Of a stretch of 64,000 bases of DNA, positions 1 through 64,000 are shown in pieces. The stretch's first letter is position 1, and each line of letters begins with the position of its first letter. The DNA comes from Sphingobacterium daejeonense (GTDB taxonomy: Bacteria; Bacteroidota; Bacteroidia; Sphingobacteriales; Sphingobacteriaceae). The notes beneath the pieces were generated by a model. That model was given only the letters and a program-made list of their open reading frames with translations, did not search any database and was not told where the DNA came from. The position numbers were made by a program, and so were the translations under genes. The DNA lies in the NCBI RefSeq assembly GCF_901472535.1, contig NZ_LR590470.1, positions 2,976,001 through 3,040,000 of the forward strand, read 5' to 3'.

Positions 1-2012
1 CCGTTGGTGGCGGGAAAAATTCAATTTCAGCATCAGCAATATGAGCAGTTCGCTCACGAAGGATTTTCATGACATCATCTACAGATTCTTTACGTTCATC
101 CCATTGTTTCAGGTTGATCATACCCATACCGTAGGATGCACCAGATACTTCCGTCACGATACTATAACCTGCTAAGATAGATACAGTCTCTACCATATCC
201 AGCTCTCTAGAAATGGCATCCACTTCATTTAGAACTGCTTCAGTACGGTCTACTGTAGCACCCGGCGGCGTAGTTACAGCAACATAGATCATACCCTGAT
301 CTTCAGTTGGAATAAATCCGGAAGGTAGGATTGCTGCGGAACCCCAAGTTGCAATGAACATAATAACTAACCCTAATAAAGTAATTATGCGACGACCTGC
401 AATCTTTGAGAGCAATCCTTTGTACCCTCCAGAAATTCTATCATATACTTTGTTAAAACCTCTAAAGAAGCGGTCCAACAGTCCGTTTCCGGGTTTTTTA
501 TCATGTGGTGAACGAAGGATAATGGCACAAAGTGCTGGTGTCAATGTCAATGCGTTGATACCTGAAATCACAATTGCAGCAGCAAGTGTCAACGAGAACT
601 GTCTATAGAAAATACCCACAGGTCCCGAAAGGAAAGCAACAGGTACAAATACCGCTGACATTACCAACGTAATAGCAATTACTGCCGACCCTACTTCATC
701 CATTGCGGCCAATGTAGCTTCCATAGGAGAAAGATGTTCTTCCTCCATCTTGGCATACACGGCCTCGACGACGACAATACCGTTGTCGACGACAATACCT
801 ATGGCTAAGACGAGTGCGAATAAAGTCAATAGATTGATGGAGAAACCCATCATCTGCATAAAGAATAGCGAACCGATCAAACACACCGGTACGGCAAGGA
901 TTGGAATAATGGTTGCTCTAAAATCCTGAAGGAAAATAAAAACGACCAAAAATACCAAGATAAAGGCTTCCACTAAAGTCACCAATACACTGGAAATAGA
1001 CGCATTCAAGAAACGAGAAACATCATAGCCCATCGTATAGGTCATTCCAGGAGGGAAGGTAGCATCTTTTAATTCTGCCATTCGGTCCTTCACACGTTGG
1101 ATTACTTCCTGAGCATTTGAACCTGGCAGCTGCTTGATCATAATTGAAGCAGAAGGTCTACCATCTGTTTTTGAAACCATCTCATAATCCAAGGATCCAA
1201 ATTCTACATCTGCAATATCTTTTACACGAATAATGGACCCATCAACATTGGCACGGATTGGAATATTTTCATATTCGCTGATCTCTGTAAATTTACCAGG
1301 ATAACGGAGTACATATTGCTGCATGTTGACTGTTTTATCCGAGCTGATCCCTGTCTGACCAGGTGCCGCTTCGATATTCTGTCTACGTAATGCAGTAACT
1401 AATTCCTCTGTGGATATGGAATATGCAGATAATCGATCTGGCTTAACCCAGATACGCATTGCATAATCCTTCATTCCCATGATCTGTGCAAATCCAACTC
1501 CTTCGATACGTTTTAATTCCTTAAGGATGTTGATATCGGTAAAGTTGTATATAAATCTTTCGTCAGCAGTCTCGTCATCTGTATACAAATTCAGATACAT
1601 CAACATACTGTTCACTTCTTTTTCTGTGGTTACACCAGCTTTGATAACTTCTTCAGGTAATTCGTCCAATACGGTTGTTACCCTGTTCTGCACGTTTACC
1701 GCAGCAATATCTGGGTCTGTACCCACTTCAAAGAAGACCTGAATCAACGTGTTACCATTATTGGTAGACACTGAACTCATGTAGGTCATCCCTGCTACCC
1801 CATTAATAGCTTTTTCCAATGGGATAGCTACAGCATTTGTACTTACTTCGGCATTCGCACCAGTATAGTTTGCTGTTACCACGACAGATGGAGGTACGAT
1901 ATCAGGGAACTGGGTGATGGGCAAGGGTGAACAATGCCAAGACACCCAAAAGGGTAATAAAGATCGAGATGACCAATGATAGCACTGGCCTCTTAATAAA
2001 TTTTTCAAACAT
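1..2012 (-). CDS. RND (HAE1) efflux pump inner-membrane subunit, 3' part beyond window, one frameshift
   Basis: Proton-driven inner-membrane subunit of a tripartite drug efflux pump. Starts at the ATG at 2010-2012 (MFEKFIKRP), typical for AcrB/MexB N-termini, and reads about 670 of the usual ~1050 residues before leaving the window at base 1. The first membrane helix, porter domain and TM2-TM6 are visible, with the TM4 motif IGIVVDNGIVVVEAV near residues 404-418. The motif has Asp409-Asn410 where AcrB has two aspartates. A surplus G in the run at 1925-1927 breaks the frame about 30 codons in; deleting one base restores FTLPITQFPDIVPPS. From there the frame is open to the window edge. The adaptor gene lies 17 bases upstream on the same strand. 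Substrates cannot be inferred. Confidence 0.93.
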
Positions 2013-2029
2013 GTATGGCTTCTCCCTCC

Positions 2030-3136
2030 TTAGTTTTTAACCATTTTTGGTTGAATAACCATCCCATCACGAAGTGTTTTAGCACCTTCGTAAACCACCT
2101 TAGAATCTGCTGGCAATCCGTTTTCAACTACATAATAATGTCCAACACGTTGGCCAGATTGAAAAGGAGTCATTTTAACAGTGTCACCTTTTAAGGTATA
2201 TACATATGCTTTATCCTGGATTTCAAAAACTGATTTTTGGTGCACTAACAATAAGTCTCCGGTCTGAACAGGCACACCGATCCTTCCTGTTGCACCGTGT
2301 TTTAATAATCCTTGTGGGTTTTGGAATCTAGCTCTCAAGGATATTGAACCTGTACTTGCTTCAAATCCACTTTCCACGATTTCAGCAATGCCCTTTGTTG
2401 GATAAAGAAATCCATTGGCCAAGATCAATTGCACTTCTTTTTTGAAATTATTCCTGTTGAATGACGAATCAGAAGCAATTCCCAAGTATTCTTGTTCTGA
2501 GATATCAAAGTAAACATTCATATTGTTTATGTCGGCGATGGTAGTCAATAAAGAACCTTCTTCCAACAAAGACCCTTCTTTCAGTTGAATCCTATCAATT
2601 CTTCCATCAAAAGGTGCGCGGATTTGAGTGTTTGCCATACGCGTTCTCGCTTGGTTCAAAACAGCCTCAGCTTCACCGACCTTTGCCCTTGCTGCACGAT
2701 GCTGTACCTTCAACAAATCATATTCTGTAGAACTTACGATATTTTTTTTGAACCAATTTTTGGGTTCTTTCCATTTCCAATTCTACTTTTTTAACTTCTG
2801 CTTCAGCACTGCTTACTGCAGCCTGTGCTTGGGCAAGGTCAGCGCGATATTCATCGGCTACCAAAGAGAACAGGACCTGGCCTTTTTTTACAAAAGCACC
2901 CTCATCGACAAAGATCCTGTCCAAAAAGCCAACTAAACGAGAGCGCAATTCTACGTTTCGTTGGGACTGAATATCTGCGATATATTCTTTGTAGACTACT
3001 GTGTCCAATTGGACCAGATTAGTTACAGGTACGACTTTTGGCGCCTCGGCCGTTGTTTTTTCGTTGCTTGTTGCAGTACAAGACGCAACAAATAGTGCAC
3101 AACCTACTACCGGAAGTAGTATGTTTTGTTTTTCAT
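2030..3136 (-). CDS. RND efflux periplasmic adaptor (membrane fusion protein), lipoprotein, two frameshifts
   Basis: Links the RND pump to an outer-membrane channel. The start chosen is the ATG at 3134-3136: restoring one A to the run at 3129-3133 gives MKKQNILLPVVGCALFVASC, a lipoprotein signal with a Cys at the lipobox, and enters the long frame. A second break lies in the 8-base A run (minus strand) near 2740-2750. Removing one A turns a premature stop into QKNIVSSTEYDLLKVQ and joins the N-terminal half (biotinyl-lipoyl-like and coiled-coil segments) to the beta-barrel C-terminal half (residues like FDGRIDRIQLKEGSLL). Length about 365 residues, normal for the AcrA/MexA family. First gene of a two-gene operon with the pump. 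Confidence 0.9.
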
Positions 3137-3248
3137 AGCAAAAATAAATGTGGTATATAAATAAAATAGAATACAATAGTGTATTTAGCTCAGCTATATG
3201 CATAGCAAAGCCATCACTTCTTGCCTAAGAAGCGTAAAAGCATTTTTT

Positions 3249-3623
3249 TTAGAATGGGCGGTATCTATACAAGAATTGGTAATAGCCAGGGAGGCATATA
3301 GTCTTGGATAGATAAAAAGGATGTTTGATGGTGGTAATTAGCCTTGAGATTCTAGAGATCAACCATGTGAAAACTAAAACTAAGGGCAATAAACCTAGGA
3401 TTAGGGAAAAAATTCGATATTCATCGAAGATAATTTTTGGAAGAGTTTCTGAATTGTCAGTGTGAGTTAGGTCTAGGACATCTTCCAATACTATTTCAAC
3501 TAGTGTTTCATTGGCTACAACAGCCGAGCTTCCGAACAAGTCAAAAGACTTTACCTCCAAGCAAAGAACATTGAGGTAACCGAAGAGTGCCAAGAAATGC
3601 AATAGTCGAAACATACGGCACAA
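3249..3623 (-). CDS. hypothetical membrane protein
   Basis: A 124-codon frame starting MCRMFRLLHFLALFGYL. It has a hydrophobic N-terminus that could be a signal peptide, a polar middle rich in acidic residues, and one clear membrane segment (FSLILGLLPLVLVFTWLI) followed by a basic tail. I recognise no family. It follows ccoS on the same strand with a 54-base gap, the place where cbb3 oxidase structural genes often sit, but it shows no heme-binding or copper-binding pattern. The C-terminus is rich in Tyr and Phe and may be a frameshift artefact, since one-base indels are common in this window. Whether it is expressed is uncertain. Confidence 0.45.
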   Translation of the reverse strand: MCRMFRLLHFLALFGYLNVLCLEVKSFDLFGSSAVVANETLVEIVLEDVLDLTHTDNSETLPKIIFDEYRIFSLILGLLPLVLVFTWLISRISRLITTIKHPFYLSKTICLPGYYQFLYRYRPF

Positions 3624-3677
3624 AGATAAGGAAGCCCTTGTGCAAAAAGGTATTATAAATGTAAAAAAACTGTGATT

Positions 3678-3863
3678 TTAGTTTTTTGAAGCCACTTTTT
3701 CAGAGTTCGGTTCTGGTTCTGATGGTTCGTCGTCAAACAAAATTCTTACAGAAGGTGTATAGGTATCTTCATGTTGTCCATTCTTGCTTGCCCAAAAAAA
3801 GGCCCCCAAAAAGAACAACGCAATGAGTACGCTACAACCGATTAAGAAAAATATGATGTTCAT
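3678..3863 (-). CDS. ccoS: CcoS, cbb3-type cytochrome oxidase assembly protein
   Basis: Small single-span membrane protein needed for maturation of cbb3 cytochrome c oxidase. The 61 residues begin MNIIFFLIGCSVLIALFFLG, one membrane helix at residues 3-25, followed by AFFWASKNGQHEDTYTPS. This matches the CcoS pattern of a helix, a W-x-x-x-x-G-Q-x-D/E-D stretch and a hydrophilic tail containing ILFDDE. It starts 9 bases after the ccoI stop, so the two are probably co-transcribed. Short A and T runs near the end can form a weak stem, but no convincing terminator is seen. Confidence 0.9.
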   Translation of the reverse strand: MNIIFFLIGCSVLIALFFLGAFFWASKNGQHEDTYTPSVRILFDDEPSEPEPNSEKVASKN

Positions 3864-3872
3864 GATATAAAG

Positions 3873-6269
3873 TTAAATTAATTTTCTCCGTTTTGCATAC
3901 CATCGAGTCATTAAACTTGTAAATGATATAATCGTAACGGTACTGATAGGCATTAAAATAGCTGCAAACAAGGGTGACATTGTACCTTGAACTGCAAAGC
4001 TTAATCCTACTATATTATAGAGCAATGAAATAACAAAGGACATTTTAATTACTTTCACTGCATCTTTACTGAATTCAAAGAATTTCGGCAATTTATAAAA
4101 TGCCTCACCATCTAAGATAGCATCACAACCCGGTGAAAAATTATTGATATCGTCGGATACCGCTATTCCCAAATCTGCTTTTCTCAAGGCACCGGCATCA
4201 TTAAGGCCATCACCTAACATACATACTTTTTTACCATGGTTCTGCCAATCAGAAATCCTGTTCAATTTCTCTGATGGCGTTTGGTTAAACAGTAAATATG
4301 CTTTTGGAAGGGAAAATCATTCTCAGCGCATCTGCACGGCGCTCATTGTCACCCGAAATAAGGTGCAAATCATAATCTTCAGATTTTAACTCATTGATTA
4401 CTTCATTCAGTCCAGATCGCCAAGATTGTTCTAAAGTAAAATATCCCTTAAGATTATCATTTATCTTTACATAAACGACAGAACCTTCCAGATCTACTTT
4501 ATCTGTATGGACATAAGAAGCACTACCAACACGAATGCTATAATCCAAATAACGTCCTGACTGTCCTCTACCTACCACTTCTTGATATCCCGAGATAGCT
4601 ATCATATCAACATTTCCCAACCATTTCAGAATTTCTCTGCTCAGCGGGTGGTTTGAATTTCTACATAGGGAGGCCAATAAATTGCGTTCCATAGTATTCA
4701 GGTTACCCTCAAAATACATACTAGAAGCATTTGGCGATGATATGGTTCCAGTTTTATCGAAAACAACTGTATCGATTGCCGCCATCTGTTCAATTGCTGC
4801 AGTATTTTTTATATAGAGTTTATTCTTGTCGAAAATACTCAGTGCTGCAGAAAGTGTAAATGGAGAGCTCAATGCCAAGGCACATGGACAAGCAATAATC
4901 AATACTGCGGTAAATGCCCCCCAGGCCTTGTCTGGATTTCCGCCCATCCACCAAAATGCACAAGCAGAAAATGCTATCAAAAGCAAACCTATGGTGAAAT
5001 ATTTACTGATATAACCTACGAAGGTGTCGAATTTCTTCTCATATTGTTTGAAGCTATCATTGTTCCAAAGTTTTGTCAAATAACTTTGGGAGACAGCTTT
5101 CACTACTTCGAGTTCGATGGCCTCCCCCATTTGTCTACCACCAGCATACACAACTTCACCAAGAACTTTTTCTACAGGTTTACTTTCACCTGTTACAAAG
5201 CTGAAGTCTACCGATGCATTTCCTTTTAATAGAATTGCATCCGCAGGGATGATCTCATTGTTTCTGACCAATATTCTATCGCCAACCTGCAGATCTGCAA
5301 TCTGGGTAGGCTTAGCTGATTCATCTTCCAATACGGTGACTGCAACAGGAAAATAGGAGCGATAATCTCTCTCAAATGAAATATGATAATAAGTTCTCTG
5401 TTGTACATATTTTCCGATCAGGATAAAGAAGACCAAACTACATAAGGTATCCATAAACCCTGCTCCTGTCTGTGAAAGAATTTCATATGCAGATCTAAAA
5501 AACAGCACGAAAATCCCCAGTGCCAACGGCACATCTAGGTTGAGCCTTTTCTGTTTAGACTTAACCAAGCGGATTTAAAATAATCTGATGCACTGTACAG
5601 CAATACCGGCAATCCAAACGCGAGGTTCATATATCCAAAGAAATTGGAATATTGGCGTTCAAATTCTGCCATTCCAAAATACTCAGGAAATGAAATCATC
5701 ATGGAGTTGCCAAAACAGAATCCCGCAACTGTGATTTTAGCGATCAATTTGCTCTGATTGATTTTCTTTCCTTCCTTGACTACATCTTGAAGGGTTATCT
5801 TAGGATCATAGCCAATCTTGTGCAGCAATTCCACCAACTCACGCAAGCTGATTTCATTTTTCTTGAAGGTAATGCTCGCCTGCTTCTTCATAAAATCTAC
5901 CTGAGAGGTTTTAACCCCTGGATGTAATTTATAAAGATGCTCCAATAACCAAATACATGAACTGCAATGAATGGCAGGAACATAAAAAGTTATAATTGCC
6001 AATTCATCATCTTGATAATCTACCAATTTGGCAATAATATTAGGTTCATCAAGGTATGACAGATCTTCTTTTTGAGCTTTTTGAGATTTTCCTGGATGAC
6101 TGTTGTACTTATAATAACTAGCCATATTGTTGTCATTCAGTATCTGATATACTGTCTGGCAACCAAGGCAACAAAAACGGTGGTCTTCCAATATATATGC
6201 AGAATCTTCTACAGGATCACCACAGTGATAACAAGAAGTTTTTAATTGTAATTCCCCTTTTGTTGACAT
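3873..6269 (-). CDS. ccoI: CcoI, P1B-type copper-transporting ATPase for cbb3 oxidase, two frameshifts
   Basis: Copper ATPase of the CcoI/FixI type that supplies copper for cbb3 oxidase assembly. Visible in order: an N-terminal cysteine cluster (C13xxC16, C33-C34xxC37), a heavy-metal-associated domain with H-C102-SS-C105, membrane helices, the TGES phosphatase motif (VTGESKPVEK), the CPC metal site (IACPCALALSSP), DKTGT phosphorylation motif and GDGLNDAGAL hinge motif. Two one-base errors split the frame. One T is missing in the run 5554-5556 and one is surplus in 4302-4305; repair gives AWLSLKQKRLNLDVP and PSKAYLLFNQTPSEKLNRI. Repaired length about 800 residues is normal. Lies 11 bases after hemN and 9 bases before ccoS. 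Confidence 0.95.
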
Positions 6270-6280
6270 GTTATATGGAA

Positions 6281-7645
6281 TTAAATTGCTTGACTAAATA
6301 AGTTTTCTCTTTCTTTTGTTTGTTGCAGTCTCTCATCAAAAGCCATACAAACATTTCTTAAGAATGACTTCCCTATTTCAGTGATTTGAATTATATTTTC
6401 ATTAGCTTCTACCAATTGGTCATTTATTAAAGGTACTAAACGATCCATAATCTTTTCATTCAATTCGAACCCTTCTTTTAAAACAACCTTTCCTCTACAC
6501 ATCATATCCAGGATATATTGCCTTAACACAATATCTTCGTCATTCAATATATGCCCTTTCACTACTGGGAGTATACCCTTACCGATCAGCTCATGATATT
6601 CCTCTACTGTTTTTACATTCTGTGCAAAGGCAGTCCATGCATCTGAAATGGAAGATACTCCCAAGCCTATCAATAATGGAGTATAACGATCTGCATAGCC
6701 CATGAAATTCCGGTGCAGCGTACCATCCATCGAAGCTAAGTAAAGAGCATCGTCTGTTTTGGCAAAGTGATCCATACCTACATCTTTGTAACCGCAGTCC
6801 TGAATCATTTGTTTTCCTAATTTATATAGGTTTAACTTTTCTTCGCCTACTGGAAGGTCGTGTTCGGTAAATCTTCTTTGACCAGGTTTAATCCAAGGCA
6901 CATGTGCATAGCTGTAAAATGAAATCCGATCTGGATTTAATTCCATTGATTTTTCGATGGTCATCCTTACAGATTCAGCTGTTTGTAATGGCAATCCATA
7001 TATAAGGTCAAAGTTAATGGATTCATAGCCCAATCCCCTAGCATCCTCCATCACACGGGCGACATCATCAACAGTCTGGTGCCTGTTGATAATGAATTGC
7101 ACTCTTTCATCAAAATCTTGAATCCCTAAGCTTAATCTTTTGAATCCTAAATCAAATAAAGTTTTTAAATGTTCGTATGTAGTATTAGCTGGGTGGGCTT
7201 CAAAAGAAAATGACGCGCCTTCAGTTTTTTCATTTCCATCCAATAAACCGGAGATCAAGCGATGTAAATTCTCTGCTGTAAAAAAAGTTGGTGTACCTCC
7301 ACCTAAGTGGATTTCGGCGATCTTCAATTTTTCTTCCTTCAGGATCTCCTTATACATCTGCCATTCTTTCAATAGCGATGTAATATAAGGATCCTCTACC
7401 TGATGGTTTTTAGTAATTCGGGTATTACATCCACAATAGGTACATAAACTTTCGCAATATGGGAGGTGCACGTAAATGCTGATTCCTTGATCTTTAGATT
7501 TAGAAAAGTTCAAGGCAACCCTCTCTGTCCAATCATTGACATTGAAGAGTTCATTTTCCCAAAAAGGTACAGTTGGATAACTGGTATAGCGTGGTGCCGC
7601 TACATTATATTTGTTGATCAGTTTGTTTAGAGTCTCCGTTTCCAT
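6281..7645 (-). CDS. hemN: oxygen-independent coproporphyrinogen III dehydrogenase
   Basis: Radical SAM enzyme of heme synthesis that converts coproporphyrinogen III to protoporphyrinogen IX without oxygen. 454 residues, the usual HemN length, starting METETLNKLINKYNVAAPRYTSYP. The SAM cluster motif is C64xxxC68xxC71xC73 (PYCESLCTYCGCNT), followed by the glycine-rich HLGGGTP strand and the HemN C-terminal domain. The uninterrupted frame contrasts with many neighbours. Its position between ccoI and the small gene upstream suggests one transcription unit for low-oxygen respiration, presumably driven by the FNR/CRP-like site near 8143. Confidence 0.96.
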   Translation of the reverse strand: METETLNKLINKYNVAAPRYTSYPTVPFWENELFNVNDWTERVALNFSKSKDQGISIYVHLPYCESLCTYCGCNTRITKNHQVEDPYITSLLKEWQMYKEILKEEKLKIAEIHLGGGTPTFFTAENLHRLISGLLDGNEKTEGASFSFEAHPANTTYEHLKTLFDLGFKRLSLGIQDFDERVQFIINRHQTVDDVARVMEDARGLGYESINFDLIYGLPLQTAESVRMTIEKSMELNPDRISFYSYAHVPWIKPGQRRFTEHDLPVGEEKLNLYKLGKQMIQDCGYKDVGMDHFAKTDDALYLASMDGTLHRNFMGYADRYTPLLIGLGVSSISDAWTAFAQNVKTVEEYHELIGKGILPVVKGHILNDEDIVLRQYILDMMCRGKVVLKEGFELNEKIMDRLVPLINDQLVEANENIIQITEIGKSFLRNVCMAFDERLQQTKERENLFSQAI

Positions 7646-7651
7646 ATTGTC

Positions 7652-8065
7652 TTAAATTAACCTTGTTTTTGCAATCCATTCTACATTGGCAAGCTTCCCC
7701 TGCACAGCCTCCCACCATCCATTGTGTGAGTTCATGATAGTCTGCTTGGCTACACCTTGCAAAGAAGTTTCGAATGGGACATTTGCAACATGTATTTTCA
7801 ATTCTCCGGCATAATCTAGGTCAATATGTTCAGTGGATCTTGAACGGGTTACGATATTTCGTATACCAATATTGAAGAGTTCAAATAACATTACTCTATC
7901 CAGCACATCCCGGTCGGAAATAATCACAGCTTCCTTTCCAATCGCATAATGCATCGTGCTAAAATTCAACTCGTTAGATATCAGAGTTAAATCATGAACC
8001 TTCCCATTAGCCTTGGCGAGGTGCTCCTTCTCCGGACCCAAAATGTTGTATGCAATCACTCTCAT
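7652..8065 (-). CDS. stand-alone protein like the N-terminal domain of D-2-hydroxyacid (lactate) dehydrogenase
   Basis: A 137-residue protein from the ATG at 8063-8065 (MRVIAYNILGPEKEHLAKAN). An upstream in-frame ATG at 8134 would add 23 unlikely residues. The order of strands and the stretch RNIVTRSRSTEHIDLDYAGEL followed by KIHVANVP resemble the discontinuous substrate domain of D-lactate dehydrogenases, where the equivalent reads like IALRSAGYDNVDL. The Gly-rich NAD-binding Rossmann domain and the catalytic Arg, Glu and His contributed by the rest of the enzyme are absent, so dehydrogenase activity is unlikely. Only 6 bases separate it from hemN. It may be a sensor or regulatory relic; that role is inference. 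Confidence 0.7.
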   Translation of the reverse strand: MRVIAYNILGPEKEHLAKANGKVHDLTLISNELNFSTMHYAIGKEAVIISDRDVLDRVMLFELFNIGIRNIVTRSRSTEHIDLDYAGELKIHVANVPFETSLQGVAKQTIMNSHNGWWEAVQGKLANVEWIAKTRLI

Positions 8066-8090
8066 CCCTAAGTAAAGTAGTTTATAATCC

Positions 8091-8098
8091 CAAAAGTA
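8091..8098 (-). promoter_or_regulatory. -7 promoter box (TACTTTTG) for the hemN-ccoI-ccoS unit
   Basis: On the minus strand TACTTTTG fits the Bacteroidota -7 consensus TAnnTTTG and lies about 25 bases upstream of the chosen ATG at 8065. No TTG is found at the usual -33 spacing. A weak -33 would fit a promoter that depends on an activator, and a suitable palindrome lies further upstream. Confidence 0.5.
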
Positions 8099-8142
8099 GA
8101 GTATAAATGGTGGGTAATGAATGAACTGCATCATGGCAGAAA

Positions 8143-8156
8143 GTGATATAAATCAC
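8143..8156. promoter_or_regulatory. FNR/CRP-type palindromic operator
   Basis: GTGAT-ATAA-ATCAC is a perfect 5-4-5 inverted repeat that resembles both the FNR box (TTGAT-N4-ATCAA) and the CRP core (GTGA-N6-TCAC). Its centre is about 61-62 bases upstream of the start expected from the -7 box at 8091-8098, the spacing of a class I activation site. The downstream genes serve low-oxygen respiration, and a receiver-CRP response regulator is encoded at 14498-15559. Confidence 0.6.
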
Positions 8157-8189
8157 GTTGGGAAGAGATTAGCAAGATGGGTTTGCCAT

Positions 8190-8226
8190 CCATGGCAGAG
8201 GTGCAGTTACTTTTGAGGCGCAGAAG
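8190..8226. repeat. 37-base direct repeat, copy 1
   Basis: Begins CCATGGCAGAGGTGCAGTTA and matches 8343-8379 at all but one base. The mismatch (CAGAAG here, CAAAAG in copy 2) destroys the hairpin that copy 2 can form. Confidence 0.85.
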
Positions 8227-8232
8227 GACGCC

Positions 8233-8256
8233 ATGGTTGGTGTCCCCACCAACCAT
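8233..8256. repeat. hairpin, 10-base perfect arms
   Basis: ATGGTTGGTG (8233-8242) and CACCAACCAT (8247-8256) are exact complements around a 4-base loop, TCCC (GGGA on the minus strand). Compare 8505-8528, which has the same stem with a compensated base-pair change. Confidence 0.85.
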
Positions 8257-8342
8257 CTTCAGCTAAGTGTGCTCAAGTTTTTAGCGTTAGGCAATGCGCT
8301 GGAAAGTCCTAATCTAATTAACACAAATTACTATTAGCCATT

Positions 8343-8383
8343 CCATGGCAGAGGTGCAGTTACTTTTGAGGCGCAAAAGTAAC
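8343..8383. repeat. 37-base direct repeat, copy 2, with hairpin
   Basis: Second copy of the repeat at 8190-8226. Its end forms a perfect hairpin: GTTACTTTTG (8359-8368) pairs with CAAAAGTAAC (8374-8383) around a 5-base loop. Confidence 0.85.
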
Positions 8384-8471
8384 CAAAACGCTTGCTCATT
8401 TAAGGTGGCTTGTCGCGCAATTCCAACGCTCATGGACAAAATGCCTTATTGCCGAGGATGCCGTTCTAATA

Positions 8472-8496
8472 AATTATCTCTTTGGAGGAGATAATT
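8472..8496. repeat. hairpin, 9-base perfect arms
   Basis: AATTATCTC (8472-8480) and GAGATAATT (8488-8496) are exact complements with a 7-base loop. It lies 8 bases before the next hairpin. Confidence 0.8.
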
Positions 8497-8504
8497 GATT
8501 TTCA

Positions 8505-8528
8505 GTGGCTGGTGGAGACACCAGCCAC
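8505..8528. repeat. hairpin, 10-base perfect arms, GAGA loop
   Basis: GTGGCTGGTG (8505-8514) and CACCAGCCAC (8519-8528) pair perfectly around GAGA, a GNRA-type tetraloop. The core GG(T/C)TGGTG...CACCA(A/G)CC is shared with 8233-8256. Confidence 0.85.
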
Positions 8529-8537
8529 GGCGAAAGG

Positions 8538-8645
8538 GCAAGGCCACCCCTCAAATGCCGCGGCATTTTATCCATTCTTCCGCCACTGGAAATGAGCGGA
8601 AGTCGGCTTTGAATTATCATCGACTCTTAGGCTAGGTGGCCTTGC
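8538..8645. repeat. long-range inverted repeat enclosing smaller palindromes
   Basis: GCAAGGCCACC (8538-8548) is the exact complement of GGTGGCCTTGC (8635-8645). Inside lie the 12-base palindrome ATGCCGCGGCAT (8555-8566) and the hairpin arms CTTCCGC (8577-8583) and GCGGAAG (8596-8602). The nested arrangement suggests a folded RNA or a palindromic DNA element. Confidence 0.75.
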
Positions 8646-8834
8646 CTTCGGCTGAGGGGAGACATGCCTTCGGATGGACTTGTGCGTTAGCCTGCGCTTC
8701 GGCTCCGCTCAGCGACCGGCTTCCGGCTTCGTTAAGAGATCGGTGTCTAAAATGTGTAAGTGTTTAAAGTTTAGGTCTGGCGGTGTTTGAAACTATATAG
8801 TCGTCTAAATACTAAATACTCTCTACTAAATACT

Positions 8835-8868
8835 AAAAAAGCTGCTTGGGAAACCAAGCAGCTTTTTT
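8835..8868. terminator. bidirectional rho-independent terminator after clpC
   Basis: GCTGCTTGG (8841-8849) pairs with CCAAGCAGC (8854-8862) around GAAA. Six A's before and six T's after the stem give a U-tract in either direction. It lies just past the clpC stop on the minus strand. Confidence 0.92.
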
Positions 8869-8873
8869 AAATT

Positions 8874-11438
8874 TTAATCTTTTTTCTTGTTGTTCTTGAC
8901 ATCTGATGCCAGTGAAGAGTCATCGTCTTTTTTGGTCTTTAGCGGCCGAGACGACAATTTCTTTTTTGTCATCGTCATAGTCTACCAAGATGGTCTCGCC
9001 GGACTTAAGTTCTCCTTTCAGGATTTCCTCGGCAATTGGATCTTCTAGGTATTTCTGGATGGCACGTTTCAAAGGTCTTGCACCAAAGTTACTGTCATAG
9101 CCTTTTTCAGCAATGTAGTTTTTGGCAGTTTCGGTCAAGTTTATTTTGTGACCTAGTCCTTCGATACGAGCAAACAATGATCTTAAGTTCGATATCAATA
9201 ATCTTGAAGATATGCTCTTTTGTTAATGAGTTGAATACGATTACATCATCGATACGGTTCAAGAATTCTGGAGCGAACGCACGTTTCAATGCTGTTTCGA
9301 TCACTCCTCTTGAATGCGAGTCAGCTTGATTTTCTTTGGCAGCCGTAGTAAATCCTACACCTTGTCCAAATTCTTTCAATTGACGGGCACCAATATTCGA
9401 AGTCATGATAATGATCGTATTCCTAAAGTCTACCTTGCGTCCAAGACTATCTGTTAATTGTCCTTCATCCAAAACTTGTAATAACAAGTTGAATACATCA
9501 GGGTGAGCTTTTTCGATCTCATCCAACAATACAACAGCGTATGGTTTACGGCGTACTTTTTCGGTCAACTGACCACCTTCTTCATAACCAACGTATCCTG
9601 GAGGCGCACCTACTAAACGAGATACGGCAAATTTCTCCATATACTCACTCATGTCGATCTGGATCAATGCATCTTCAGAATCAAACATAAAACGAGCAAG
9701 CTCTTTAGCTAATTCTGTTTTACCCACCCCTGTAGGACCTAGGAATATAAATGATCCAATAGGTTTTTTAGGGTCTTTTAGTCCAGCACGAGTACGTTGA
9801 ATTGCTTTCACCAATTTTTGAACAGCGTCATCTTGACCAATGATTCTTCCTTTCATGGAATCACCCATGTTCAATAATTTCTGGCTGTCAGATTGGCTAA
9901 CACGTTGAACAGGAATACCGGTCATCATTGAAACAACTTCAGCAACATTATCTTCTGTTACTGTATAGCGTTTCGTTTTGGTTTCCGCTTCCCAAGCTGC
10001 TTTTTCTTTTTCAAGTTCTTCGATCAATTTCTTTTCAGTGTCACGAAGTTTAGCTGCTTCTTCATACTTCTGGCTACGAACAACCTTGTTTTTCTCCACT
10101 TTTACTTCTTCGATTTTCTCTTCGATATCGATGATGCTCTGCGGAACATGGATATTGTTCAAGTGTACACGAGATCCTGATTCATCCAAAGCATCGATTG
10201 CTTTATCTGGCAAGAATCTGTCTGTGATATATCTTGTGGTTTAGGGACACACAAGCATCAATAGCTTCAGGAGTATAAGTTACGTTGTGATGTTCTTCAT
10301 ATTTATCTTTGATACGGTTAAGGATTTCGATCGTATCATCGATTGAAGTTGGTTCTACAGTAACTTTTTGGAAACGACGGTCCAAAGCACCGTCTTTCTC
10401 AATATATTGGCGGTACTCATCAAGAGTTGTTGCACCAATACATTGGATTTCTCCACGTGCCAAAGCAGGTTTGAACATGTTTGAAGCATCTAACGAACCA
10501 GATGCACCACCAGCACCTACGATAGTATGTATCTCATCAATAAATAAGATTACATCTGGTGATTTCTCCAATTCATTCATAACTGCTTTCATACGTTCCT
10601 CAAACTGTCCTCTATATTTAGTTCCGGCTACCAATGATGCCAGGTCTAAAGTAACGACACGTTTGTTGAAGAGCACTCTAGAAACTTTTCTTTGGATGAT
10701 TCTTAATGCAAGACCTTCAGCGATTGCTGATTTACCTACACCAGGTTCACCAATTAAAATAGGGTTGTTCTTCTTTCTACGCGAAAGAATCTGCGAAACC
10801 CTTTCGATTTCTTTTTCACGCCCTACGATAGGATCCAATTTTCCTTCTTCTGCGGCTTTAGTCAAGTCTCGTCCGAAGTTATCCAAAACCGGGGTTTTAG
10901 ATTTAATGTCAGATACTTTCTTAGGGGATGAAAATTGTGAATCTTCATCAGCGTATTCATCTTCACCACCAGAAGGGGTGTTAGAAGCTTCATCCGTTAT
11001 GCCAGTAGCATTTTGTTCGACTTCAGATTTGAACACGTTATATGAAACATTGAATTGCTGTAAGATTTGTGATGCGATGTTTTCTTCATCGCGTAGAATC
11101 GCTAACAATAAATGCTCGGTTCCAATAATATCACTTTTAAAGATTTTAGCTTCCAAATAAGTAATTTTCAAGACCTTTTCGGCTTGTTTGGTCAGAGGCA
11201 TGTTACTGATTGGGGATCGTGAAACGGAAGAACCTTTCACAGCATCCTCCACCGACTGGCGTACTGCGCCCATGTCAACGCCGATATTTTTCAATACCTT
11301 AATTGCCACTCCATCGCCCTCACGTATTAATCCCAGCAATAGATGTTCGGTACCGATATAATCGTGACGTAAGCGCAATGCTTCTTCGCGACTATAGGAG
11401 ATAACATCTTTAACTCGGGGTGAAAATTTTGCTTCCAT
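8874..11438 (-). CDS. clpC: ClpC/ClpA-type AAA+ unfoldase, three frameshifts
   Basis: ATP-dependent unfoldase that feeds proteins to ClpP. Domains in order: double Clp-N repeat (residues 1-145, starting MEAKFSPRVKDVISYSREEA), first AAA+ module with Walker A GEPGVGKS and Walker B LFIDEIHT, a UVR-type middle coiled coil, second AAA+ with GPTGVGKTELAK and VVLLDEIEKAH, and the Clp D2-small domain. Three surplus bases break it: a T in the run 10240-10242, a T at 9183-9184, and an A (minus strand) near 8942. Removal gives SLTTRYITDRFLPDKAIDA, DIELRSLFARIEG and a lysine-rich C-terminus ending KNNKKKD at 8874. Repaired length about 850 residues. clpP and clpX lie far away at 60904-62860. Confidence 0.96.
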
Positions 11439-11578
11439 TAAATTCCTTTCTCAATTAAATTCGGGTGATCAACAGTATAAATGTAATAAAAATACACTTC
11501 ACACCCATTTGTTATAAATATTTTTTATCAACAATTGCGCCACCGCGCTAAAAACTATCAATTTGTCAGTAATTACAT

Positions 11579-11586
11579 TATCTTTG
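11579..11586 (+). promoter_or_regulatory. -7 promoter box (TATCTTTG) for ettA
   Basis: TATCTTTG fits TAnnTTTG and predicts transcription starting near 11590, about 30 bases before the ettA ATG at 11620. It lies in the 181-base gap between divergent clpC and ettA. A TTTG at 11562-11565 is too close for a standard -33 element. Confidence 0.5.
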
Positions 11587-11619
11587 TGTAAAAACTATAA
11601 ACAAACTTTCATAGAACCT

Positions 11620-13302
11620 ATGTCGGACGAAAAAATTATCTTCTCAATGGCTGGGGTAAACAAAATTTATCCCCCATCCAAACAAGTACTTAAGAACATT
11701 TACCTATCTTTTTTCTATGGAGCGAAAATCGGTGTAATTGGTTTAAATGGTTCGGGTAAATCTTCCTTATTAAAGATTATCGCTGGGCTTGACAAATCGT
11801 ACCAAGGTGAAGTGGTATTCTCACCGGGCTATTCTGTGGGTTATTTGGCTCAGGAGCCTGAATTAGACCCTAGCAAGACGGTAAAAGAAATCGTGGAAGA
11901 GGGTGTTGCAGAAACAACATCTATTCTAAAAGAATACGAAGAAATAAACGAAAAATTCGGCCTACCAGAAGTTTACGAGAATCCAGATGAAATGGATAAA
12001 CTTTTATCTAGACAAGGTGAATTACAAGATATTATAGATGCGACAAATGCTTGGGAATTAGACAGTAAATTAGAGCGAGCGATGGACGCGTTAAGATGTC
12101 CGGAGCCTGACGCTTTGATTGCCAATTTGTCAGGAGGTGAGCGTAGACGGGTAGCAATGTGTCGACTTTTATTACAAGAACCTGACGTTTTATTATTAGA
12201 TGAACCTACCAACCACTTGGATGCCGAATCCATTGACTGGTTAGAACAACACCTACAACAATATAAGGGAACCGTAATTGCCGTTACCCACGACCGATAT
12301 TTCTTGGATAATGTTGCCGGTTGGATCTTAGAGCTTGACCGCGGGGAAGGAATTCCATGGAAAGGGAACTACTCATCCTGGTTGGATCAAAAAGCGAAAC
12401 GCTTAGCGCAAGAAGAAAAGACTGAAAGTAAACGCCAAAAGACCTTAGAACGCGAGTTGGAATGGGTGAAAATGGCTCCAAAAGCTAGACATGCCAAATC
12501 TAAGGCTCGTTTGCATAACTATGAAAAATTAGCTTCTGAGGAAACTAAGGAACGAGAAGAAAAATTAGAGCTATTTATTCCACCAGGACCACGATTGGGA
12601 AATGTGGTTATCGAAGCCACGGATGTAAGCAAAGCTTATGGTGATCGTATTTTATTCGAAAACTTAAGCTTCTCCCTACCTCCTGCTGGTATCGTGGGTA
12701 TCATTGGTCCAAATGGCGCAGGTAAAACGACTTTATTTAGATTGATCACAGGTCAAGAACAACCTGATTCGGGAACTTTCCGAGTTGGTGAAACCGTTGC
12801 ATTGGGCTATGTAGACCAAATGCATGACGACCTGGATCCAAACAAAACTGTTTGGGAAAATATTACCGGTGGTAATGAAAATATTATGCTAGGCAATAAA
12901 TCGATGAATTCTAGGGCTTATGTTTCTAAGTTCAATTTCAATGGAGCTGATCAACAGAAAAAAGTAGGTGTATTATCAGGAGGAGAGCGGAATCGTGTTC
13001 ATTTAGCGATTACATTGAAAAAAGGATCAAACGTATTGTTACTGGATGAGCCGACGAATGATATTGATGTGAATACTTTACGTGCATTAGAAGAGGGTTT
13101 AGAGAATTTTGGCGGATGTGCTGTAATTATTTCCCACGACCGTTGGTTCTTGAACAGGATCTGTACACATATTTTGGCATTTGAAGGGGATTCACAGGTC
13201 TATTTCTTTGAAGGGAACTACACTGAATATGAGGAAAACCGTAAGAAACGCCTTGGTGATGTGGGTCCAAAAAGAATTAAGTACAAAAAATTAGTTAAAT
13301 AA
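11620..13302 (+). CDS. ettA: EttA, ABC-F translational ATPase
   Basis: Energy-dependent translational throttle: an ABC-F protein that binds the ribosomal E site and gates early elongation. The start at 11620 (MSDEKIIFSMAGVNKIYPPS) matches EttA N-termini; an upstream in-frame ATG at 11563 overlaps the promoter. Two ABC modules are visible: Walker A GLNGSGKSS and GPNGAGKTT, signatures LSGGERRR and LSGGERNR, Walker B VLLLDEPTNHLD and VLLLDEPTNDID, and the EttA linker rich in Lys and Arg with the arm KMAPKARHAKSKAR. No membrane segments. 560 residues, normal. Frame intact. Five bases separate it from the histidine kinase gene, so these are probably co-transcribed. Confidence 0.95.
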   Translation: MSDEKIIFSMAGVNKIYPPSKQVLKNIYLSFFYGAKIGVIGLNGSGKSSLLKIIAGLDKSYQGEVVFSPGYSVGYLAQEPELDPSKTVKEIVEEGVAETTSILKEYEEINEKFGLPEVYENPDEMDKLLSRQGELQDIIDATNAWELDSKLERAMDALRCPEPDALIANLSGGERRRVAMCRLLLQEPDVLLLDEPTNHLDAESIDWLEQHLQQYKGTVIAVTHDRYFLDNVAGWILELDRGEGIPWKGNYSSWLDQKAKRLAQEEKTESKRQKTLERELEWVKMAPKARHAKSKARLHNYEKLASEETKEREEKLELFIPPGPRLGNVVIEATDVSKAYGDRILFENLSFSLPPAGIVGIIGPNGAGKTTLFRLITGQEQPDSGTFRVGETVALGYVDQMHDDLDPNKTVWENITGGNENIMLGNKSMNSRAYVSKFNFNGADQQKKVGVLSGGERNRVHLAITLKKGSNVLLLDEPTNDIDVNTLRALEEGLENFGGCAVIISHDRWFLNRICTHILAFEGDSQVYFFEGNYTEYEENRKKRLGDVGPKRIKYKKLVK

Positions 13303-13307
13303 TCACC

Positions 13308-14498
13308 GTGTTAGAATCAGCTAGACTATTAGAAGCCATTATCGAGAATGCCATAGATGGTATTATTACTATCGATAACCATGGTATTGTCGAGAGCATC
13401 AATCCGGCAGCTCTGGAGTTATTCGGGTATGAGGCAGAAGAAGTGGTGGGTAAAAACATCTCTGTATTGATGCCAGAACCTGACCGCTCTAACCACGACC
13501 GGTATATTTCCAATTATGAAGAAACTGGGAGAAAGCGAATCATAGGAATTGTCGAGAGGTCAGAGGACTTAAAAAAGGATGGTTCTACATTTCCTTTTCG
13601 TCTAGCTGTTAGTGAAGTTTTTTATAAAGACCGTAAGATATTCACTGGTTTTGTCCATGACCTAACCAAAGAGAAGCAAGCGGAAAATGAATTGAAAAAG
13701 CATACCCAAGAGCTGGAGCTGAAGGTGCGGGAAAGAACAAAGGATCTGATTAAGCTTGTTTCAGAACTAGAGCGTGCCAAGGCAGATGTCAGTGTTTCTC
13801 TGGAAAAGGAGAAGGAATTGAGTCAACTTAAATCTCGTTTTGTTTCTATGGCTTCCCATGAATTCAGGACGCCATTGAGCTCCGTTCAATTATCAGCTTC
13901 CCTTATTGACCGATATGTTGACAAAGCTGAATATGCCCCGATTGAAAAACATACGAGCAGGATCAAAAGTTCCGTTCAGTTACTGAACACTATTTTGAAT
14001 GACTTTTTGAATCTGGAGAAATTAGAGGCTGGGGTTGTCGTGGTTAATAAAGCAGAGACAAATATTGTTCACCTTGGTGAGGAGATTGCGGAGGAGATGC
14101 AATTGATCTGTAAAAAGAACCAACATATTGTTTACCAACACACTGGCGAGGAATCCGGATTTTTTATAGATCCTAACCTTTTGAAAAACAGCATTATCAA
14201 TTTGGTTTCAAATGCTATTAAATATTCAGGAGAGGACACGTTTATTGAGTTCAACACTCAGATTGGCAGAAATCAATTATTGGTAACTGTGAAGGATAAT
14301 GGTATTGGAATTCCATTGGAGGAGCAAGAGAATCTATTTGAGCCATTCTTCCGTGCGAACAATACTGGAAATATTCCAGGTACGGGATTGGGATTGAATA
14401 TTGTCAAACGTTATGTTGAGTTGATGGGTGGTCGATTGGAATATTGGTCTGAAGTAAATCAAGGAGCTATTTTTAAGATGTTTTTTATCCAAGAGTAA
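13308..14498 (+). CDS. PAS-domain sensor histidine kinase with FixL-like PAS signature
   Basis: Soluble two-component kinase with no membrane segment. Starts at GTG 13308. PAS domain at residues 1-120 carries MPEPDRSNHDRYISNY and RKRIIGI...KKDGSTFPF, strongly like the heme-PAS of rhizobial FixL. His63 aligns with the heme-ligating histidine of FixL. The FixL arginine that contacts bound O2 (in IIGIxR) is not conserved in register; the sequence reads IIGIVER. A coiled coil (120-170) follows, then the HisKA H-box SMASHEFRTP with His184, N-box NLVSNAIKYS, and the DNGIGI and GTGLGL ATP-binding motifs. The stop overlaps the next start (TAATG), so kinase and regulator are translationally coupled. 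Heme binding is inference. Confidence 0.9.
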   Translation: MLESARLLEAIIENAIDGIITIDNHGIVESINPAALELFGYEAEEVVGKNISVLMPEPDRSNHDRYISNYEETGRKRIIGIVERSEDLKKDGSTFPFRLAVSEVFYKDRKIFTGFVHDLTKEKQAENELKKHTQELELKVRERTKDLIKLVSELERAKADVSVSLEKEKELSQLKSRFVSMASHEFRTPLSSVQLSASLIDRYVDKAEYAPIEKHTSRIKSSVQLLNTILNDFLNLEKLEAGVVVVNKAETNIVHLGEEIAEEMQLICKKNQHIVYQHTGEESGFFIDPNLLKNSIINLVSNAIKYSGEDTFIEFNTQIGRNQLLVTVKDNGIGIPLEEQENLFEPFFRANNTGNIPGTGLGLNIVKRYVELMGGRLEYWSEVNQGAIFKMFFIQE

Positions 14499-15559
14499 TG
14501 GAAAAAAGAAAGATATTAATCATTGAAGATAACAGTGACATTCGTGAGAGCACTGCTGAAATATTGGAATTAACGGGAGAATATTCTGTTTTAGTAGCCG
14601 AGGAAGGCAAAACCGGCGTGGACATGGCTATCAAGCACAAGCCTGATTTGATTCTTTGTGACATTATGATGCCTGAGCTGGATGGTTATGGTGTACTCTA
14701 TATGTTAAGTAAACATGAGAACACACAGCAGATTCCGTTTATATTCTTAACGGCGAAAGCTGAAAAAGCCGATCTAAGGAAAGCTATGGAAATGGGAGCC
14801 GATGACTATTTAACTAAGCCATTTGACGACATGGAATTGCTAAATGCTATCGAAAGTCGTTTTAAAAAACGTGCTCAAATTCAGGTAAAAACGGAGCCTA
14901 GTATGGACAGCCTTCGTTTGGATGAACAAGAGCAGGCTTATCTATTACAAGATTTAGCAGACCATGGTAGAATTAAGAACATCAAGAAGAAGCAAACCAT
15001 CTATGAAGCTGGCGATACACCGGTGTATGTATATTATATCAAAAAAGGTAAAGTACGTAGCTTCTTGAACTATAAAGATGGGAGAGAATTGTCTACCAAT
15101 ATTTATGTTGAGAGTCAATTCTTTGGTCTTGAGTCCGTATTGTTGAATGATAAATACGGAGATAATTCAGCGACCTTGGAGGATGCTGAAATAGCTTTGA
15201 TACACAAGGATAATTTTTTTGAGCTACTTTATAAAAAACCTGGGATTGCTTCGAAGTTGATCAAAGTTCTTTCGCAGAACATTCGTGAAAAAGAAGAGCA
15301 AATGTTAGGCTTTGCATATGATTCTGTAAGAAAAACGTGTTGCCAATGCATTGGTTAATGTTGGCGGAAAAATCGACAACGGAAGTTGATGAGGTAACTA
15401 TTAAGATTTCAAGGGATGATTTAGCAGCTTTAGCAGGTACGGCAAATGAAACTATTAGCAGGATGTTGGCTGATTTTAAGGACGAAAAAGCTATTGACAA
15501 AAGAAGGAAATGCTATTCGAATTTTTTCAGTTAATCGATTGAAAAACATTAAACAATAG
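14498..15559 (+). CDS. receiver-CRP/FNR-type response regulator, three frameshifts
   Basis: Response regulator joining a receiver domain to a CRP/FNR effector. Residues 1-125 form the receiver: acidic pair E10-D11, phospho-acceptor Asp55 (LILCDIMMPELDG), conserved LTAK and YLTKPF. Next comes a cyclic-nucleotide-type beta-barrel (IYEAGDTPVYVYYIKKGKVRS) and a CRP winged helix (SRDDLAALAGTANETISRML). The break near 15331 is repaired by removing one A from each of 15331-15335, 15357-15358 and 15499-15502, which yields SVRKRVANALVMLAEKS and an end at 15559 (SVNRLKNIKQ). The recognition helix GTANETISRML resembles that of CRP/FNR proteins. It could act on the GTGAT-N4-ATCAC site at 8143; that link is inference. 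Confidence 0.93.
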
Positions 15560-15699
15560 TTCTATAAAGGTAAAGTTTTATTGAAAATGGTAAAAGTGGC
15601 AATGATTTTGTAATAGATTTTAAACTTTCTTCAATCTTATACGTCTTTATATATAAGAATAAGAAAAAACGAAATTATTTACTAATAACATTACCACAC

Positions 15700-16110
15700 A
15701 TGAAAAAAATTTTATTAGCATTAGCTATTGGGACAGCCTCTCTAGTAGGTTTGAGTTCTTGTACTAAGGAATATGTAACAAATTATCTTCCAGGGGTCAG
15801 TTACTATGAACCATTAGCATCAGGTGATTGGACTAGAAATGAACGAAACAATTTTACTGCGGTTATTCCTGTTCCAGAATTGGATCAACAATATTATGAA
15901 GATGGAGAAGTGAGTGTTGCAATCCAATTTGAGGATCAGAAAGGCACTTTTCATAATATTCCTTCAGAAGGAATTAACGGTCATGGATACAATGCTTCTT
16001 ATAAAATTGGAGAAGTTATACTTTATGCAGTTGATCTTGATAATTTGAATCAAGCTCCAAAAGCCATGCGGGTTAAGATTGTGTTAACCGATGCTGAAAT
16101 AGGAAACTAA
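15700..16110 (+). CDS. small predicted lipoprotein
   Basis: 136 residues beginning MKKILLALAIGTASLVGLSSC, a lipoprotein signal peptide with the acylated Cys at about residue 21. The mature part is soluble, Tyr- and acid-rich, with no motif I recognise (DWTRNERNNFTAVIPVPELD). Similar small lipoproteins of Bacteroidota are of unknown function. It stands alone between the response regulator and recN, followed by a clear terminator, and is probably monocistronic. Confidence 0.75.
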   Translation: MKKILLALAIGTASLVGLSSCTKEYVTNYLPGVSYYEPLASGDWTRNERNNFTAVIPVPELDQQYYEDGEVSVAIQFEDQKGTFHNIPSEGINGHGYNASYKIGEVILYAVDLDNLNQAPKAMRVKIVLTDAEIGN

Positions 16111-16117
16111 AGAAACT

Positions 16118-16161
16118 AAAAAAAACAGGCCCTTCGACTGCGCTCAGGGACCTGTTTTTTT
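16118..16161 (+). terminator. terminator with TTCGACTGCGCTCAG-type loop
   Basis: AAAAAACAGG (ending 16129) pairs with CCTGTTTTTT (16151-16160); the apex CCCTTCGACTGCGCTCAGGG extends the stem. A-tract and T-tract on either side make it bidirectional between the lipoprotein and recN. The CTTCGACTGCGCTCAG segment looks like a dispersed palindromic repeat. Confidence 0.88.
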
Positions 16162-16258
16162 AGTTTGAGATTCTTTTATTACTAAGCTTTCCTTATTAAG
16201 CTTAATGTATTAAAAATCTTATTTTTTTAGCTAGCGACTCTCTTTTATTCCAGGCATT

Positions 16259-17920
16259 TTATTTCAGCATTTCTTTAGCATGTTGAATTGCCGTATCTTC
16301 AGGATTGGCCCCACTCAGCATTTGTGCTATTTCCAAGACCCTTTCCTCAGTATTCATCAGCACATATTGGATTTTGTCTTATTTCCTTTATCTTCTTTAT
16401 AAACTTTAAAGTGGCTATTACCTTGGGATGCTATTTGAGGTAAATGCGTAATGCTAATTACCTGCATGTTTTCTGCCAGTTCTTCCATCAACTCCCCTAC
16501 TCTCAGTGCGACCTCCCCAGAAATACCTGTGTCGATCTCATCAAATATGATGGTTGGTAATGCTGATGTCTTTGCCACCAAAGATTTTATTGCCAACATC
16601 ACCCTTGAAAGCTCACCGCCGGATGCGACCTTATGGATAGGTTGCATAGACTGACCTTTATTTGCCGAAAACAAAAATGACACTTCATTTTTGGCCTGTA
16701 GATTTGAAATCTTTCAATGTTGACATTTCAACTTTTAATTGGGCATGTGGCATTCCTACCCCTAGCCAAAACATCCTGTACTTCTTTTTCAACTACTTTA
16801 GTGGCCCTTGGTTCTATTTTTGGTCCAAGAGTTCTGCTTGCTTAGAAATTTCCTGAAGCAATTTTTCAATCTTAGTTTTAAGCAGTTCAATTTGTTCCTC
16901 TTGGGAATCAGTGGCTTGGAGCTTATTTTCGAGCTCAGCCTTAAGATCCAATAATTCTTTTACTGTCGCTACACGATGTTTCTTCTGTAAATCATATAGA
17001 ATAGACAACCTGTCATTGACCAAAGTCAGCCCCTTTCTTCATCCATCATGACACTATCAGCTACTTGTTCAACCTCAGCACTTAAATCCTTTAGTTCAAT
17101 GAGCGTGCTTTGAAGACGATCAACCAAAGATTCTGATGATGGAAGATATCGAACTCCATTCTGCAATGATGTATGCACTTGTTTTAGGCTATCCAGGACA
17201 TTGATTTCTCCGTCTTGAAGTTGTGAACTTGCTGCATGGAAGTGTCTTTTGATTTCCTCAGCGTTCTCCCAATTGGGACTGTTCTGCTTCCAAATCCTCC
17301 TGCTCAGTTTCCTGCAAATTAGCATGGTCCAATTCATTGAACACAAATTGTTGGTAATCAGATTCTAACCTTGCTTTTTGAAGGTCTTCTTCCAAAATTT
17401 TTCAATTCAGAAATTGCTTTTTTATATTCTTGGTATTTCTTTTTATAGTCAAATAACAAAAGATTGATTTTGAGCAACTGTATCTAAAACAAGTAGTTGA
17501 AATGATTCAGTATTGATTTGCAGCGTAGCATGCTGGGAATGGATATCAATCAATTTTTCACCTAGGACTTTTAAAGTTTGTAAAGTTACCGGCGTATCAT
17601 TGACAAAAGCTCTGGATTTACCATCTGCATGAAGTTCTCTACGGATCAGACTTGTGTCTTCATAATCTAAATCTAAGGAGTTGAATAGATCCTGAAGATT
17701 ATAGTCCCTTGATAAAGAAATGGCCTTCGATGATACACTTCCTGGATTCATCAAAGAAATGCTTGCTTTCTGCTCTATTTCCAAGGATCAACCCCAATGC
17801 ACCCATAATAATGGATTTACCAGCTCCGGTTTCACCTGTTATAATATTGAGTTTTTCGTCGAAATTTATATCTAATGCATCAATCAATGCATAGTTTTTT
17901 ATCTGTAGTTTGCTTAACAT
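16259..17920 (-). CDS. recN: RecN, DNA double-strand-break repair ATPase, about nine frameshifts
   Basis: SMC-like ATPase that acts early in recombinational repair. The start at 17918-17920 gives MLSKLQIKNYALIDALDINF with Walker A GETGAGKS; the C-terminal half carries the ABC signature VASGGELSRVMLAIK and Walker B TIIFDEIDTGISG. The frame is broken at about nine places between 16380 and 17710, all in short homopolymers: surplus G near 17706, T near 17456 and 17397, G near 17274, G near 16761, A near 16693; missing A near 16378 and 16823; and a two-way ambiguity in the C4 run at 17029. One-base repair restores a continuous ~550-residue RecN ending AIQHAKEMLK at 16259. I found no substitution-type stop, so errors are likelier than true decay. 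Confidence 0.9.
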
Positions 17921-18056
17921 CCGATCTTTTCTGATTAGCAATCCAATCTTTTTGAGCTGAAAGCAAATAGAATGGATTGTTATTCATCAAATATAAATAA
18001 TTCTGCATCCAAGCTAAAATTAAGCTCTTAATATTATAAATTCTCCAAAAAACTGA

Positions 18057-18064
18057 TATGTTTG
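18057..18064 (+). promoter_or_regulatory. -7 promoter box (TATGTTTG) for the SprT-like gene
   Basis: TATGTTTG fits TAnnTTTG and lies only 6 bases before the ATG at 18071, so the transcript would have a leader of about 4 bases or none. Confidence 0.5.
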
Positions 18065-18070
18065 TATTTC

Positions 18071-18697
18071 ATGCCGGATTTTAGCAAACAGTTAAGTAAG
18101 TATATTCCATCTACCGCCGCTCCTATTATTTCCGAATGGATCAATGATACCGGCTGTAGGTTTAAGGTAACTCGTTCCAGGGCATCTAAACTGGGAGATT
18201 ACCGTTCTCCATTTAAAAACGAACCCCATCAGATCACGATCAATCATGATTTGAATCCGTATTCATTTCTTATTACGACGGTACATGAGTTTGCACATCT
18301 GAAGACTTGGCAATTGCACAAGAATAAGGTCAAACCTCATGGTTTGGAATGGAAGAATAATTTTAAAAGTTTGATGGACCCATTTATCAAACTGAACTTA
18401 TTTCCGGAAGACATCCATTTTGCATTGACCAAATATATGAGCAATCCAGCTGCATCAAGTTGTACGGATTTAACTTTATATAAGGTTCTGAAATCGTATG
18501 ACAAGTCGGAGAGTGAGATGGTAACGATTGACACGATTGAATTTAACAGTTACTTCAGTATCAAAAACGGTCGGGTTTTCCAAAAACTGGAGAGGCTGAG
18601 AAAAAGATACAAATGTCTAGAAGTTAAGACTCAAAGGATTTATTTATTTCACCCGATAGCAGAAGTGTTACCTGTTGATATAAAATCAAATTCTTAA
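18071..18697 (+). CDS. SprT-like zinc metalloprotease-fold protein
   Basis: 208 residues from MPDFSKQLSKY; an in-frame ATG 9 bases earlier lies closer to the promoter box. The zinc motif is HEFAH (His72-Glu73-x-x-His76), with a third candidate ligand at His90 (KVKPHGLEW), the layout of SprT/Spartan-type metallopeptidases. The C-terminal part (YKCLEVKTQRIYLFHPIAEV) resembles the SprT zinc-ribbon region, but most of its cysteines are missing. Bacterial members are of unknown function, though eukaryotic Spartan digests DNA-protein crosslinks. It is divergent from the DNA repair gene recN. Confidence 0.85.
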   Translation: MPDFSKQLSKYIPSTAAPIISEWINDTGCRFKVTRSRASKLGDYRSPFKNEPHQITINHDLNPYSFLITTVHEFAHLKTWQLHKNKVKPHGLEWKNNFKSLMDPFIKLNLFPEDIHFALTKYMSNPAASSCTDLTLYKVLKSYDKSESEMVTIDTIEFNSYFSIKNGRVFQKLERLRKRYKCLEVKTQRIYLFHPIAEVLPVDIKSNS

Positions 18698-18740
18698 ATT
18701 GCAAAGACCAAATAATCTAATCAAGAATAATTTACAAATC

Positions 18741-20411
18741 ATGATGAACAACAAACTATTTATTGGAGCTGCCCTATTGCTTGGACTGGCGTCTTGTAAA
18801 TCGGGGGTCGAAAGTTCTTCCTACGACAAAAACAGCCTAGATTCTTCAGCAACTGCGGCAATTACAGAAGAAAGTTACAAAGCATATGTTGCAAAATTAT
18901 CCTCAGACGAATTTTTAGGACGCAAACCCTTTAGTAAAGGAGATACTTTAACCGTAAATTATATACAAGATCAATTTAAGGCATTAGGTGTTGAGCCCGG
19001 TAATGGGGATTCATATTTTCAGGAGGTGCCGATGGTTGAGATCAGTTCGAAACCTGTTGATCCAAACTTGACCTTCAAGGGTAAAAATGGAGATCTTACT
19101 GCTAAATATCTTGATGATTATGTTATTGGCACGCCGCAGATGGCGGATCAAATAGATGTAGAAAACACAGAATTGGTGTTTGCAGGATTTGGTATCGTGG
19201 CGCCAGAATATAAATGGAATGACTATGAAGGATTGGATGTCAAAGGTAAAACCGTCGTAGTGATGGTATCTGATCCTGGACGCTATGACAAAAACTTATT
19301 TAAAGCAGATACGATGACTTATTATGGTCGTTGGATTTATAAGTTTGAAGAAGCCTCACGCCAAGGTGCCACCGGTATATTATTGATCCATGAAACTGAA
19401 GCTGCTAGCTATGGATGGAATGTTGTAAGAAGTGGTTGGACAGGCCCTCAACTTTCGTTGGTTCCAGAAAAACAAAGGTGCAAATTTAAGTAAATTTCAA
19501 GGCTGGGTAAGTACAGAGACTGCCAAAAAAATTATTTCAGATTGGTGGCTTGAACCTCGATGTTATGGAGCAGGCAAAGAAACCAGGCTTTAAAGCCGTA
19601 CCAATGAATGTTTCTACGAGTGTAAAGTTGAAGAATAGCTTTAGGGAATCAAAATCTAATAATGTAATCGGAACCATTAAAGGCACGAAACGTCCTGACG
19701 AAACTATTATTTATACTGCACATTGGGATCATTTAGGAATTGGTGAAGCTTCCAATGGCGATTCTATTTTCAATGGCGCAATTGACAATGCGACTGGTGT
19801 TGCTGCACTTTTTTGAATTGGCAAAAGCATTTAAAGCTGCAAAAGTTCAACCTGAACGCAGTATCGTATTCTTGGCAGTTACTGCTGAGGAACAAGGTTT
19901 GTTAGGTTCTCAGTACTATGCTGAACACCCAATCTATCCATTGAACAAAACCGTTGCAAACCTAAACATGGATTCGTTCAATCCTGTTGGTGCTATGAAC
20001 GGATTTAGAGTTACGGGTACTGGACAGACTGAACTTGAGGATTACGCTATCTTATCTGGCGCTAAATTTAACCGTAAGTTGGTACCGGAGGGAAGTCCGA
20101 CATCTGGTGGTTTCTATCGTTCTGACCATTTCAATTTTGTTAAAGTTGGAGTACCTGGATTATATATGGGTAGTGGTGGTGACTACCTTGAATCTGACAC
20201 AACAATCATCAAAAAACGCCAAGAAGCATTAGCAGGTCGCTATCACGCGGTAACTGATGAGCTGGATGACCACTGGAATTTTGATGGAATCTTAGCTGAT
20301 ATCCGTCTATTCTTTGACATTGGTTACACTTTGAGCATGGATACTATCTTTCCTAACTTTAAAGCAAAATCAGAGTTTAAAGAATTAGGCGACAAACGAC
20401 TTTCAAAATAG
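18741..20411 (+). CDS. M28-family zinc aminopeptidase, lipoprotein, three frameshifts
   Basis: Secreted metallopeptidase. The start at 18741 (MMNNKLFIGAALLLGLASC) gives a lipoprotein signal with Cys at residue 19. A PA insert domain (residues ~130-290) precedes the catalytic M28 domain. Zinc and catalytic residues can be seen in AHWDHLG, GAIDNATG, TAEEQGLLGS, LNMDSF and the SDHFNF histidine. Surplus bases lie at A 19468-19472, A 19525-19531 and T 19809-19814. Removing one from each gives VPENKGANLSKF, TAKKLFQIGGLNLDV and GVAALFELAKAF. Repaired length about 555 residues. Likely digests peptides at the outer membrane or in the periplasm. Confidence 0.93.
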
Positions 20412-20419
20412 TATATTTG
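20412..20419 (+). promoter_or_regulatory. -7 promoter box (TATATTTG)
   Basis: TATATTTG starts on the base after the M28 peptidase stop and lies 32 bases before the next ATG (20452), so the small membrane protein probably has its own promoter. Confidence 0.45.
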
Positions 20420-20451
20420 TGATATTGTATAAATTGAAACTATCTTAAGAA

Positions 20452-20877
20452 ATGAAACACTTACATTCTACCCTTGCAATTATTTTTGTTAGCCGCATTA
20501 ATAATTGTCATCCTTATCACGTTAGCTAATTACTTTGGTAACAAGGCTTACAACAGAAAAAATTGCATTAATTGGATTGATTACTGCTCATTTGCAACTC
20601 GTAGTTTGGTTTAATCGTTTACTTTACTTCAGGTTTAGGCTTAGCTAGCTTTTCAGGCGCAAACATGAAAGTAGCGTCTTCAAGATTCTATTTCTTAGAA
20701 CACCCACTGATGATGATCATTGCTATTATCTTGATTACCATTGGTTACTCTAAGTCAAAGAAAATCTTGGATGCTAAGAAAGCGAACCAGACGGTTTTGA
20801 TTTTCTACATTATAGCATTGATTTTGATATTGTCAAGAATTCCATACCCGGTTGGTAGCTGGTCGATATTCAACTAG
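20452..20877 (+). CDS. small four-helix membrane protein, three frameshifts
   Basis: Reading from ATG 20452 (MKHLHSTLAII) needs three one-base deletions (T near 20488, A near 20559, T near 20609) to join the clear C-terminal half. The repaired protein has about 140 residues and four membrane helices, with conserved-looking histidines in LHS, TAHLQL and LEHP and an ITIGYSKSKK loop. It resembles short Bacteroidota membrane proteins often annotated as 'cytochrome B', but I see no proof of heme binding. The C-terminal 70 residues from 20665 are in an undisturbed frame. Confidence 0.75.
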
Positions 20878-20910
20878 GACCTCTGATTGGAATGATATAG
20901 AAGATGGGGC

Positions 20911-20922
20911 TGTCTAAAAAGG
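20911..20922 (+). repeat. IS left terminal inverted repeat core
   Basis: TGTCTAAAAAGG, matched in inverted orientation by 22704-22715. Confidence 0.85.
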
Positions 20923-20936
20923 TCTCTTAAAAAAAT

Positions 20937-20967
20937 AACCCCGTCATTAAAAAATGGCGGGGTTTTT
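20937..20967 (+). terminator. terminator inside the IS left end
   Basis: AACCCCGTCATT (20937-20948) pairs with AATGGCGGGGTT (20953-20964) with one mismatch and is followed by T's. It lies upstream of the transposase start and would shield the gene from outside transcription, a feature known in many insertion sequences. Confidence 0.75.
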
Positions 20968-21019
20968 CTGTTTTTTTGTCCTCAAGATTTTGTATCTTAA
21001 GGTGCACCCAAAAAACAAT

Positions 21020-22668
21020 ATGGCAAACATACAATTCAAAGCGCTTCCATCCAATAGTCCGAGTCTTTTTCCTGAGAATATTTTAGACCGTATCCCCTTG
21101 AACCATCCGGTTCGTTTGGTGAGTCAGGTTGTTGACCAGTTGGATCTGGAACATATCATCCGTCAGTATAAAGGCGGAGGCACGACCAGTTTCCATCCCA
21201 GGATGCTCATCAAGGTACTGTTCTACGCGTATCTGAGCAATATCTATTCTTGCCGCAAGATCGAGCGCGCCCTGCACGAGAACATCCATTTCATGTGGCT
21301 TTCGGGCAACAGTACGCCGGATTACCGTACGATCAATTATTTCAGGGGAAAGCGTCTTAAGGACAGATACAGGAGCTGTTTGCCAGTATCGTTCGGATGC
21401 TGCATGACATGGAGTATGTCAGCCTGAAAGTCCAGTATGTAGATGGTACCAAGATCGAATCGGCCGCCGGTCGCTATACCTTCGTTTGGAAGAGATCGAT
21501 CGAGAAGAACAAGGTAAAGCTGGAGGCGAACATCGCTTCGGTCCTTTCGGATATCGATGCACAGATCAGCCAGGACCAATCTTCATTAGGGGATCAGCAA
21601 GTCAGCAAGGCCATCGATAGTGCCCAGCTGAAGGAAAAGATCAGAGCGATCAATGCCAAGCTCAAAGGAGTGGATAGATCCACCGATAGGCAGCTGAGGA
21701 AGCTTGAAGACGACTATCTGCCCCGATTGCAGAAATATGAGGAGCAACTGGAAGTACTGGGAGATCGCAACAGTTATAGCAAGACCGATACCGATGCCGT
21801 GTTTATGCGGATGAAAGAGGACCACATGAAAAATGGCCAGCTTAAACCGGCCTACAATACCCAGATCAGCACCGAAGACCAGTTCATCACCCATTATAGC
21901 ATCCATCAAACGGCCGCAGATACCACAACCCTGCCCGAACACCTGGAAGGCTTTGAGTCCCATTACGGAAAACAGAGTGAATCCATCGTCGCAGATGCCG
22001 GATATGGTAGCGAGCAGAACTACGAGCTGATGGAAGGACAGGGTATAACCGCTTTTGTGAAGTACAATTACTTCCATATGGAACAGAAACGCAAGCATAA
22101 ACAGGATCCTTTCTCGGTACAGAACCTATATTACAACCAGCAGGATGACTATTATGTATGTCCGGCCGGACAGAAGCTCAGCTTTATCGGTCATGCAACC
22201 AGAGTCAGTGCCAACGGATACACTGCCCGGGTCAGCTGTTACCAGGCTCGGCGATGCGAAGGCTGCCCGATGCGGAGTGGGTGCCATAAAGCTACAGGCG
22301 ATCGGCTCATTGAAGTGAACCACAGGCTCAATAAGCTCAAGGCTAAAGCCCGGGAAAGACTGCTGTCGGAAGAGGGAATGTACCATCGGAGCAAGCGACC
22401 CATAGAAGTGGAAGCCGTTTTCGGTCAGATGAAAAGCAACAACAGGTTTACCCGGTTCACAATGAAAGGTCTGGAGAAGGTCGCTGTGGAATTCGGTTTG
22501 ATGGCCATTGCCCATAACCTCAGAAAATGGGCAAAAAAGTGGAAAGACAAAGCTTTTATCGGTAAAACCAGGTGGCAAAAACTCCCTGTTTGCGATAAAT
22601 CAAGCCATCAACATGCTGAAAAGTACAAAACATCGACTTGCAGCCTAATATTGCTCATGAAATTATAA
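21020..22668 (+). CDS. IS1182-type DDE transposase, one frameshift
   Basis: Cut-and-paste type transposase. The start at 21020 (MANIQFKALPSNSPSLFPEN) fits IS1182-family proteins. The N-terminal domain contains HPRMLIKVLFYAYLSNIYSCRKIERAL; the DDE core shows QYVDGTKIES, IVADAGYGSEQNY and a C-terminal RPIEVEAVFGQMKSNNRFTRF with the catalytic Glu. A zinc-finger-like insert (CPAGQ...CYQARRCEGCPMRSGC) is also typical. A C is missing at about 21364: GGACCAG in place of GGACAG restores RLKDQIQELFASIVRML. Repaired length about 550 residues. If the frameshift is real, the copy is inactive. Confidence 0.92.
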
Positions 22669-22703
22669 TGGAGCTCCAGAAAGCTATAAAACAGAAGAAG
22701 GTG

Positions 22704-22715
22704 CCTTTTTAGACA
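22704..22715 (-). repeat. IS right terminal inverted repeat core
   Basis: CCTTTTTAGACA, exact complement of 20911-20922. Confidence 0.85.
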
Positions 22716-22734
22716 CCTTCATTTTTTTTTTGAT

Positions 22735-22860
22735 GTAAAAGAGGGACTATGATTAATCTAATGATTGACTTTGATTAATGATGAAGAGGTAAAAGTATGG
22801 AACATGATTAATCTGATTAAGTGATTGACTATGATTATACAAAAAAGAAAATTGTATTTA
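22735..22860. repeat. degenerate TGATTAATC/GATTGACT repeat tract
   Basis: Imperfect units such as TGATTAATCT, ATGATTGACT and TGATTATA recur, much like the tract at 37150-37336. No reading frame or RNA gene is seen. Confidence 0.55.
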
Positions 22861-22892
22861 AAAGAGTAAACCATATTTAGGTATCGTTGTCA

Positions 22893-22952
22893 ATGTCTTA
22901 TGTCTTATGTCTAGTGTCTAATGTCTCTTTTCTCATATCTCACATCTCATAT
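22893..22952. repeat. heptamer tandem repeat (ATGTCTT-type)
   Basis: Five consecutive 7-base units: ATGTCTT, ATGTCTT, ATGTCTA, GTGTCTA, ATGTCTC, from 22893 to 22927, then looser CTCATAT/CTCACAT units to 22952. Non-coding. Confidence 0.75.
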
Positions 22953-22954
22953 CC

Positions 22955-23008
22955 AGATATAAACAAAAAGGGCACGAAAAAATTTTCATGCCCTTTTTGT
23001 TTATATCT
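22955..23008. terminator. long bidirectional terminator hairpin
   Basis: Arms of about 26 bases (22955-22980 and 22983-23008) are complementary except for one C/T position that can pair as G-U. The core AAAAAGGGCA...TGCCCTTTTT ends the minus-strand gene at 23015. Confidence 0.88.
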
Positions 23009-23014
23009 GTAATA

Positions 23015-23269
23015 TTATTTTTTGCTGAATCCTAAGATTGCGAAAACAACTCTGATTGCTAAGAAAGTAGCGACAAGTAATGCGATGTTAGCTACCCATG
23101 AGAATAAAGATCCCATTTGGTCTAGAGCTGGCACTACATCCGGTACAAAACGAATGAAAACACCTACTAATCCGATTGCAATTGCAATAGTTAAAGAAAC
23201 ATAATATTCAGTACGGTTTGCGTTATTGTCCGTATGTTTTGCTGGTCTTTCTACAGTTGTATTTTCCAT
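23015..23269 (-). CDS. small two-helix membrane protein
   Basis: 84 residues from MENTTVERPAKHTD at 23267-23269. Two hydrophobic segments: YVSLTIAIAIGLVGVFIRFV and FSWVANIALLVATFLAIRVV, separated by a short loop with PDVVPALDQMG, and ending ILGFSKK. I recognise no named family. It follows metB by 74 bases on the same strand and precedes a strong terminator, so it may be the last gene of the proS-metB unit or have its own promoter. Confidence 0.75.
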   Translation of the reverse strand: MENTTVERPAKHTDNNANRTEYYVSLTIAIAIGLVGVFIRFVPDVVPALDQMGSLFSWVANIALLVATFLAIRVVFAILGFSKK

Positions 23270-23343
23270 AATTGATAATCTCCTATTAAAGCTGCACAAA
23301 TGTACAAAAGTCTGTGTGCAAATAAAATAATAATTACAATAAA

Positions 23344-24492
23344 TTAACGTGCTAATGCTTGTTCTAGGTCAGCTATTAAGTCGTCGGCATCTTCGACACC
23401 TACGGAGAGGCGCAAAAGATTGTCTACTACTCCTACTTTTTCTCTTGCTTCTTTGGGGATTGATCCATGGGTCATTGTTGCTGGATGGTTGATTAATGAT
23501 TCAACGCCTCCCAAGGATTCTGCTAAAGTAAACACCTTGAAGCCTGAGGCAATACGGAAAGTTTCTTGAAGGTCTGCGTCTTTTAGGACGATTGACACCA
23601 TTCCTCCAAAGTCACGCATCTGTTTCTTGGCGACATCATGTCCTGGGTGATCTTCAAAACCTGGCCAATAGATTTTTTCAATCTTAGGGTGGTTTTTCAA
23701 GTATTCTGCTACTTTTCTTCCGTTCTCACAGTGTGCTTTCATGCGCAGGTGCAATGTTTTGATCCCTCTCAATACCAAGAATGCATCTTGAGGACCTGGT
23801 GTTCCACCACAAGCATTATAATAGAAGAATAATTTCTTATAAAGCTCTTCATCATTCATCACTAGAGCTCCCATTACTACATCAGAGTGTCCCCCCAAGT
23901 ATTTAGTAACTGAATGCATTACGATATCTGCTCCTAAATCCAACGGGTTCTGTAAATATGGTGAAGCAAAGGTATTGTCAACAGCGTATAGAATACCTCT
24001 TTCCTTTGCAATCTTTCCAATTGCTTCGATATCTGCCAACTTTAACGTAGGATTAGTTGGAGTTTCTACCCAGATCAATTTGGTTTTATCCGTTACGGCA
24101 TCTGCTACGGCTTGATTATCCGATGTGTTTACGAACTTGAACTTAATTCCCATAGGCTCATAAACCTTAGTAAAGATACGGTAGGATCCACCATAAAGGT
24201 CATCCCCTGTTACTACTTCATCTCCTGGTTGTAGGAGTCTCAGTACGCAGTCTGTTGCTGCCATTCCGCTTGAGAATGCTAGGCCAAATTTTCCGTTTTC
24301 CAAAGCTGCGATACAATCTTCCAATGCTTTACGAGTCGGGTTTGTTCCTCGAGAGTATTCGTAGCCTTTATGATCGCCTGGTGCTTTCTGTTGGTAAGTT
24401 GATGTTTGATATATAGGTGTCATTACGGCACCTGTAGAAGGATCTGCCTCCTGACCGGCATGAATTGCCTTGGTTGCAAATTTGTAATTCAT
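23344..24492 (-). CDS. metB: cystathionine gamma-synthase / PLP-dependent trans-sulfuration enzyme
   Basis: PLP enzyme of the Cys/Met metabolism family that forms cystathionine from an acylated homoserine and cysteine, or cleaves it. 382 residues, usual length. Motifs: [11 protein letters not shown] near the N-terminus, [23 protein letters not shown] and the PLP lysine in [15 protein letters not shown]-terminal [17 protein letters not shown] is typical. Gamma-synthase and gamma-lyase cannot be told apart reliably from sequence alone. Its partner in trans-sulfuration, a cystathionine beta-synthase, begins at 63825. Frame intact. Confidence 0.9.
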
Positions 24493-24522
24493 ATGTTCTA
24501 TTTTGTTGTTTGAGCTAAGTTA

Positions 24523-25311
24523 TTAAAAATCTAATGGAGAAGGATATTTAAACTGGTAATTCAACAAATTGGTGATTTTATCAGCGACTATTACCTTCTG
24601 GAAACTATCTTTTGGATCAAAAGATGAAGGGTAACTGTACATGTATTTTTGTGCACTCTTCAAGATGACCTCTTTTTTTGAAGGATGTTCTGGCGCAACC
24701 AAGTTGTAATATCCTATGGGAAGGTTTGTTTCCAAAGATCGTTCGATTATTCCAATGACATCATCGAGATGGATAAAATTTGCTGGCTGATCTCCCGTGG
24801 TTACTACCTTATCTTGGAAATATTTACCAAAAATTCTGTTTTTCCCAAATAGTCCGCCTAATCGGAATGTGGAACTAAAAGGTAGGCTCATCATTTTCTT
24901 TTCAGCAATTCTTAGTTTTTGGGTCATCAATTCTTCTTGATTGAAGGTTTCGTCGAAGGTCCCATCGATATCTGGATAGACACCTACTGAACTTAAGAAA
25001 ATATGCTTTTTATAATTTATAAAACTGAGTGCATTAAATACAAAAGAGAATCGATGTTCGATTTCTGCTTCTGAATTTCTTTGTGTTGCTGGAATGGAAT
25101 TGATGACCGCATCAAATGAAATATCAACTGGGAGATCCACAGAAAGATCACGGTCGAAATCATGTATATAGGCAAAAATACCATCGTTTATTAGACGATG
25201 GTATTTTTCCGGGGTTGTTGTAGTCACCCATACATTCCAACCTTTTCCTTTGAGCTGATAAGCAAGCTCCTCACCTACCCATCCACAACCCAATATCAAT
25301 AGGTTTTTCAT
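24523..25311 (-). CDS. NAD(P)-binding Rossmann (atypical SDR/epimerase) protein
   Basis: 262 residues with an N-terminal nucleotide-binding motif LILGCGWVGEELA (GxGxxG), similar to YeeZ-like atypical short-chain dehydrogenases. Further family features: INSIPATQRN after the fourth strand, HIFLSSVGVYPD with the Ser of the active site, and TFRLGGLFGKNR. The usual YxxxK catalytic pair is not evident, so a classical dehydrogenase reaction is doubtful. It lies 9 bases after proS and 30 bases before metB, in the same transcription unit. Confidence 0.8.
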   Translation of the reverse strand: MKNLLILGCGWVGEELAYQLKGKGWNVWVTTTTPEKYHRLINDGIFAYIHDFDRDLSVDLPVDISFDAVINSIPATQRNSEAEIEHRFSFVFNALSFINYKKHIFLSSVGVYPDIDGTFDETFNQEELMTQKLRIAEKKMMSLPFSSTFRLGGLFGKNRIFGKYFQDKVVTTGDQPANFIHLDDVIGIIERSLETNLPIGYYNLVAPEHPSKKEVILKSAQKYMYSYPSSFDPKDSFQKVIVADKITNLLNYQFKYPSPLDF

Positions 25312-25320
25312 ATTATTTCT

Positions 25321-26793
25321 TTAATATGCTTTCGCAAATAATACTCTTTGTTTTGAAGGTTTACCAGTGAAGATACAAACACCTTCTTCTTCTTTTGAAT
25401 CCAAAGGGATACAACGAATAGTTGCCTTAGTTTCTTCTTTCACTCTTTTTTCTGTTTCTACTGTTCCATCCCAATGTGCAGAAATAAAGCCACCTTTTTC
25501 TTCAAGTACTTTTTTGAATTCATCATAAGAATTGACTTCAGTGATATGCTCATCACGGAAAGTCAAGGCTTTATTATAGATATTTTCTTGGATTTCATCC
25601 AAAAGGGCTGCTATTCTATCTGGTAGGCCAGCCTGTTGAACAGTTTCTTTTGTTTGTGTATCACGGCGGGCAAGCTCAACTGTTCCATTTTGCATATCAC
25701 GAGAACCCAAGGCTACGCGCAATGGCACGCCTTTTAATTCCCATTCTGCAAACTTGAATCCTGGTCTTTGGGTATCTCTATCATCATATTTAACGCGGAT
25801 ATCCAATTGTTTCAATGCTGCTGTCAGTTGTTCTACGTAAGCATCCAAGTTAGCTTTTTCTTCATCAGTTTTATATATTGGAACAATAACCACTTGAGTT
25901 GGTGCCAATTTTGGAGGAAGGACTAATCCTTGGTCATCGGAGTGTGCCATAATCAAGGCACCCATCAAACGAGTTGATACGCCCCATGATGTAGCCCATA
26001 CGTAATCCAATTTACCTTCTTTAGATGTAAACTTGACATCAAATGCTTTTGCGAAGTTTTGTCCCAAGAAGTGAGATGTTCCGGCTTGCAGAGCTTTACC
26101 GTCTTGCATCAATGCCTCAATACATAAGGTATCAATTGCCCCTGCGAAACGTTCGTTTTCAGTTTTTCTGCCTCTTACTACAGGAACTGCTAAAGTACCT
26201 TCGGCAAAATCGGCGTATACCTCCAACATTTGCTGTGCTTCCGCGATAGCTTCATCAGAAGTTGCGTGGGCAGTATGTCCTTCTTGCCAAAGGAATTCTG
26301 CAGTACGCAAGAACAAACGCGTACGCATTTCCCAACGAACCACATTTGCCCATTGGTTTACCAGTATTGGCAGGTCGCGATATGATTCGATCCATCCGCG
26401 GTATGTATTCCAGATAATTGTTTCAGAGGTTGGACGAACGATCAATTCTTCTTCTAATTTTGCATCTTCGTCGACGATGATATTTCCAGAACCGTCATTT
26501 TTTAATCGGTAATGAGTCACGACAGCACATTCAGTTGCGAAACCTTCTACGTGAGAAGCTTCTTTAGAGAAGAAAGATTTGGGGATAAATAAGGGGAAAT
26601 AGGCATTAGAGTGGCCAGTTTCTTTAAATCTTTTGTCAAGAACAGCTTGCATTCTTTCCCAGATTGCATAACCATATGGTTTTATCACCATACATCCTCT
26701 TACAGCAGAGTATTCAGCGAGGTCTGCTTTAATTACTAAATCATTGTACCATTGTGAATAATCTTCACTACGGCTGGTTATCCCTTTACTCAT
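25321..26793 (-). CDS. proS: prolyl-tRNA synthetase (short, archaeal/eukaryotic-type)
   Basis: Class II aminoacyl-tRNA synthetase that charges tRNA-Pro. 490 residues beginning [20 protein letters not shown], without the editing insert of the ~570-residue E. coli form. Motif 2 is [20 protein letters not shown], motif 3 appears in [18 protein letters not shown], and the anticodon-binding domain starts at [14 protein letters not shown]. The C-terminal segment ends [14 protein letters not shown]. This type is standard in Bacteroidota. Frame intact. Confidence 0.96.
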
Positions 26794-26877
26794 TCGAAAA
26801 ATAAAATTGACATTTGTAAAAAATCGGGGTTTTTAGGTACTTTAACACCATTTATCACCAAAGCAAAAAATAATTAG

Positions 26878-26885
26878 TAATTTTG
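26878..26885 (+). promoter_or_regulatory. -7 promoter box (TAATTTTG)
   Basis: Fits TAnnTTTG; about 85 bases before the ATG at 26970, divergent from proS. Confidence 0.4.
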
Positions 26886-26969
26886 ATTGGTAGATTAAAC
26901 CCTGACGATAAAATCGGGTCTAAGATAATAATTAATGACTGTAATATCGAATTTAACTGTTTTAGAATC

Positions 26970-28142
26970 ATGAAAAACAACAAGATATTTTTGGGAGGGT
27001 TAGCAATCGCGTTTGCTGGATTAATCAGCTCCTGTTCGACCACAAGTCGTACAGTTTATCGTGATGATGTCTATAATAACCAAGACTCGCGATCTGTTTA
27101 CCAAAGTCCCGATTACTACTATACTGATGGCGAAGAAGAGCAATCTATCGCACAATCAGACTATTATGCCGACGAGTACTCTGACCAAGATTACGTTGAG
27201 GGCGGCGTTGAAGAATTAGAATATGCAAACCGAATCAATAGGTTCTATTATAATACACCAGGAATGATGTATTATGATCCATGGTTTGATCCTTGGTACG
27301 GCTATTCTGGATTTGGCCTAGGTTGGAATTCAGGTTTTGGCTGGTCACTAGGATTTGGTTGGGGCAATCCTTATTATGGCTTAGGCATGGGATGGGGCTA
27401 TCCATACTACGGTTATGGATGGGGATCATCTTACTATGGCTGGGGCAATTACTGGGGACCTAACTCCTACTACAGCTATTGGGGACATCCTTACTACGGT
27501 GGTGGATACTATGGAAATGGATACTACGGAGGAAACTATTATGGCAACAGACGCCAAGCATCTGGAAGAAGTTACTCTTCTAACTATGCTCCAAGATCAA
27601 ATGGAGCTAGAGTAAGCAGAGATGCGAGTGGCAGATTTGTCAATAGCAGATCAGGTGTTGCTTCAGGTAGAAGTGGATCAAGAACTGATGGAACTGTTAA
27701 CAGAACTCCTTCATCAAGATCAGGGTCAAGAACCGATGGAACTATAAATAGAACTCCTTCATCGAGATCAGGATCAAGAACCGATGGAACTATCAACAGA
27801 ACTCCTTCATCAAGATCAGGATCAAGAACTGACGGAACTATCAACAGAACTCCATCATCAAGATCAGGATCAAGATCTAGTGGTACTATCAACAGAACCC
27901 CATCTTCGAGATCGGGATCAAGATCAAGTGGTACTATCAATAGAACTACTCCATCAAGATCATCAGCTCCAAGCACAAGATCTACACCAAGTAGACAATC
28001 TACACCATCACGTTCAAGCGGAAGTTTTGACCGTGGAAGTTCAAGCGGTGGTGGATTCAGCAGAGGAAGCTCTGGCGGTGGATCGTCATCTAGAAGTTCT
28101 GGCGGTGGCGCATCTTCAGGAAGAAGCGGAAGTAGACGTTAA
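26970..28142 (+). CDS. lipoprotein with Gly/Tyr-rich and Ser/Arg tandem-repeat regions
   Basis: The start chosen is 26970, which gives a lipoprotein signal MKNNKIFLGGLAIAFAGLIS ending SSC; an upstream ATG adds 29 improbable residues. The mature protein has an acidic, Tyr-rich segment, then a low-complexity Gly/Tyr/Trp region with YYG, YWG and GWG runs (residues ~90-190), then six 16-residue repeats SRSGSRTDGTINRTPS, and a Ser/Gly/Arg tail ending SGRSGSRR. The architecture is that of a disordered, strongly basic surface or cell-wall-associated protein; no enzyme domain is seen. Function unknown. The Arg/Ser tail could bind polyanions, which is inference. Confidence 0.82.
   Translation: MKNNKIFLGGLAIAFAGLISSCSTTSRTVYRDDVYNNQDSRSVYQSPDYYYTDGEEEQSIAQSDYYADEYSDQDYVEGGVEELEYANRINRFYYNTPGMMYYDPWFDPWYGYSGFGLGWNSGFGWSLGFGWGNPYYGLGMGWGYPYYGYGWGSSYYGWGNYWGPNSYYSYWGHPYYGGGYYGNGYYGGNYYGNRRQASGRSYSSNYAPRSNGARVSRDASGRFVNSRSGVASGRSGSRTDGTVNRTPSSRSGSRTDGTINRTPSSRSGSRTDGTINRTPSSRSGSRTDGTINRTPSSRSGSRSSGTINRTPSSRSGSRSSGTINRTTPSRSSAPSTRSTPSRQSTPSRSSGSFDRGSSSGGGFSRGSSGGGSSSRSSGGGASSGRSGSRR
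27669..27956 (+). repeat. 48-base coding tandem repeat, six units
   Basis: Six head-to-tail units of 48 bases encode SGSRTDGT(I/V)NRTPSSR-type 16-mers. Units 1-4 carry RTDGT, units 5-6 carry RSSGT, so the array has diverged by block. In-frame copy-number change would leave the gene open. Confidence 0.9.
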
Positions 28143-28215
28143 TAAACACGAAATATGGTTATAGCCAATATAAAATTATATTGGCTATCTCTTTTTATAT
28201 GAATCAGATCAGAAT

Positions 28216-29768
28216 ATGAAAAAAATTTTACTATCCTTAACCTGTCTTGCATTAGCATACAATTATTCAAATCTTCAAGCCCAATCGTTATCTGACAACG
28301 CTCTTATTATATCTCGTGATCTAAACTCTGGTACGGCAAGGTTCAAAAGCCATGGGCGGTGTTAACACAGCTCTGGGAGGAGATATCAGCTCTATTTCTG
28401 GAAATCCTGCAGGTCTTGGATTTTACGGACAATCGGATGTTTCTGTCAGTTTAAATTATCTGAATAATATCAATAAAGCTTCTTTTTATGGCAATAGCAT
28501 CTCTCAAAATCAAGGTAAATTCGGTTTTGAAAATGCAGGTATTGTTATAAACTATCCAACAAATAATAATCCTGATTATGGATGGCAAAATTTCAACATT
28601 GGTCTAGGAATAGATCAGCACAACAATTTTACCGACAATTTAAAATACTCAGGAATTAACAATCAAAATTCTATAGTAAACTCCTTTACTGAAATCATGA
28701 ATGGCAATAAGGAATTTGCTGATGATTTTTGGAACTCATATTTGGTAGATCAGGCTGATGGTAAACCCTATTTCCCTACCGTATTGGAAGCCGACGAGAA
28801 GAACCAGCAGATGGACATGATAACAACCGGATATAAGTATAACACTAATATATCTTTTGGTGCTAATTATGGGAATAAATTCTATATAGGTGCTAAATTC
28901 GGTTTTACATCTTTCAAGTATGATTCAAAAAGCACATTCTTAGAAAAAGGGTGGACAAAAACCGCGGGCGAAATTTTAGCTGAAAACCCTCAGTCAGATT
29001 TTGGCAAGCCCAATAATTCGGCATATGAATACACTGATATCAGCTATGACCTTCAGGATTTCAATGATTTAACCCTAAAAGGGACAGGTGTGAATTTCGG
29101 ATTAGGTATGATTTTTAAGCCTACTTGGGACTGGAACATTGGTGTTAACATTACCACTCCGACATGGACCGAAGTTCAGGAGGTAAGTGACGTAGAGACG
29201 TGGGTAGATTATTATAAAGATGAAAACAGCACAACCAGTTTACATGAAGGGTATGGTTCTAAAAATTACGGACAAACATTCGACTATGCGATTATTTCTC
29301 CTTGGAAAACATCGGTAGGTCTGACAAAGTTCTTTGGCAGAGGGTTATTGTCGGCAGATTTAGAATACGTGAATTATTCTTCAATTAAATATAGAGAGAT
29401 GATTTTGGATTCTGATCCTACTTTGGAAAGCCAATTGACGAATGAAATTCAAGAAAGTTTTAAAGGAGCATTTAACTTTAAAATTGGGGGAGAATTTTTG
29501 TTCACTGATAGATTAGCAGCAAGGGCAGGATTTCATCTAATAGGATCTCCTTATAAAGGTGATTCGCAAAGCGATTATATTGCGAGCTTAGGCTTAGGAT
29601 ATGTATTAACAAAATCTCTCTATGTTGATCTTACGGGGATGCCAGTATAAACAATTCAATTATTCTACAAACCCTTATGCATTCAATAACTTGAACAGTC
29701 CACTTCCTACTGCAGACGTTAAAAATACAAGAACAAATGTTGTATTGACTTTAGGAGCTAAATTCTAG
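28216..29768 (+). CDS. FadL/OmpP1-like outer-membrane transport protein, two frameshifts
   Basis: Outer-membrane beta-barrel of the OMPP1/FadL type for hydrophobic compounds. The start at 28216 gives a signal peptide (MKKILLSLTCLALAYNYSNL, cleavage near QAQS). The hallmark region SRDLNSGTARFKAMGG...GDISSISGNPAGLGFY matches the plug-proximal N-terminus of the family. Surplus bases in A 28345-28348 and G 29635-29638 interrupt the frame. Repair joins the signal peptide to the barrel and extends the C-terminus to NVVLTLGAKF at 29768, ending on an aromatic residue as barrels do. Repaired length about 517 residues. Substrate unknown. Confidence 0.85.
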
Positions 29769-29792
29769 AAGGCAATATTAGATAAAATTTAA

Positions 29793-29827
29793 GAGGCTAT
29801 CCAAAAATTGGATAGCCTCTTTTTTTT
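29793..29827 (+). terminator. rho-independent terminator after the FadL-like gene
   Basis: GAGGCTATCCAA (29793-29804) pairs with TTGGATAGCCTC (29808-29819) and is followed by eight T's. Confidence 0.92.
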
Positions 29828-29848
29828 GAAAGTTAGCATCAATTTACT

Positions 29849-31198
29849 TTATGCCTTTCTTTCAGAAAGTTTCCTAACGAATAGATTATAGTTTTCATGT
29901 TTTTCAACATATATTTCTTCACCAACATCGATATAGCTGTCTAGTGCGACAGCATCATACCATACATTGTCAATTTCTATTTTTCCTCCGGGCCGTAATA
30001 CGGTTTTGGTAACACCTACCTTATTGATTAGGTTAGGTTTTGCTACAGAAGAAGTATATCCTTCTGTTGCTTTTTGTTCGTCTTCCAACACCAATTTTTT
30101 AAAAGTTGGGGACTGTAGGACATTTTTTCCAAAGATCACCATCAACACGATGGTCAAGATCATGGCTCCTATTACGATAATAAATGAATTCATTAATAAT
30201 CCTGGTTGGGTAAGTTTAAAATCAAAATAGTCATTAGCTACCATTGAGAAAGCTAATCCGCATAAAACTAATATAATTCCTGCAATTCCGGCGACACCAA
30301 ATCCTGGGATTACAAATATTTCCAGGACGAGGAGAATAACTCCGAGGACAAAAATTGCAATTTCCCAATTATCAGCCAATCCCTGTAGATACAGTGGCGC
30401 AAAGAACAAGGCACCACAGATCAAAGCTACCACTAATGCGAAACCGATACCTGCGTCTGGAGTTCAAAGTATATTCCTCCAATAATACCCATGATCAGAA
30501 ATCCACTGACCAAAGGATTGATTAAGAGTGCTATCAAATGGTCTACCATGTTATTTGGTGTTCTGTTACACTTGGTTTTTCGATATTTAAATCAGGGAAA
30601 ATTTCAGCTTTATTTTTGATTTCTTTTTTGGCAAGGCCAATTTTCACTGCTTCAGCTGCTGTTAGCGTCAATAATTTTCCATCTTCTTTTAATGCAGGGA
30701 TTGATATTGCGGGATCGACAAAGGCTTCGCAACCTTAGCATCCCTACCTTTTGCTTCTGCTGTCGCGCGCATCAAGCCGCGCATATAAGATTGATACTTT
30801 TCGGGCAGTATTTCTCCGTTTTGGTTAACTACAGATGCAGCACCTAAGCTTGCACCGGAGTGCATGTAAATATAATCTGCTGCTAATGAGATCAATGCCC
30901 CTGCAGAGGCAGCATTATTATTAACATATACAATAGTTTTGAACCCATTGTCGTTTAATAGGCTAGAACGAATAGAATCTGCGAAGTTTAGAGCTCCTCC
31001 ATAGGTATTAAGATCAATCAATAAGTACTCAGATTTATTTTGTTTAGCCTGCTTAATAGCATTTTTCATGGTACGCCAAGCATTGGGTCCGATATCTTCC
31101 TTTATAGGCACAGAATACACTGACTGTCCGAAAGAGTGAATGCAAGACATCAAGCATATGAATAGAATACCTAAAATGTATTTAGTAGTTTTGTTCAT
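29849..31198 (-). CDS. NfeD-type membrane-bound ClpP-class serine protease, three frame breaks
   Basis: Long-form NfeD (STOMP-associated) protease. Signal peptide at the start (MNKTTKYILGILFICLMSC), then a ClpP/crotonase-fold domain with NNNAASAGALISLAADYIYM, which includes the serine nucleophile, four or more membrane helices, and the C-terminal OB-fold NfeD domain (VGVTKTVLRPGGKIEIDNVWYDA). Breaks: a missing G near 30730 (repair gives KVAEAFVDPAISIP), a missing A near 30550, and one near 30465 where a YFELQTP-type motif seems cut, apparently by loss of one copy of a 7-base tandem CTCCAGA. Repaired length about 450 residues. Probably controls membrane protein quality. Confidence 0.85.
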
Positions 31199-31232
31199 AA
31201 TAGTTTTTTTAACCGAATTTGTTTGTCATCGG

Positions 31233-31983
31233 ATGACTAAATATACGATAAATAAAATTTTCGAAAAAGCATTCCCGACGAATATCTGGAAAATCGAAAT
31301 AACTCCAATAAAACCCTATGTTGCTCGTAGAAACTAGGGATGTGGAGACTACTTTAGCGTCTTTTTTTGTATTCGATTTCGAAGGGAATTGCTTGATGTC
31401 TCCGTGTCAAGCAGATGGTAAAGAATGGACTTTGGACTCCATCCAAGATGGATATATGATTTTAAAGCGAATCGGAGAACAAACACCGGTTCAAGAAGGC
31501 ATCCAAATTATCCAAATCCTGAATAATGAAGTTATCTTCCACAGCTACGAATTCGTTTTGTTAGATGTGTTTAATGGATTTATTCATGCTCGTCATCGAA
31601 GTATTTCTTCTGGAGAAAGCATTGCTATTGATATTCATAACGGAGAATACTCAAGTTCTGCGGAACGTATTTTTGACATGGCAAGTAACAAAGTCCAATA
31701 CCCAGTAACCTATCAGCAGACACCAAGGTTTCTAAAACATGAACATACTGTTGGGCCGCTATGGTTGAGCAAATGTGGGCATCACTTTCTTTGGTGTTAC
31801 CATAAAAAAAACAAAGATCGATTTGACTTATGTTTGGCAACTAGTAATTTAAACCAGATACTAGATCAACAAGTCATATTGAAGGATATGGAGAAAATGA
31901 TACCCCAACCCTATTTTCAATTGGGGAATCAAGTGTTCTTTATGTCTTTTAACAAGAGGGAAATTGTATCATATTTAGTATAA
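31233..31983 (+). CDS. DUF4905-like protein, one frameshift
   Basis: Cytosolic-looking protein of about 250 residues. Starting at ATG 31233 (MTKYTINKIFEKAFPTNIWK) and removing one A from the run 31310-31313 gives IEITPINPMLLVETRDVETTL, which resembles members of the DUF4905 family as I remember them. The rest (KHEHTVGPLWLSKCGHHFLWCYH) contains Cys/His clusters that may be structural. No enzymatic motif is known. Divergent from nfeD and 12 bases before the LysM gene, so possibly co-transcribed with it and uridine kinase. Confidence 0.7.
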
Positions 31984-31995
31984 TTGCAATCAATG

Positions 31996-32923
31996 ATGAG
32001 AGAACGATTATTCAACAAGTCTATTAAAAAGACTTTAATTATATTTTTCTGCCACTTTTTTATTCGCTGGAGTCTCTCTAGCTCAGGCACAATCCAACAC
32101 AGCAAGTACAAAAACTACCGTTAAAATGGGAAAACCTTTCTCGAACATTCGGTTACTTCAAAAGACACTTATTACCAACTAAGTAGAATTTATGGGGTTC
32201 CTGTTAAGGATATTATGAACGCCAATAATAAGAAGAATCTAAGGGTTGGAGATGCTGTTTTCATACCTGCCAAAGAAGAAGCTAAAAAAGAAGAACCCAA
32301 AAAGGAAATCGCAAAAACAAATTCTTCAAATGAAGGTGATTCGCGAACTTTGGGCAATCCCAATAGTGAGACCATTCAGGCAAAAATCCTAACAGAGTAT
32401 AAAGTAGGAAACAATGAAACCTTATATTCTATTGCAAAGCGTTTTTCTACCACTGTTGATAACATAAAAAAACTGAACAGTTTGAATACGGACACTGTTC
32501 GTGAGGGCCAGACTCTTAAGATACCTGACGGCAATGTTGTTGTTGTTCAGAAAGAAACCGCTCCTGCGGCAATCAATATTCCAATACCGGATAATCTTTC
32601 CAAGGAAGAGATAGAATTTGAAACCAATCGATACGGTATCCGTGAGAAAAAAGAAAAAGGAATTGGTATCTGGATGGAAAATTTAGAATCTGGAGGTAGG
32701 AGCAACCTTGCTTTGCATAGAACAGCACCTGTAGGAACGATTCTAAAAATTACAAACCCATTGACAAAAAGTGTTACCTTTGCCAAAAGTTGTAGGAAAA
32801 TTCTCCGATACATCAGAAAGTAGGGATGCCATTGTGATCCTTTCAAAATCTGCTGCCTCATATATCGGGGCCTTGGATAAAAGATTTCTGATTGAAATCG
32901 CCTACGGCGCACCAGTAAATTAG
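31996..32923 (+). CDS. exported LysM and RlpA-like (DPBB) cell-wall protein, three frameshifts
   Basis: Peptidoglycan-associated protein. Repaired from ATG 31996: a signal peptide (LIIFSATFLFAGVSLAQAQ), a first LysM repeat (HSVTSKDTYYQLSRIYGVPV), a Lys/Glu-rich linker (KEEAKKEEPKKEIAKTNSS), a second LysM (YKVGNNETLYSIAKRFSTTV), and a C-terminal domain GGRSNLALHRTAPVGTILKI followed by TNPLTKSVTF that looks like the double-psi barrel of RlpA. One T is surplus near 32048, one C missing near 32137, one A surplus near 32789. Repaired length about 308 residues, ending EIAYGAPVN at 32923. Fourteen bases before uridine kinase. Confidence 0.83.
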
Positions 32924-32937
32924 TGCAAATTTTAGAA

Positions 32938-33571
32938 ATGGACAAACCATACGTAATTGGAATCGCAGGAAGTAGCGGTTCTGGCAAAAACATTCTTTTT
33001 AAAAAGCTTTTTAAATCATTTTTCTGAAGAAGAAGTTACCTTGATTTCTCAAGATGACTATTATATTCCCGCCAACACCAAAAACAAGGGAAGAAAACAG
33101 GCTTTATAATTTTGGACTTGCCTACCTCTATCGATAGAGAAGCATTTTATCATCATATTAAAGAATTGTTTGATGGGAATACCGTATTCCAAAAAAGAAT
33201 ATACTTTTAACAATCCTGATTTGACTCCAAAAATGCTCCAGATAAACCCTGCCCCTATTTTGGTGGTTGAAGGATTGTTTATCTTTCATTATGAAGAGAT
33301 CAACGAGCTCCTGGATTATAGGATATTCTTGGATGCTGATGAACCGATTGCACTGGAAAGAAGATTGAGAAGAGACCTTATTGAGAGAGGATATGACCAC
33401 GATGATGTGATGTATAAGTGGATTAACCATGTTGTTCCATCCTACAATCAATATCTTCTTCCACACAGGGAGGAGTGTGACTTGGTTATCCACAATAATA
33501 TTGATGACCCACAGATCATTCAGGCCTTCACCAATGATATTGCATTAGAATTACGAAAAATAATAGGTTAA
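32938..33571 (+). CDS. udk: uridine kinase, four frameshifts
   Basis: Phosphorylates uridine and cytidine in pyrimidine salvage. Starts MDKPYVIGIAGSSGSGKT with the P-loop GSSGSGKT (A run 32986-32990 has one surplus A). Further surplus bases: A near 33085, G near 33114, A near 33197. After repair the protein reads LISQDDYYIP, NRLYNFDLPTSIDREAFY, VVEGLFIFHYEEI and RRLRRDLIERGYDHDDVMYK, all family landmarks. Length about 210 residues, normal. The fault density (four in 260 bases) is among the highest in the window, while the last 370 bases are clean. Confidence 0.93.
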
Positions 33572-33595
33572 TTATTTTTAATTAATCTAAATTAC

Positions 33596-33603
33596 TATAT
33601 TTG
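33596..33603 (+). promoter_or_regulatory. -7 promoter box (TATATTTG)
   Basis: Fits TAnnTTTG and ends 5 bases before the ATG at 33609, so the mini-gene behind it would have almost no leader. Confidence 0.5.
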
Positions 33604-33608
33604 GCAGC

Positions 33609-33774
33609 ATGTTTGAGACGATGATTAAGCTGCAGGTTTTGGAAAACAATCCCTTTGAAGACCAAAGGGCCAATTCTCCGTTTAATCCAAATGGGGATGC
33701 AACGTTTAAGAAGTGCTGTAAAAAAGTACAAAAAAGGCAAGCGTTGCAAAAAATGTCCTGGCAGAAGCGAGTAA
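33609..33774 (+). CDS. small Cys/Lys-rich protein, one frameshift
   Basis: Reading with one A removed from the six-A run near 33719 gives about 54 residues ending FKKCCKKYKKGKRCKKCPGR, a basic tail with five cysteines (CC...C..C). Without repair the frame runs to 33803 with an unlikely tail. I recall similar Lys/Cys-rich short proteins in Bacteroidota but no function for them. The cysteines could bind zinc and the basic patch could contact nucleic acid; both are inference. It has its own -7 box and converges on the MFS gene. Confidence 0.6.
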
Positions 33775-33807
33775 TATCACAATATTCTACTACCTGCTTT
33801 TAATTTT

Positions 33808-35030
33808 CTATTCTTCCACATAATCTAGATCCTTATCAAAACTTTCTTTAAGTCTCGACAGAGCAAAGATGGCGATAAGGGAAAGCATGACAATCATGAT
33901 CATAGCTGCTGGAATTATACCGAACCAATTCACAAAGACTCCATATAATAATGTTGAAGGTATCAAGGCTCCTCTTACAAAATTTGGGGGCAGTTGTTGT
34001 TACTGTAGATCGAATATTTGTTCCAAACTGCTCTGCAGCGATTGTAATAAATGTTGCCCAATATCCGACTCCCAATCCCATTAGAAACGCAAGCCACAGA
34101 AATTCATTTTCTGTTATACCTTGTCTAGTCAAATAAATACAAGAAAATAGCAAGATCATTATTTGATAGATCAAGACCACTTTTCTTCTTGATTTAAATA
34201 TCTGCGCTAGCCATCCTGCCAAGAAATCACCCAAGGATATTCCTAGGTAAGTGAACATCACTCCTTTACCAGCACTTAATGCAGATTGAGCGTTTAATGC
34301 TTGTCCGATTTCGGGGGCTTGGGTTACCAATACTCCTACCACAAACCATATCGGCAATCCTATACATAAACAATAAATATATCTTTTTAGTCTTTCTGCA
34401 TTATTGAAAAGCATAGAGATTTTTTCCTTTTTGGACGTTCTTATTTTCTAAAGAGGAAAACATACCTGACTCCAATACCCCTACCCGCATAAACAATAAT
34501 AAAATTCCCATTCCTCCCCCAACAAAATAGGCAGTTCTCCAACTGAACCATTCTGAAATAAAATACGCCAAAATAGCTCCTAAGACTCCGACTCCAGCCA
34601 CGATCCATGGTTCCGTAACCTCTCTTCTTGCGATGCATAGACTCAGAAACCAGAGTAATCCCAGCTCCCAGTTCACCTGCTAAACCTATTCCTGCGATAA
34701 ATCGAATAATACCATATGTTGTGACATCGTGCACAAAGCCATTTGCAATATTTGCAATGGAGTACAATAAAATGGAGCCAAACAAGACTTTGAGCCTACC
34801 GTATTTGTCCCCCAGCACTCCCCATATGACTCCACCGATCAAGAGTCCTCCCATCTGCATGTTAAGGACAAATTCGCCCTTACTGCGCATTTGGTCAGCA
34901 GGTACTCCAATATCTGTAAATGATTGTATACGAACTATTGAAAAGATAATGAGGTCATAAATATCAACAAAGTAGCCCAATGCAGCCACGAAATCAATAC
35001 CCAAACGTGCTTATTCGGTTTTTGGCTCAT
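33808..35030 (-). CDS. MFS transporter, four frameshifts
   Basis: Major facilitator transporter of the sugar/metabolite:proton symporter type. About 405 residues after repair, starting MSQKPNKHVLGIDFVAALGY at 35028-35030. The A-loop motif GGVIWGVLGDKYGRLKVLFG (GxxxDRxGR-like) is clear, and roughly twelve helices are visible to the end KESFDKDLDYVEE. One T is missing near 35005; surplus bases are a G near 34605, T near 34396 and C near 33990. The substrate is not evident. Confidence 0.85.
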
Positions 35031-35124
35031 TCATAAATCAGGAATATTTATTGAATATAGGGTACATATTCTTTATTACAATAGAGAGATGGATTTTCTT
35101 AGAAATTAGCTGTATTTTATCGGC

Positions 35125-35646
35125 ATGAAAGTATCTCCAAATACTTTAAAATGGGGTTTGAGATTATACCCACCATTCTTTTTCCAGCGCATTTGGGTTC
35201 GCAGGATAATGGATAGTTTCTTGGGTGCAGATGTAAAGATCAACAAGAGTATCTTAAATATCAATTCCAATAAATCCATATTTGGAGGAACAATTTTCTC
35301 TGCAATAGATCCCTTCTATCCCATTCTCTTAGATCAGTATTTCAAACACCAAGGAATCACCCGCACAGTTGCTTGGCTCAAAACTGCACACATTGACTAT
35401 ATCAAACCCGGCAGATTTGACCTAGAAGTTAGTATTCGGCTAAACCAAGATATTCTGGATGAAACATTGCACACGATCAAAAAGGAAGGAAAAGTAGTGC
35501 GTACCTTTCAAACTCAGGTTTTCGATAAACATGGAACGTTATGTGCCGTTGCCCATAATGAGATCTATATTCGGGACCTTGACTTCAATTTCGAAACATT
35601 AAACCCTGCTCCAACTCCTGCCGAGAACACGAGCATTGAATTATAA
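35125..35646 (+). CDS. DUF4442 hot-dog-fold (thioesterase-like) protein
   Basis: 173 residues with the DUF4442/PaaI-like layout: a Trp/Phe-rich N-terminus (MKVSPNTLKWGLRLYPPFFF), INSNKSIFGGTIFSAIDPFY containing the hot-dog helix, and AWLKTAHIDYIKPGRFDLEV as the central strands. Members are thought to be acyl-CoA thioesterase relatives, but substrate and activity are unproven. Frame intact. Eleven bases before the lipoprotein gene, so it probably heads an operon with the SCO protein and cytochrome. Confidence 0.8.
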   Translation: MKVSPNTLKWGLRLYPPFFFQRIWVRRIMDSFLGADVKINKSILNINSNKSIFGGTIFSAIDPFYPILLDQYFKHQGITRTVAWLKTAHIDYIKPGRFDLEVSIRLNQDILDETLHTIKKEGKVVRTFQTQVFDKHGTLCAVAHNEIYIRDLDFNFETLNPAPTPAENTSIEL

Positions 35647-35657
35647 TTTAATTAATC

Positions 35658-36083
35658 ATGAAAAAATTAATCTTATTAGGCGCTGCTTTTTCCGTTGTTT
35701 TCGCTTCTTGTCAAAGCAAACAAGTTGAAAACAAAGATCAAAAACTTTCGGAACAGGCTATCGCCGTACATGATGAAATCATGCCGCAAATATCACACTT
35801 TGATAAGTCAACTATTGTTATCGATTCAGTGTTGACCAATTTGGCTACAATAAAGGAAACACAAACAACATTAGACACAGCAAAAACTCGGGTCGACCTG
35901 ACAAATTTGAAAGATAGCATTGAAAATGCTACTGATAATATGATGACCTGGATGAAAGATTATGATCCTGAAAATGTTGATGAAACATATCAGCAAAAAG
36001 AAGTTGATAAAATCAACGCCATGAAAAATCAGTTTGACAGAGTTTCTGAAAACATTAAAACGTTATTAGCTCCATTCAATTAA
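35658..36083 (+). CDS. helical lipoprotein upstream of SCO protein
   Basis: 141 residues with a lipoprotein signal (MKKLILLGAAFSVVFASC, Cys18). The mature part is almost wholly helical with heptad-like leucines and isoleucines and a MMTWMKDYDPENVDETYQQK segment containing Met and Trp. I do not recognise a named family. Located 10 bases before the SCO gene, so it may act in the same periplasmic copper or cytochrome pathway; the Met-rich piece (MMTWM) might bind copper, which is inference only. Confidence 0.72.
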   Translation: MKKLILLGAAFSVVFASCQSKQVENKDQKLSEQAIAVHDEIMPQISHFDKSTIVIDSVLTNLATIKETQTTLDTAKTRVDLTNLKDSIENATDNMMTWMKDYDPENVDETYQQKEVDKINAMKNQFDRVSENIKTLLAPFN

Positions 36084-36093
36084 AATCAATAAA

Positions 36094-36738
36094 ATGAAAA
36101 AGTATATTGGCCAATCAATCATGGCCATTACGTCAGTATATCTATTATTCTCTTGTGGACCGACCGAAAGAAAATTGCCTATTTATGGCGAAAGGACTCC
36201 TGTAGAAAAGGAAGTGGATGGTAAAAAGATTGTAGACACAGTTTACCATACTATCCCTGACTTTTCCTTCTTGAATCAAGACAGCACTCTCCTGACTCAA
36301 GAATTCTTCAAGGACAAGATCTATGTTACTAATTTCTTTTTTACGCACTGCCCAAGCATCTGCCCTACCATGCAGCGCAACTTACTAAAGGCTTACGAAA
36401 AATACAAAGGCAACAATAAGATCGCATTCTTATCCCATAGTATTGATTTTAAATATGACCAGCCTTCTGTACTTAAGGATTATGCTACAAAACTTGGTGT
36501 CGATAATGACCAGTGGCAATTTGTTACAGGTAGTAAGGCGGATATCTATGGAATTGCTGAAAAATATATGGTCTATACGAAAGAGGACGAGAATGCTCCT
36601 GGCGGCTATGACCACCAAGGATATTTAGTTATCATTGACCCAGACAAAAGAATTCGGGGAGCATACGATGGTACAGATGACGAACAAGTCAAAAAACTAT
36701 TGGAAGATTTGGATGTTATCCTAGCAGAATACAAATAA
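36094..36738 (+). CDS. SCO1/SenC-type copper chaperone
   Basis: Thioredoxin-fold protein that delivers copper to the CuA site of cytochrome oxidase or acts as a disulfide reductase. 214 residues with an N-terminal lipoprotein-like segment (YLLFSCG, Cys21). The metal site is complete: Cys86 and Cys90 in THCPSICPTMQ and His174 in GGYDHQGYLV. Family length is about 200. The stop TAA overlaps the start of the cytochrome gene (TAATG), indicating coupling. Placed with the cytochrome gene it suggests respiratory chain assembly. Confidence 0.93.
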   Translation: MKKYIGQSIMAITSVYLLFSCGPTERKLPIYGERTPVEKEVDGKKIVDTVYHTIPDFSFLNQDSTLLTQEFFKDKIYVTNFFFTHCPSICPTMQRNLLKAYEKYKGNNKIAFLSHSIDFKYDQPSVLKDYATKLGVDNDQWQFVTGSKADIYGIAEKYMVYTKEDENAPGGYDHQGYLVIIDPDKRIRGAYDGTDDEQVKKLLEDLDVILAEYK

Positions 36739-37165
36739 TGACTCTTCGCTATTTATTAGGAACTTTAAGCTTTGTTTCCATGCTTTATTTTCTGTTTTCT
36801 TGTAATACAGATTTAAGCGTGGAAACGATGCAATATGCGACCAATGGTCAAAAACTTTACGTTACACATTGTCAGAACTGCCATGGTGCTAAGGGTGAAG
36901 GATTAGGTAAATTATATCCTCCTCTTACTGACAAGGTTTACTTAACTGAAAACCGCAGTAAATTGGCATGCATTGTTAAAAATGGCATGTCCGGTGAAAT
37001 TAAAGTTAAACAATATTATTTTTAACCAACAGATGCCGGGAGTACCCCAACTCTCCTCTATTGACATTGCCTACGTACTGACTTATGTGACCACTTATTT
37101 CGGTGATAGCAAAAACTCATTTCAAACAAGAAGAAATCGAAAAATATTTGAAAGAGTGTGATTAA
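36738..37165 (+). CDS. single-heme c-type cytochrome lipoprotein, two frameshifts
   Basis: Short periplasmic electron carrier. N-terminal signal MTLRYLLGTLSFVSMLYFLF then SC. The heme motif CxxCH is HCQNCHGAKGEGLGKLYPPL, and the sixth-ligand methionine is probably in FNQQMPGVPQL. Frame is restored by removing one A from each of 37008-37010 and 37111-37115, giving KVNNIIFNQQMPG and SKTHFKQEEIEKYLKECD with stop at 37163-37165. Length about 141. Sits directly behind the SCO gene. Confidence 0.88.
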
Positions 37166-37206
37166 TTTACTTTGATTAATTATGGTTGATTGAATAGATT
37201 ATATTA

Positions 37207-37336
37207 CCGAAAGGGGAACTATGATTAATCGTGATTAAATGATGAACATGATTTTAATCGGAAGCCGAAAAGGGAATTATGATTTATCATGATTGAATGA
37301 TGAACATGATTATGATTGTAAGTCGGAATGGGAATT
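37207..37336. repeat. 58-59-base imperfect tandem repeat, about 2.2 copies
   Basis: Unit 1 (37207-37264) begins CCGAAAGGGGAACTATGATT; unit 2 (37265-37323) begins CCGAAAAGGGAATTATGATT; a partial third starts at 37324 with CGGAATGGGAATTT. Both full units contain GATGAACATGATT. Related TGATTAATC tracts lie at 22735-22860. Confidence 0.75.
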
Positions 37337-37452
37337 TAGGAGTCAAGTAATTATTTCTTCAGTGTCGCTTTTATTATCTAATGCATTAAAGCTAAAATTT
37401 TATTTGTAAGAAGTTGTTTTCTAGGGTTTTATATAGTTTTATAGAAAAAGAA

Positions 37453-37485
37453 AAAGGTTTTCAAACGGGGAGAATGAAAACCTTT
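37453..37485. terminator. stem-loop, possible terminator
   Basis: AAAGGTTTTCA (37453-37463) pairs with TGAAAACCTTT (37475-37485), 11-base loop. A T-tract follows only on the minus strand, so its direction of action is unclear. Confidence 0.5.
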
Positions 37486-37641
37486 AATAACCAATTATAA
37501 ACCTAAATTATGATACGACAAAGGTAAGTGTAAAAACTACACACGTCAAGGGTAAATTGAATATTTAACAATTTCTTAACATTGGAAATCTTTATTATAG
37601 TTTATAACGAACACGTGACAAAATTACGTTAAAAAAAAGGT

Positions 37642-37649
37642 TACATTTG
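37642..37649 (+). promoter_or_regulatory. -7 promoter box (TACATTTG) for the tetR-efflux operon
   Basis: Fits TAnnTTTG and lies 7 bases before the ATG at 37657, predicting an almost leaderless transcript. Confidence 0.55.
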
Positions 37650-37654
37650 CAACC

Positions 37655-37666
37655 GAATGAACATTC
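37655..37666. promoter_or_regulatory. candidate TetR-family operator overlapping the start codon
   Basis: GAATG-AA-CATTC is a perfect 5-2-5 inverted repeat that spans the predicted transcription start and the ATG of the TetR gene, the place expected for autoregulation. Confidence 0.5.
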
Positions 37667-38236
37667 AATTGACAGAAAAAAAAGAGCAAATTTTCTTTAG
37701 CACGCTCAAATTAATCAACATTCATGGTTTCCATGGATCACCTATGAGCAAGATTGCAAAAGATGCGGACGTCGCCGTCGGCTCGATCTACCATTACTTT
37801 CCTTCGAAGGAAGATTTAATCATTGAATTATACTGGTATTGTAAAGAAAAATTAAATGCTCATGTATTTTCCTCGGTTGATAGTACATTGCCTTACGAAA
37901 CCAGGTTTTAAGCAGATCTGGAGGCACCTAGTCCTGTATTACCTAGACCATTTGGATCATTTTGGATTCTTGGAACAATTCTATGGTTCTCCTTTCTATG
38001 AGGGTATTAGAACAAACATCATCAAACAGAAATCAGAGAGGAATGTCTTACTGCATTTTTTGGATGAGGGAGTGAAATCAACACATTTGAAAGATTTGAA
38101 TGTTCGATTATTAATCTCTGCGTATTTAGGAGTTGCTATCTCCTTGGTTAGAGGCTGTTTATATGAAAAATCTCAACCTACGGAATATGAACTTGACACG
38201 ATGGTTGACATTATTTGGAACGGGGTTAAAAAATAA
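37657..38236 (+). CDS. TetR/AcrR-family repressor of the downstream RND efflux operon, one frameshift
   Basis: N-terminal helix-turn-helix domain (KIAKDADVAVGSIYHYFPSKEDL) is typical of TetR/AcrR regulators, followed by a ligand-binding helical domain with no recognised specificity. One surplus T in 37906-37909 breaks the frame; removal gives LPYETRFKQIWRHLVLYYLD. Repaired length 192 residues. Located 5 bases before tolC, adaptor and RND genes, it is probably their repressor and shares their promoter. The effector is unknown. Confidence 0.92.
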
Positions 38237-38241
38237 TATAT

Positions 38242-39573
38242 ATGAATTTAAGAATTAAGGATTTATTACTTTATGTTTCCTTTACTGCGATCTCTGTAGG
38301 ATCTGTATTTGCCCAAACGACAAATAGCTTAAACAGTAATGCCACTTTGGATGAACTCATCCAGTATGCATTGGAAAACAAAATCGAGGTCAAACAAGCA
38401 AAACTTGACCAAGAAATCGGTGAACGTGAGATTGCGTCAGCTCTTTCGGGTTGGTTCCCGCAAATCAATGCGAACGGAAGTTTGACACATTTCACACAGT
38501 TGCCAACAGCTAATATCAATGGCCAAAACATTGCAATGGGTATGAAAAACACGTCTGCCCTAACCTTTCAAGCGGATCAAGCAATCATTAACCCAGGATT
38601 GTTCCAAGCATCGAAAGCAGCGCAATATATCAGAAGACAGAATACCCTTGGTGTTGAAGATACTAAAATCAATACTGTAGTGGATGTGAGCAAGGCTTAT
38701 TACGATATATTAACAAGCGAAGAACAAATAAATATTATCCAAGAAAACATCTCCAGACTAAACAGACAATATACTGAAGCAAATGCTAGATATGAAACTG
38801 GGTTGGTGGATAAGACAGACTATAAAAGAGCTCAAATCTCGTTGAACAATGCTAAAGCAGAGTTAAAAACCGCTCTTGAATTTAGAAAATATAAATATGA
38901 TTATTTAAAAACTTTGTTGGGCATGAATCCAAATAATGGTCTTTCGCTTTCATTCGAAAACCAAAATATGGAGAATAATGTATTGATGGACACATCTGAA
39001 GTTCTTAATTATGCCAATCGAGTTGAAATCAGACAATTGCAAACCTTAAAAGATTTGCAAATTTTAAATACTCAGTATCAGAAATGGCAATTCCTTCCTC
39101 GCTTAAGTGCATTTGCGAATTATGGATTGAATTATCGGAACAATTCCTTTGCAGATCTATATGGCAATAATTTTCCTCAGTCGGGATTTGGTCTGAGCTT
39201 GACCTTCCCTGTGTTTCAAGGAGGAAAACGAATCCATGAAATCAGAAAATCCGAACTTCAAGAATCCAGAATTGATATGGACCTTGAAAACCTAGAAAAT
39301 CAAATCGGGGCTCAATATTCTGCGGCGATGGCGAATTACCGTTCAAATATCAATGAATGGAGGAATGCAAAAGAAAACGTTGAACTTTCAGAAGAAGTTT
39401 ACAATACTATAAAATTACAGTATGATGCTGGAGTTAAAACCTATTTGGAATTGATGACAGCAGAAACGGATTTAAAAACCAGTCAATTGAACTATCTAAA
39501 CTCTTTATATGCTGTTATGTCTAGCAAACTAGATATCCAACAGGCTTTAGGTACGATAGCTATACAAAATTAA
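38242..39573 (+). CDS. TolC-family outer-membrane efflux channel
   Basis: 443-residue outer-membrane factor of an RND tripartite pump. Signal peptide at the start (LLLYVSFTAISVGSVFAQ). The two OEP repeats are visible as long helices: LDELIQYALENKIEVKQAKL and NARYETGLVDKTDYKRAQIS in the first half and GVKTYLELMTAETDLKTSQL in the second. In Bacteroidota the order TolC-adaptor-RND behind a TetR gene is common. Frame intact. Confidence 0.93.
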   Translation: MNLRIKDLLLYVSFTAISVGSVFAQTTNSLNSNATLDELIQYALENKIEVKQAKLDQEIGEREIASALSGWFPQINANGSLTHFTQLPTANINGQNIAMGMKNTSALTFQADQAIINPGLFQASKAAQYIRRQNTLGVEDTKINTVVDVSKAYYDILTSEEQINIIQENISRLNRQYTEANARYETGLVDKTDYKRAQISLNNAKAELKTALEFRKYKYDYLKTLLGMNPNNGLSLSFENQNMENNVLMDTSEVLNYANRVEIRQLQTLKDLQILNTQYQKWQFLPRLSAFANYGLNYRNNSFADLYGNNFPQSGFGLSLTFPVFQGGKRIHEIRKSELQESRIDMDLENLENQIGAQYSAAMANYRSNINEWRNAKENVELSEEVYNTIKLQYDAGVKTYLELMTAETDLKTSQLNYLNSLYAVMSSKLDIQQALGTIAIQN

Positions 39574-39616
39574 AGAACAACAACCTCAACAACTATACAC
39601 AAGTAATTACAACAAC

Positions 39617-40774
39617 ATGAATTCGAATCGCATATTTTCAACAATACTTTTAGGCTCAGGTCTTTTCCTAACGGCTTGTGGCAATAAAGATGGCGCAAAG
39701 CAACAACAAGCAGCACAAATGCAAGCACAGGCTATGCCAGTTTCCATGGCCGTGGTACAAACTGAGGTTGTTACAGGTGAGCGTTCTTACCCTGCGAATG
39801 TAGTACCATTGCAGGAAACGGAAATCAGGGCTGAAGTTTCAGGATATCTCACTAATATCAGTGTAGCAGATGGTGCATTTGTATCGAAAGGTCAAAGATT
39901 ATATGAAATTGATCGTGTTCGTTATGCAGCAGCAGTCGATCAAGCCAAAGCTAATCTAGAAATTGCAAGAGCAAACCTTGCACGAGTTGAGAAAGATTTA
40001 CAACGTTATCAAACCCTTGCAGAAAAAGATGCGATTGCGAAACAGACCTTGGATTATGCAATGACTGATGTCAACAATCAGAAAGCACAAGTTCAAGCTG
40101 CTGAGGCTGCATTAACTACTGCAAGAGTAAACTTACAACGATCAAGTATCGTTGCTCCTTTTTCAGGTAATATTGGTATCTCACAGGTTCGTACTGGAGC
40201 TTTGGTTTCTGCGGGAACAACATTGTTAAATACCATTAGTTCTACTAATCCTATTGCTGTTGAATTCCAAATCAATGAAAAAGAAATTATGGAATTCAGT
40301 AATCTCCAATCGGGAAAATCTAGCACACAGATTAATCTAACATTACCAGATGCGAGTACTTATGGCTCCAATGGTAGGATTTCGACTATCGATCGTGCAG
40401 TAGATCCTCAGACTGGTACTTTAAAAGTTCGTGCTACATTTGACAACCCAAACAACACGTTGAGAGCAGGGATGAACTTGAATTTAAATGTATTGAGTAC
40501 TTCTGCATCAGAACAAATCGTGATTCCTTACAGAGCTATATTCGAGCAATTAGGAACATTTAATGTATATGCCGTAACTGACAGCAATACTGTAGTCTTA
40601 AAACCAGTTACTCTTGGCCAAAAATTAGGCGATCGTGTAGTGATTGCTCAGGGTCTGGATAATGGAAATAAAATAGTTGTGGATGGTGTTACATCTTTGA
40701 AACAAGGAGCTAAAGTTGTAGACAAGGCTCAAATGAATCAACAACAACCGCAACCACAACAACCGACAAAATAA
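39617..40774 (+). CDS. RND efflux periplasmic adaptor, lipoprotein
   Basis: 385 residues, AcrA/MexA family. Lipoprotein signal MNSNRIFSTILLGSGLFLTAC. Domains in order: lipoyl-like ETEIRAEVSGYLTNISVADG, alpha-hairpin (residues ~100-170, Ala/Lys-rich), second lipoyl half SIVAPFSGNIGISQVRTGAL, beta-barrel and membrane-proximal domain. The Gln/Pro-rich C-terminus (QQQPQPQQPTK) is unusual but not unique. Starts 43 bases after tolC. Confidence 0.95.
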   Translation: MNSNRIFSTILLGSGLFLTACGNKDGAKQQQAAQMQAQAMPVSMAVVQTEVVTGERSYPANVVPLQETEIRAEVSGYLTNISVADGAFVSKGQRLYEIDRVRYAAAVDQAKANLEIARANLARVEKDLQRYQTLAEKDAIAKQTLDYAMTDVNNQKAQVQAAEAALTTARVNLQRSSIVAPFSGNIGISQVRTGALVSAGTTLLNTISSTNPIAVEFQINEKEIMEFSNLQSGKSSTQINLTLPDASTYGSNGRISTIDRAVDPQTGTLKVRATFDNPNNTLRAGMNLNLNVLSTSASEQIVIPYRAIFEQLGTFNVYAVTDSNTVVLKPVTLGQKLGDRVVIAQGLDNGNKIVVDGVTSLKQGAKVVDKAQMNQQQPQPQQPTK

Positions 40775-40800
40775 GTGCTGTCACCCAAAACTATTTAAGC

Positions 40801-43800
40801 ATGATCTCTGAAGTATTTATAAAAAGACCGGTAACGGCAATGGTAATATCCATATTGATTTCGATCATAGGGGTAATTGCCATTACAACGTTACCTATTA
40901 GTCAATACCCTAATATTGCCCCTCCTACAGTATCTGTTTCTGCTATTTATACCGGTGCAGATGCTCAAACAGTTGAGAAAACCGTAACCACCCCTATTGA
41001 GAGTCAGATCAATGGTACTCCAGGGATGATTTATATGAGTTCTAACAGTACTTCCGATGGTAGTTCACGAATTACAGTGACATTTGAAGTAGGTACTGAC
41101 ATTGATATTGCAACCCTTGACGTTCAAAACCGTGTAAGTATTGCAGAGCCTGTTTTGCCTGAGGCAGTTCGTCGTTTGGGTGTCACAACGAGGAAAATGA
41201 ATACCGACATCTTGATGATGGTATCTTTAATTTCACCCGATGGCAGCCGTGATCAGAATTTCTTGGCAAACTATATCAACTTGTACTTAAAGGATGCGTT
41301 ATTACGTGTCCCTGGTGTCGGTGATGTGCAGGCCTTTGGTCAGCCATTTGCGATGCGCGTTTGGTTAGACGCCAATAAATTGGCAAATATTGGGATGTCT
41401 CCTGCAGATGTAAATGCAGCAATTTCAGAACAAAACTCCCGTATGCCGGGTGGTTCTGTTGGTGCACGTCCGCAAGAAAACGCTCAGGTATTTGAATATC
41501 CGATCATCATGGACTCTGACTTAGAGGAAGTAGATGAATTTGAAAACATTGTAGTTAAAACCAATACTGATGGTTCCATTGTTTTATTGAAAGATATCGC
41601 AAGAGTTGAATTAGGTCAATTCAACTATGGTATTACCAATAAAGTTAACGGTCAGGTTGCTTCTGGTATGATGATTTCACAAACTCCAGGTGGTAATGCT
41701 GTACAGACTGCAGATGGTATTTACGCTTCATTGGAAGAGTTGAAGAAATCATTTCCTGCTGGTGTAGATTATGTTGTAGGATATGAAACTGTGTCTGTTG
41801 TAAATGCATCTATCAGTTCAGTTATCCATACGTTGATTGAAGCTATGATCTTGGTAACTATCGTTGTATTCTTCTTCTTACAAAGTTGGAGAGCAACATT
41901 AATTCCATTGTTAGCTATCCCAGTTTCTATTGTTGGTACATTTATATTTTTCACGATTTTTGGGTTCTCGGTTAACAACTTGACGATGTTAGCATTCGTA
42001 CTCGCGATTGGTATTGTGGTGGATGATGCGATTGTTGTGGTCGAGGCCGTCCAGCATTATATTGACCAATATAAGATGGACGCCAAAGAGGCTACGATGC
42101 GGGCCATGAAGGATATAACTGCACCTGTAATTGCCATTGCCTTGATATTGGCTGCAGTATTCGTTCCAGTAGGATTTATTCCAGGTATGGTTGGTAAATT
42201 ATATCAACAATTTGCCATTACCATTGCTGTATCCGTAATGTTATCTGCCTTTATCGCTTTGTCCTTAACCCCTGCATTGTGTTCTATCATGTTAAAACCT
42301 TCAGCAACGACTAAGGATTCCAAAGGATTGAACCAATTCTTCTATAAATTCAACCTTTGGTTTGATAAGGTTACCTACAGATATTCAAAAGGAGTTAAAA
42401 AAGCTATTAAGGCTGCACCATTAGTATTGATTCTATTGGTTTGTATTTTCGTAGGTACTGGTTTTATGTTTATGAACAAGAAATCAGGATTTATTCCTAA
42501 TGAAGATGGAGGTATTTTCTTTATGGGTGTTAACTTACCGGAAGGTGCTTCTAGTGCTCGTACAGAAGAAGTTCTGACGGAACTAACAACAGATTTACGG
42601 AAAGATTTTCCAGAGATAGAATATGTGACTTCGATCAATGGTATGAACTTATTGAACCGTGCTGCCAAACCGAATGGTGCTTCCTTATTTGTTTCGTTGA
42701 AACCTTGGGGTGATCGTGAAAGAACAGTTTCCGAAATCACGGGGGCTATTATGGGCAAATATAGAGGATATTCAAAAGCTACTGTTATTGCAGCAACACC
42801 TCCTCCAATTCCGGGATTAGGTACTGCAGGTGGTTTTACGATGGAGATTCAGGATAGGCAAACTGTCGAAATCAAAGATTTTGAGGGTATGGTTGGTCGT
42901 TTCTTAGCGGCAGCAAATCAGCGTCCAGAAATCGGAATGGCTTATACCCTATTCAACAGTAATTCGCCAAACTACAAATTACAGGTAGATCGTGAAATGG
43001 CTAAGAGAATGGGTGTGCCGGTATCGAATATTTATAGCACTATTTCATCGTATTTAGGTAGTAGTTATGTAAATGACTTCACTAAATATGGTAGAAATTT
43101 CCGTGTAGTAACTCAGGCGGATACCAGCTACCGTATGCATATTGAAGATATCAACAAGCTTTATGTAAAGAATGTTCAAGGTCAACCAGTTCCTGTTTCT
43201 AATTTGGTAAGGTATGAATTGGCTACAAATCCTTCGATCATTAACCACTTTAATATCTTCCGTTCGATCCAAATATCGGGTGAGGCTGCACCAGGTTATT
43301 CATCAGGTGACGCTATAGCAGCTTTAGAAGAAGTTGCGGCACAAACGCTATCTGATGGTTATTCTTACGAGTTCTCCGGTTTATCATTGCAAGAGAAACA
43401 GTCAGGCAGTAAAACGATACAGATCTTTGCACTCTGTATCCTCTTTGTATTCTTGTTACTAGCCTCACTATATGAAAGCTGGTCTGTACCATTCTCCATT
43501 TTATTATCGGTTCCATTAGGTGTATTTGGTGCAATCTTGGCATTGACCTTATTGCCAAACTTGGATAACAATATCTATGCACAGATTGGTTTGGTAACCA
43601 TTATTGGTCTAGCGGCGAAGAATGCGATTCTAATTGTAGAATTTGCCAAGGAAAGGGTCGATATCGGCATGAACTTACTTGACGCAACTATTGATGCTGT
43701 TAAACTTCGTTTACGTCCGATTATCATGACTTCGTTAGCATTTATATTGGGTATTATTCCTTTGATGCTTTCCACCGGTGCTGGTGCTGTTTCTAGACAG

Positions 43801-43971
43801 ACTATTGGTTGGACCGTATTTGGAGGTATGACCGCAGCTACTTTCTTAGCAATCTTTATTGTACCGGTTCTATTCGTTGTTATTACGCGTCTAGCCTATG
43901 GTAAAAAGAAATTGGCTGAATTGGAAGCTAATTTTGATGAAGAGAAAAAGAAAAATCTAAGTGCTCACTAA
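40801..43971 (+). CDS. RND (HAE1) multidrug efflux pump
   Basis: Complete 1056-residue proton-driven pump of the AcrB/MexB family beginning MISEVFIKRPVTAMVISILI. TM4 carries both proton-relay aspartates, Asp408-Asp409 in IGIVVDDAIVVVEAV. The second-half landmarks LAAKNAILIVEFAKERVDIG and RLRPIIMTSLAFILGIIPLM are present. Twelve membrane helices and the two large porter loops fit. Long uninterrupted frame, in contrast to the pump at 1-2012. Broad drug export is likely; substrates unknown. Confidence 0.97.
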   Translation: MISEVFIKRPVTAMVISILISIIGVIAITTLPISQYPNIAPPTVSVSAIYTGADAQTVEKTVTTPIESQINGTPGMIYMSSNSTSDGSSRITVTFEVGTDIDIATLDVQNRVSIAEPVLPEAVRRLGVTTRKMNTDILMMVSLISPDGSRDQNFLANYINLYLKDALLRVPGVGDVQAFGQPFAMRVWLDANKLANIGMSPADVNAAISEQNSRMPGGSVGARPQENAQVFEYPIIMDSDLEEVDEFENIVVKTNTDGSIVLLKDIARVELGQFNYGITNKVNGQVASGMMISQTPGGNAVQTADGIYASLEELKKSFPAGVDYVVGYETVSVVNASISSVIHTLIEAMILVTIVVFFFLQSWRATLIPLLAIPVSIVGTFIFFTIFGFSVNNLTMLAFVLAIGIVVDDAIVVVEAVQHYIDQYKMDAKEATMRAMKDITAPVIAIALILAAVFVPVGFIPGMVGKLYQQFAITIAVSVMLSAFIALSLTPALCSIMLKPSATTKDSKGLNQFFYKFNLWFDKVTYRYSKGVKKAIKAAPLVLILLVCIFVGTGFMFMNKKSGFIPNEDGGIFFMGVNLPEGASSARTEEVLTELTTDLRKDFPEIEYVTSINGMNLLNRAAKPNGASLFVSLKPWGDRERTVSEITGAIMGKYRGYSKATVIAATPPPIPGLGTAGGFTMEIQDRQTVEIKDFEGMVGRFLAAANQRPEIGMAYTLFNSNSPNYKLQVDREMAKRMGVPVSNIYSTISSYLGSSYVNDFTKYGRNFRVVTQADTSYRMHIEDINKLYVKNVQGQPVPVSNLVRYELATNPSIINHFNIFRSIQISGEAAPGYSSGDAIAALEEVAAQTLSDGYSYEFSGLSLQEKQSGSKTIQIFALCILFVFLLLASLYESWSVPFSILLSVPLGVFGAILALTLLPNLDNNIYAQIGLVTIIGLAAKNAILIVEFAKERVDIGMNLLDATIDAVKLRLRPIIMTSLAFILGIIPLMLSTGAGAVSRQTIGWTVFGGMTAATFLAIFIVPVLFVVITRLAYGKKKLAELEANFDEEKKKNLSAH

Positions 43972-43992
43972 GCAAAACTAATATTGAGAAAA

Positions 43993-44026
43993 GGCTAATT
44001 CAAATTATATGAATTAGCCTTTTTTT
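43993..44026 (+). terminator. rho-independent terminator of the efflux operon
   Basis: GGCTAATTCA (43993-44002) pairs with TGAATTAGCC (44010-44019) and is followed by seven T's, 21 bases after the pump stop. Confidence 0.93.
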
Positions 44027-44027
44027 A

Positions 44028-44221
44028 TTAAAAGGTCTTCCCATTTTGATCAGGTTCTTTATTCATTCCATCTTGAAATTTCATTGAGGCGTGGGTACCA
44101 TCACAAAAAGGGCTACCGAAATACCTTTAGAATTGGCAAGAATAAATTGTTCCACCATCCGAGTTTGCCCATACAGAAGATAAGGACCATAGCATTCAAT
44201 TTTTTATGCGGTAAATTCCAT
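44028..44221 (-). pseudogene. degenerate CDGSH-type iron-sulfur domain fragment
   Basis: Read on the minus strand, one frame gives GPYLLYGQTRMVEQFILANS, as in the N-terminal part of CDGSH proteins. The neighbouring frame gives FGSPFCDGTHASMKFQDGMN with the diagnostic CDGTH motif and a stop at 44028-44030. The two frames overlap without the usual C-x-C spacer of the iron-sulfur site: only one of the first two cysteines (SCQF) is visible, and a TAA interrupts the start. It looks like a truncated or decayed mitoNEET/CDGSH gene, unless a local indel cluster hides an intact one. Exact start uncertain. Confidence 0.5.
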
Positions 44222-44266
44222 CACTAGAAATAATACGATGAGTTGAGTTTTTGTTTTTAAAAAGAA

Positions 44267-44289
44267 AACCGTTCCAAATTGGAACGGTT
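44267..44289 (-). terminator. terminator of the Sus/thioredoxin operon (minus strand)
   Basis: AACCGTTCC (44267-44275) pairs with GGAACGGTT (44281-44289); the minus strand continues with TTTTCTTTTT. It follows the thioredoxin gene by about 40 bases. Confidence 0.88.
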
Positions 44290-44328
44290 TCTTGATTCAC
44301 TGTAATGGTGCATTAGGAGTTTACCAAA

Positions 44329-45573
44329 TTACAGCGTTTCACCCATTTGCATTTTCTTTAAATATTCTGGATATATAGTTTGAGAATAGTTTGGTACTTT
44401 TTCAATATGCTCTTCCATGATAGCTACAGCATCTTTATTTTTTCCAGTCTGATATAATAATAGAGCATAGTTCATTTGATCAGTTGGGTTTTGGCTATTT
44501 TTAAATGCTGTTTCGCTCCAAGTTAAAAGAGGCTCTAAATAAGGTTTTCCAACATCTTTAGAATAAGCCATAACATCATTCACATATTTTATTTTCATCC
44601 GATCTGAAATGGAATGAGCATACTTTGACCTATAGGCTTCCAATGCTGGGATAAATTTGTCCCATTGAAATGCATTACTGAAGAACTTCAGCTTTGAAAA
44701 ATCCATGATTTCTTCAATTCTATCAGGATATTTCTTGATCAAACTATCCTTAATGGACTTCCAATCCGGATCAGTACTTAAAATATAATATCCTGATGGA
44801 CTTTTGCGTCCTAAGGTGTTCTGAAGTTCTTCAAAATAAATAATACCACGGTATTGTTCTTCTGCTTTCCCTTCTCCTAAAAATTGATTTATCTTTTGCT
44901 GTTCAGTGGTAAGCAAAGGAAAAGTCTTATCTCTAGAAGAATTGGTCATGTTCAAGATCAATTTTGCATTTCGTTCAGAAGAAATTCCGTTTGTTTTCTT
45001 AAGATATTCTCTCAAATATCCTTTTTTAACTTCGTCAGCTTCCCTAGCTATTTGAATTAATTGGTATAAAGCTTCTGTATTATTAGTATCCTTTTGATAT
45101 GATGCATAGATTGGATAGTATTGGTATTTGGGATCAGTTACATTTTCAAGTATTTTCTTAAAAGCTGAAACATTTTTATACCCAATTACCTTATGGACGA
45201 TTTCCCCGTTTGGATTGAAAAAGAGTATACAAGGGAAACCAGTGATATTATAATCTTTATCAAATTTCTTGCTTAAAGTCAACCAATCTTTCTTGACCTG
45301 GTCCGCATTTTTATCTTCATCAAATTGAACTTGAACAGCTATAAATTTTTCATTTGCGAGATGACCTATGGTATCATTTGGAAATACCTTAGCTTCCATA
45401 ACTTTACAAGGTCCACACCAACTTGTATAGCAATCGATCAATATAAACTTATTCTCCTCTTTTGCCTTCTCTTTCACTTGCTCCCAATTCAATCCTTGGA
45501 CAAATCGAATACCTTTTTCTTGAGCAAAAATCAAACTTGGAACCCATAGCAGAATAAATATTAATTTTCTCAT
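44329..45573 (-). CDS. exported thioredoxin-domain protein with C-terminal helical-repeat region
   Basis: 414 residues. Signal peptide (MRKLIFILLWVPSLIFAQ), then a thioredoxin domain with the redox pair C53-GP-C56 (DCYTSWCGPCKVMEAK) and cis-Pro segment ITGFPCILFF. The rest (residues 150-414) is a helical region with TPR-like pairs near the end (MNYALLLYQTGKNKDAVAIM), possibly a protein-interaction platform. Last gene of the operon and 19 bases from the protease. Likely acts in the periplasm on disulfides of imported or secreted proteins; role inferred. Confidence 0.85.
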   Translation of the reverse strand: MRKLIFILLWVPSLIFAQEKGIRFVQGLNWEQVKEKAKEENKFILIDCYTSWCGPCKVMEAKVFPNDTIGHLANEKFIAVQVQFDEDKNADQVKKDWLTLSKKFDKDYNITGFPCILFFNPNGEIVHKVIGYKNVSAFKKILENVTDPKYQYYPIYASYQKDTNNTEALYQLIQIAREADEVKKGYLREYLKKTNGISSERNAKLILNMTNSSRDKTFPLLTTEQQKINQFLGEGKAEEQYRGIIYFEELQNTLGRKSPSGYYILSTDPDWKSIKDSLIKKYPDRIEEIMDFSKLKFFSNAFQWDKFIPALEAYRSKYAHSISDRMKIKYVNDVMAYSKDVGKPYLEPLLTWSETAFKNSQNPTDQMNYALLLYQTGKNKDAVAIMEEHIEKVPNYSQTIYPEYLKKMQMGETL

Positions 45574-45592
45574 AGCATCTTAATCTTTTACA

Positions 45593-46531
45593 TTACGGCT
45601 TTAATAATTCTTTAATAGCAATTACGGAAATTGCATTTTTGAGTACCATTTGCAATGGTATTTTCTCGGTTTTTGAACCATAGATATTACTAGTTGAAGA
45701 AACTATTCCAACGAGATTACCTGAGGAATTCATAATTGGCCCTCCACTGGATCCTACAGCATAATCAGCAGTAATGGTCATTCGCCATTGCCTTTGTTTC
45801 GGATTTGCAGGATTTACCAATTTAGAGTTCTTGGCGACAATTCCTTCAGACAAAAAATAATAGTTCTGTTCAGGATGTGCAATGACAAACACTTTTGAAC
45901 CAACTGGCAAAGGATCGCCCAAAGGAATAAAAGAAACTTTTTTATTTCCAGTATTTACTTTAAAGATCAGTACATCATTGCTGGCTGAATAAGCTAGAAT
46001 TTTATCTATAGTAAATATATCACCTTCAGAATTTTGAACATAATAAAGGCTACTGTCCTTACTAAGCTTAAGACTATCAACAGACTTTTTACTGTGTATC
46101 ATCTCACCAAATACATGTCTGTTTGTGACAGCAATTCCATCTTCACTTATGAAAAAAGCCGTGGCTATTGGATCTGCCATTGGCGCAAGTTCAGGATTAG
46201 CATGATTCAGACGTCCAACTATCAATACCGCAGACTTATTCTGCGCATAAATTTCTTCAGGACTTAAAATCTTTGAATTATTCGTTGTCGGTAGAGACAA
46301 TGAAGCAGGCTGATCATCAACCAAGGATTTTGTTTCAATCTGAATTTGACTAATAGTTTTTGGTTTTTGTTGTTTAACAGCAGTCATTATTTTTTGTTCC
46401 AATCCATTGAGGTAGAAACTATTTTCTTTAAATAATTCTTCTCCCTTTTGTTGGCCTATTGCTTGCACCCAAGGGAGTACAAGCAAGGCCACAAACAACA
46501 ATTTTACACCGTATTTCTTTTTTAATAACAT
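45593..46531 (-). CDS. exported trypsin-like (S1C-type) serine protease
   Basis: 312 residues with a signal peptide (LLFVALLVLPWVQAIGQ). A chymotrypsin-fold domain from about residue 95 contains the full triad: His139 in VTNRHV, Asp186 in SNDVLIF and Ser262 in AVGSSGGPIM. It resembles DegP-type proteases but has no PDZ domain; the N-terminal 90 residues are unique. It lies only 4 bases from the preceding DUF4369-TlpA gene, so it is clearly in the same operon. It may process proteins handled by the Sus-like transporter. Confidence 0.86.
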   Translation of the reverse strand: MLLKKKYGVKLLFVALLVLPWVQAIGQQKGEELFKENSFYLNGLEQKIMTAVKQQKPKTISQIQIETKSLVDDQPASLSLPTTNNSKILSPEEIYAQNKSAVLIVGRLNHANPELAPMADPIATAFFISEDGIAVTNRHVFGEMIHSKKSVDSLKLSKDSSLYYVQNSEGDIFTIDKILAYSASNDVLIFKVNTGNKKVSFIPLGDPLPVGSKVFVIAHPEQNYYFLSEGIVAKNSKLVNPANPKQRQWRMTITADYAVGSSGGPIMNSSGNLVGIVSSTSNIYGSKTEKIPLQMVLKNAISVIAIKELLKP

Positions 46532-46535
46532 GCCG

Positions 46536-47636
46536 TTATTTTAATAATTCATTTAATTTATTGAGAAGAGCAGCACCTTTCAAGTCTTTTGCGATTACAT
46601 TTCCTTCCTTGTCCAGCAAAAAGTTGGAAGGAATATTCAATACTCCGTACAACAAAGCTGCTTCATTCTCGGAACCTTTTAAGTCTGACACTTGAGTCCA
46701 TGGGAGTTTATCAATTTTAATGGCATTCTTCCACATTTGGGCTCCTTTTTCACTGTCTAAAGAAACTCCCAAAATATCAAATCCCTTATCCTTAAATTGT
46801 TGATATGCATTGACTAGATTAGGATTTTCTGCGCGACAAGGTGCACACCAGCTTGCCCAAAAATCAATAAGGACATACTTCCCTTTGAAATCTGATAGGT
46901 TAACAGGTTTTCCTTCCACATCATTCTGTGTGAATTCAGGTGCTTTAGAGCCTATTTTGATCTTAGTGTTTTGGATTAAATTATGCGCAACTAAATCACC
47001 ACCAGGAGTTGCTTTGATAGCATCAGAAAGTCCATCATACAGCTCCTGTATAACTGATATATTTTGGGAACCAAAAAGTGTGAACAGCTCAGGTATACTT
47101 ACCACGCTGTTTGGATGGTCCATAATGAATTTCTTGGAGAAAGCATATTTTGTTTGATATAGACTATCGATCTGTGCATCTACAGCATCACTCTCTTCTT
47201 TTTTCATGGTCTTTCCAACGACGCTGTTCTGAAGATCTTTCACTTTTTTTCCAAAATCGTCGTTAAAGGTTTTTACGATCTCATAATCTGCATATGTTGG
47301 AGAACCTTTAATTTTTAGATTTTCAATATCCTTAAAATGACCATTGACTTCAATATTTCCTGGTTCAACATATAGAAACTTTGTAACTGGACCTTCAGGT
47401 AATTTAGCTACTAAAAATGCATTTGTTGGACCTTCAATTGTACCAGAAAACTCAAACTTTCCATTTTCAACCTTAACAGAATCTTCACCTGGATAATCAC
47501 CTCTTCTAATCAAATGGATATATTCTTGTGGCCAGTCGGTAATGGTTCCTTTTACAGTATATGCTGTTTGGGACATAGCTGGGAATGAACTCATGCACAA
47601 TAGTGCCCCTGATATTAAATTTCTTAACTTAATCAT
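46536..47636 (-). CDS. DUF4369-TlpA thioredoxin protein (paralog 3)
   Basis: 366 residues. Signal peptide, DUF4369 domain (residues ~24-125: YTVKGTITDWPQEYIHLIRR and EGPVTKFLYVEPGNIEVNGH), a helical linker, and a TlpA/AhpC-type thioredoxin domain with C264-AP-C267 (DFWASWCAPCRAENPN). Such proteins of Bacteroidota are membrane- or periplasm-associated disulfide reductases. It shares the N-terminal design with its two neighbours (47650 and 48388), so all three derive from tandem duplication. Confidence 0.9.
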   Translation of the reverse strand: MIKLRNLISGALLCMSSFPAMSQTAYTVKGTITDWPQEYIHLIRRGDYPGEDSVKVENGKFEFSGTIEGPTNAFLVAKLPEGPVTKFLYVEPGNIEVNGHFKDIENLKIKGSPTYADYEIVKTFNDDFGKKVKDLQNSVVGKTMKKEESDAVDAQIDSLYQTKYAFSKKFIMDHPNSVVSIPELFTLFGSQNISVIQELYDGLSDAIKATPGGDLVAHNLIQNTKIKIGSKAPEFTQNDVEGKPVNLSDFKGKYVLIDFWASWCAPCRAENPNLVNAYQQFKDKGFDILGVSLDSEKGAQMWKNAIKIDKLPWTQVSDLKGSENEAALLYGVLNIPSNFLLDKEGNVIAKDLKGAALLNKLNELLK

Positions 47637-47649
47637 GTTTCTTTTCTAA

Positions 47650-48363
47650 TTATTTGCCGATTGTATTAGAGCTTTCCTCAATACCAGCGTTATTATTCAC
47701 ATTTTGTAAGGCATCCCCTATCATGACACCTGTCGGAGTTTGCTTCACCTTCTCGGATAGTCCGTTGTACAAATCCATTAAAATTCCTTTGTCTAGAATA
47801 GTTGATAAGGATTTAATTTCTTCAAGACTAACAACACTATTGGGATGGTCTTTAATGAACTGCTGTGAAAACTGAATATTTGCTCTATTCAAGCTATCAA
47901 TAGAATTGTTTATATTGTCGATTTCTTCAGAATCCATGGATTCCTCTGCTTGTTGCGAAAGTTGGGCGGTTTTGAAAGCTATATCTTCGTGACCAGCCTG
48001 TAACTTTAAAAAGTCAGAATAACTAGGAGATCCCTGCACATCCACCTCTTTAAATGAGCTGAAGTTTCCATTTATGGTAATTGTTCCTGGTTCGACATAT
48101 AGGAATTTGGCTACTCCACTTCTTTTTTTGGTTATAAGATATGCTTTAGTTGGACCTTCAATTTTTCCTTTAAATTCGAAAGAACCGTCACTTGTCTTTA
48201 CGGAATCAACGCCTTCATAGTCGCCTTGTCTTACTAAATAAACTGTTTCTGTTGGCCAGCCTGAAATTTTGCCTTTTACTGTGTAATCGGTCTGCGCATT
48301 GCATGTTAAACTAACTAGAGTCATTCCAAAGCTTAGCAGAACGATTGTTTTTAAATTTCTCAT
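47650..48363 (-). CDS. DUF4369 protein lacking the thioredoxin domain (paralog 2)
   Basis: 237 residues: signal peptide, DUF4369 (YTVKGKISGWPTETVYLVRQ and GVAKFLYVEPGTITINGNFS), helical linker, then a stop at 47650-47652 just where the thioredoxin domain starts in its neighbours. The end NNNAGIEESSNTIGK contains no frame in which a CxxC continues, and the next gene begins 14 bases later, so truncation is not a simple homopolymer error. It may be a non-catalytic partner or a shortened duplicate. Confidence 0.82.
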   Translation of the reverse strand: MRNLKTIVLLSFGMTLVSLTCNAQTDYTVKGKISGWPTETVYLVRQGDYEGVDSVKTSDGSFEFKGKIEGPTKAYLITKKRSGVAKFLYVEPGTITINGNFSSFKEVDVQGSPSYSDFLKLQAGHEDIAFKTAQLSQQAEESMDSEEIDNINNSIDSLNRANIQFSQQFIKDHPNSVVSLEEIKSLSTILDKGILMDLYNGLSEKVKQTPTGVMIGDALQNVNNNAGIEESSNTIGK

Positions 48364-48387
48364 AATTTTCCCTGAATGTAATTTTTG

Positions 48388-49499
48388 TTAAAACGTATTA
48401 TTGCTCCCAAGAAGCTCTTCCAATTTTTTGTTAAGGTTATCTCCCATCAGATTTGTAGCAATGATCTTTCCCGAGGGGTCAATCAAGAAATTGCTTGGAA
48501 CCATCTGAATGACATATAATTTTGCAGCTTCATTATGCTGCCCTTTTAAGTCTGAAACTTGTGTCCATGTAACTCCATCGTTTTCTATTGCTCTTTTCCA
48601 GCGCCATTCCTCATCTTTTGTATCAATTGATACTCCCAATATTTCAAAACCTTTTTTCTTTGTATTTTGCATACGCCTTCACAAGGTTTGGGTGTTCTTT
48701 TCGACAAGGTATACACCAGCTTGCCCAAAAATCCATTAGAACATATTTGCCTTTAAAATCAGTTAACTGAATGTTCTTAGATGTAGAATCTGGTTGAGTA
48801 AAATTTGGTGCAATTTTTCCAACCTGAATATTCCCTAAATTGATGACACTTGTTTTTAAAGCTTCAGCATTGATGGACTCTCTAACTGATACATCAAGAC
48901 CATCGAATAATGCTTTTAAAGTCGGATAATCTAGCTTCATGGATAATCCACCCAATTCATAGATTGTTGCTGGGTTTTTTAGGATGGGACTTAATAAATT
49001 CCTTTGTGGATTCAATATCCAACTTATCCAATTCTTCCATCTCCCTGAAATATCCCTTTGACTTTTCTTTGTCTTTCTCTCCATCAACCAAAGCATACAA
49101 ACTATCCACTTTATTTTTCTTTGCATTGTGAATATCTTTGATCTGTTGATATTGATCTGTATACTTTGAACCTGTTACTTTTGCCGATGCCAAGTTTTTA
49201 TAATCTCCTTGGATCTGAATATTTCCAGGTTCCAAGAAAAAGAATTTAAACTCAGGATTTTCTCCTTCTTTGTTGACAAGAAAAGCATTGGATACCTCTT
49301 CTGTCCTACCTTTAAACTCAAAACTTCCATCTACATTCTCAACAGAATCTTTAAAAGGGTTTTCACCTTTTGTTTCGAGATTAATATACTTACCTGGCCA
49401 ACCCGTAATCTTCCCTTTCACCGTAAAATCTTGTTGAGCCATACAGATTGAACATCCGAGAAAAAATGTAACAGCAAAATTTATTATAACCTTCTTCAT
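48388..49499 (-). CDS. DUF4369-TlpA thioredoxin protein (paralog 1), two frameshifts
   Basis: Signal peptide (MKKVIINFAVTFFLGCSICM), DUF4369 domain (FTVKGKITGWPGKYINLETK, FFFLEPGNIQIQGDYKNL), helical linker and thioredoxin domain with active-site CIPC (DFWASWCIPCRKEHPN) and SIDTKDEEWRWKRAIENDGV. One surplus base in each T run at 48975-48980 and 48652-48657 breaks the frame; removal gives SHPKNPATIYEL and KYKEKGFEILGV. Repaired length about 370 residues, like paralog 3. First of the three behind the DUF1735 gene. Confidence 0.9.
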
Positions 49500-49520
49500 G
49501 TATTTAAATATTGATATGCA

Positions 49521-51008
49521 TTATTCTTTTCCATTGATTTCTGCAATTGCAGTAATTCCGTTCGAGGCCTCCATAACCTGAAATTTGAAATATTTTGCCT
49601 GTACAGGATTAATAAATCGCAAGGTTTTAATATCAGGTTTTTCAACACTTGAATCCCAATAAACGGATCCTGCCAAGAAATAACCTTGGAATTCCCAAGT
49701 TTGTCCATCTTGACTGGAGTAAACTTTCACTTCTCTAAAATCGTCGTATGAATCATTATACTGTGGGGTAAATGAGAATCCTTTTACCAATTTGGAATCA
49801 CCCATATTTATGGTTATATCCTGCGGCATAACACGTGGAGATCTCCAATAGGTATCGCCTTTACCATCCAAGACTTTTGAAGCGGTAGTTTCTGTATCAA
49901 AGTTGCCGCTTGATGTTGCTGTCCATTTAGACCTATCTATGTCTTCTCCAGTCAGACCATCATTGCTAATTATGTTCTTTGTGTCAATGATTTTATGATT
50001 GATTTCGATAAAAGCTCTATTTGCCATTTCTACAGTATCTGGAGCTAACAGTTCCTTATCACTACTGTTGTCAATTTTCATGATAAGCACATAGGTCTCA
50101 TTTCCTATGGTTGCCTCTAGCTTATCATAATCGATTTCAACTTTAATGCTATCTTGAGAGGACCATTGATTTGCTTTTATTGTAGCTTTATTCTTTACAA
50201 TTTTATAGGATCCTTCTGGTAGAAGTTTTGACTTAGCATTTCTTTGTTTATTGAAAAAATCCAAAGACACTTGTGATCTATCCTCTATTGCTTCAGCAGT
50301 TACATCAACATTAATGGATTGCATCAATTTAACAGACATAGACACATTCTTACTAGCATCATCAACTCCATTCATCCTGGTATTAAAAAATCCACCCATG
50401 ATGTATTTTGCAAACCTGTCATAATATTTGGAGAAGTTCTTTTCAGTTGAAAATTGATCCATGCGTCCTACGATGTAAACTGCTTTAACCTTCATTTTAA
50501 GGAAAGCATATTTTCCTTTTAATTCTCCATTTCCAGACTCGACTGAAAATTTAAGTGGAATAACATAAACTTCATTTGGCAAAAGACCATTTCCATTATT
50601 AAGGTCCACAAACAGTGAATCTGTTGATATTGATTTTCCTGCTTCGATTTCAAGGATACCATCATTTCTGATTTTGAAGGCATCCTTAGGAAAACTGATA
50701 GGCTTAACTTGGTATAATTCTTCGTAGTAAGGGAATAAAGCTGTATCAATTACGGCCTTTACTTTTACGGGTGAAGAAGTAACGTCTTTTAATTGCACTT
50801 GTGTGTAAGGCGCAGCATTAGTAACGCTTTGAATCACCTTCAAACCAACGAATGTAGCCGTTGCTTCCCCGGTAATCGAGGATGGAAATTGAGAAATATC
50901 TTTAGAAATATCTTCAAGAGGTCCCAAATTTTCCTTTTTACAGGAAATTAATCCAAACAAGAGAAGAGCTAACGCCAAATGAAATACTAGACTTATTTTC
51001 TTTTTCAT
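49521..51008 (-). CDS. DUF1735/BT_3987-type lipoprotein with C-terminal discoidin (F5/8 C)-like domain
   Basis: 495 residues, lipoprotein signal (LALALLLFGLISC, Cys23). Two DUF1735-like segments (residues ~60-180 and ~190-330) and a C-terminal F5/8 type C-like jelly roll (residues ~355-495, with SKVLDGKGDTYWRSPRVM and PVQAKYFKFQVMEASNG). Proteins of this layout are surface-exposed ligand binders encoded behind SusD genes, usually for glycans. Starts 10 bases after susD. Ligand unknown. Confidence 0.88.
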   Translation of the reverse strand: MKKKISLVFHLALALLLFGLISCKKENLGPLEDISKDISQFPSSITGEATATFVGLKVIQSVTNAAPYTQVQLKDVTSSPVKVKAVIDTALFPYYEELYQVKPISFPKDAFKIRNDGILEIEAGKSISTDSLFVDLNNGNGLLPNEVYVIPLKFSVESGNGELKGKYAFLKMKVKAVYIVGRMDQFSTEKNFSKYYDRFAKYIMGGFFNTRMNGVDDASKNVSMSVKLMQSINVDVTAEAIEDRSQVSLDFFNKQRNAKSKLLPEGSYKIVKNKATIKANQWSSQDSIKVEIDYDKLEATIGNETYVLIMKIDNSSDKELLAPDTVEMANRAFIEINHKIIDTKNIISNDGLTGEDIDRSKWTATSSGNFDTETTASKVLDGKGDTYWRSPRVMPQDITINMGDSKLVKGFSFTPQYNDSYDDFREVKVYSSQDGQTWEFQGYFLAGSVYWDSSVEKPDIKTLRFINPVQAKYFKFQVMEASNGITAIAEINGKE

Positions 51009-51018
51009 GATTTCTAAA

Positions 51019-52395
51019 CTATCTTGGATTAGGAATTATAGCAGGATTATTTTGAATAATTCTTGGTGCTATCTGCATTAAATACCTTGGATTATTTGGA
51101 ACCAACTCTGCTAATTCTTTTTCTATCTCACCTGACCATTGGTCTCTCTGTACTCTTTTTAATGTTTTAGCTAATTTTGGGTCTCTATTCATTCTCTTCA
51201 GATCAAACAATCTGATTCCACCGTGAAAAATAAATTCTTTACGCTTTTCACTAAATACCAGAGGTAGGATGTCATTAACGTTAGATGATAGATTATCAGT
51301 TCCTGACAATCTGTTTGCTCGGATTTCATTTAATTGTGCTAGTGCAGCATCTACTTGACCTTTTCTTGCAAGACATTCCGCTTTAATAAACATGGCTTCA
51401 GGAACTCCTATACTATAGTTAAAAGTCATTTTTCCTTCTCTTCCTAAGAACAGGTTAGAGTAATTTGGAAAAGCTAATTCCTTCCTTTTATCATTCCAGC
51501 CAAAAGATTCTAAAAGTTCATAATCTCCACGTATAAATCCTCCAAAGTATCTATAGTAATCTTCATCAATTCCAACTTTAGCTAGCATTACCTCAGGATT
51601 CTTTGCCTGTTCAAGAAGAGTTACAGGATACGATTTGACATCTTTATAATTCAAGAGTTCTTTCTTTATTGCCAATCCATTCTCCGCTTCTTTGAGTGCA
51701 TTATCATAATCACCCATATATAAGTAAGTGCGAGCTAATAAAACATGAGCAGCAGCAAGCCCAGGATGTATGATATCTACTCCCATAGCAGGTAATTCTT
51801 TAGTTGCTATTGCATCTTTTAGATCTAAGATTATTTGGTCATAAACCTCTTTGACCGTGGCTCTTTTAGGGCGTTCCACTTGGCCAGGAACAAGTATTAG
51901 AGGTACTGCCAGACTAGAAGCAGATGTACCTGAAGTATAATCCGTACCATAAAAATTGGCCAACTGAAAGTAAAACCATGCTCTGTGAATTTTTGCCTGT
52001 GCTAAAATCACTCGTCTCCTACCTTCATCCTCACTGTTATTTAATTTGATAGTTGGCAGTTTATCCAAAACAATATTTAATTGCAGAATCCTCTCATAAA
52101 CATCATTATAAGGTTGGTCATTGTCGGATGGAAGCCAAATGTCTTTTTCCCACAGATATGCATTCTTGTATGAATTAATTCTAGTGGTGTCATCAATAAA
52201 ACTATTGTCGCTGGTTAAATCAGCATAGAAGAAATTGCATTCTGCCAATTGTTGACTATTTAACATTTCTTCAAAGTCTTTGATTGTCGAAGGATTAACA
52301 ATGGTGGTGCTCGGGTTGATATCAAGAAATTTCTTACAACTGAATAATAAACAGCTGAAAATTAAAAGTCCATATTTTATTAAGTTGGTTTTCAT
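51019..52395 (-). CDS. SusD/RagB-family surface nutrient-binding lipoprotein
   Basis: Starting MKTNLIKYGLLIFSCLLFSC at 52393-52395; an in-frame ATG further upstream would overlap the susC end. 458 residues, Cys20 lipobox, and family landmarks KKFLDINPST, the SusD TPR segments (AKIHRAWFYFQLANFYGTDY, AAAHVLLARTYLYMGDYDNA) and the C-terminal EKRKEFIFHGGIRLFDLKRM. SusD caps the SusC channel and binds substrate. Frame intact. Ten bases after susC. Confidence 0.95.
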   Translation of the reverse strand: MKTNLIKYGLLIFSCLLFSCKKFLDINPSTTIVNPSTIKDFEEMLNSQQLAECNFFYADLTSDNSFIDDTTRINSYKNAYLWEKDIWLPSDNDQPYNDVYERILQLNIVLDKLPTIKLNNSEDEGRRRVILAQAKIHRAWFYFQLANFYGTDYTSGTSASSLAVPLILVPGQVERPKRATVKEVYDQIILDLKDAIATKELPAMGVDIIHPGLAAAHVLLARTYLYMGDYDNALKEAENGLAIKKELLNYKDVKSYPVTLLEQAKNPEVMLAKVGIDEDYYRYFGGFIRGDYELLESFGWNDKRKELAFPNYSNLFLGREGKMTFNYSIGVPEAMFIKAECLARKGQVDAALAQLNEIRANRLSGTDNLSSNVNDILPLVFSEKRKEFIFHGGIRLFDLKRMNRDPKLAKTLKRVQRDQWSGEIEKELAELVPNNPRYLMQIAPRIIQNNPAIIPNPR

Positions 52396-52405
52396 ATCCG
52401 TTATT

Positions 52406-55400
52406 TTAAAAAGTTGCATTTAGAGTTAGGCCGTATTGTACAGGCAATGGCAATCCCCTTCTACCTTGGTCATCTACAGAATTAGGGTCCAAGTGATATT
52501 TATTTTTCGACCAAAAACCTAAATTTTGAATATGGAAGGAGACGTTTAGAGATTGTAATCGCTTGTCAATAAATAAATTATTTGGTGCATTCCATCCGAT
52601 TAATATTTCTTGTAATCTGGCAAAGTCCGATGAAAAATAACTATTGGATGAATTTTTGGTAAGATATCCTCGTATTGATCTATCATTATCGGACGAAAGT
52701 GCAGGAACATCTGTGAATGCTTCGTCTCCAGGTTTTCTCCAACGATCAGCAATCAGCGCACTGTTTTCAAAAAGTACAGATGGGGTAGGAATATATTTTT
52801 TCATCACACCACCCAAGTTCACCAAAACAGTTGCCCTTCCAAAGAAGTTACCAACTGATACTTCTTGGATAACACCTGCAGTCCAAGGAGCACGGGTTTG
52901 TCCCATATATATCAATGCTTTTGATAATGTTGCACTATCAGGTGTTGCTGTTGGTTTACCACTCAAATCATAAATCTGAGGGTTACCTTGATTATCCAAC
53001 CCAGCCCATTTATACGCCCAAACTGAATTGGTACTATATCCATTGCGGTAACCTCTTAAGAATTTTTCATCAGCAGTATACGGTACATCAGGAACTTCAA
53101 CTGCCATATTCTGATTATATGCACCATTAATTCCCAGTGTATATCTAAACTTTTCCTTAGAAACGAGTTCGGATTTTACATAAAATTCAAATCCACGATT
53201 TTGAATGTTACTGTAGGTAATTAGGTTTCCTAACCCAGTGGATGGATCGGCATCTAGAGGAACATTATTGGAAAGCCCCATATCCGAGCGATTGTAATAC
53301 CTTAAGTCTATTCTGGTTTTATCATTGTTGAAAACCCATCTGAATAAATGCTTCGATGGTTCTATTGTTAGGTGGCAATAATCCAAAGTTATTGTTGGTT
53401 GCCATGCTAAATCCTCCTCCTTGCATACTATTGGTTCCCATCATCAAGCTCAAACCTTGAAAAGCACTGGTGGTTTGATAGGAAGCTCCGATCAGAAAGC
53501 TGCTGATTTTCTCAGAAGTGAAATAGGACTCATTTTTGATATCATAAGCTAAGTTTCCATTGAACTGTTTGCTACCTTCTGGCGAACGGTCATAATTCAA
53601 TGTAAACATCAGAGCACCATCTCTAAAAATACCGTCGGCAGCAACACCAAAATATCTTACGGTATATTTATTCCCAAAAGCAGTTGAATCATTTAACGAT
53701 CCTGCTCTGGATATACCTGACATGGTTTGGGTATTATATGTTCCAGTAAGAGTTAATTGATTTGAAAATAATTTCAGGGACACTTTTTGATAAATATTCC
53801 TAGATGATTGGCCAGCCTGCTGAATAGGTAAATAATTTGAAATCCAAATCGCATAATTATTCCAATCCTCTTGGATTTTTCTAGTTCCATTAATTGGCTT
53901 TTGAAGGTCCGGCAATTTACTGTTGGTGATCCCTGTAGCAACTCTTAAACTATTTAGCCATTCAGGAAATATTGACGTACGGATTTTCCATCCCAGCTCA
54001 CCTGAATACATTTGAGTTTTTGAGTAATTTGCCATTCCATAATTCGGGGCATAAATCTCGCTGGCATTAGCATTTACGGTCAAAATACTATCTTTCCATG
54101 CATAATGGATACCTGCATTGGCATTTAAATTACGGTTCATCGTACTATCGCCCGAACTTGGTGTCAACAGACTGTTCATATAATATGGAGAACTTGTTGT
54201 TTGGTACAATGATCTATAACTATATATACCTTGGTCTGGATTAGCAGGAACAAAAATCGGAAGACCATAACCAGTTTTATGGTTATATCCATACATTTTA
54301 CGGGTTGACGGAAGTTGAAATATATCACTTGAACCTCCGGCACCTACATTCATTGAGATGGTATGGTCATCAATTTGTTTGGTAAGGCTTAAACCAGTTC
54401 TAACGTTAAGTTGTTGGTTTAATCTGGAATCTTTATTGACCATATCTCCTAGAGGCAAGTAAAAATCCACTCCATTTGCTTTTGGCACCCCCATATTATT
54501 TATCAATTGCCTTGCTGCGGAAGAATTTCCCGCAATAGTTCCTGTTGTATTGGTCTGTAACCTCCTAAAAAACACCGAGTTTGCCCATCTTAATCCCTTT
54601 AGCAATTCCCAATCACTGTCAAATCGAGTTTGAATTTGTGTTCCTGTCGAAAAACTACCGTTTGACCGGAAATCTTCTAATAGATTGACGCCATTATTTA
54701 AATACCCCGCTTTCTCAATCAATGCATTTCTCTCCGCTGTTATGGAAGAATAATCATAAACATAACCTCCATTTTGATCCAATAACATTTGATATGGTCT
54801 TGGCATATTGTAAACTGACAGTTCCCCAGATCCATCTTGAGATCTGTTGTGCGTACCATTTATTTGCCATTGGATTTTCAGCTTATTATTGAATAAGCTG
54901 AAATTGTTTTTAAGGTCTAAGCCATATGAATCAGCATTGTTTTGGAGCCCGTTGCTTTGATTTTTCGAATAATTTCCTGTTAAAGCAAACCTGTAATGTG
55001 TTGATCCTCCAGACAAATTCAATAGATGGTTCATAGAGAATGAGTTTTGCTGCAAAAGATTGATTTGGTTTTCATTGGAAAGCACAGCCAATGAATCCAT
55101 TGATTTATTAAATTGATCTCTAGTAATAATCTGACTGTGTAAACGATTCAGCAGTAATATGGATATATCGGTACTTTCAGCAAATGGGTCTCCGGTTGCC
55201 AATTCTGTATTTGATATTTCCTGATACAAGTCTACAAGATCTGCAGAAGTTGCTAATCCTAGATCATTGACATTATACTTAGGTTTCGGCTGTAGTACAT
55301 GTTTGTACTATAACTTATCCGAAGTTTATTGAATTTGCCATCTTTTGTTTTGATCAAGATTATACCTGCCATCGCTCTTGGCCCCCATTTTATCAATTCT

Positions 55401-56473
55401 TTAGGATCCTTGATTACTTGTACTGATTCAACATTTGCCATAGGGTAATCTGCTGGAAATTCTTCAATCGGGAAGCCATCGATGACAATCATCATCCCTT
55501 CTGTATTTCCAAAACTTGCCGACCCCCTTAATTCAGGAACCAAGGTGACACTTGATTGAGTACTAAAGACAGGGAGCACAATTCCAGAACCCAAAGGTAA
55601 CCGTTGGCCTTTTTCAAGAGCTTCAATAACGCGTTGCCCTAACCTCGGATCATATTGCAAATACTGCTCTACAGTATAATAAGTCATTTTAAGACCGCCA
55701 TGGGTAGTTGGAATATTTACACCGATAACTTTTTTTCTATTAGAAGGTAAAATCTGTAATGTCAATCCCGGAACTGTTCCTTGAAGGACTTGACCCAGGT
55801 TCATATAACTGCGGTTGGTTAAATCTATCTGGGTATTGAGATTTAATTTTTCTTTTACCTTTGATTCTACTGTTATACCTTCCATTTCCAATACTTTCTC
55901 AAACATTTGGACTTTCAATGATTGCTCCCCTCGAAAAAACAACAGATTTTCTTTATGTCCTTGTGACCTAAATGCCAACAGATCACCTCGTGTTGCTGCA
56001 ATGGTAAATCTTCCGTTTTTGTCGGATGCAGACTTTCTATGAACTGAATCTTTCAGGTTGATGATGGTTACCCCAGCCATCGGCTCTCCCAATTGGTTTA
56101 CGATTACTCCTGGAACAAGTGGATCAGGCAGATCACTGATTATAATCTGGACTCCTTCTGGTTGTCGTTCTACTTTTTTGATCCCTCGTTTTAGGCACCA
56201 AACAATAGTCTGGTTTGCAATGGAATACGAAATAGGTTGCTTTCTGAAGATGTCGTTTAAAACCAACAACAACTCCTTCTTCTTTACATTGATAGTGACA
56301 GGATTAGTTCTGTTTATCAAGTTCCCCGAGTAGAATACGTCATAATTGGTTTGGTCTTTAATCTTCATCAACACTGACTCCAAAGAAGCATCTTTTTCCT
56401 TTAGAGTCACTTTCTGTGCCTTTGCAGACACAAAAAGCAACATACATATTAAAACAGTTAGTGCTATTTTCAT
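52406..56473 (-). CDS. SusC/RagA TonB-dependent transporter with N-terminal STN signalling domain, two frameshifts
   Basis: Outer-membrane transporter. Signal peptide, then a secretin/TonB short N-terminal (STN) domain at about residues 22-90 (VTLKEKDASLESVLMKIKDQ), a carboxypeptidase-regulatory-like domain, the plug (ESVQVIKDPKELIKWGPRAM) and the long beta-barrel ending GLTLNATF. An STN domain is the hallmark of transporters that signal to a FecR-type anti-sigma factor; both partner genes lie upstream. One A is missing in the run at 55284-55286 (repair gives SRKPKYNVNDLGLATSADLV) and one T is surplus near 53331-53334 (repair gives IQMGFNNDKTRIDL). Repaired length about 1355 residues. Confidence 0.95.
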
Positions 56474-56540
56474 TTTAGGTTTATGAATTTTTTGTTTTGA
56501 TAAATTTTAACTATTGGTTATTATTAATTGATAAGGTGTC

Positions 56541-56563
56541 TAAGCTACGGCACAAGTAGCTTA
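56541..56563. promoter_or_regulatory. inverted repeat in the susC leader
   Basis: TAAGCTAC (56541-56548) and GTAGCTTA (56556-56563) are exact complements, 7-base loop, about 70 bases before the susC start. It could be a regulator site or an RNA leader hairpin in the fecR-susC gap. Confidence 0.55.
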
Positions 56564-56601
56564 TGCTTTTGTGTGATTTTAAGGTTATCTTCTGCGAATT
56601 A

Positions 56602-57756
56602 CTATGGTTTTACTGTGAGGGTATTGCCTTCTAAGGTTAGATTTATTCCACTTAATTCAAGCACTTTCAATACTTCTGAAAGATTTTGATTCATATTAGT
56701 GCTTCCGTAAAAAATCTGATTTTGATCGACTCCTGGCAAGATCTGGATATCAATATCATACCATCTTGAAATTTGGTTTAAGATGGTCTTCAAATCTGCA
56801 TTGTTAAAGTTGAACTCTCCCCTGACCCAACTGATGCATTCTTTGGCATTGACTTCGGTTACCTGTATCCCAGCTGCCAGATTAGATGAGATAGCTTGTT
56901 GATTGGGTTCAATGATCTCTTCTTCATTTCCAGCTGCGACTTCCACACTTCCATCAATTAATGTCGTAGCAATATGATTTTCATCACTGTAATTATTTAC
57001 ATTAAACTGAGTTCCCAAAACTTTGATTCGTTGATTTCCGGCTTTGACAACAAACGGTTTTTCAGAATTGTGCTCGACTTCAAAGTAAGCTTCACCGCTC
57101 AGTTCAACCTCTCGAGTTTTACCCGTGAATATAACAGGATATTTGAGCTGCGAAGCTGCATTTAACCATACTTTACTATTATCAGGCAGGACCAATTCAA
57201 ATTTTCGCCCCTTTTTTGTGGTAGCTGTATTATATGCTAATTCATCGGAGGTTCCTTCATAATAGATAGCTCCGTCTTTTTTGATGATTGAAATTCCATT
57301 TTCAACTGCAATGACACCATCTGGAATTGAATCAATCAATACTTCACGTCCATCTTCTAGTGTTATCACTAATCCAGATTGACCCGGTGCCTTATCTTGT
57401 TTTACTATTTCTGTAGATTCTCCATTACTCAAGTAATTATATAACCAGATTCCTCCAATTCCTAAGAATAAGATTAAACTTGCAGCAATGGGATAAAAAT
57501 ATTTTGTTCGTATTTTGCGGACTGGTGTTTGGTCAGATTCATCTGTTTTAGATTCGTTTTCTTTTTCCAATTTCCCTAGAATATTCTCTAGCATTTTTAA
57601 CTGGTGCTCTTCACGACTTCTAGCTATGGATTCAGGAATATTCAATGGCTCATTTTGCCCAGAATTATACCAATTGGCATATTCTTCGGCTTCAACAGCA
57701 CTGATGCTGCCATCCAACCATTTCTTTTCCAGTTCAGATAAACGTTGTTCTGTCAT
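56602..57756 (-). CDS. FecR-type anti-sigma factor
   Basis: 384 residues. N-terminal cytoplasmic region (ELEKKWLDGSISAVEAEEYA), one membrane helix at about residues 86-106 (FYPIAASLILFLGIGGIWLY), and a periplasmic FecR domain (LPDNSKVWLNAASQLKYPVI, LSGEAYFEVEHN, FVVKAGNQRIKVLGTQFNVN) followed by a C-terminal STN-like DUF4974 domain (FNNADLKTILNQISRWYDID). It senses the STN domain of the adjacent SusC and controls the sigma factor. Frame intact. Confidence 0.95.
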   Translation of the reverse strand: MTEQRLSELEKKWLDGSISAVEAEEYANWYNSGQNEPLNIPESIARSREEHQLKMLENILGKLEKENESKTDESDQTPVRKIRTKYFYPIAASLILFLGIGGIWLYNYLSNGESTEIVKQDKAPGQSGLVITLEDGREVLIDSIPDGVIAVENGISIIKKDGAIYYEGTSDELAYNTATTKKGRKFELVLPDNSKVWLNAASQLKYPVIFTGKTREVELSGEAYFEVEHNSEKPFVVKAGNQRIKVLGTQFNVNNYSDENHIATTLIDGSVEVAAGNEEEIIEPNQQAISSNLAAGIQVTEVNAKECISWVRGEFNFNNADLKTILNQISRWYDIDIQILPGVDQNQIFYGSTNMNQNLSEVLKVLELSGINLTLEGNTLTVKP

Positions 57757-58041
57757 TATTAGAGATTATATTATCGGCCACTATATATATAATCAGTTAA
57801 CTCGACCATATCCCTATATCGATTTTGAAAAAAATTAATAAAAATTTAATATTGAGACTCCCTAAAGAGTAAATTATCACGACAAGTAACTGGTTATGAA
57901 TAGCTTAAATAAAAATACTTTTTATAAAAATTATTTAATATTGTATTGATTTACAAAGGGTGAAATTAAATTTTAGAGGGAAATATTAAGGATATTGTTA
58001 TGTTGAATTAATTATAGAGAAGGATCTATGGAATTAAATTC
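57757..58041. other. AT-rich gap between fecI and fecR
   Basis: 285 bases, very AT-rich, with TATATATATAATCAG-like runs. No gene, hairpin or consensus promoter that I can support. It probably contains the fecR promoter. Confidence 0.4.
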
Positions 58042-58605
58042 CTACCAAAAAAAGAACGACAGGTATCTCAATCCGGATTTCAACGTTTTTAATGCTCGAG
58101 TTAAATGGGCTTCCACTGTTTTTTCTGTTATTTCTAGTTTCTGTGCTATTTCCTTTTGAGATAACCCTTCCTCCCTGCTTAATTTATAAACCATTTGACA
58201 TTTTTCTGGAAGCTTGGCGACTAATCTTTCCAACTTAGCTTTTAGTTCATCAAACTGGAGGTAATTTTCCATGGAATAAGCTTGATCCTCTGATTTTTTT
58301 GCATGCTCTACATACTTTTGTTCAACAGTCCTTTTTTGTCTGAGATTAATAACTTTATACTTTAGGGCTGTTGCGAGGTAGCCATTTAAATTTTCTGTAA
58401 CAGCTAATTTTTCTCTTCTACGCCAAAGATCTAGGAATATTTCCTGAACAATTTCCTGAGCTTGGAAAAGATCTCCCAATTTATTTGCAGCCACGACATA
58501 CAATTTATCCCAATAACGATTATAAATCTCAGTAAATGCCTTAGGATTATTATTCTTGAGCATTACCAATAATTCAGAATCCGTTTTTGAAATATTATGA
58601 TTCAT
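58042..58605 (-). CDS. ECF RNA polymerase sigma factor (FecI-like, sigma-70 family)
   Basis: 187 residues. Region 2 (ELLVMLKNNNPKAFTEIYNR, AQEIVQEIFLDLWRRREKL) and region 4 (LPEKCQMVYKLSREEGLSQK, IAQKLEITEKTVEAHLTRAL) are clear; regions 1.1 and 3 are lacking, as in ECF factors. Together with FecR and the STN-carrying SusC it forms a cell-surface signalling chain that likely controls the operon at 44329-56473. Frame intact. Confidence 0.95.
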   Translation of the reverse strand: MNHNISKTDSELLVMLKNNNPKAFTEIYNRYWDKLYVVAANKLGDLFQAQEIVQEIFLDLWRRREKLAVTENLNGYLATALKYKVINLRQKRTVEQKYVEHAKKSEDQAYSMENYLQFDELKAKLERLVAKLPEKCQMVYKLSREEGLSQKEIAQKLEITEKTVEAHLTRALKTLKSGLRYLSFFFW

Positions 58606-58744
58606 TTATACCTTTCAGGATAATTTATCGCTTTAAATAGCTTTAAAGTATCTAAAATAACAAATAATAAACTTTAAGTGGAACTAATTAATCGAATAAA
58701 TATTTTAGATAAAATATTTAAGATTAAAATTTTGAAGACAAATC

Positions 58745-59308
58745 TTATTTCAGCATAATTCCTACTGACAGATTAAGATGCTGATGTTTAAAATCTGAGC
58801 CATACAAATTACCTTTTAGTTGTTGGTAAACATAGGATGCTGAAAATGTAAATTTTGTTTTATTAAAGGAATCGTAAAGATAAAAGACGCCTAATTTTCC
58901 AATTGCACCTTTGTCGTAAACAGGTCCAATTTTTGCAGCATACCCTGCATTAGCAAAAACCCCAATTCTAGATACTTCACCAATATAGGCAAGAGGTAAC
59001 CTGGCATCTAAAAATAAAGGGAATAGATTTCTGTCATACTTGGCTGTTTTGTTGTCATCATTTGGACTATTTGTTTGAGTATAAGAACCTCTCAAGGTTT
59101 CATTACCTAAACCAATTCCCACATAAGCTTTCTCATTTAAATTTTTACCAAATATAAAATGCAGGGAATAACCATTGAACTTACCGTCATATCCTGGATT
59201 GTTTAAACCTATATTTCCGCCAGCTTGGATTATTGAATAGTAATTACTTTGGCCATATCCTAATTTGATGCATATCAATAGGACTACAGCCACCAAAAAA
59301 TTCTTCAT
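58745..59308 (-). CDS. small outer-membrane beta-barrel protein
   Basis: 187 residues with a signal peptide (MKNFLVAVVLLICIKLGYGQ). Alternating hydrophobic and polar residues and Gly/aromatic patterns (YVGIGLGNETLRGSY, HLNLSVGIMLK at the end) indicate an eight-stranded-type barrel of the OmpX/OmpW class or an outer-membrane beta-barrel domain protein. Substrate or role unknown. It lies 4 bases after the repaired holA stop on the same strand. Confidence 0.75.
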   Translation of the reverse strand: MKNFLVAVVLLICIKLGYGQSNYYSIIQAGGNIGLNNPGYDGKFNGYSLHFIFGKNLNEKAYVGIGLGNETLRGSYTQTNSPNDDNKTAKYDRNLFPLFLDARLPLAYIGEVSRIGVFANAGYAAKIGPVYDKGAIGKLGVFYLYDSFNKTKFTFSASYVYQQLKGNLYGSDFKHQHLNLSVGIMLK

Positions 59309-59312
59309 TGTA

Positions 59313-60319
59313 TTAGTTTAATATTTTATAGATTAATTCGGTTAATAAATCACCACTTTCAGTGAGATGACCCACATTCATACCTTTGGATTTAGGTCAA
59401 ACTCTTTAATGACATGAATGATCTCAAAAGTTTTTCTGCGATTGAAGTTTCTTGCCGCGTATTCATATTCCTTGACAAAGAAGGGGTGAACTCCAAGCTG
59501 TTTGGCGGCAGCTGTTTGTGATTTGTCAGGAAGGTAATGATATTTTAAAATTTTCGTGAAATAGGTACCGAGAGAACCTATTACGACCGGCATTGGATTA
59601 CTTTTTGGATTTGCTGCAAAATAATCTACGATCTGAAATGCTTTTAAGGCATTTCTTTTTGACAACGCAGTATTGAGTTCAAATACGTTAAAATCTTTGC
59701 TGATACCAATATTTTGTTCAATGTCTGTTGTTGTAATTTCTTTATCAACAGGAATGTTTAATTGGAGTTTTTCTATTTCATTGGCGATTTTAGAGAGGTC
59801 AGTTCCTAGATACTCAGCCATTAATGCGGATGCCTGAGGATGTACCTTTCTGCCAGAAGCATTGAGTTGTTCTACAATCCATGCTGCAACCTTATCTTCA
59901 TAAAGTTTATTGGATTCCAAAACAATCCCTGCTTTTTCCATAAGTTTATAAGCCTTTTTCCGCTTATCAAATTTGCTGTACTTATGTGCAAATACTAAAA
60001 CTGTTGTTGGAGTAGGCTGTTCTAGATATTTTTGGAGGAGTTCATCATCTTTCCACTTCAAGTTCTGCGCTTCTTTGACTACGATTACTTGATAATCACT
60101 CATCATTGGATACCGCTTTGCCATACTGACAACATTAGAGAAGTCTGTATCCTTTCCATATACCACCGTTTGGTCGAAACCTTTTTGAGCATCATCCAAT
60201 ACGGTATGCTCGATAGCATCAGCAATCAAATCAATAAAGTATGGTTCTTCCCCATGTAAAAGATAGACAGGTGCTAATTTTTTTTTCTTTATTTCTGATA
60301 ATATGGATTGGGTATTCAT
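59313..60319 (-). CDS. holA: DNA polymerase III delta subunit, one frameshift
   Basis: Clamp-loader subunit that opens the sliding clamp. Starts MNTQSILSEIKKKKLAPVYL with the AAA+-like N-terminal VYLLHGEEPYFIDLIADAI typical of HolA. The C-terminal region includes KQLGVHPFFVKEYEYAARNF. One T is missing in 59391-59393; adding it extends the protein past EFDLKSKGMNVGHLTESG to a stop at 59313-59315, giving about 335 residues, the expected family length. Divergent from the HsdR-N gene. Confidence 0.93.
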
Positions 60320-60357
60320 GCTGTACGAAAGTACGAAAATGTGTAGACTTTTATGAC

Positions 60358-60388
60358 TTGTAAAGGGCTGTAAATTTTCGTAAATTTG
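60358..60388 (+). promoter_or_regulatory. complete Bacteroidota promoter (TTG-N20-TAAATTTG)
   Basis: TTG at 60358-60360, a 20-base spacer, and TAAATTTG at 60381-60388 match both -33 and -7 elements with standard spacing. The expected transcript starts at or next to the ATG at 60392, so it is leaderless. Confidence 0.72.
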
Positions 60389-60391
60389 TAA

Positions 60392-60862
60392 ATGTTTAGA
60401 CCGGTTCCATTGAACTTACCGCCTTTTCCGGCCAAAATCAGCAAAAAACAAGATCAGTATTATATTTTCGACGAGCTGCGAAAAAAGCATCTTTTGTTGA
60501 CACCGGAGGAGTGGGTACGACAACACTGGGTAAGTCACCTGAACCTGCACTATCGCTATCCCATGTCACTAATGAAAATCGAAGGCGGACTTTCACTGAA
60601 TGCTCTTCAAAAAAGGTCTGATTTGGTGATTTATGATCGTAAGGGCTCCAAAGTACTTTTGGCAGAATTCAAAGCACCATCTGTCAAAATTACCGAAAAA
60701 GTATTTCATCAAATCGCAAATTACAATAGCATTTACAAAATTCCTCTACTTTTAGTCAGTAATGGAATTGAGCATTATTATTGTAGGATTGATTTTGAGC
60801 AGTCGAATTTTACATTTATAACGGAACTGCCATCTTTTCATCAAGAAGATTTTGAATTTTAA
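60392..60862 (+). CDS. solitary HsdR N-terminal (PD-(D/E)XK nuclease-fold) protein
   Basis: 156 residues like the N-terminal nuclease domain of type I restriction subunit HsdR, with a PD-(D/E)xK-type core: RSDLVIYDRKGSKVLLAEFK (Asp at strand 2, E-x-K at strand 3). No helicase domain, no hsdM or hsdS in the window, so it is not a restriction system here. I recall this position next to holA as frequent in Bacteroidota, which hints at a housekeeping DNA role. Frame intact; its own promoter is leaderless. Confidence 0.82.
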   Translation: MFRPVPLNLPPFPAKISKKQDQYYIFDELRKKHLLLTPEEWVRQHWVSHLNLHYRYPMSLMKIEGGLSLNALQKRSDLVIYDRKGSKVLLAEFKAPSVKITEKVFHQIANYNSIYKIPLLLVSNGIEHYYCRIDFEQSNFTFITELPSFHQEDFEF

Positions 60863-60903
60863 AATAAATATTATATTAGTAGCTTAAAGCCAGAAGGAAA
60901 CAC

Positions 60904-61602
60904 ATGAATATAGATAAAAACGAATTTAGAAAGTATGCTATCAAGCATCATAGAATTGGAAGCCAACATGTAGATGGTTACATTTCTAGATTACAGCAAC
61001 AAATTCCAAGCAACCTGACTCCTTACATTATTGAAGAGCGTCAATTGAATGTTGCGCAGATGGACGTGTTTTCACGCTTGATGATGGACCGTATTATCTT
61101 TTTAGGTGACGGCATCAATGACCAAGTAGCAAATATTGTTCAAGCACAATTATTGTTTTTACAATCTACAGATGCACAACGCGACATTCAGATCTACATT
61201 AACTCTCCAGGAGGAAGTGTTTATGCAGGTTTAGGAATTTACGACACGATGCAATATATCTCACCCGATGTAGCCACTATCTGTACAGGTATGGCAGCGT
61301 CTATGGGTGCCGTTTTGTTGGTAGCAGGAGCTAAAGGAAAACGTGCTGCGTTACGTCACTCTCGCGTTATGATTCATCAACCATCAGGAGGTGCACAAGG
61401 AGTAGCATCTGATATGGAGATCAACTTACGTGAAATGTTGAAATTAAAAGAAGAGTTATACAAAATCATTGCTGATCATTCCGGCCAAACGTATGAATGG
61501 GTTGAGAAATCTTCAGACCGTGATTATTGGATGCGCGCCTCAGAAGCCAAAGAATTTGGTATGATAGATGAGGTATTGCTACCTAAGAAAGAAACAAAAT
61601 AA
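60904..61602 (+). CDS. clpP: ClpP, ATP-dependent protease proteolytic subunit
   Basis: Serine protease core of the Clp complexes. 232 residues, starting MNIDKNEFRKYAIKHHRIGS. Catalytic triad: Ser133 (GMAASMGAVLL), His158 (MIHQPSGG) and Asp207 (SDRDYWM). The N-terminus is longer than in E. coli, as usual in Bacteroidota. clpX follows 5 bases later. Confidence 0.96.
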   Translation: MNIDKNEFRKYAIKHHRIGSQHVDGYISRLQQQIPSNLTPYIIEERQLNVAQMDVFSRLMMDRIIFLGDGINDQVANIVQAQLLFLQSTDAQRDIQIYINSPGGSVYAGLGIYDTMQYISPDVATICTGMAASMGAVLLVAGAKGKRAALRHSRVMIHQPSGGAQGVASDMEINLREMLKLKEELYKIIADHSGQTYEWVEKSSDRDYWMRASEAKEFGMIDEVLLPKKETK

Positions 61603-61607
61603 AAACA

Positions 61608-62860
61608 ATGAGTAAATCGAACAATAGAGATATCCATTGCTCATTTTGCGGAATCAGTAAGAATGAAGCGCAAATGCTTATTGCGGGTGATGGTGCGCAT
61701 ATCTGCGACAGATGTGTGCAACAAGCTGGGGAGATTTTAGCGGAAGAGCTTAAGCAACGCAAGAATAAATCTATTCAAACTGCTCTTAAGTTAATTCGTC
61801 CTAAAAGAGATCAAAGAACATTTGGATCAGTACGTAATTGGTCAAGATGACGCAAAGAAAGTTATTTCTGTGGCGGTTTACAACCACTACAAGCGTTTGA
61901 ACCAACGTGTCGATTCTGATGAAACTGAGATCGAAAAATCCAACTTGATTATCGTAGGAGAAACTGGTACTGGTAAAACTTTGTTGGCCAAAACTGTTGC
62001 TAAGATATTAAATGTACCATTTTGTATCGTGGATGCAACTGTTTTGACTGAAAGCAGGATATGTGGGTGAAGATGTTGAAAGCATCTTAACCAGGTTGCT
62101 GCAAGCAGCAGATTACGATGTAGCAGCTGCTGAAAGAGGTATCATTTATATTGACGAGATTGATAAGATCGCCAGAAAAAGCGACAATCCTTCAATTACC
62201 CGTGACGTATCCGGAGAAGGTGTTCAACAAGCATTGTTGAAAATCTTAGAAGGAACAAATGTAAATGTACCACCTCAAGGCGGCCGTAAACATCCTGAAT
62301 CAAAAGATGATTTCGGTAAACACAAGTAACATCTTGTTTATTTGTGGTGGTGCTTTGATGGCATCCAAAAGAAAATTGCGAACAGATTGAGAACTCAAAC
62401 TGTTGGTTATAAAATGAAAGATGAGGATCAGGAAATTGACTTGAATAACTTATATAAATATATCACTCCGCAGGATTTAAAGAACTTCGGATTGATCCCT
62501 GAGTTAATCGGTCGTTTACCAGTTCTTACGCACTTAAATCCATTGGATAAGGAAACATTACTTAATATCCTTACCCAGCCTAAAAATGCATTGGTAAAAC
62601 AATACATTAAGTTGTTTGAATATGAAGGCATTAAATTGTCTTTTGAGCCTGAGGTTTACGACTTCATTGTTGATAAAGCTTGGGAATTCAAACTCGGTGC
62701 CCGCGGTCTGCGGAGCATCTGTGAGGCCATCATGCTGGATGCCATGTTCGAAACACCGAGCAATAAGGACAATTCAGATGATAAGACCTTGCTGATAACG
62801 CTGGATTACGCGAAGAACAAATTTGCAAAAACAGACTTCAAAAAATTGCAAGTAGCATAA
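61608..62860 (+). CDS. clpX: ClpX AAA+ unfoldase, four frameshifts
   Basis: ATPase partner of ClpP. N-terminal zinc-binding domain with [10 protein letters not shown]...CDRCVQ, AAA+ domain with [13 protein letters not shown] and Walker [10 protein letters not shown], and the ClpX C-terminal domain ([19 protein letters not shown]). Four homopolymer errors split it: surplus A in 61803-61806, 62051-62053 and 62302-62305, missing T in 62354-62356. Repair gives [50 protein letters not shown] and GGAFDGIQKK. Length about 415 residues, normal. Paired with clpP; terminator follows. Confidence 0.97.
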
Positions 62861-62869
62861 AAAAACCTA

Positions 62870-62898
62870 AACCCTCGCCTATCACGCGAGGGTTTTTT
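62870..62898 (+). terminator. rho-independent terminator after clpX
   Basis: AACCCTCGC (62870-62878) pairs with GCGAGGGTT (62886-62894), 7-base loop, followed by T's. Confidence 0.93.
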
Positions 62899-62930
62899 GT
62901 ATTAGCACATTATTAAGAAAGGATGAAATT

Positions 62931-63771
62931 ATGACAAAGAAGAAAGACGAAAAAGTTGAAAATGTAGAAGAAGTAAACTCTCCAATTAAGGCAGGATTAA
63001 AAACAAAAGAAGATATTGTGAACAATTGGCTTCCAAGATATACCGGAAGACCTCTTGATGAGTTTGGCGAATATATTTTGTTAACCAATTTCAGCAATTA
63101 TGTAAAACTTTTCTCCCAAATGCACGATGATGCACCAATAATGGGCGAGGATAAACCTATGCAAACCTGTACTGCTGATGGTATTACTATTATAAATTTT
63201 GGTATGGGATCACCAGTAGCAGCAACAGTGATGGACCTATTGACAGCTATCCATCCTAAAGCAGTTTTATTCCTAGGGAAAACAGGTGTATTGAAGAAGA
63301 AAATTGATGTCGGTGAATTGATCCTACCGATAGCTGCTATCCGTGGTGAGGGAACTTCAAATGATTATTTACCACCGGAAGTACCTTCGTTACCTGCTTT
63401 CGCATTGCAAAAGGCAATCTCTACCACAATCCGCGACCATTCACGTGACTATTTGGACCGGAACTGTATATACCACAAACCGCAGAGTTTGGGAACATGA
63501 CAAGACTTTCAAGAAGTACCTAAAAAGCATTAGGGCAATGGCTGTCGACATGGAAACGGCGACTATATTCTCAGTTGGTTTTGCCAACAAAATCCCAACA
63601 GGAGCTTTATTATTGGTTTCAGATCAACCTATGGTACCTGAAGGCGTAAAGACGGAAAGATCTGATGTGACAGTGACTAAATCTTATGTCGAGACTCATG
63701 TTAAGATTGGTATTGATGCACTTAAACAATTAATCAACAACGGTCTAACAGTTAAACACCTGAAGTTCTAA
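62931..63771 (+). CDS. amn: AMP nucleosidase, one frameshift
   Basis: Hydrolyses AMP to adenine and ribose 5-phosphate. Family of nucleoside phosphorylases: [50 protein letters not shown], and the nucleoside-binding [20 protein letters not shown]. One surplus T in 63452-63454; removal gives [20 protein letters not shown]. Length about 280, somewhat longer at the acidic N-terminus (residues 1-22, [14 protein letters not shown]) than the Bacteroidota form I recall. A uridine phosphorylase is less likely given the residues around GTSNDY. Confidence 0.88.
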
Positions 63772-63779
63772 AAAATATC

Positions 63780-63787
63780 TACTTTTG
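63780..63787 (+). promoter_or_regulatory. -7 promoter box (TACTTTTG) for the cystathionine beta-synthase gene
   Basis: Fits TAnnTTTG; predicted start about 34 bases before the ATG at 63825. Confidence 0.5.
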
Positions 63788-63824
63788 TAGTAGACAACAA
63801 ACAAACAGAACAGATTTTTCACCT

Positions 63825-64000
63825 ATGTGGTACAATAACATACTTGAGACCATTGGCAATACGCCATTGGTTAAATTAAACAAGATAACACAACACTTAA
63901 AAGGCACAATATTAGCCAAGATAGAAACCAGCAATCCTGGAAATTCAATCAAAGACCGAATGGCTTTGAAAATGATTGAGGATGCTGAAGAAGCTGGACT
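63825..64000 (+). CDS. cystathionine beta-synthase / cysteine synthase family PLP enzyme, 3' end beyond window
   Basis: First 58 residues only: [20 protein letters not shown] and [20 protein letters not shown]. The PLP lysine lies in SIKDRMA (Lys-Asp-Arg), as in O-acetylserine sulfhydrylase and cystathionine beta-synthase. The [15 protein letters not shown] start fits Bacteroidota cystathionine beta-synthases, but the C-terminal CBS domains that would settle this are outside the window. Confidence 0.85.

Follow-up and report, generated by a model that had tools for sequence, protein, structure and literature searches.

A probable mosaic of mobile DNA repeats in an intergenic region of Sphingobacterium daejeonense

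The intergenic regions of bacteria contain several kinds of small non-autonomous repeat, such as ERIC sequences (intergenic repeat units), BOX and RUP, which are 100–300 nt long, consist of imperfect palindromes, occur in tens of copies and have no open reading frame. Elements derived from IS200/IS605 (PATE-type) are moved as single-stranded DNA and carry subterminal hairpins, with no terminal inverted repeats. The REP palindromes are associated with RAYT transposases, of which subclass 2.6 is found mostly in Bacteroidetes; it has the motifs NH[LIV]H, WQ and YIH[QN]NP with about 82 residues between HuH and Y, and the hairpins flanking its genes are atypical, lacking GT[AG]G, with copies elsewhere (PMC6006769).

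The locus described here lies in the 4.73 Mb genome of S. daejeonense (one contig), in a window, the whole stretch of 64,000 nucleotides analysed, that covers positions 2,976,001–3,040,000. Positions 8190–8645 of the window are intergenic, with no ORF of at least 60 amino acids overlapping 8135–8919. The start of a gene with a 2-hydroxyacid dehydrogenase domain (7652–8134, minus strand) adjoins the stretch on the left, while on the right clpC, also on the minus strand, ends at 8920 and is followed by a terminator-like hairpin (8834–8869). A search for tRNA genes found none. The region has 145 BLAST matches within its own genome, belonging to two families: a short hairpin repeat, here called R, and a longer element, E (Table 1).

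A sequence-only reading of this stretch had claimed a 37-base direct repeat with one mismatch, four perfect hairpins and an 11-base long-range complement, too many to arise by chance. The hairpins (hp1, the central hairpin and the two R hairpins of Table 1) lie exactly where they were placed, the direct repeat proved to be 38 nt long with one mismatch, and the complement extends to 12 nt with 100% identity, this last being probably incidental or a local repeat. The hairpin cluster is real: when the 456 nt were shuffled 1000 times with dinucleotides preserved, 990 of the sequences had no such hairpin, 10 had one and none had more, and only 16 such hairpins occur in the entire 64-kb window. The stretch folds with a minimum free energy of −163 kcal/mol (z −4.3). 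What did not stand was 8190–8645 as the extent of an element, the features being present there while the core of E spans about 8337–8599 and has an R hairpin inside it.

Some further features of the window may be recorded. The clpC gene (8920–11438) is read as three overlapping ORFs in different frames (8920–9198, 9107–10213 and 10203–11438), and because this is a housekeeping gene the two frameshifts suggest indel errors of assembly; a heavy-metal P-type ATPase-like gene (3873–5568), split into two ORFs (3873–4265 and 4285–5568), is perhaps another case. Tandem repeats occur at 27675–27962 (48 bp, 6 copies) and 37207–37336 (58 bp, 2.2 copies).

Table 1. Components of the intergenic mosaic, in window coordinates.
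Feature	Position	Strand	Remarks
Truncated extra copy of the E 5′ end (hp0/hp1 remnant)	8189..8226	+	97% identity to 8342-8379
R unit 1 (hairpin 8233-8256)	8229..8256	-	10-bp arms; loop TCCC on +, GGGA on -; foot GGC(G) on - (CGCC at 8229-8232)
Variable upstream module	8264..8336	+	Also found with some further copies in this genome (e.g. L003, L010)
E element, interrupted copy	8337..8599	+	Copies, sharp borders, model matches
hp0, GCCAT..ATGGC	8337..8349	+	
hp1, GTTACTTTTG AGGCG CAAAAGTAAC	8359..8383	+	10-bp arms; two-sided change in 8/9 model pairs across genera
P1 5′ arm, GCTCATTT, AAG bulge, GTGGC	8394..8409	+	Pairs with 8582-8597
P2 5′ arm, ATGGACAAAATGCC	8432..8445	+	Pairs with 8562-8575
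Central hairpin, AATTATCTC/GAGATAATT	8472..8496	+	9-bp arms; strong covariation
R unit 2 inside E (hairpin 8505-8528)	8499..8532	+	10-bp arms; loop GAGA, foot GGCG
P2 3′ arm, GGCATTTTATCCAT	8562..8575	+	
P1 3′ arm, GCCAC ... AAATGAGC	8582..8597	+	
12-nt complement of 8537-8548	8635..8646	+	Absent from consensus fold of intact E copies
Further dispersed repeat (query 538-583)	8677..8722	+	About 15 matches elsewhere in genome

The R hairpin has a 10-bp stem, an NRGA loop and a GGC foot. Like a REP, R is a palindrome of 20–40 nt with a high copy number in one genome: there are 134 copies in this genome, compared with 0–1 per genome in 93 congeners. Among 72 units the loop is GGGA in 44, GAGA in 14 and AGGA in 8, and the foot is GGC, mostly GGCG, in 66. 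Stems are perfect in 62/72 though their sequence varies (ATGGTTGGTG, GTGGCAGGTG, GTGGCTGGTG and GTGGTCGGTG are examples), and thus stem changes are compensated. R shows no lagging-strand bias, 35/74 copies being co-directional with the replication fork. Membership of the CGTC-tagged repeat family (PMC3733652) was considered and rejected, CGTC following R in only 4/72 units. The foot GGC is not the canonical GTAG or GGAG of REPs, which excludes only a canonical REP, as subclass 2.6 likewise lacks GT[AG]G (PMC6006769).

One intact gene for a RAYT-type Y1/HUH transposase is present in the genome, at 4,490,727, encoding 181 amino acids. Its motifs (NHMH, FWIQ and YIHNNP, with about 85 residues between HuH and Y) suggest a near match to the subclass 2.6 pattern. 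An R-like hairpin, GTGGTCGGCG-AAGA-CACCGACCAC-GGC, lies about 285 nt upstream of the gene, and none was recognised downstream. Given the motifs, the upstream hairpin with its GGC foot and the published description of subclass 2.6 (PMC6006769), the most likely identity of R is the REP of this RAYT, which would make R a new member of an already known kind. As in other REP, BIME and REPIN systems with a RAYT of this subclass (PMC6006769; Bertels group 5), these are short, genome-specific palindromes in high copy, clustered in intergenic mosaics, in a genome with one RAYT carrying NHxH and YIHNNP and an R-like hairpin upstream; the difference lies in the foot, GGC(G) in place of GTAG or GGAG. The earlier suggestion of a REP/BIME-like element finds support in the genome-wide copies, palindromic units, mosaic clusters and RAYT gene. 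In another genome (G317), two RAYT genes (L330 and L335) have adjoining hairpins of similar type, GGTCGTAGCG..CGCTACGACC and, on both sides in L335, CACGCTCGTT..AACGAGCGTG, which are likely the REPs of those RAYTs.

E is about 216–265 nt long and has sharp borders; in intact copies the distance between hp1 and the end of the P1 3′ arm is about 216 nt, with a further 22–30 nt or so upstream, including hp0. Scoring of fetched loci gave 12 full copies in the S. daejeonense genome, 38 in S. mizutaii (G035) and 24 in the related genome G059. A covariance model built from 30 copies of four species has full-length matches in 63/301 Sphingobacteriaceae genomes and 9/25 genera, a second model gave weaker candidates, several of which are multi-copy, from other families of the class, and E is probably spread over the class Bacteroidia, beyond the nine genera. 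We found no description of E in the open-licence literature, nor its core in viral contigs. As had been supposed, coding is not supported: no E copy in the S. daejeonense genome has an open frame, and those in a few copies from G035 and G059 arise by chance, in different frames. In being intergenic, without an ORF, 100–300 nt long, imperfectly palindromic and present in tens of copies, E resembles ERIC, BOX and RUP, with no apparent sequence kinship; E differs in that a single detailed architecture of several helices is maintained, through compensatory change, in at least nine genera and probably across the class.

Several E copies are themselves rearranged. In the window copy, R unit 2 occupies the place of GAAAGCATCC in intact copies, and in the L002 copy (1515–1754) GAAAGCATCC is directly followed by a different insert of 24 nt that includes GTCCCTGAGCGGAGTCGAAGG, adjacent to the R spot of the window copy; this loop site is a hotspot for small hairpin inserts. 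The truncated unit at the left of the locus resembles the E 5′ hairpin units of G059 at L172:2063–2661, where seven stand in tandem at about 64-nt spacing, the last being part of a full E. At L200:2808–3343 (G035) and L188:2930–3472 (G059), four tandem units of about 160 nt with the E 3′ part lie downstream of a full E. The copies at L040:12341–12428, L044:12394–12480 and L066 (G027) share one truncation point, after AAAATGCC, beyond which comes the common sequence ATAATAGTT.CAC...; this suggests an additional repeat module or a favoured breakpoint. A separate intergenic repeat family of about 500–600 bp, often downstream of E, occurs at L210, L220, L222 and L226 (G035/G059).

The consensus architecture of E comprises hp0, hp1 and one long interrupted hairpin formed by P1, P2 and the central hairpin. 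Compared with shuffles, the L009 copy folds with a z of −5.8 and most others with about −1.7 to −7.5, one reaching only −0.9. In the multi-genus alignment, which is fitted to the model (as are the pair counts made on A2/A3), 94.6% of cells are standard pairs and 43/45 pairs show two-sided changes; in an unfitted alignment of four species the latter figure is 12/45. The covariation score is 0.403, against 0.106 for shuffled alignments and 0.04–0.07 with the partner slid. The unpaired CGCACA boxes and the AAGG/CTG internal loop are also conserved across genera. Across Sphingobacteriaceae it is the shape of E, not its sequence, that is conserved. The refutation that the sequence-only reading had envisaged did not come about: there are many copies in this genome and its relatives, and the arms change in compensation, not freely.

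The distribution of E differs between close relatives. G035 and G059 have eight E loci in common, and in 9/12 orthologous intervals, mostly picked among non-shared loci, E is lacking from the other genome. Mean identity is 0.86–0.92 within genomes and 0.76 between S. daejeonense and G035/G059, as after lineage-specific amplification or conversion. No recurrent gene was found next to E, and a lagging-strand bias was not significant (47/79 co-directional with the fork, p 0.11). The sites compared between genomes differ by several nested repeats, which obscure the exact ends and any target-site duplications.

In the S. daejeonense genome R lies near every E, and in a fixed orientation, all 17 of the R units that lie between roughly −170 and +315 relative to E pointing the same way (the R inside the window copy being left out of this count). 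Outside Sphingobacterium this RAYT is present in 46/48 genomes with E and in 95/185 without (p 1e-9), part of this association being shared phylogeny. Within genus g14 the figures are 16/16 and 16/32 (p 3e-4; genus sizes inferred), and in g15 the association is not significant. In Sphingobacterium itself, 11/15 E-bearing genomes are without this RAYT, among them S. mizutaii with its 38 copies and G059, which has no PF01797 match at all, so E is not simply the substrate of RAYT. No E was found flanking the RAYT genes at the loci examined, except in the cluster of the S. daejeonense genome. In the genomes without it, the enzyme may have been lost after E had spread, another enzyme may have moved E, or the spread may have been enzyme-free. 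E stands apart from REP/RAYT systems, being far longer, with five helices, spanning genera and occurring in genomes without RAYT.

A strong conserved fold with covariation, and unpaired motifs kept across genera, would also be expected if E were a structured RNA with a regulatory or catalytic function, its many copies being coincidental, and a structured RNA was among the initial suggestions for this locus. The type of pairing argues otherwise. In hp1, P1 and P2 of E we counted 9 GT, 11 AC and 833 Watson-Crick pairs, with a single constant G-T position next to an internal loop excluded, whereas SRP RNA, in an ordinary alignment of 30 Sphingobacteriaceae genomes, has 85 GT, 0 AC and 747 Watson-Crick pairs (Fisher p 7e-10 and 8e-18). 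The G-U share is therefore about 1% in E, with no excess over the equally rare A-C, and about 10% in SRP RNA with no A-C; SRP is an imperfect control, being better conserved than E, and G-U is common in its variable pairs. Constraint on an RNA would put G-U above A-C on one strand and show as G-U tolerance on the transcribed strand; E is symmetric, which implies that it is in DNA that the pairing matters or is copied. Relative to the neighbouring genes E is inconstant in orientation, all four arrangements being represented (by 24, 20, 17 and 13 copies), its reverse complement usually folds at least equally well, and Rfam has no match overlapping E or R in the window, the locus or the intact copies. 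The pairing looks to be kept at the DNA level, and we regard a structured RNA as very unlikely.

Two other accounts place E at the DNA level. If E were a MITE derived from an insertion sequence of the DDE type, with inverted repeats at its ends, its size, intergenic dispersal and presence or absence between relatives would fit, and the pairing P1 arms could pass for the inverted repeats. However, the outer left end is not formed by these arms, since hp0 and hp1 lie outside them, the hairpin arms diverge with compensation and are not conserved like binding sites, and no insertion sequence with E ends was found among the neighbours of E; this origin is quite improbable. Alternatively, E and R might owe their spread solely to slippage during replication, to template switching and to hairpin-associated recombination, without any enzyme of their own. 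The 5′ and 3′ units amplified in tandem in relatives, the Watson-Crick purity, as from hairpin-templated correction, and the presence of E in genomes without PF01797 all fit such spread, but single-copy E at dozens of unlinked intergenic sites and the association with RAYT outside Sphingobacterium do not, and we consider it rather unlikely.

The reading we favour, with a probability of roughly 0.6, is that non-autonomous mobile DNA repeats make up an intergenic mosaic at this locus, in which E folds as single-stranded DNA and R is the REP of the RAYT. The E family would fold into hp0, hp1 and the long interrupted hairpin when exposed in single-stranded DNA during replication or repair, and the hairpins would be recognised and moved in trans by a HUH Y1 transposase. 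E would so spread within genomes, its Watson-Crick pairing being held by selection or by a copying process, and here it may travel as cargo between R copies. Both the single-stranded intermediate and the mobilising enzyme, be it RAYT or, for E, another, are what we infer. The subterminal hairpins, DNA-level pairing and apparent lack of terminal inverted repeats recall the PATE-type elements of IS200/IS605; E differs from them in lacking remnants of a transposase or of tnpB, a defined target tetranucleotide and a significant lagging-strand bias. A bolder version, which we hold to be doubtful, is that E is an ancient mobile DNA class throughout Bacteroidia, defined by its hp0–hp1–P1–P2–central hairpin architecture in single-stranded DNA with CGCACA boxes, its shape kept and its sequence free, and that its putative mover is independent of RAYT.

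Elements like E can pass for new structured RNAs in covariation searches. If the favoured reading is right, the count of G-T against A-C pairs, set beside an RNA control, would be a simple test to tell covariation kept in DNA from that kept in RNA. There would then be a large uncatalogued family of shape-conserved mobile DNA in Sphingobacteriaceae, and probably in other Bacteroidia, and what moves REP-like DNA with and without a RAYT would be testable within one genus.

Follow-up and report, generated by a model that had tools for sequence, protein, structure and literature searches.

Oriented hairpin repeats of Sphingobacterium daejeonense as probable REP elements of a RAYT transposase

Two small hairpins located in the analyzed stretch of Sphingobacterium daejeonense DNA (64,000 nucleotides; contig NZ_LR590470.1, positions 2,976,001 to 3,040,000; referred to as the window) are very probably REP elements of a RAYT (TnpA_REP), namely, non-autonomous repeats that are read as folded single-stranded DNA. 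RAYT is a HUH-tyrosine transposase related to the transposases of IS200/IS605. This assignment is based on a repeat family with a common fold, a one-sided tag, an intergenic placement, and absence from relatives, together with a RAYT gene inside an array of these REPs, where a relative has an empty site, and a like arrangement at RAYTs of this type across Bacteroidota. The hairpin units are presumably mobile.

Unit 1 (8229-8256 of the window, minus strand) consisted of the stem ATGGTTGGTG/CACCAACCAT, the loop GGGA (on the minus strand), and the tag GGCG; on the plus strand, the tag appeared as CGCC (8229-8232), followed by ATGGTTGGTG-TCCC-CACCAACCAT (8233-8256). Unit 2 (8505-8532, plus strand) consisted of the stem GTGGCTGGTG/CACCAGCCAC, the loop GAGA, and the tag GGCG at 8529-8532. 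A covariance model of the family (R1) matched both, at G000:C1:2984229-2984256 and G000:C1:2984505-2984532, respectively (G000 being the genome of S. daejeonense). A preliminary description had placed the hairpins at 8233-8256 and 8505-8528, where both were found; these coordinates were right but spanned 10-bp stems, of which the quoted arms were the inner 8 bp. The T-A/C-G pair reported as the single difference between the stems was present, but the outermost pair also differed in both arms (A-T versus G-C). GNRA-type loops, also proposed there, were found in these two copies (GGGA and GAGA), but the label failed for the family, in which the loop was (R)RGA (also AGGA, AAGA, and TGGA). On the other hand, the suggestion that the two copies are opposite-orientation forms of one folded unit was supported by a single oriented repeat family, with the loop fixed on one strand and the tag on one side.

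Both units were contained in an intergenic tract of 714 nt (8160-8873, not assigned to a strand), the neighbors of which were a 160-aa ORF with a 2-hydroxyacid dehydrogenase domain (PF00389; 7652-8134, minus strand) and clpC (8920-11438, minus strand), distributed over three frames (8920-9198, 9107-10213, and 10203-11438). The matching gap in G029, the closest relative tested, was 169 nt, and this genome was without any copy of the repeat; its ClpC segment was 99% identical to that of the window, the nearest among 29 other genomes in that search. Beside unit 1, at 8189-8226 and 8342-8379, lay two direct copies of a 38-nt sequence (TCCATGGCAGAGGTGCAGTTACTTTTGAGGCGC...) with 97% identity and partial self-complementarity, and a long hairpin, AAAAAAGCTGCTTGG/CCAAGCAGCTTTTTT, at 8827-8876, right after clpC, was a likely terminator.

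When read with the loop ending in GA, the 28-nt unit was N-T-GGTTGGTG-(R)RGA-CACCAACC-A-N'-GGC(G): a 10-bp stem (N-T-GG-NN-GGTG and the complementary arm), followed by a one-sided tag of GGC and usually G or A. Each of the three positions of the 3' GGC was kept in 91-94 of the 98 exact-stem copies with no pairing partner on the 5' side, and the flanks outside the unit were approximately random in the same copies. Since the 3' tag has no 5' partner, the unit is oriented, copy 1 of the window being minus and copy 2 plus. The exact-stem pattern that the preliminary description had proposed for a genome search, GGYTGGTG-N4-CACCARCC, was found at 99 places in the 4.73-Mb genome, far more than the two copies from which it was drawn (exactly 2 occurrences in the 64-kb window), and the same pattern read backwards gave 0. 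A looser pattern (TGGNNGGTGNNGACACCNNCCANGGC) gave 149 matches in this genome and none in the 98 related genomes searched, of which 59 were congeners and 39 belonged to the same class, and model R1 gave at least 151 units in this genome. The family thus had the features by which REPs are recognized: a short palindrome in many, mostly extragenic copies, with a conserved tag on one side of the hairpin foot. Half-units comprising only the right half and the tag (e.g. GGGACACCAACCATGGCG) were found in short runs adjoining whole units (L031, L037, L049, and L057 of this genome).

The stem variants were GGTTGGTG (89), GGTCGGTG (17), GGCTGGTG (14), GGCAGGTG (6), and GGCGGGTG (1), in a tally that pooled stretches of the genome with the window, such that the two window copies were perhaps counted twice. 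Among 75 distinct copies, both-sided changes were observed for pair 1-24 in 33, pair 5-20 in 21, and pair 6-19 in 20, and for one further pair in a single copy. The arms remained complementary, with standard pairs in 96.1% of the pair cells, and the covariation score was 0.281, versus 0.103 when shuffled and at most 0.071 with the partners slid. Since the units are related copies, this covariation shows that the pairing was kept, and not the number of changes. A G-quadruplex reading of GGTTGGTG was set aside because the partner arm and the covariation show a hairpin; this octamer is also contained in the thrombin aptamer, which was the main subject of the literature matches for GGTTGGTG, and nothing on the present repeat was found among the matches listed.

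Two RAYT-like genes were found in this genome, one RAYT2 and one RAYT1. RAYT2 (G000:C1:2532158-2532703) was open except for one in-frame TGA at codon 16, and was surrounded by an array of 18 units, the 3 upstream units all being minus and the 15 downstream units switching between plus and minus with a period of ~118. The genes bordering this block of 1640 nt (1.64 kb) encoded an MFS transporter and a 200-aa protein. Their counterparts in G029 were separated by 68 nt, RAYT2 and the array being absent, and no RAYT2 was seen between the matching genes of the congener G052. These empty sites could be deletions in the relatives instead of insertions in S. daejeonense. A Pfam search with RAYT2 gave no family at 1e-3. 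In NCBIfam, REP_Tyr_transpos (NF047646, cut-off of 80 bits) was exceeded by RAYT1 (87.2) and not by RAYT2 (69); RAYT2 and its homologues L079 and L080 scored 62.7-69 bits, yet this was the best family for them. The best match of a profile of six RAYTs was the solved TnpArep 4er8 (E 1.1e-7). The HUH and catalytic tyrosine motifs were both present, N59, H60, H62, W115, and Y136 being invariant in six aligned proteins; the motifs were NHVH, WQ, and YIHKNP in RAYT2, and NHIH, WQ, and YMHNNP in L080. The multiple copies of a transposase gene that mark an IS200/IS605 insertion sequence were not found, with one gene each of RAYT2 and RAYT1.

Because of the in-frame TGA of RAYT2, the family may have lost its activity, unless the stop is an assembly error or RAYT1 substitutes for RAYT2. 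Several conserved genes were frameshifted in this assembly: clpC and the MFS transporter were each split over three frames, and a second Clp-type ATPase had an open frame of 592 aa versus ~870 in relatives (sites of the split genes: window 8920-11438, 151-1444 of L040, and G000:C1:2650420-2651337). The many frameshifts are perhaps assembly errors of this genome, and sequence errors are therefore possible, the stop of RAYT2 included.

An open reading frame that was intact (G000:C1:4490727-4491269) and a score over the NCBIfam cut-off make RAYT1 the other candidate for the enzyme that mobilized these REPs, in place of RAYT2, and two further observations are in its favor. One imperfect unit of the hairpin family was located 258 nt upstream of RAYT1. 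Furthermore, in 16 of the 149 hairpin units, the RAYT1-side motif ACTTGCGCTAGC (at most 3 mismatches) started exactly 22 nt before the unit, while any other offset was found in at most 3 units each; part of the family thus spreads, or has spread, as a composite of the hairpin and the RAYT1 repeat. However, RAYT1 was flanked on both sides, in inverted orientation, by a different repeat of its own, ACTTGCGCYRGC (G000:C1:4490506-4491390, L065), which occurred at 21 places in this genome and at 27 in G052, a congener carrying a RAYT1 relative with 59% identity. Moreover, no hairpin of the kind in the RAYT2 array was found at the RAYT1-type loci L067, L068, and L069, and the array surrounded RAYT2 only. 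We therefore regard mobilization by RAYT1 as unlikely, and RAYT2 as the probable partner of the hairpins. In the window, a tentative degenerate copy of the ACTTGCGCYRGC-type repeat, recognized by eye, abutted unit 1 (8257-8282, minus strand); with 4 mismatches to the motif, it was omitted from the composite count.

Only 3 of 153 units were located in ORFs of at least 150 aa, versus 52% of the surrounding sequence, and 21 of 153 in ORFs of at least 100 aa, versus a background of 63%. The units formed 64 clusters; the genes on either side were tandem for 31 of these, convergent for 16, and divergent for 4, while 12 clusters fell within an open frame of at least 90 codons and 1 was at an edge; the corresponding background of neighboring gene pairs overall was 24 divergent, 35 convergent, and 123 tandem. 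An intergenic placement that is rarely between divergent genes (4/64), together with the maintenance of pairing, would also be expected if the hairpins acted in RNA, at transcript ends or in mRNA protection, and were selected by the host, the association with RAYT being incidental; REPs elsewhere are reported to affect transcripts in the parts of the two sources considered (PMC6006769, PMC3733652). This is nevertheless very unlikely. Only 13 of the 149 units had a TTTT, on either strand, at a distance of up to 8 nt from the stem, so that ordinary intrinsic terminators were dropped as an explanation; an Rfam search gave no family at the gathering score, and the repeat was absent from 59 congeners. 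Neither the presence of a tag on one side only nor the RAYT2 arrays would be explained by an RNA role. The five weak, sub-threshold Rfam matches all fell at approximately 8755-8885, near the terminator-like hairpin and away from both units, and an Rfam RNA identity was dropped. A GNRA RNA tetraloop was likewise abandoned as the common feature because AGGA, AAGA, and AGA loops were common. Overall, the evidence favors a single-stranded DNA fold that is read by a transposase over an RNA tetraloop. Chance or a low-complexity artefact was refuted by the 99 exact copies against none in the backwards control, although in the window by itself the test was suggestive and not decisive (with up to 3 mismatches, shuffles of the window gave a mean of 0.28 matches, and 2 or more in 3 of 100), the genome-wide copy count being decisive.

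An alignment of three RAYT2-type proteins was used to scan 84,980 named genomes, and the best 80 of the 392 relatives obtained were analyzed. At least one such hairpin was found near 73 of these 80 loci, and none in the near flanks (400 nt upstream and 460 nt downstream) of the other 7. In total, the near flanks of the 80 genes (66.9 kb) contained 194 hairpins of at least 8 bp, whereas 63.2 kb of sequence farther out contained 5 and block-shuffled flanks a mean of 0.75; a GTG/CAC top and a loop ending in GA or starting with TC were present in 175 of the 194. The nearest upstream unit was minus in 62 of 67 cases and the nearest downstream unit plus in 61 of 67, an inverted arrangement in which the tags point away from the RAYT gene. 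The common form of 199 oriented units was NNGGTNNGTG-(R)RGA-CACNNACCNN, with positions 6-7 and the tag being variable, and 3-nt loops (AGA/GGA) were found in relatives. The tag was GGC at 41 of 73 loci; units of the TG, CG, and GT stem classes typically had TAG/TAA, and those of the CT class GGA. The stem class (positions 6-7) required 13 changes on the RAYT tree versus 28-33 when the labels were shuffled 200 times, as counted on a tree restricted to the named rows, with 72 of the 80 loci labelled (L135, with 5 stops, and the 7 loci without a hairpin being omitted). A separate tree with four extra rows (RAYT1, L079, L080, and RAYT2) had very long branches for these, with unsure placement, and the stem labels of three of them were set by hand. 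That the stem class tracks the RAYT tree could reflect joint inheritance and not a recognition code.

Of 16 genomes reached via RAYT loci, 14 carried a generic form of the unit, with 1 to 85 sites per genome, and S. daejeonense carried it at 104; the sample was 17 of the 80 loci, chosen mostly as named records with 4-nt loops, and was reduced to 16 when L112 was dropped. The unit was absent from 2 of the 16 RAYT genomes and from all 10 congeners without RAYT2, and the backwards control gave 0 in all 29 genomes. The generic pattern gave no match in G033 (same genus) and G088, though both carry RAYT2 relatives; the hairpins near these genes had the same layout with other stem letters.

In E. coli, Stenotrophomonas, and Marinomonas, according to the portion of the study considered, TnpA_REP recognizes the REP in its folded, single-stranded form and on one strand only, uses a tetranucleotide 5' of the hairpin as well as loop or stem features, and cuts beside the REP (PMC8266576). 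By analogy, the present RAYT would bind the hairpin on the strand reading 5'-YGCC-hairpin (loop TCYY). The conservation of the GCC tag suggests that it takes the place of GTAG as the guide, and that of the GTG/CAC top and loop that they may be the handle for RAYT; from the same pattern, the two variable stem pairs (positions 6-7) may set which RAYT reads which REP. RAYT is predicted to cut beside the hairpin, and single units or inverted pairs would be moved or copied into other intergenic sites. We tentatively extend this to a hairpin code of Bacteroidota RAYTs, which is possible but doubtful as a whole: the GTG-RRGA-CAC top would be a constant handle, and stem pairs 6-7 with the 3-nt tag a variable address differing between RAYT clades (TC, TG, GA, GC, CG, CT, GT, and GG classes), giving mutually exclusive hairpin-transposase pairs; in this genome, moreover, two systems would have been fused in a fixed composite of the RAYT1 repeat and the RAYT2 hairpin.

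Most work on REPs has been done in Proteobacteria, and GTAG is regarded there as their hallmark. Although the kind of element is already known, the definition of its architecture and the change of stem and tag from clade to clade appear to be additions, the shared design (a GTG-RRGA-CAC top with a GGC/TAR/GGA tag) being what is added here. This design provides a searchable definition for Bacteroidota REPs and, with it, dozens of naturally occurring pairs of RAYT and hairpin in which the differing stem positions are known, so that how a RAYT picks its own REP becomes a swap experiment. With ~150 copies in this species and not one in 59 congeners, the genome also offers a case in which a REP invasion could be dated and its rate measured.

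Among known systems, the present RAYTs are best read as RAYT/TnpA_REP subclass 2.6 (Bertels group 5), which they resemble in protein type, phylum, length (~180 aa), and HUH and YIHxNP motifs, as well as in genes flanked by secondary structures that are copied elsewhere in the genome and lack GT[AG]G (PMC6006769). This subclass, in the sections of that study considered, comprises 63 proteins, mostly from Bacteroidetes, and its flanks are described as "atypical secondary structures" without GT[AG]G, with a weaker secondary structure and copies elsewhere in the genome (PMC6006769). The fit is by description, and that to its tabulated motifs (NH[LIV]H, WQ, and YIH[QN]NP) was close, not exact. The published structures are weaker and without a consensus in the same sections (PMC6006769), whereas perfect 10-bp stems with a common top, loop, and tag were found here. 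No printed consensus for these hairpins was found in the literature searched; the supplement of PMC6006769 (Table S1), outside this scope, may contain such hairpins.

The present units also resemble GTAG REPs, as characterized in the portion of the survey considered, in being palindromes of 20-40 nt with a one-sided tag, intergenic, present as dimers in both orientations, and with a RAYT nearby, but differ in carrying GCC (or CTA/TTA or TCC), and not GTAG, 5' of the hairpin (PMC3733652); no GT[AG]G tag was found at this position. The taxa for which that survey reports GTAG REPs are Proteobacteria, Cyanobacteria, Chloroflexi, and PVC (PMC3733652). CGTC REPs, from the same portion, have similar stems (8-9 bp) and loops (4-5 nt) and also occur in Bacteroidetes, but have the tag CGTC, stems beginning with AT, and no dedicated transposase, whereas a RAYT was tied to the hairpins here (PMC3733652). 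Inverted pairs and regular alternating arrays are shared with REPIN/BIME, although 36 of the 149 present units (stretches of this genome) stood alone, neighbors within 400 nt occurring in every orientation. Pairs were also found in Niabella drilacis (G101, L101), where the unit occurred at many sites, largely as a REPIN-like element: a fixed inverted pair that combines a GTCAG-type with a GTTTG-type stem and in which the two tags face each other at a distance of ~4 nt.
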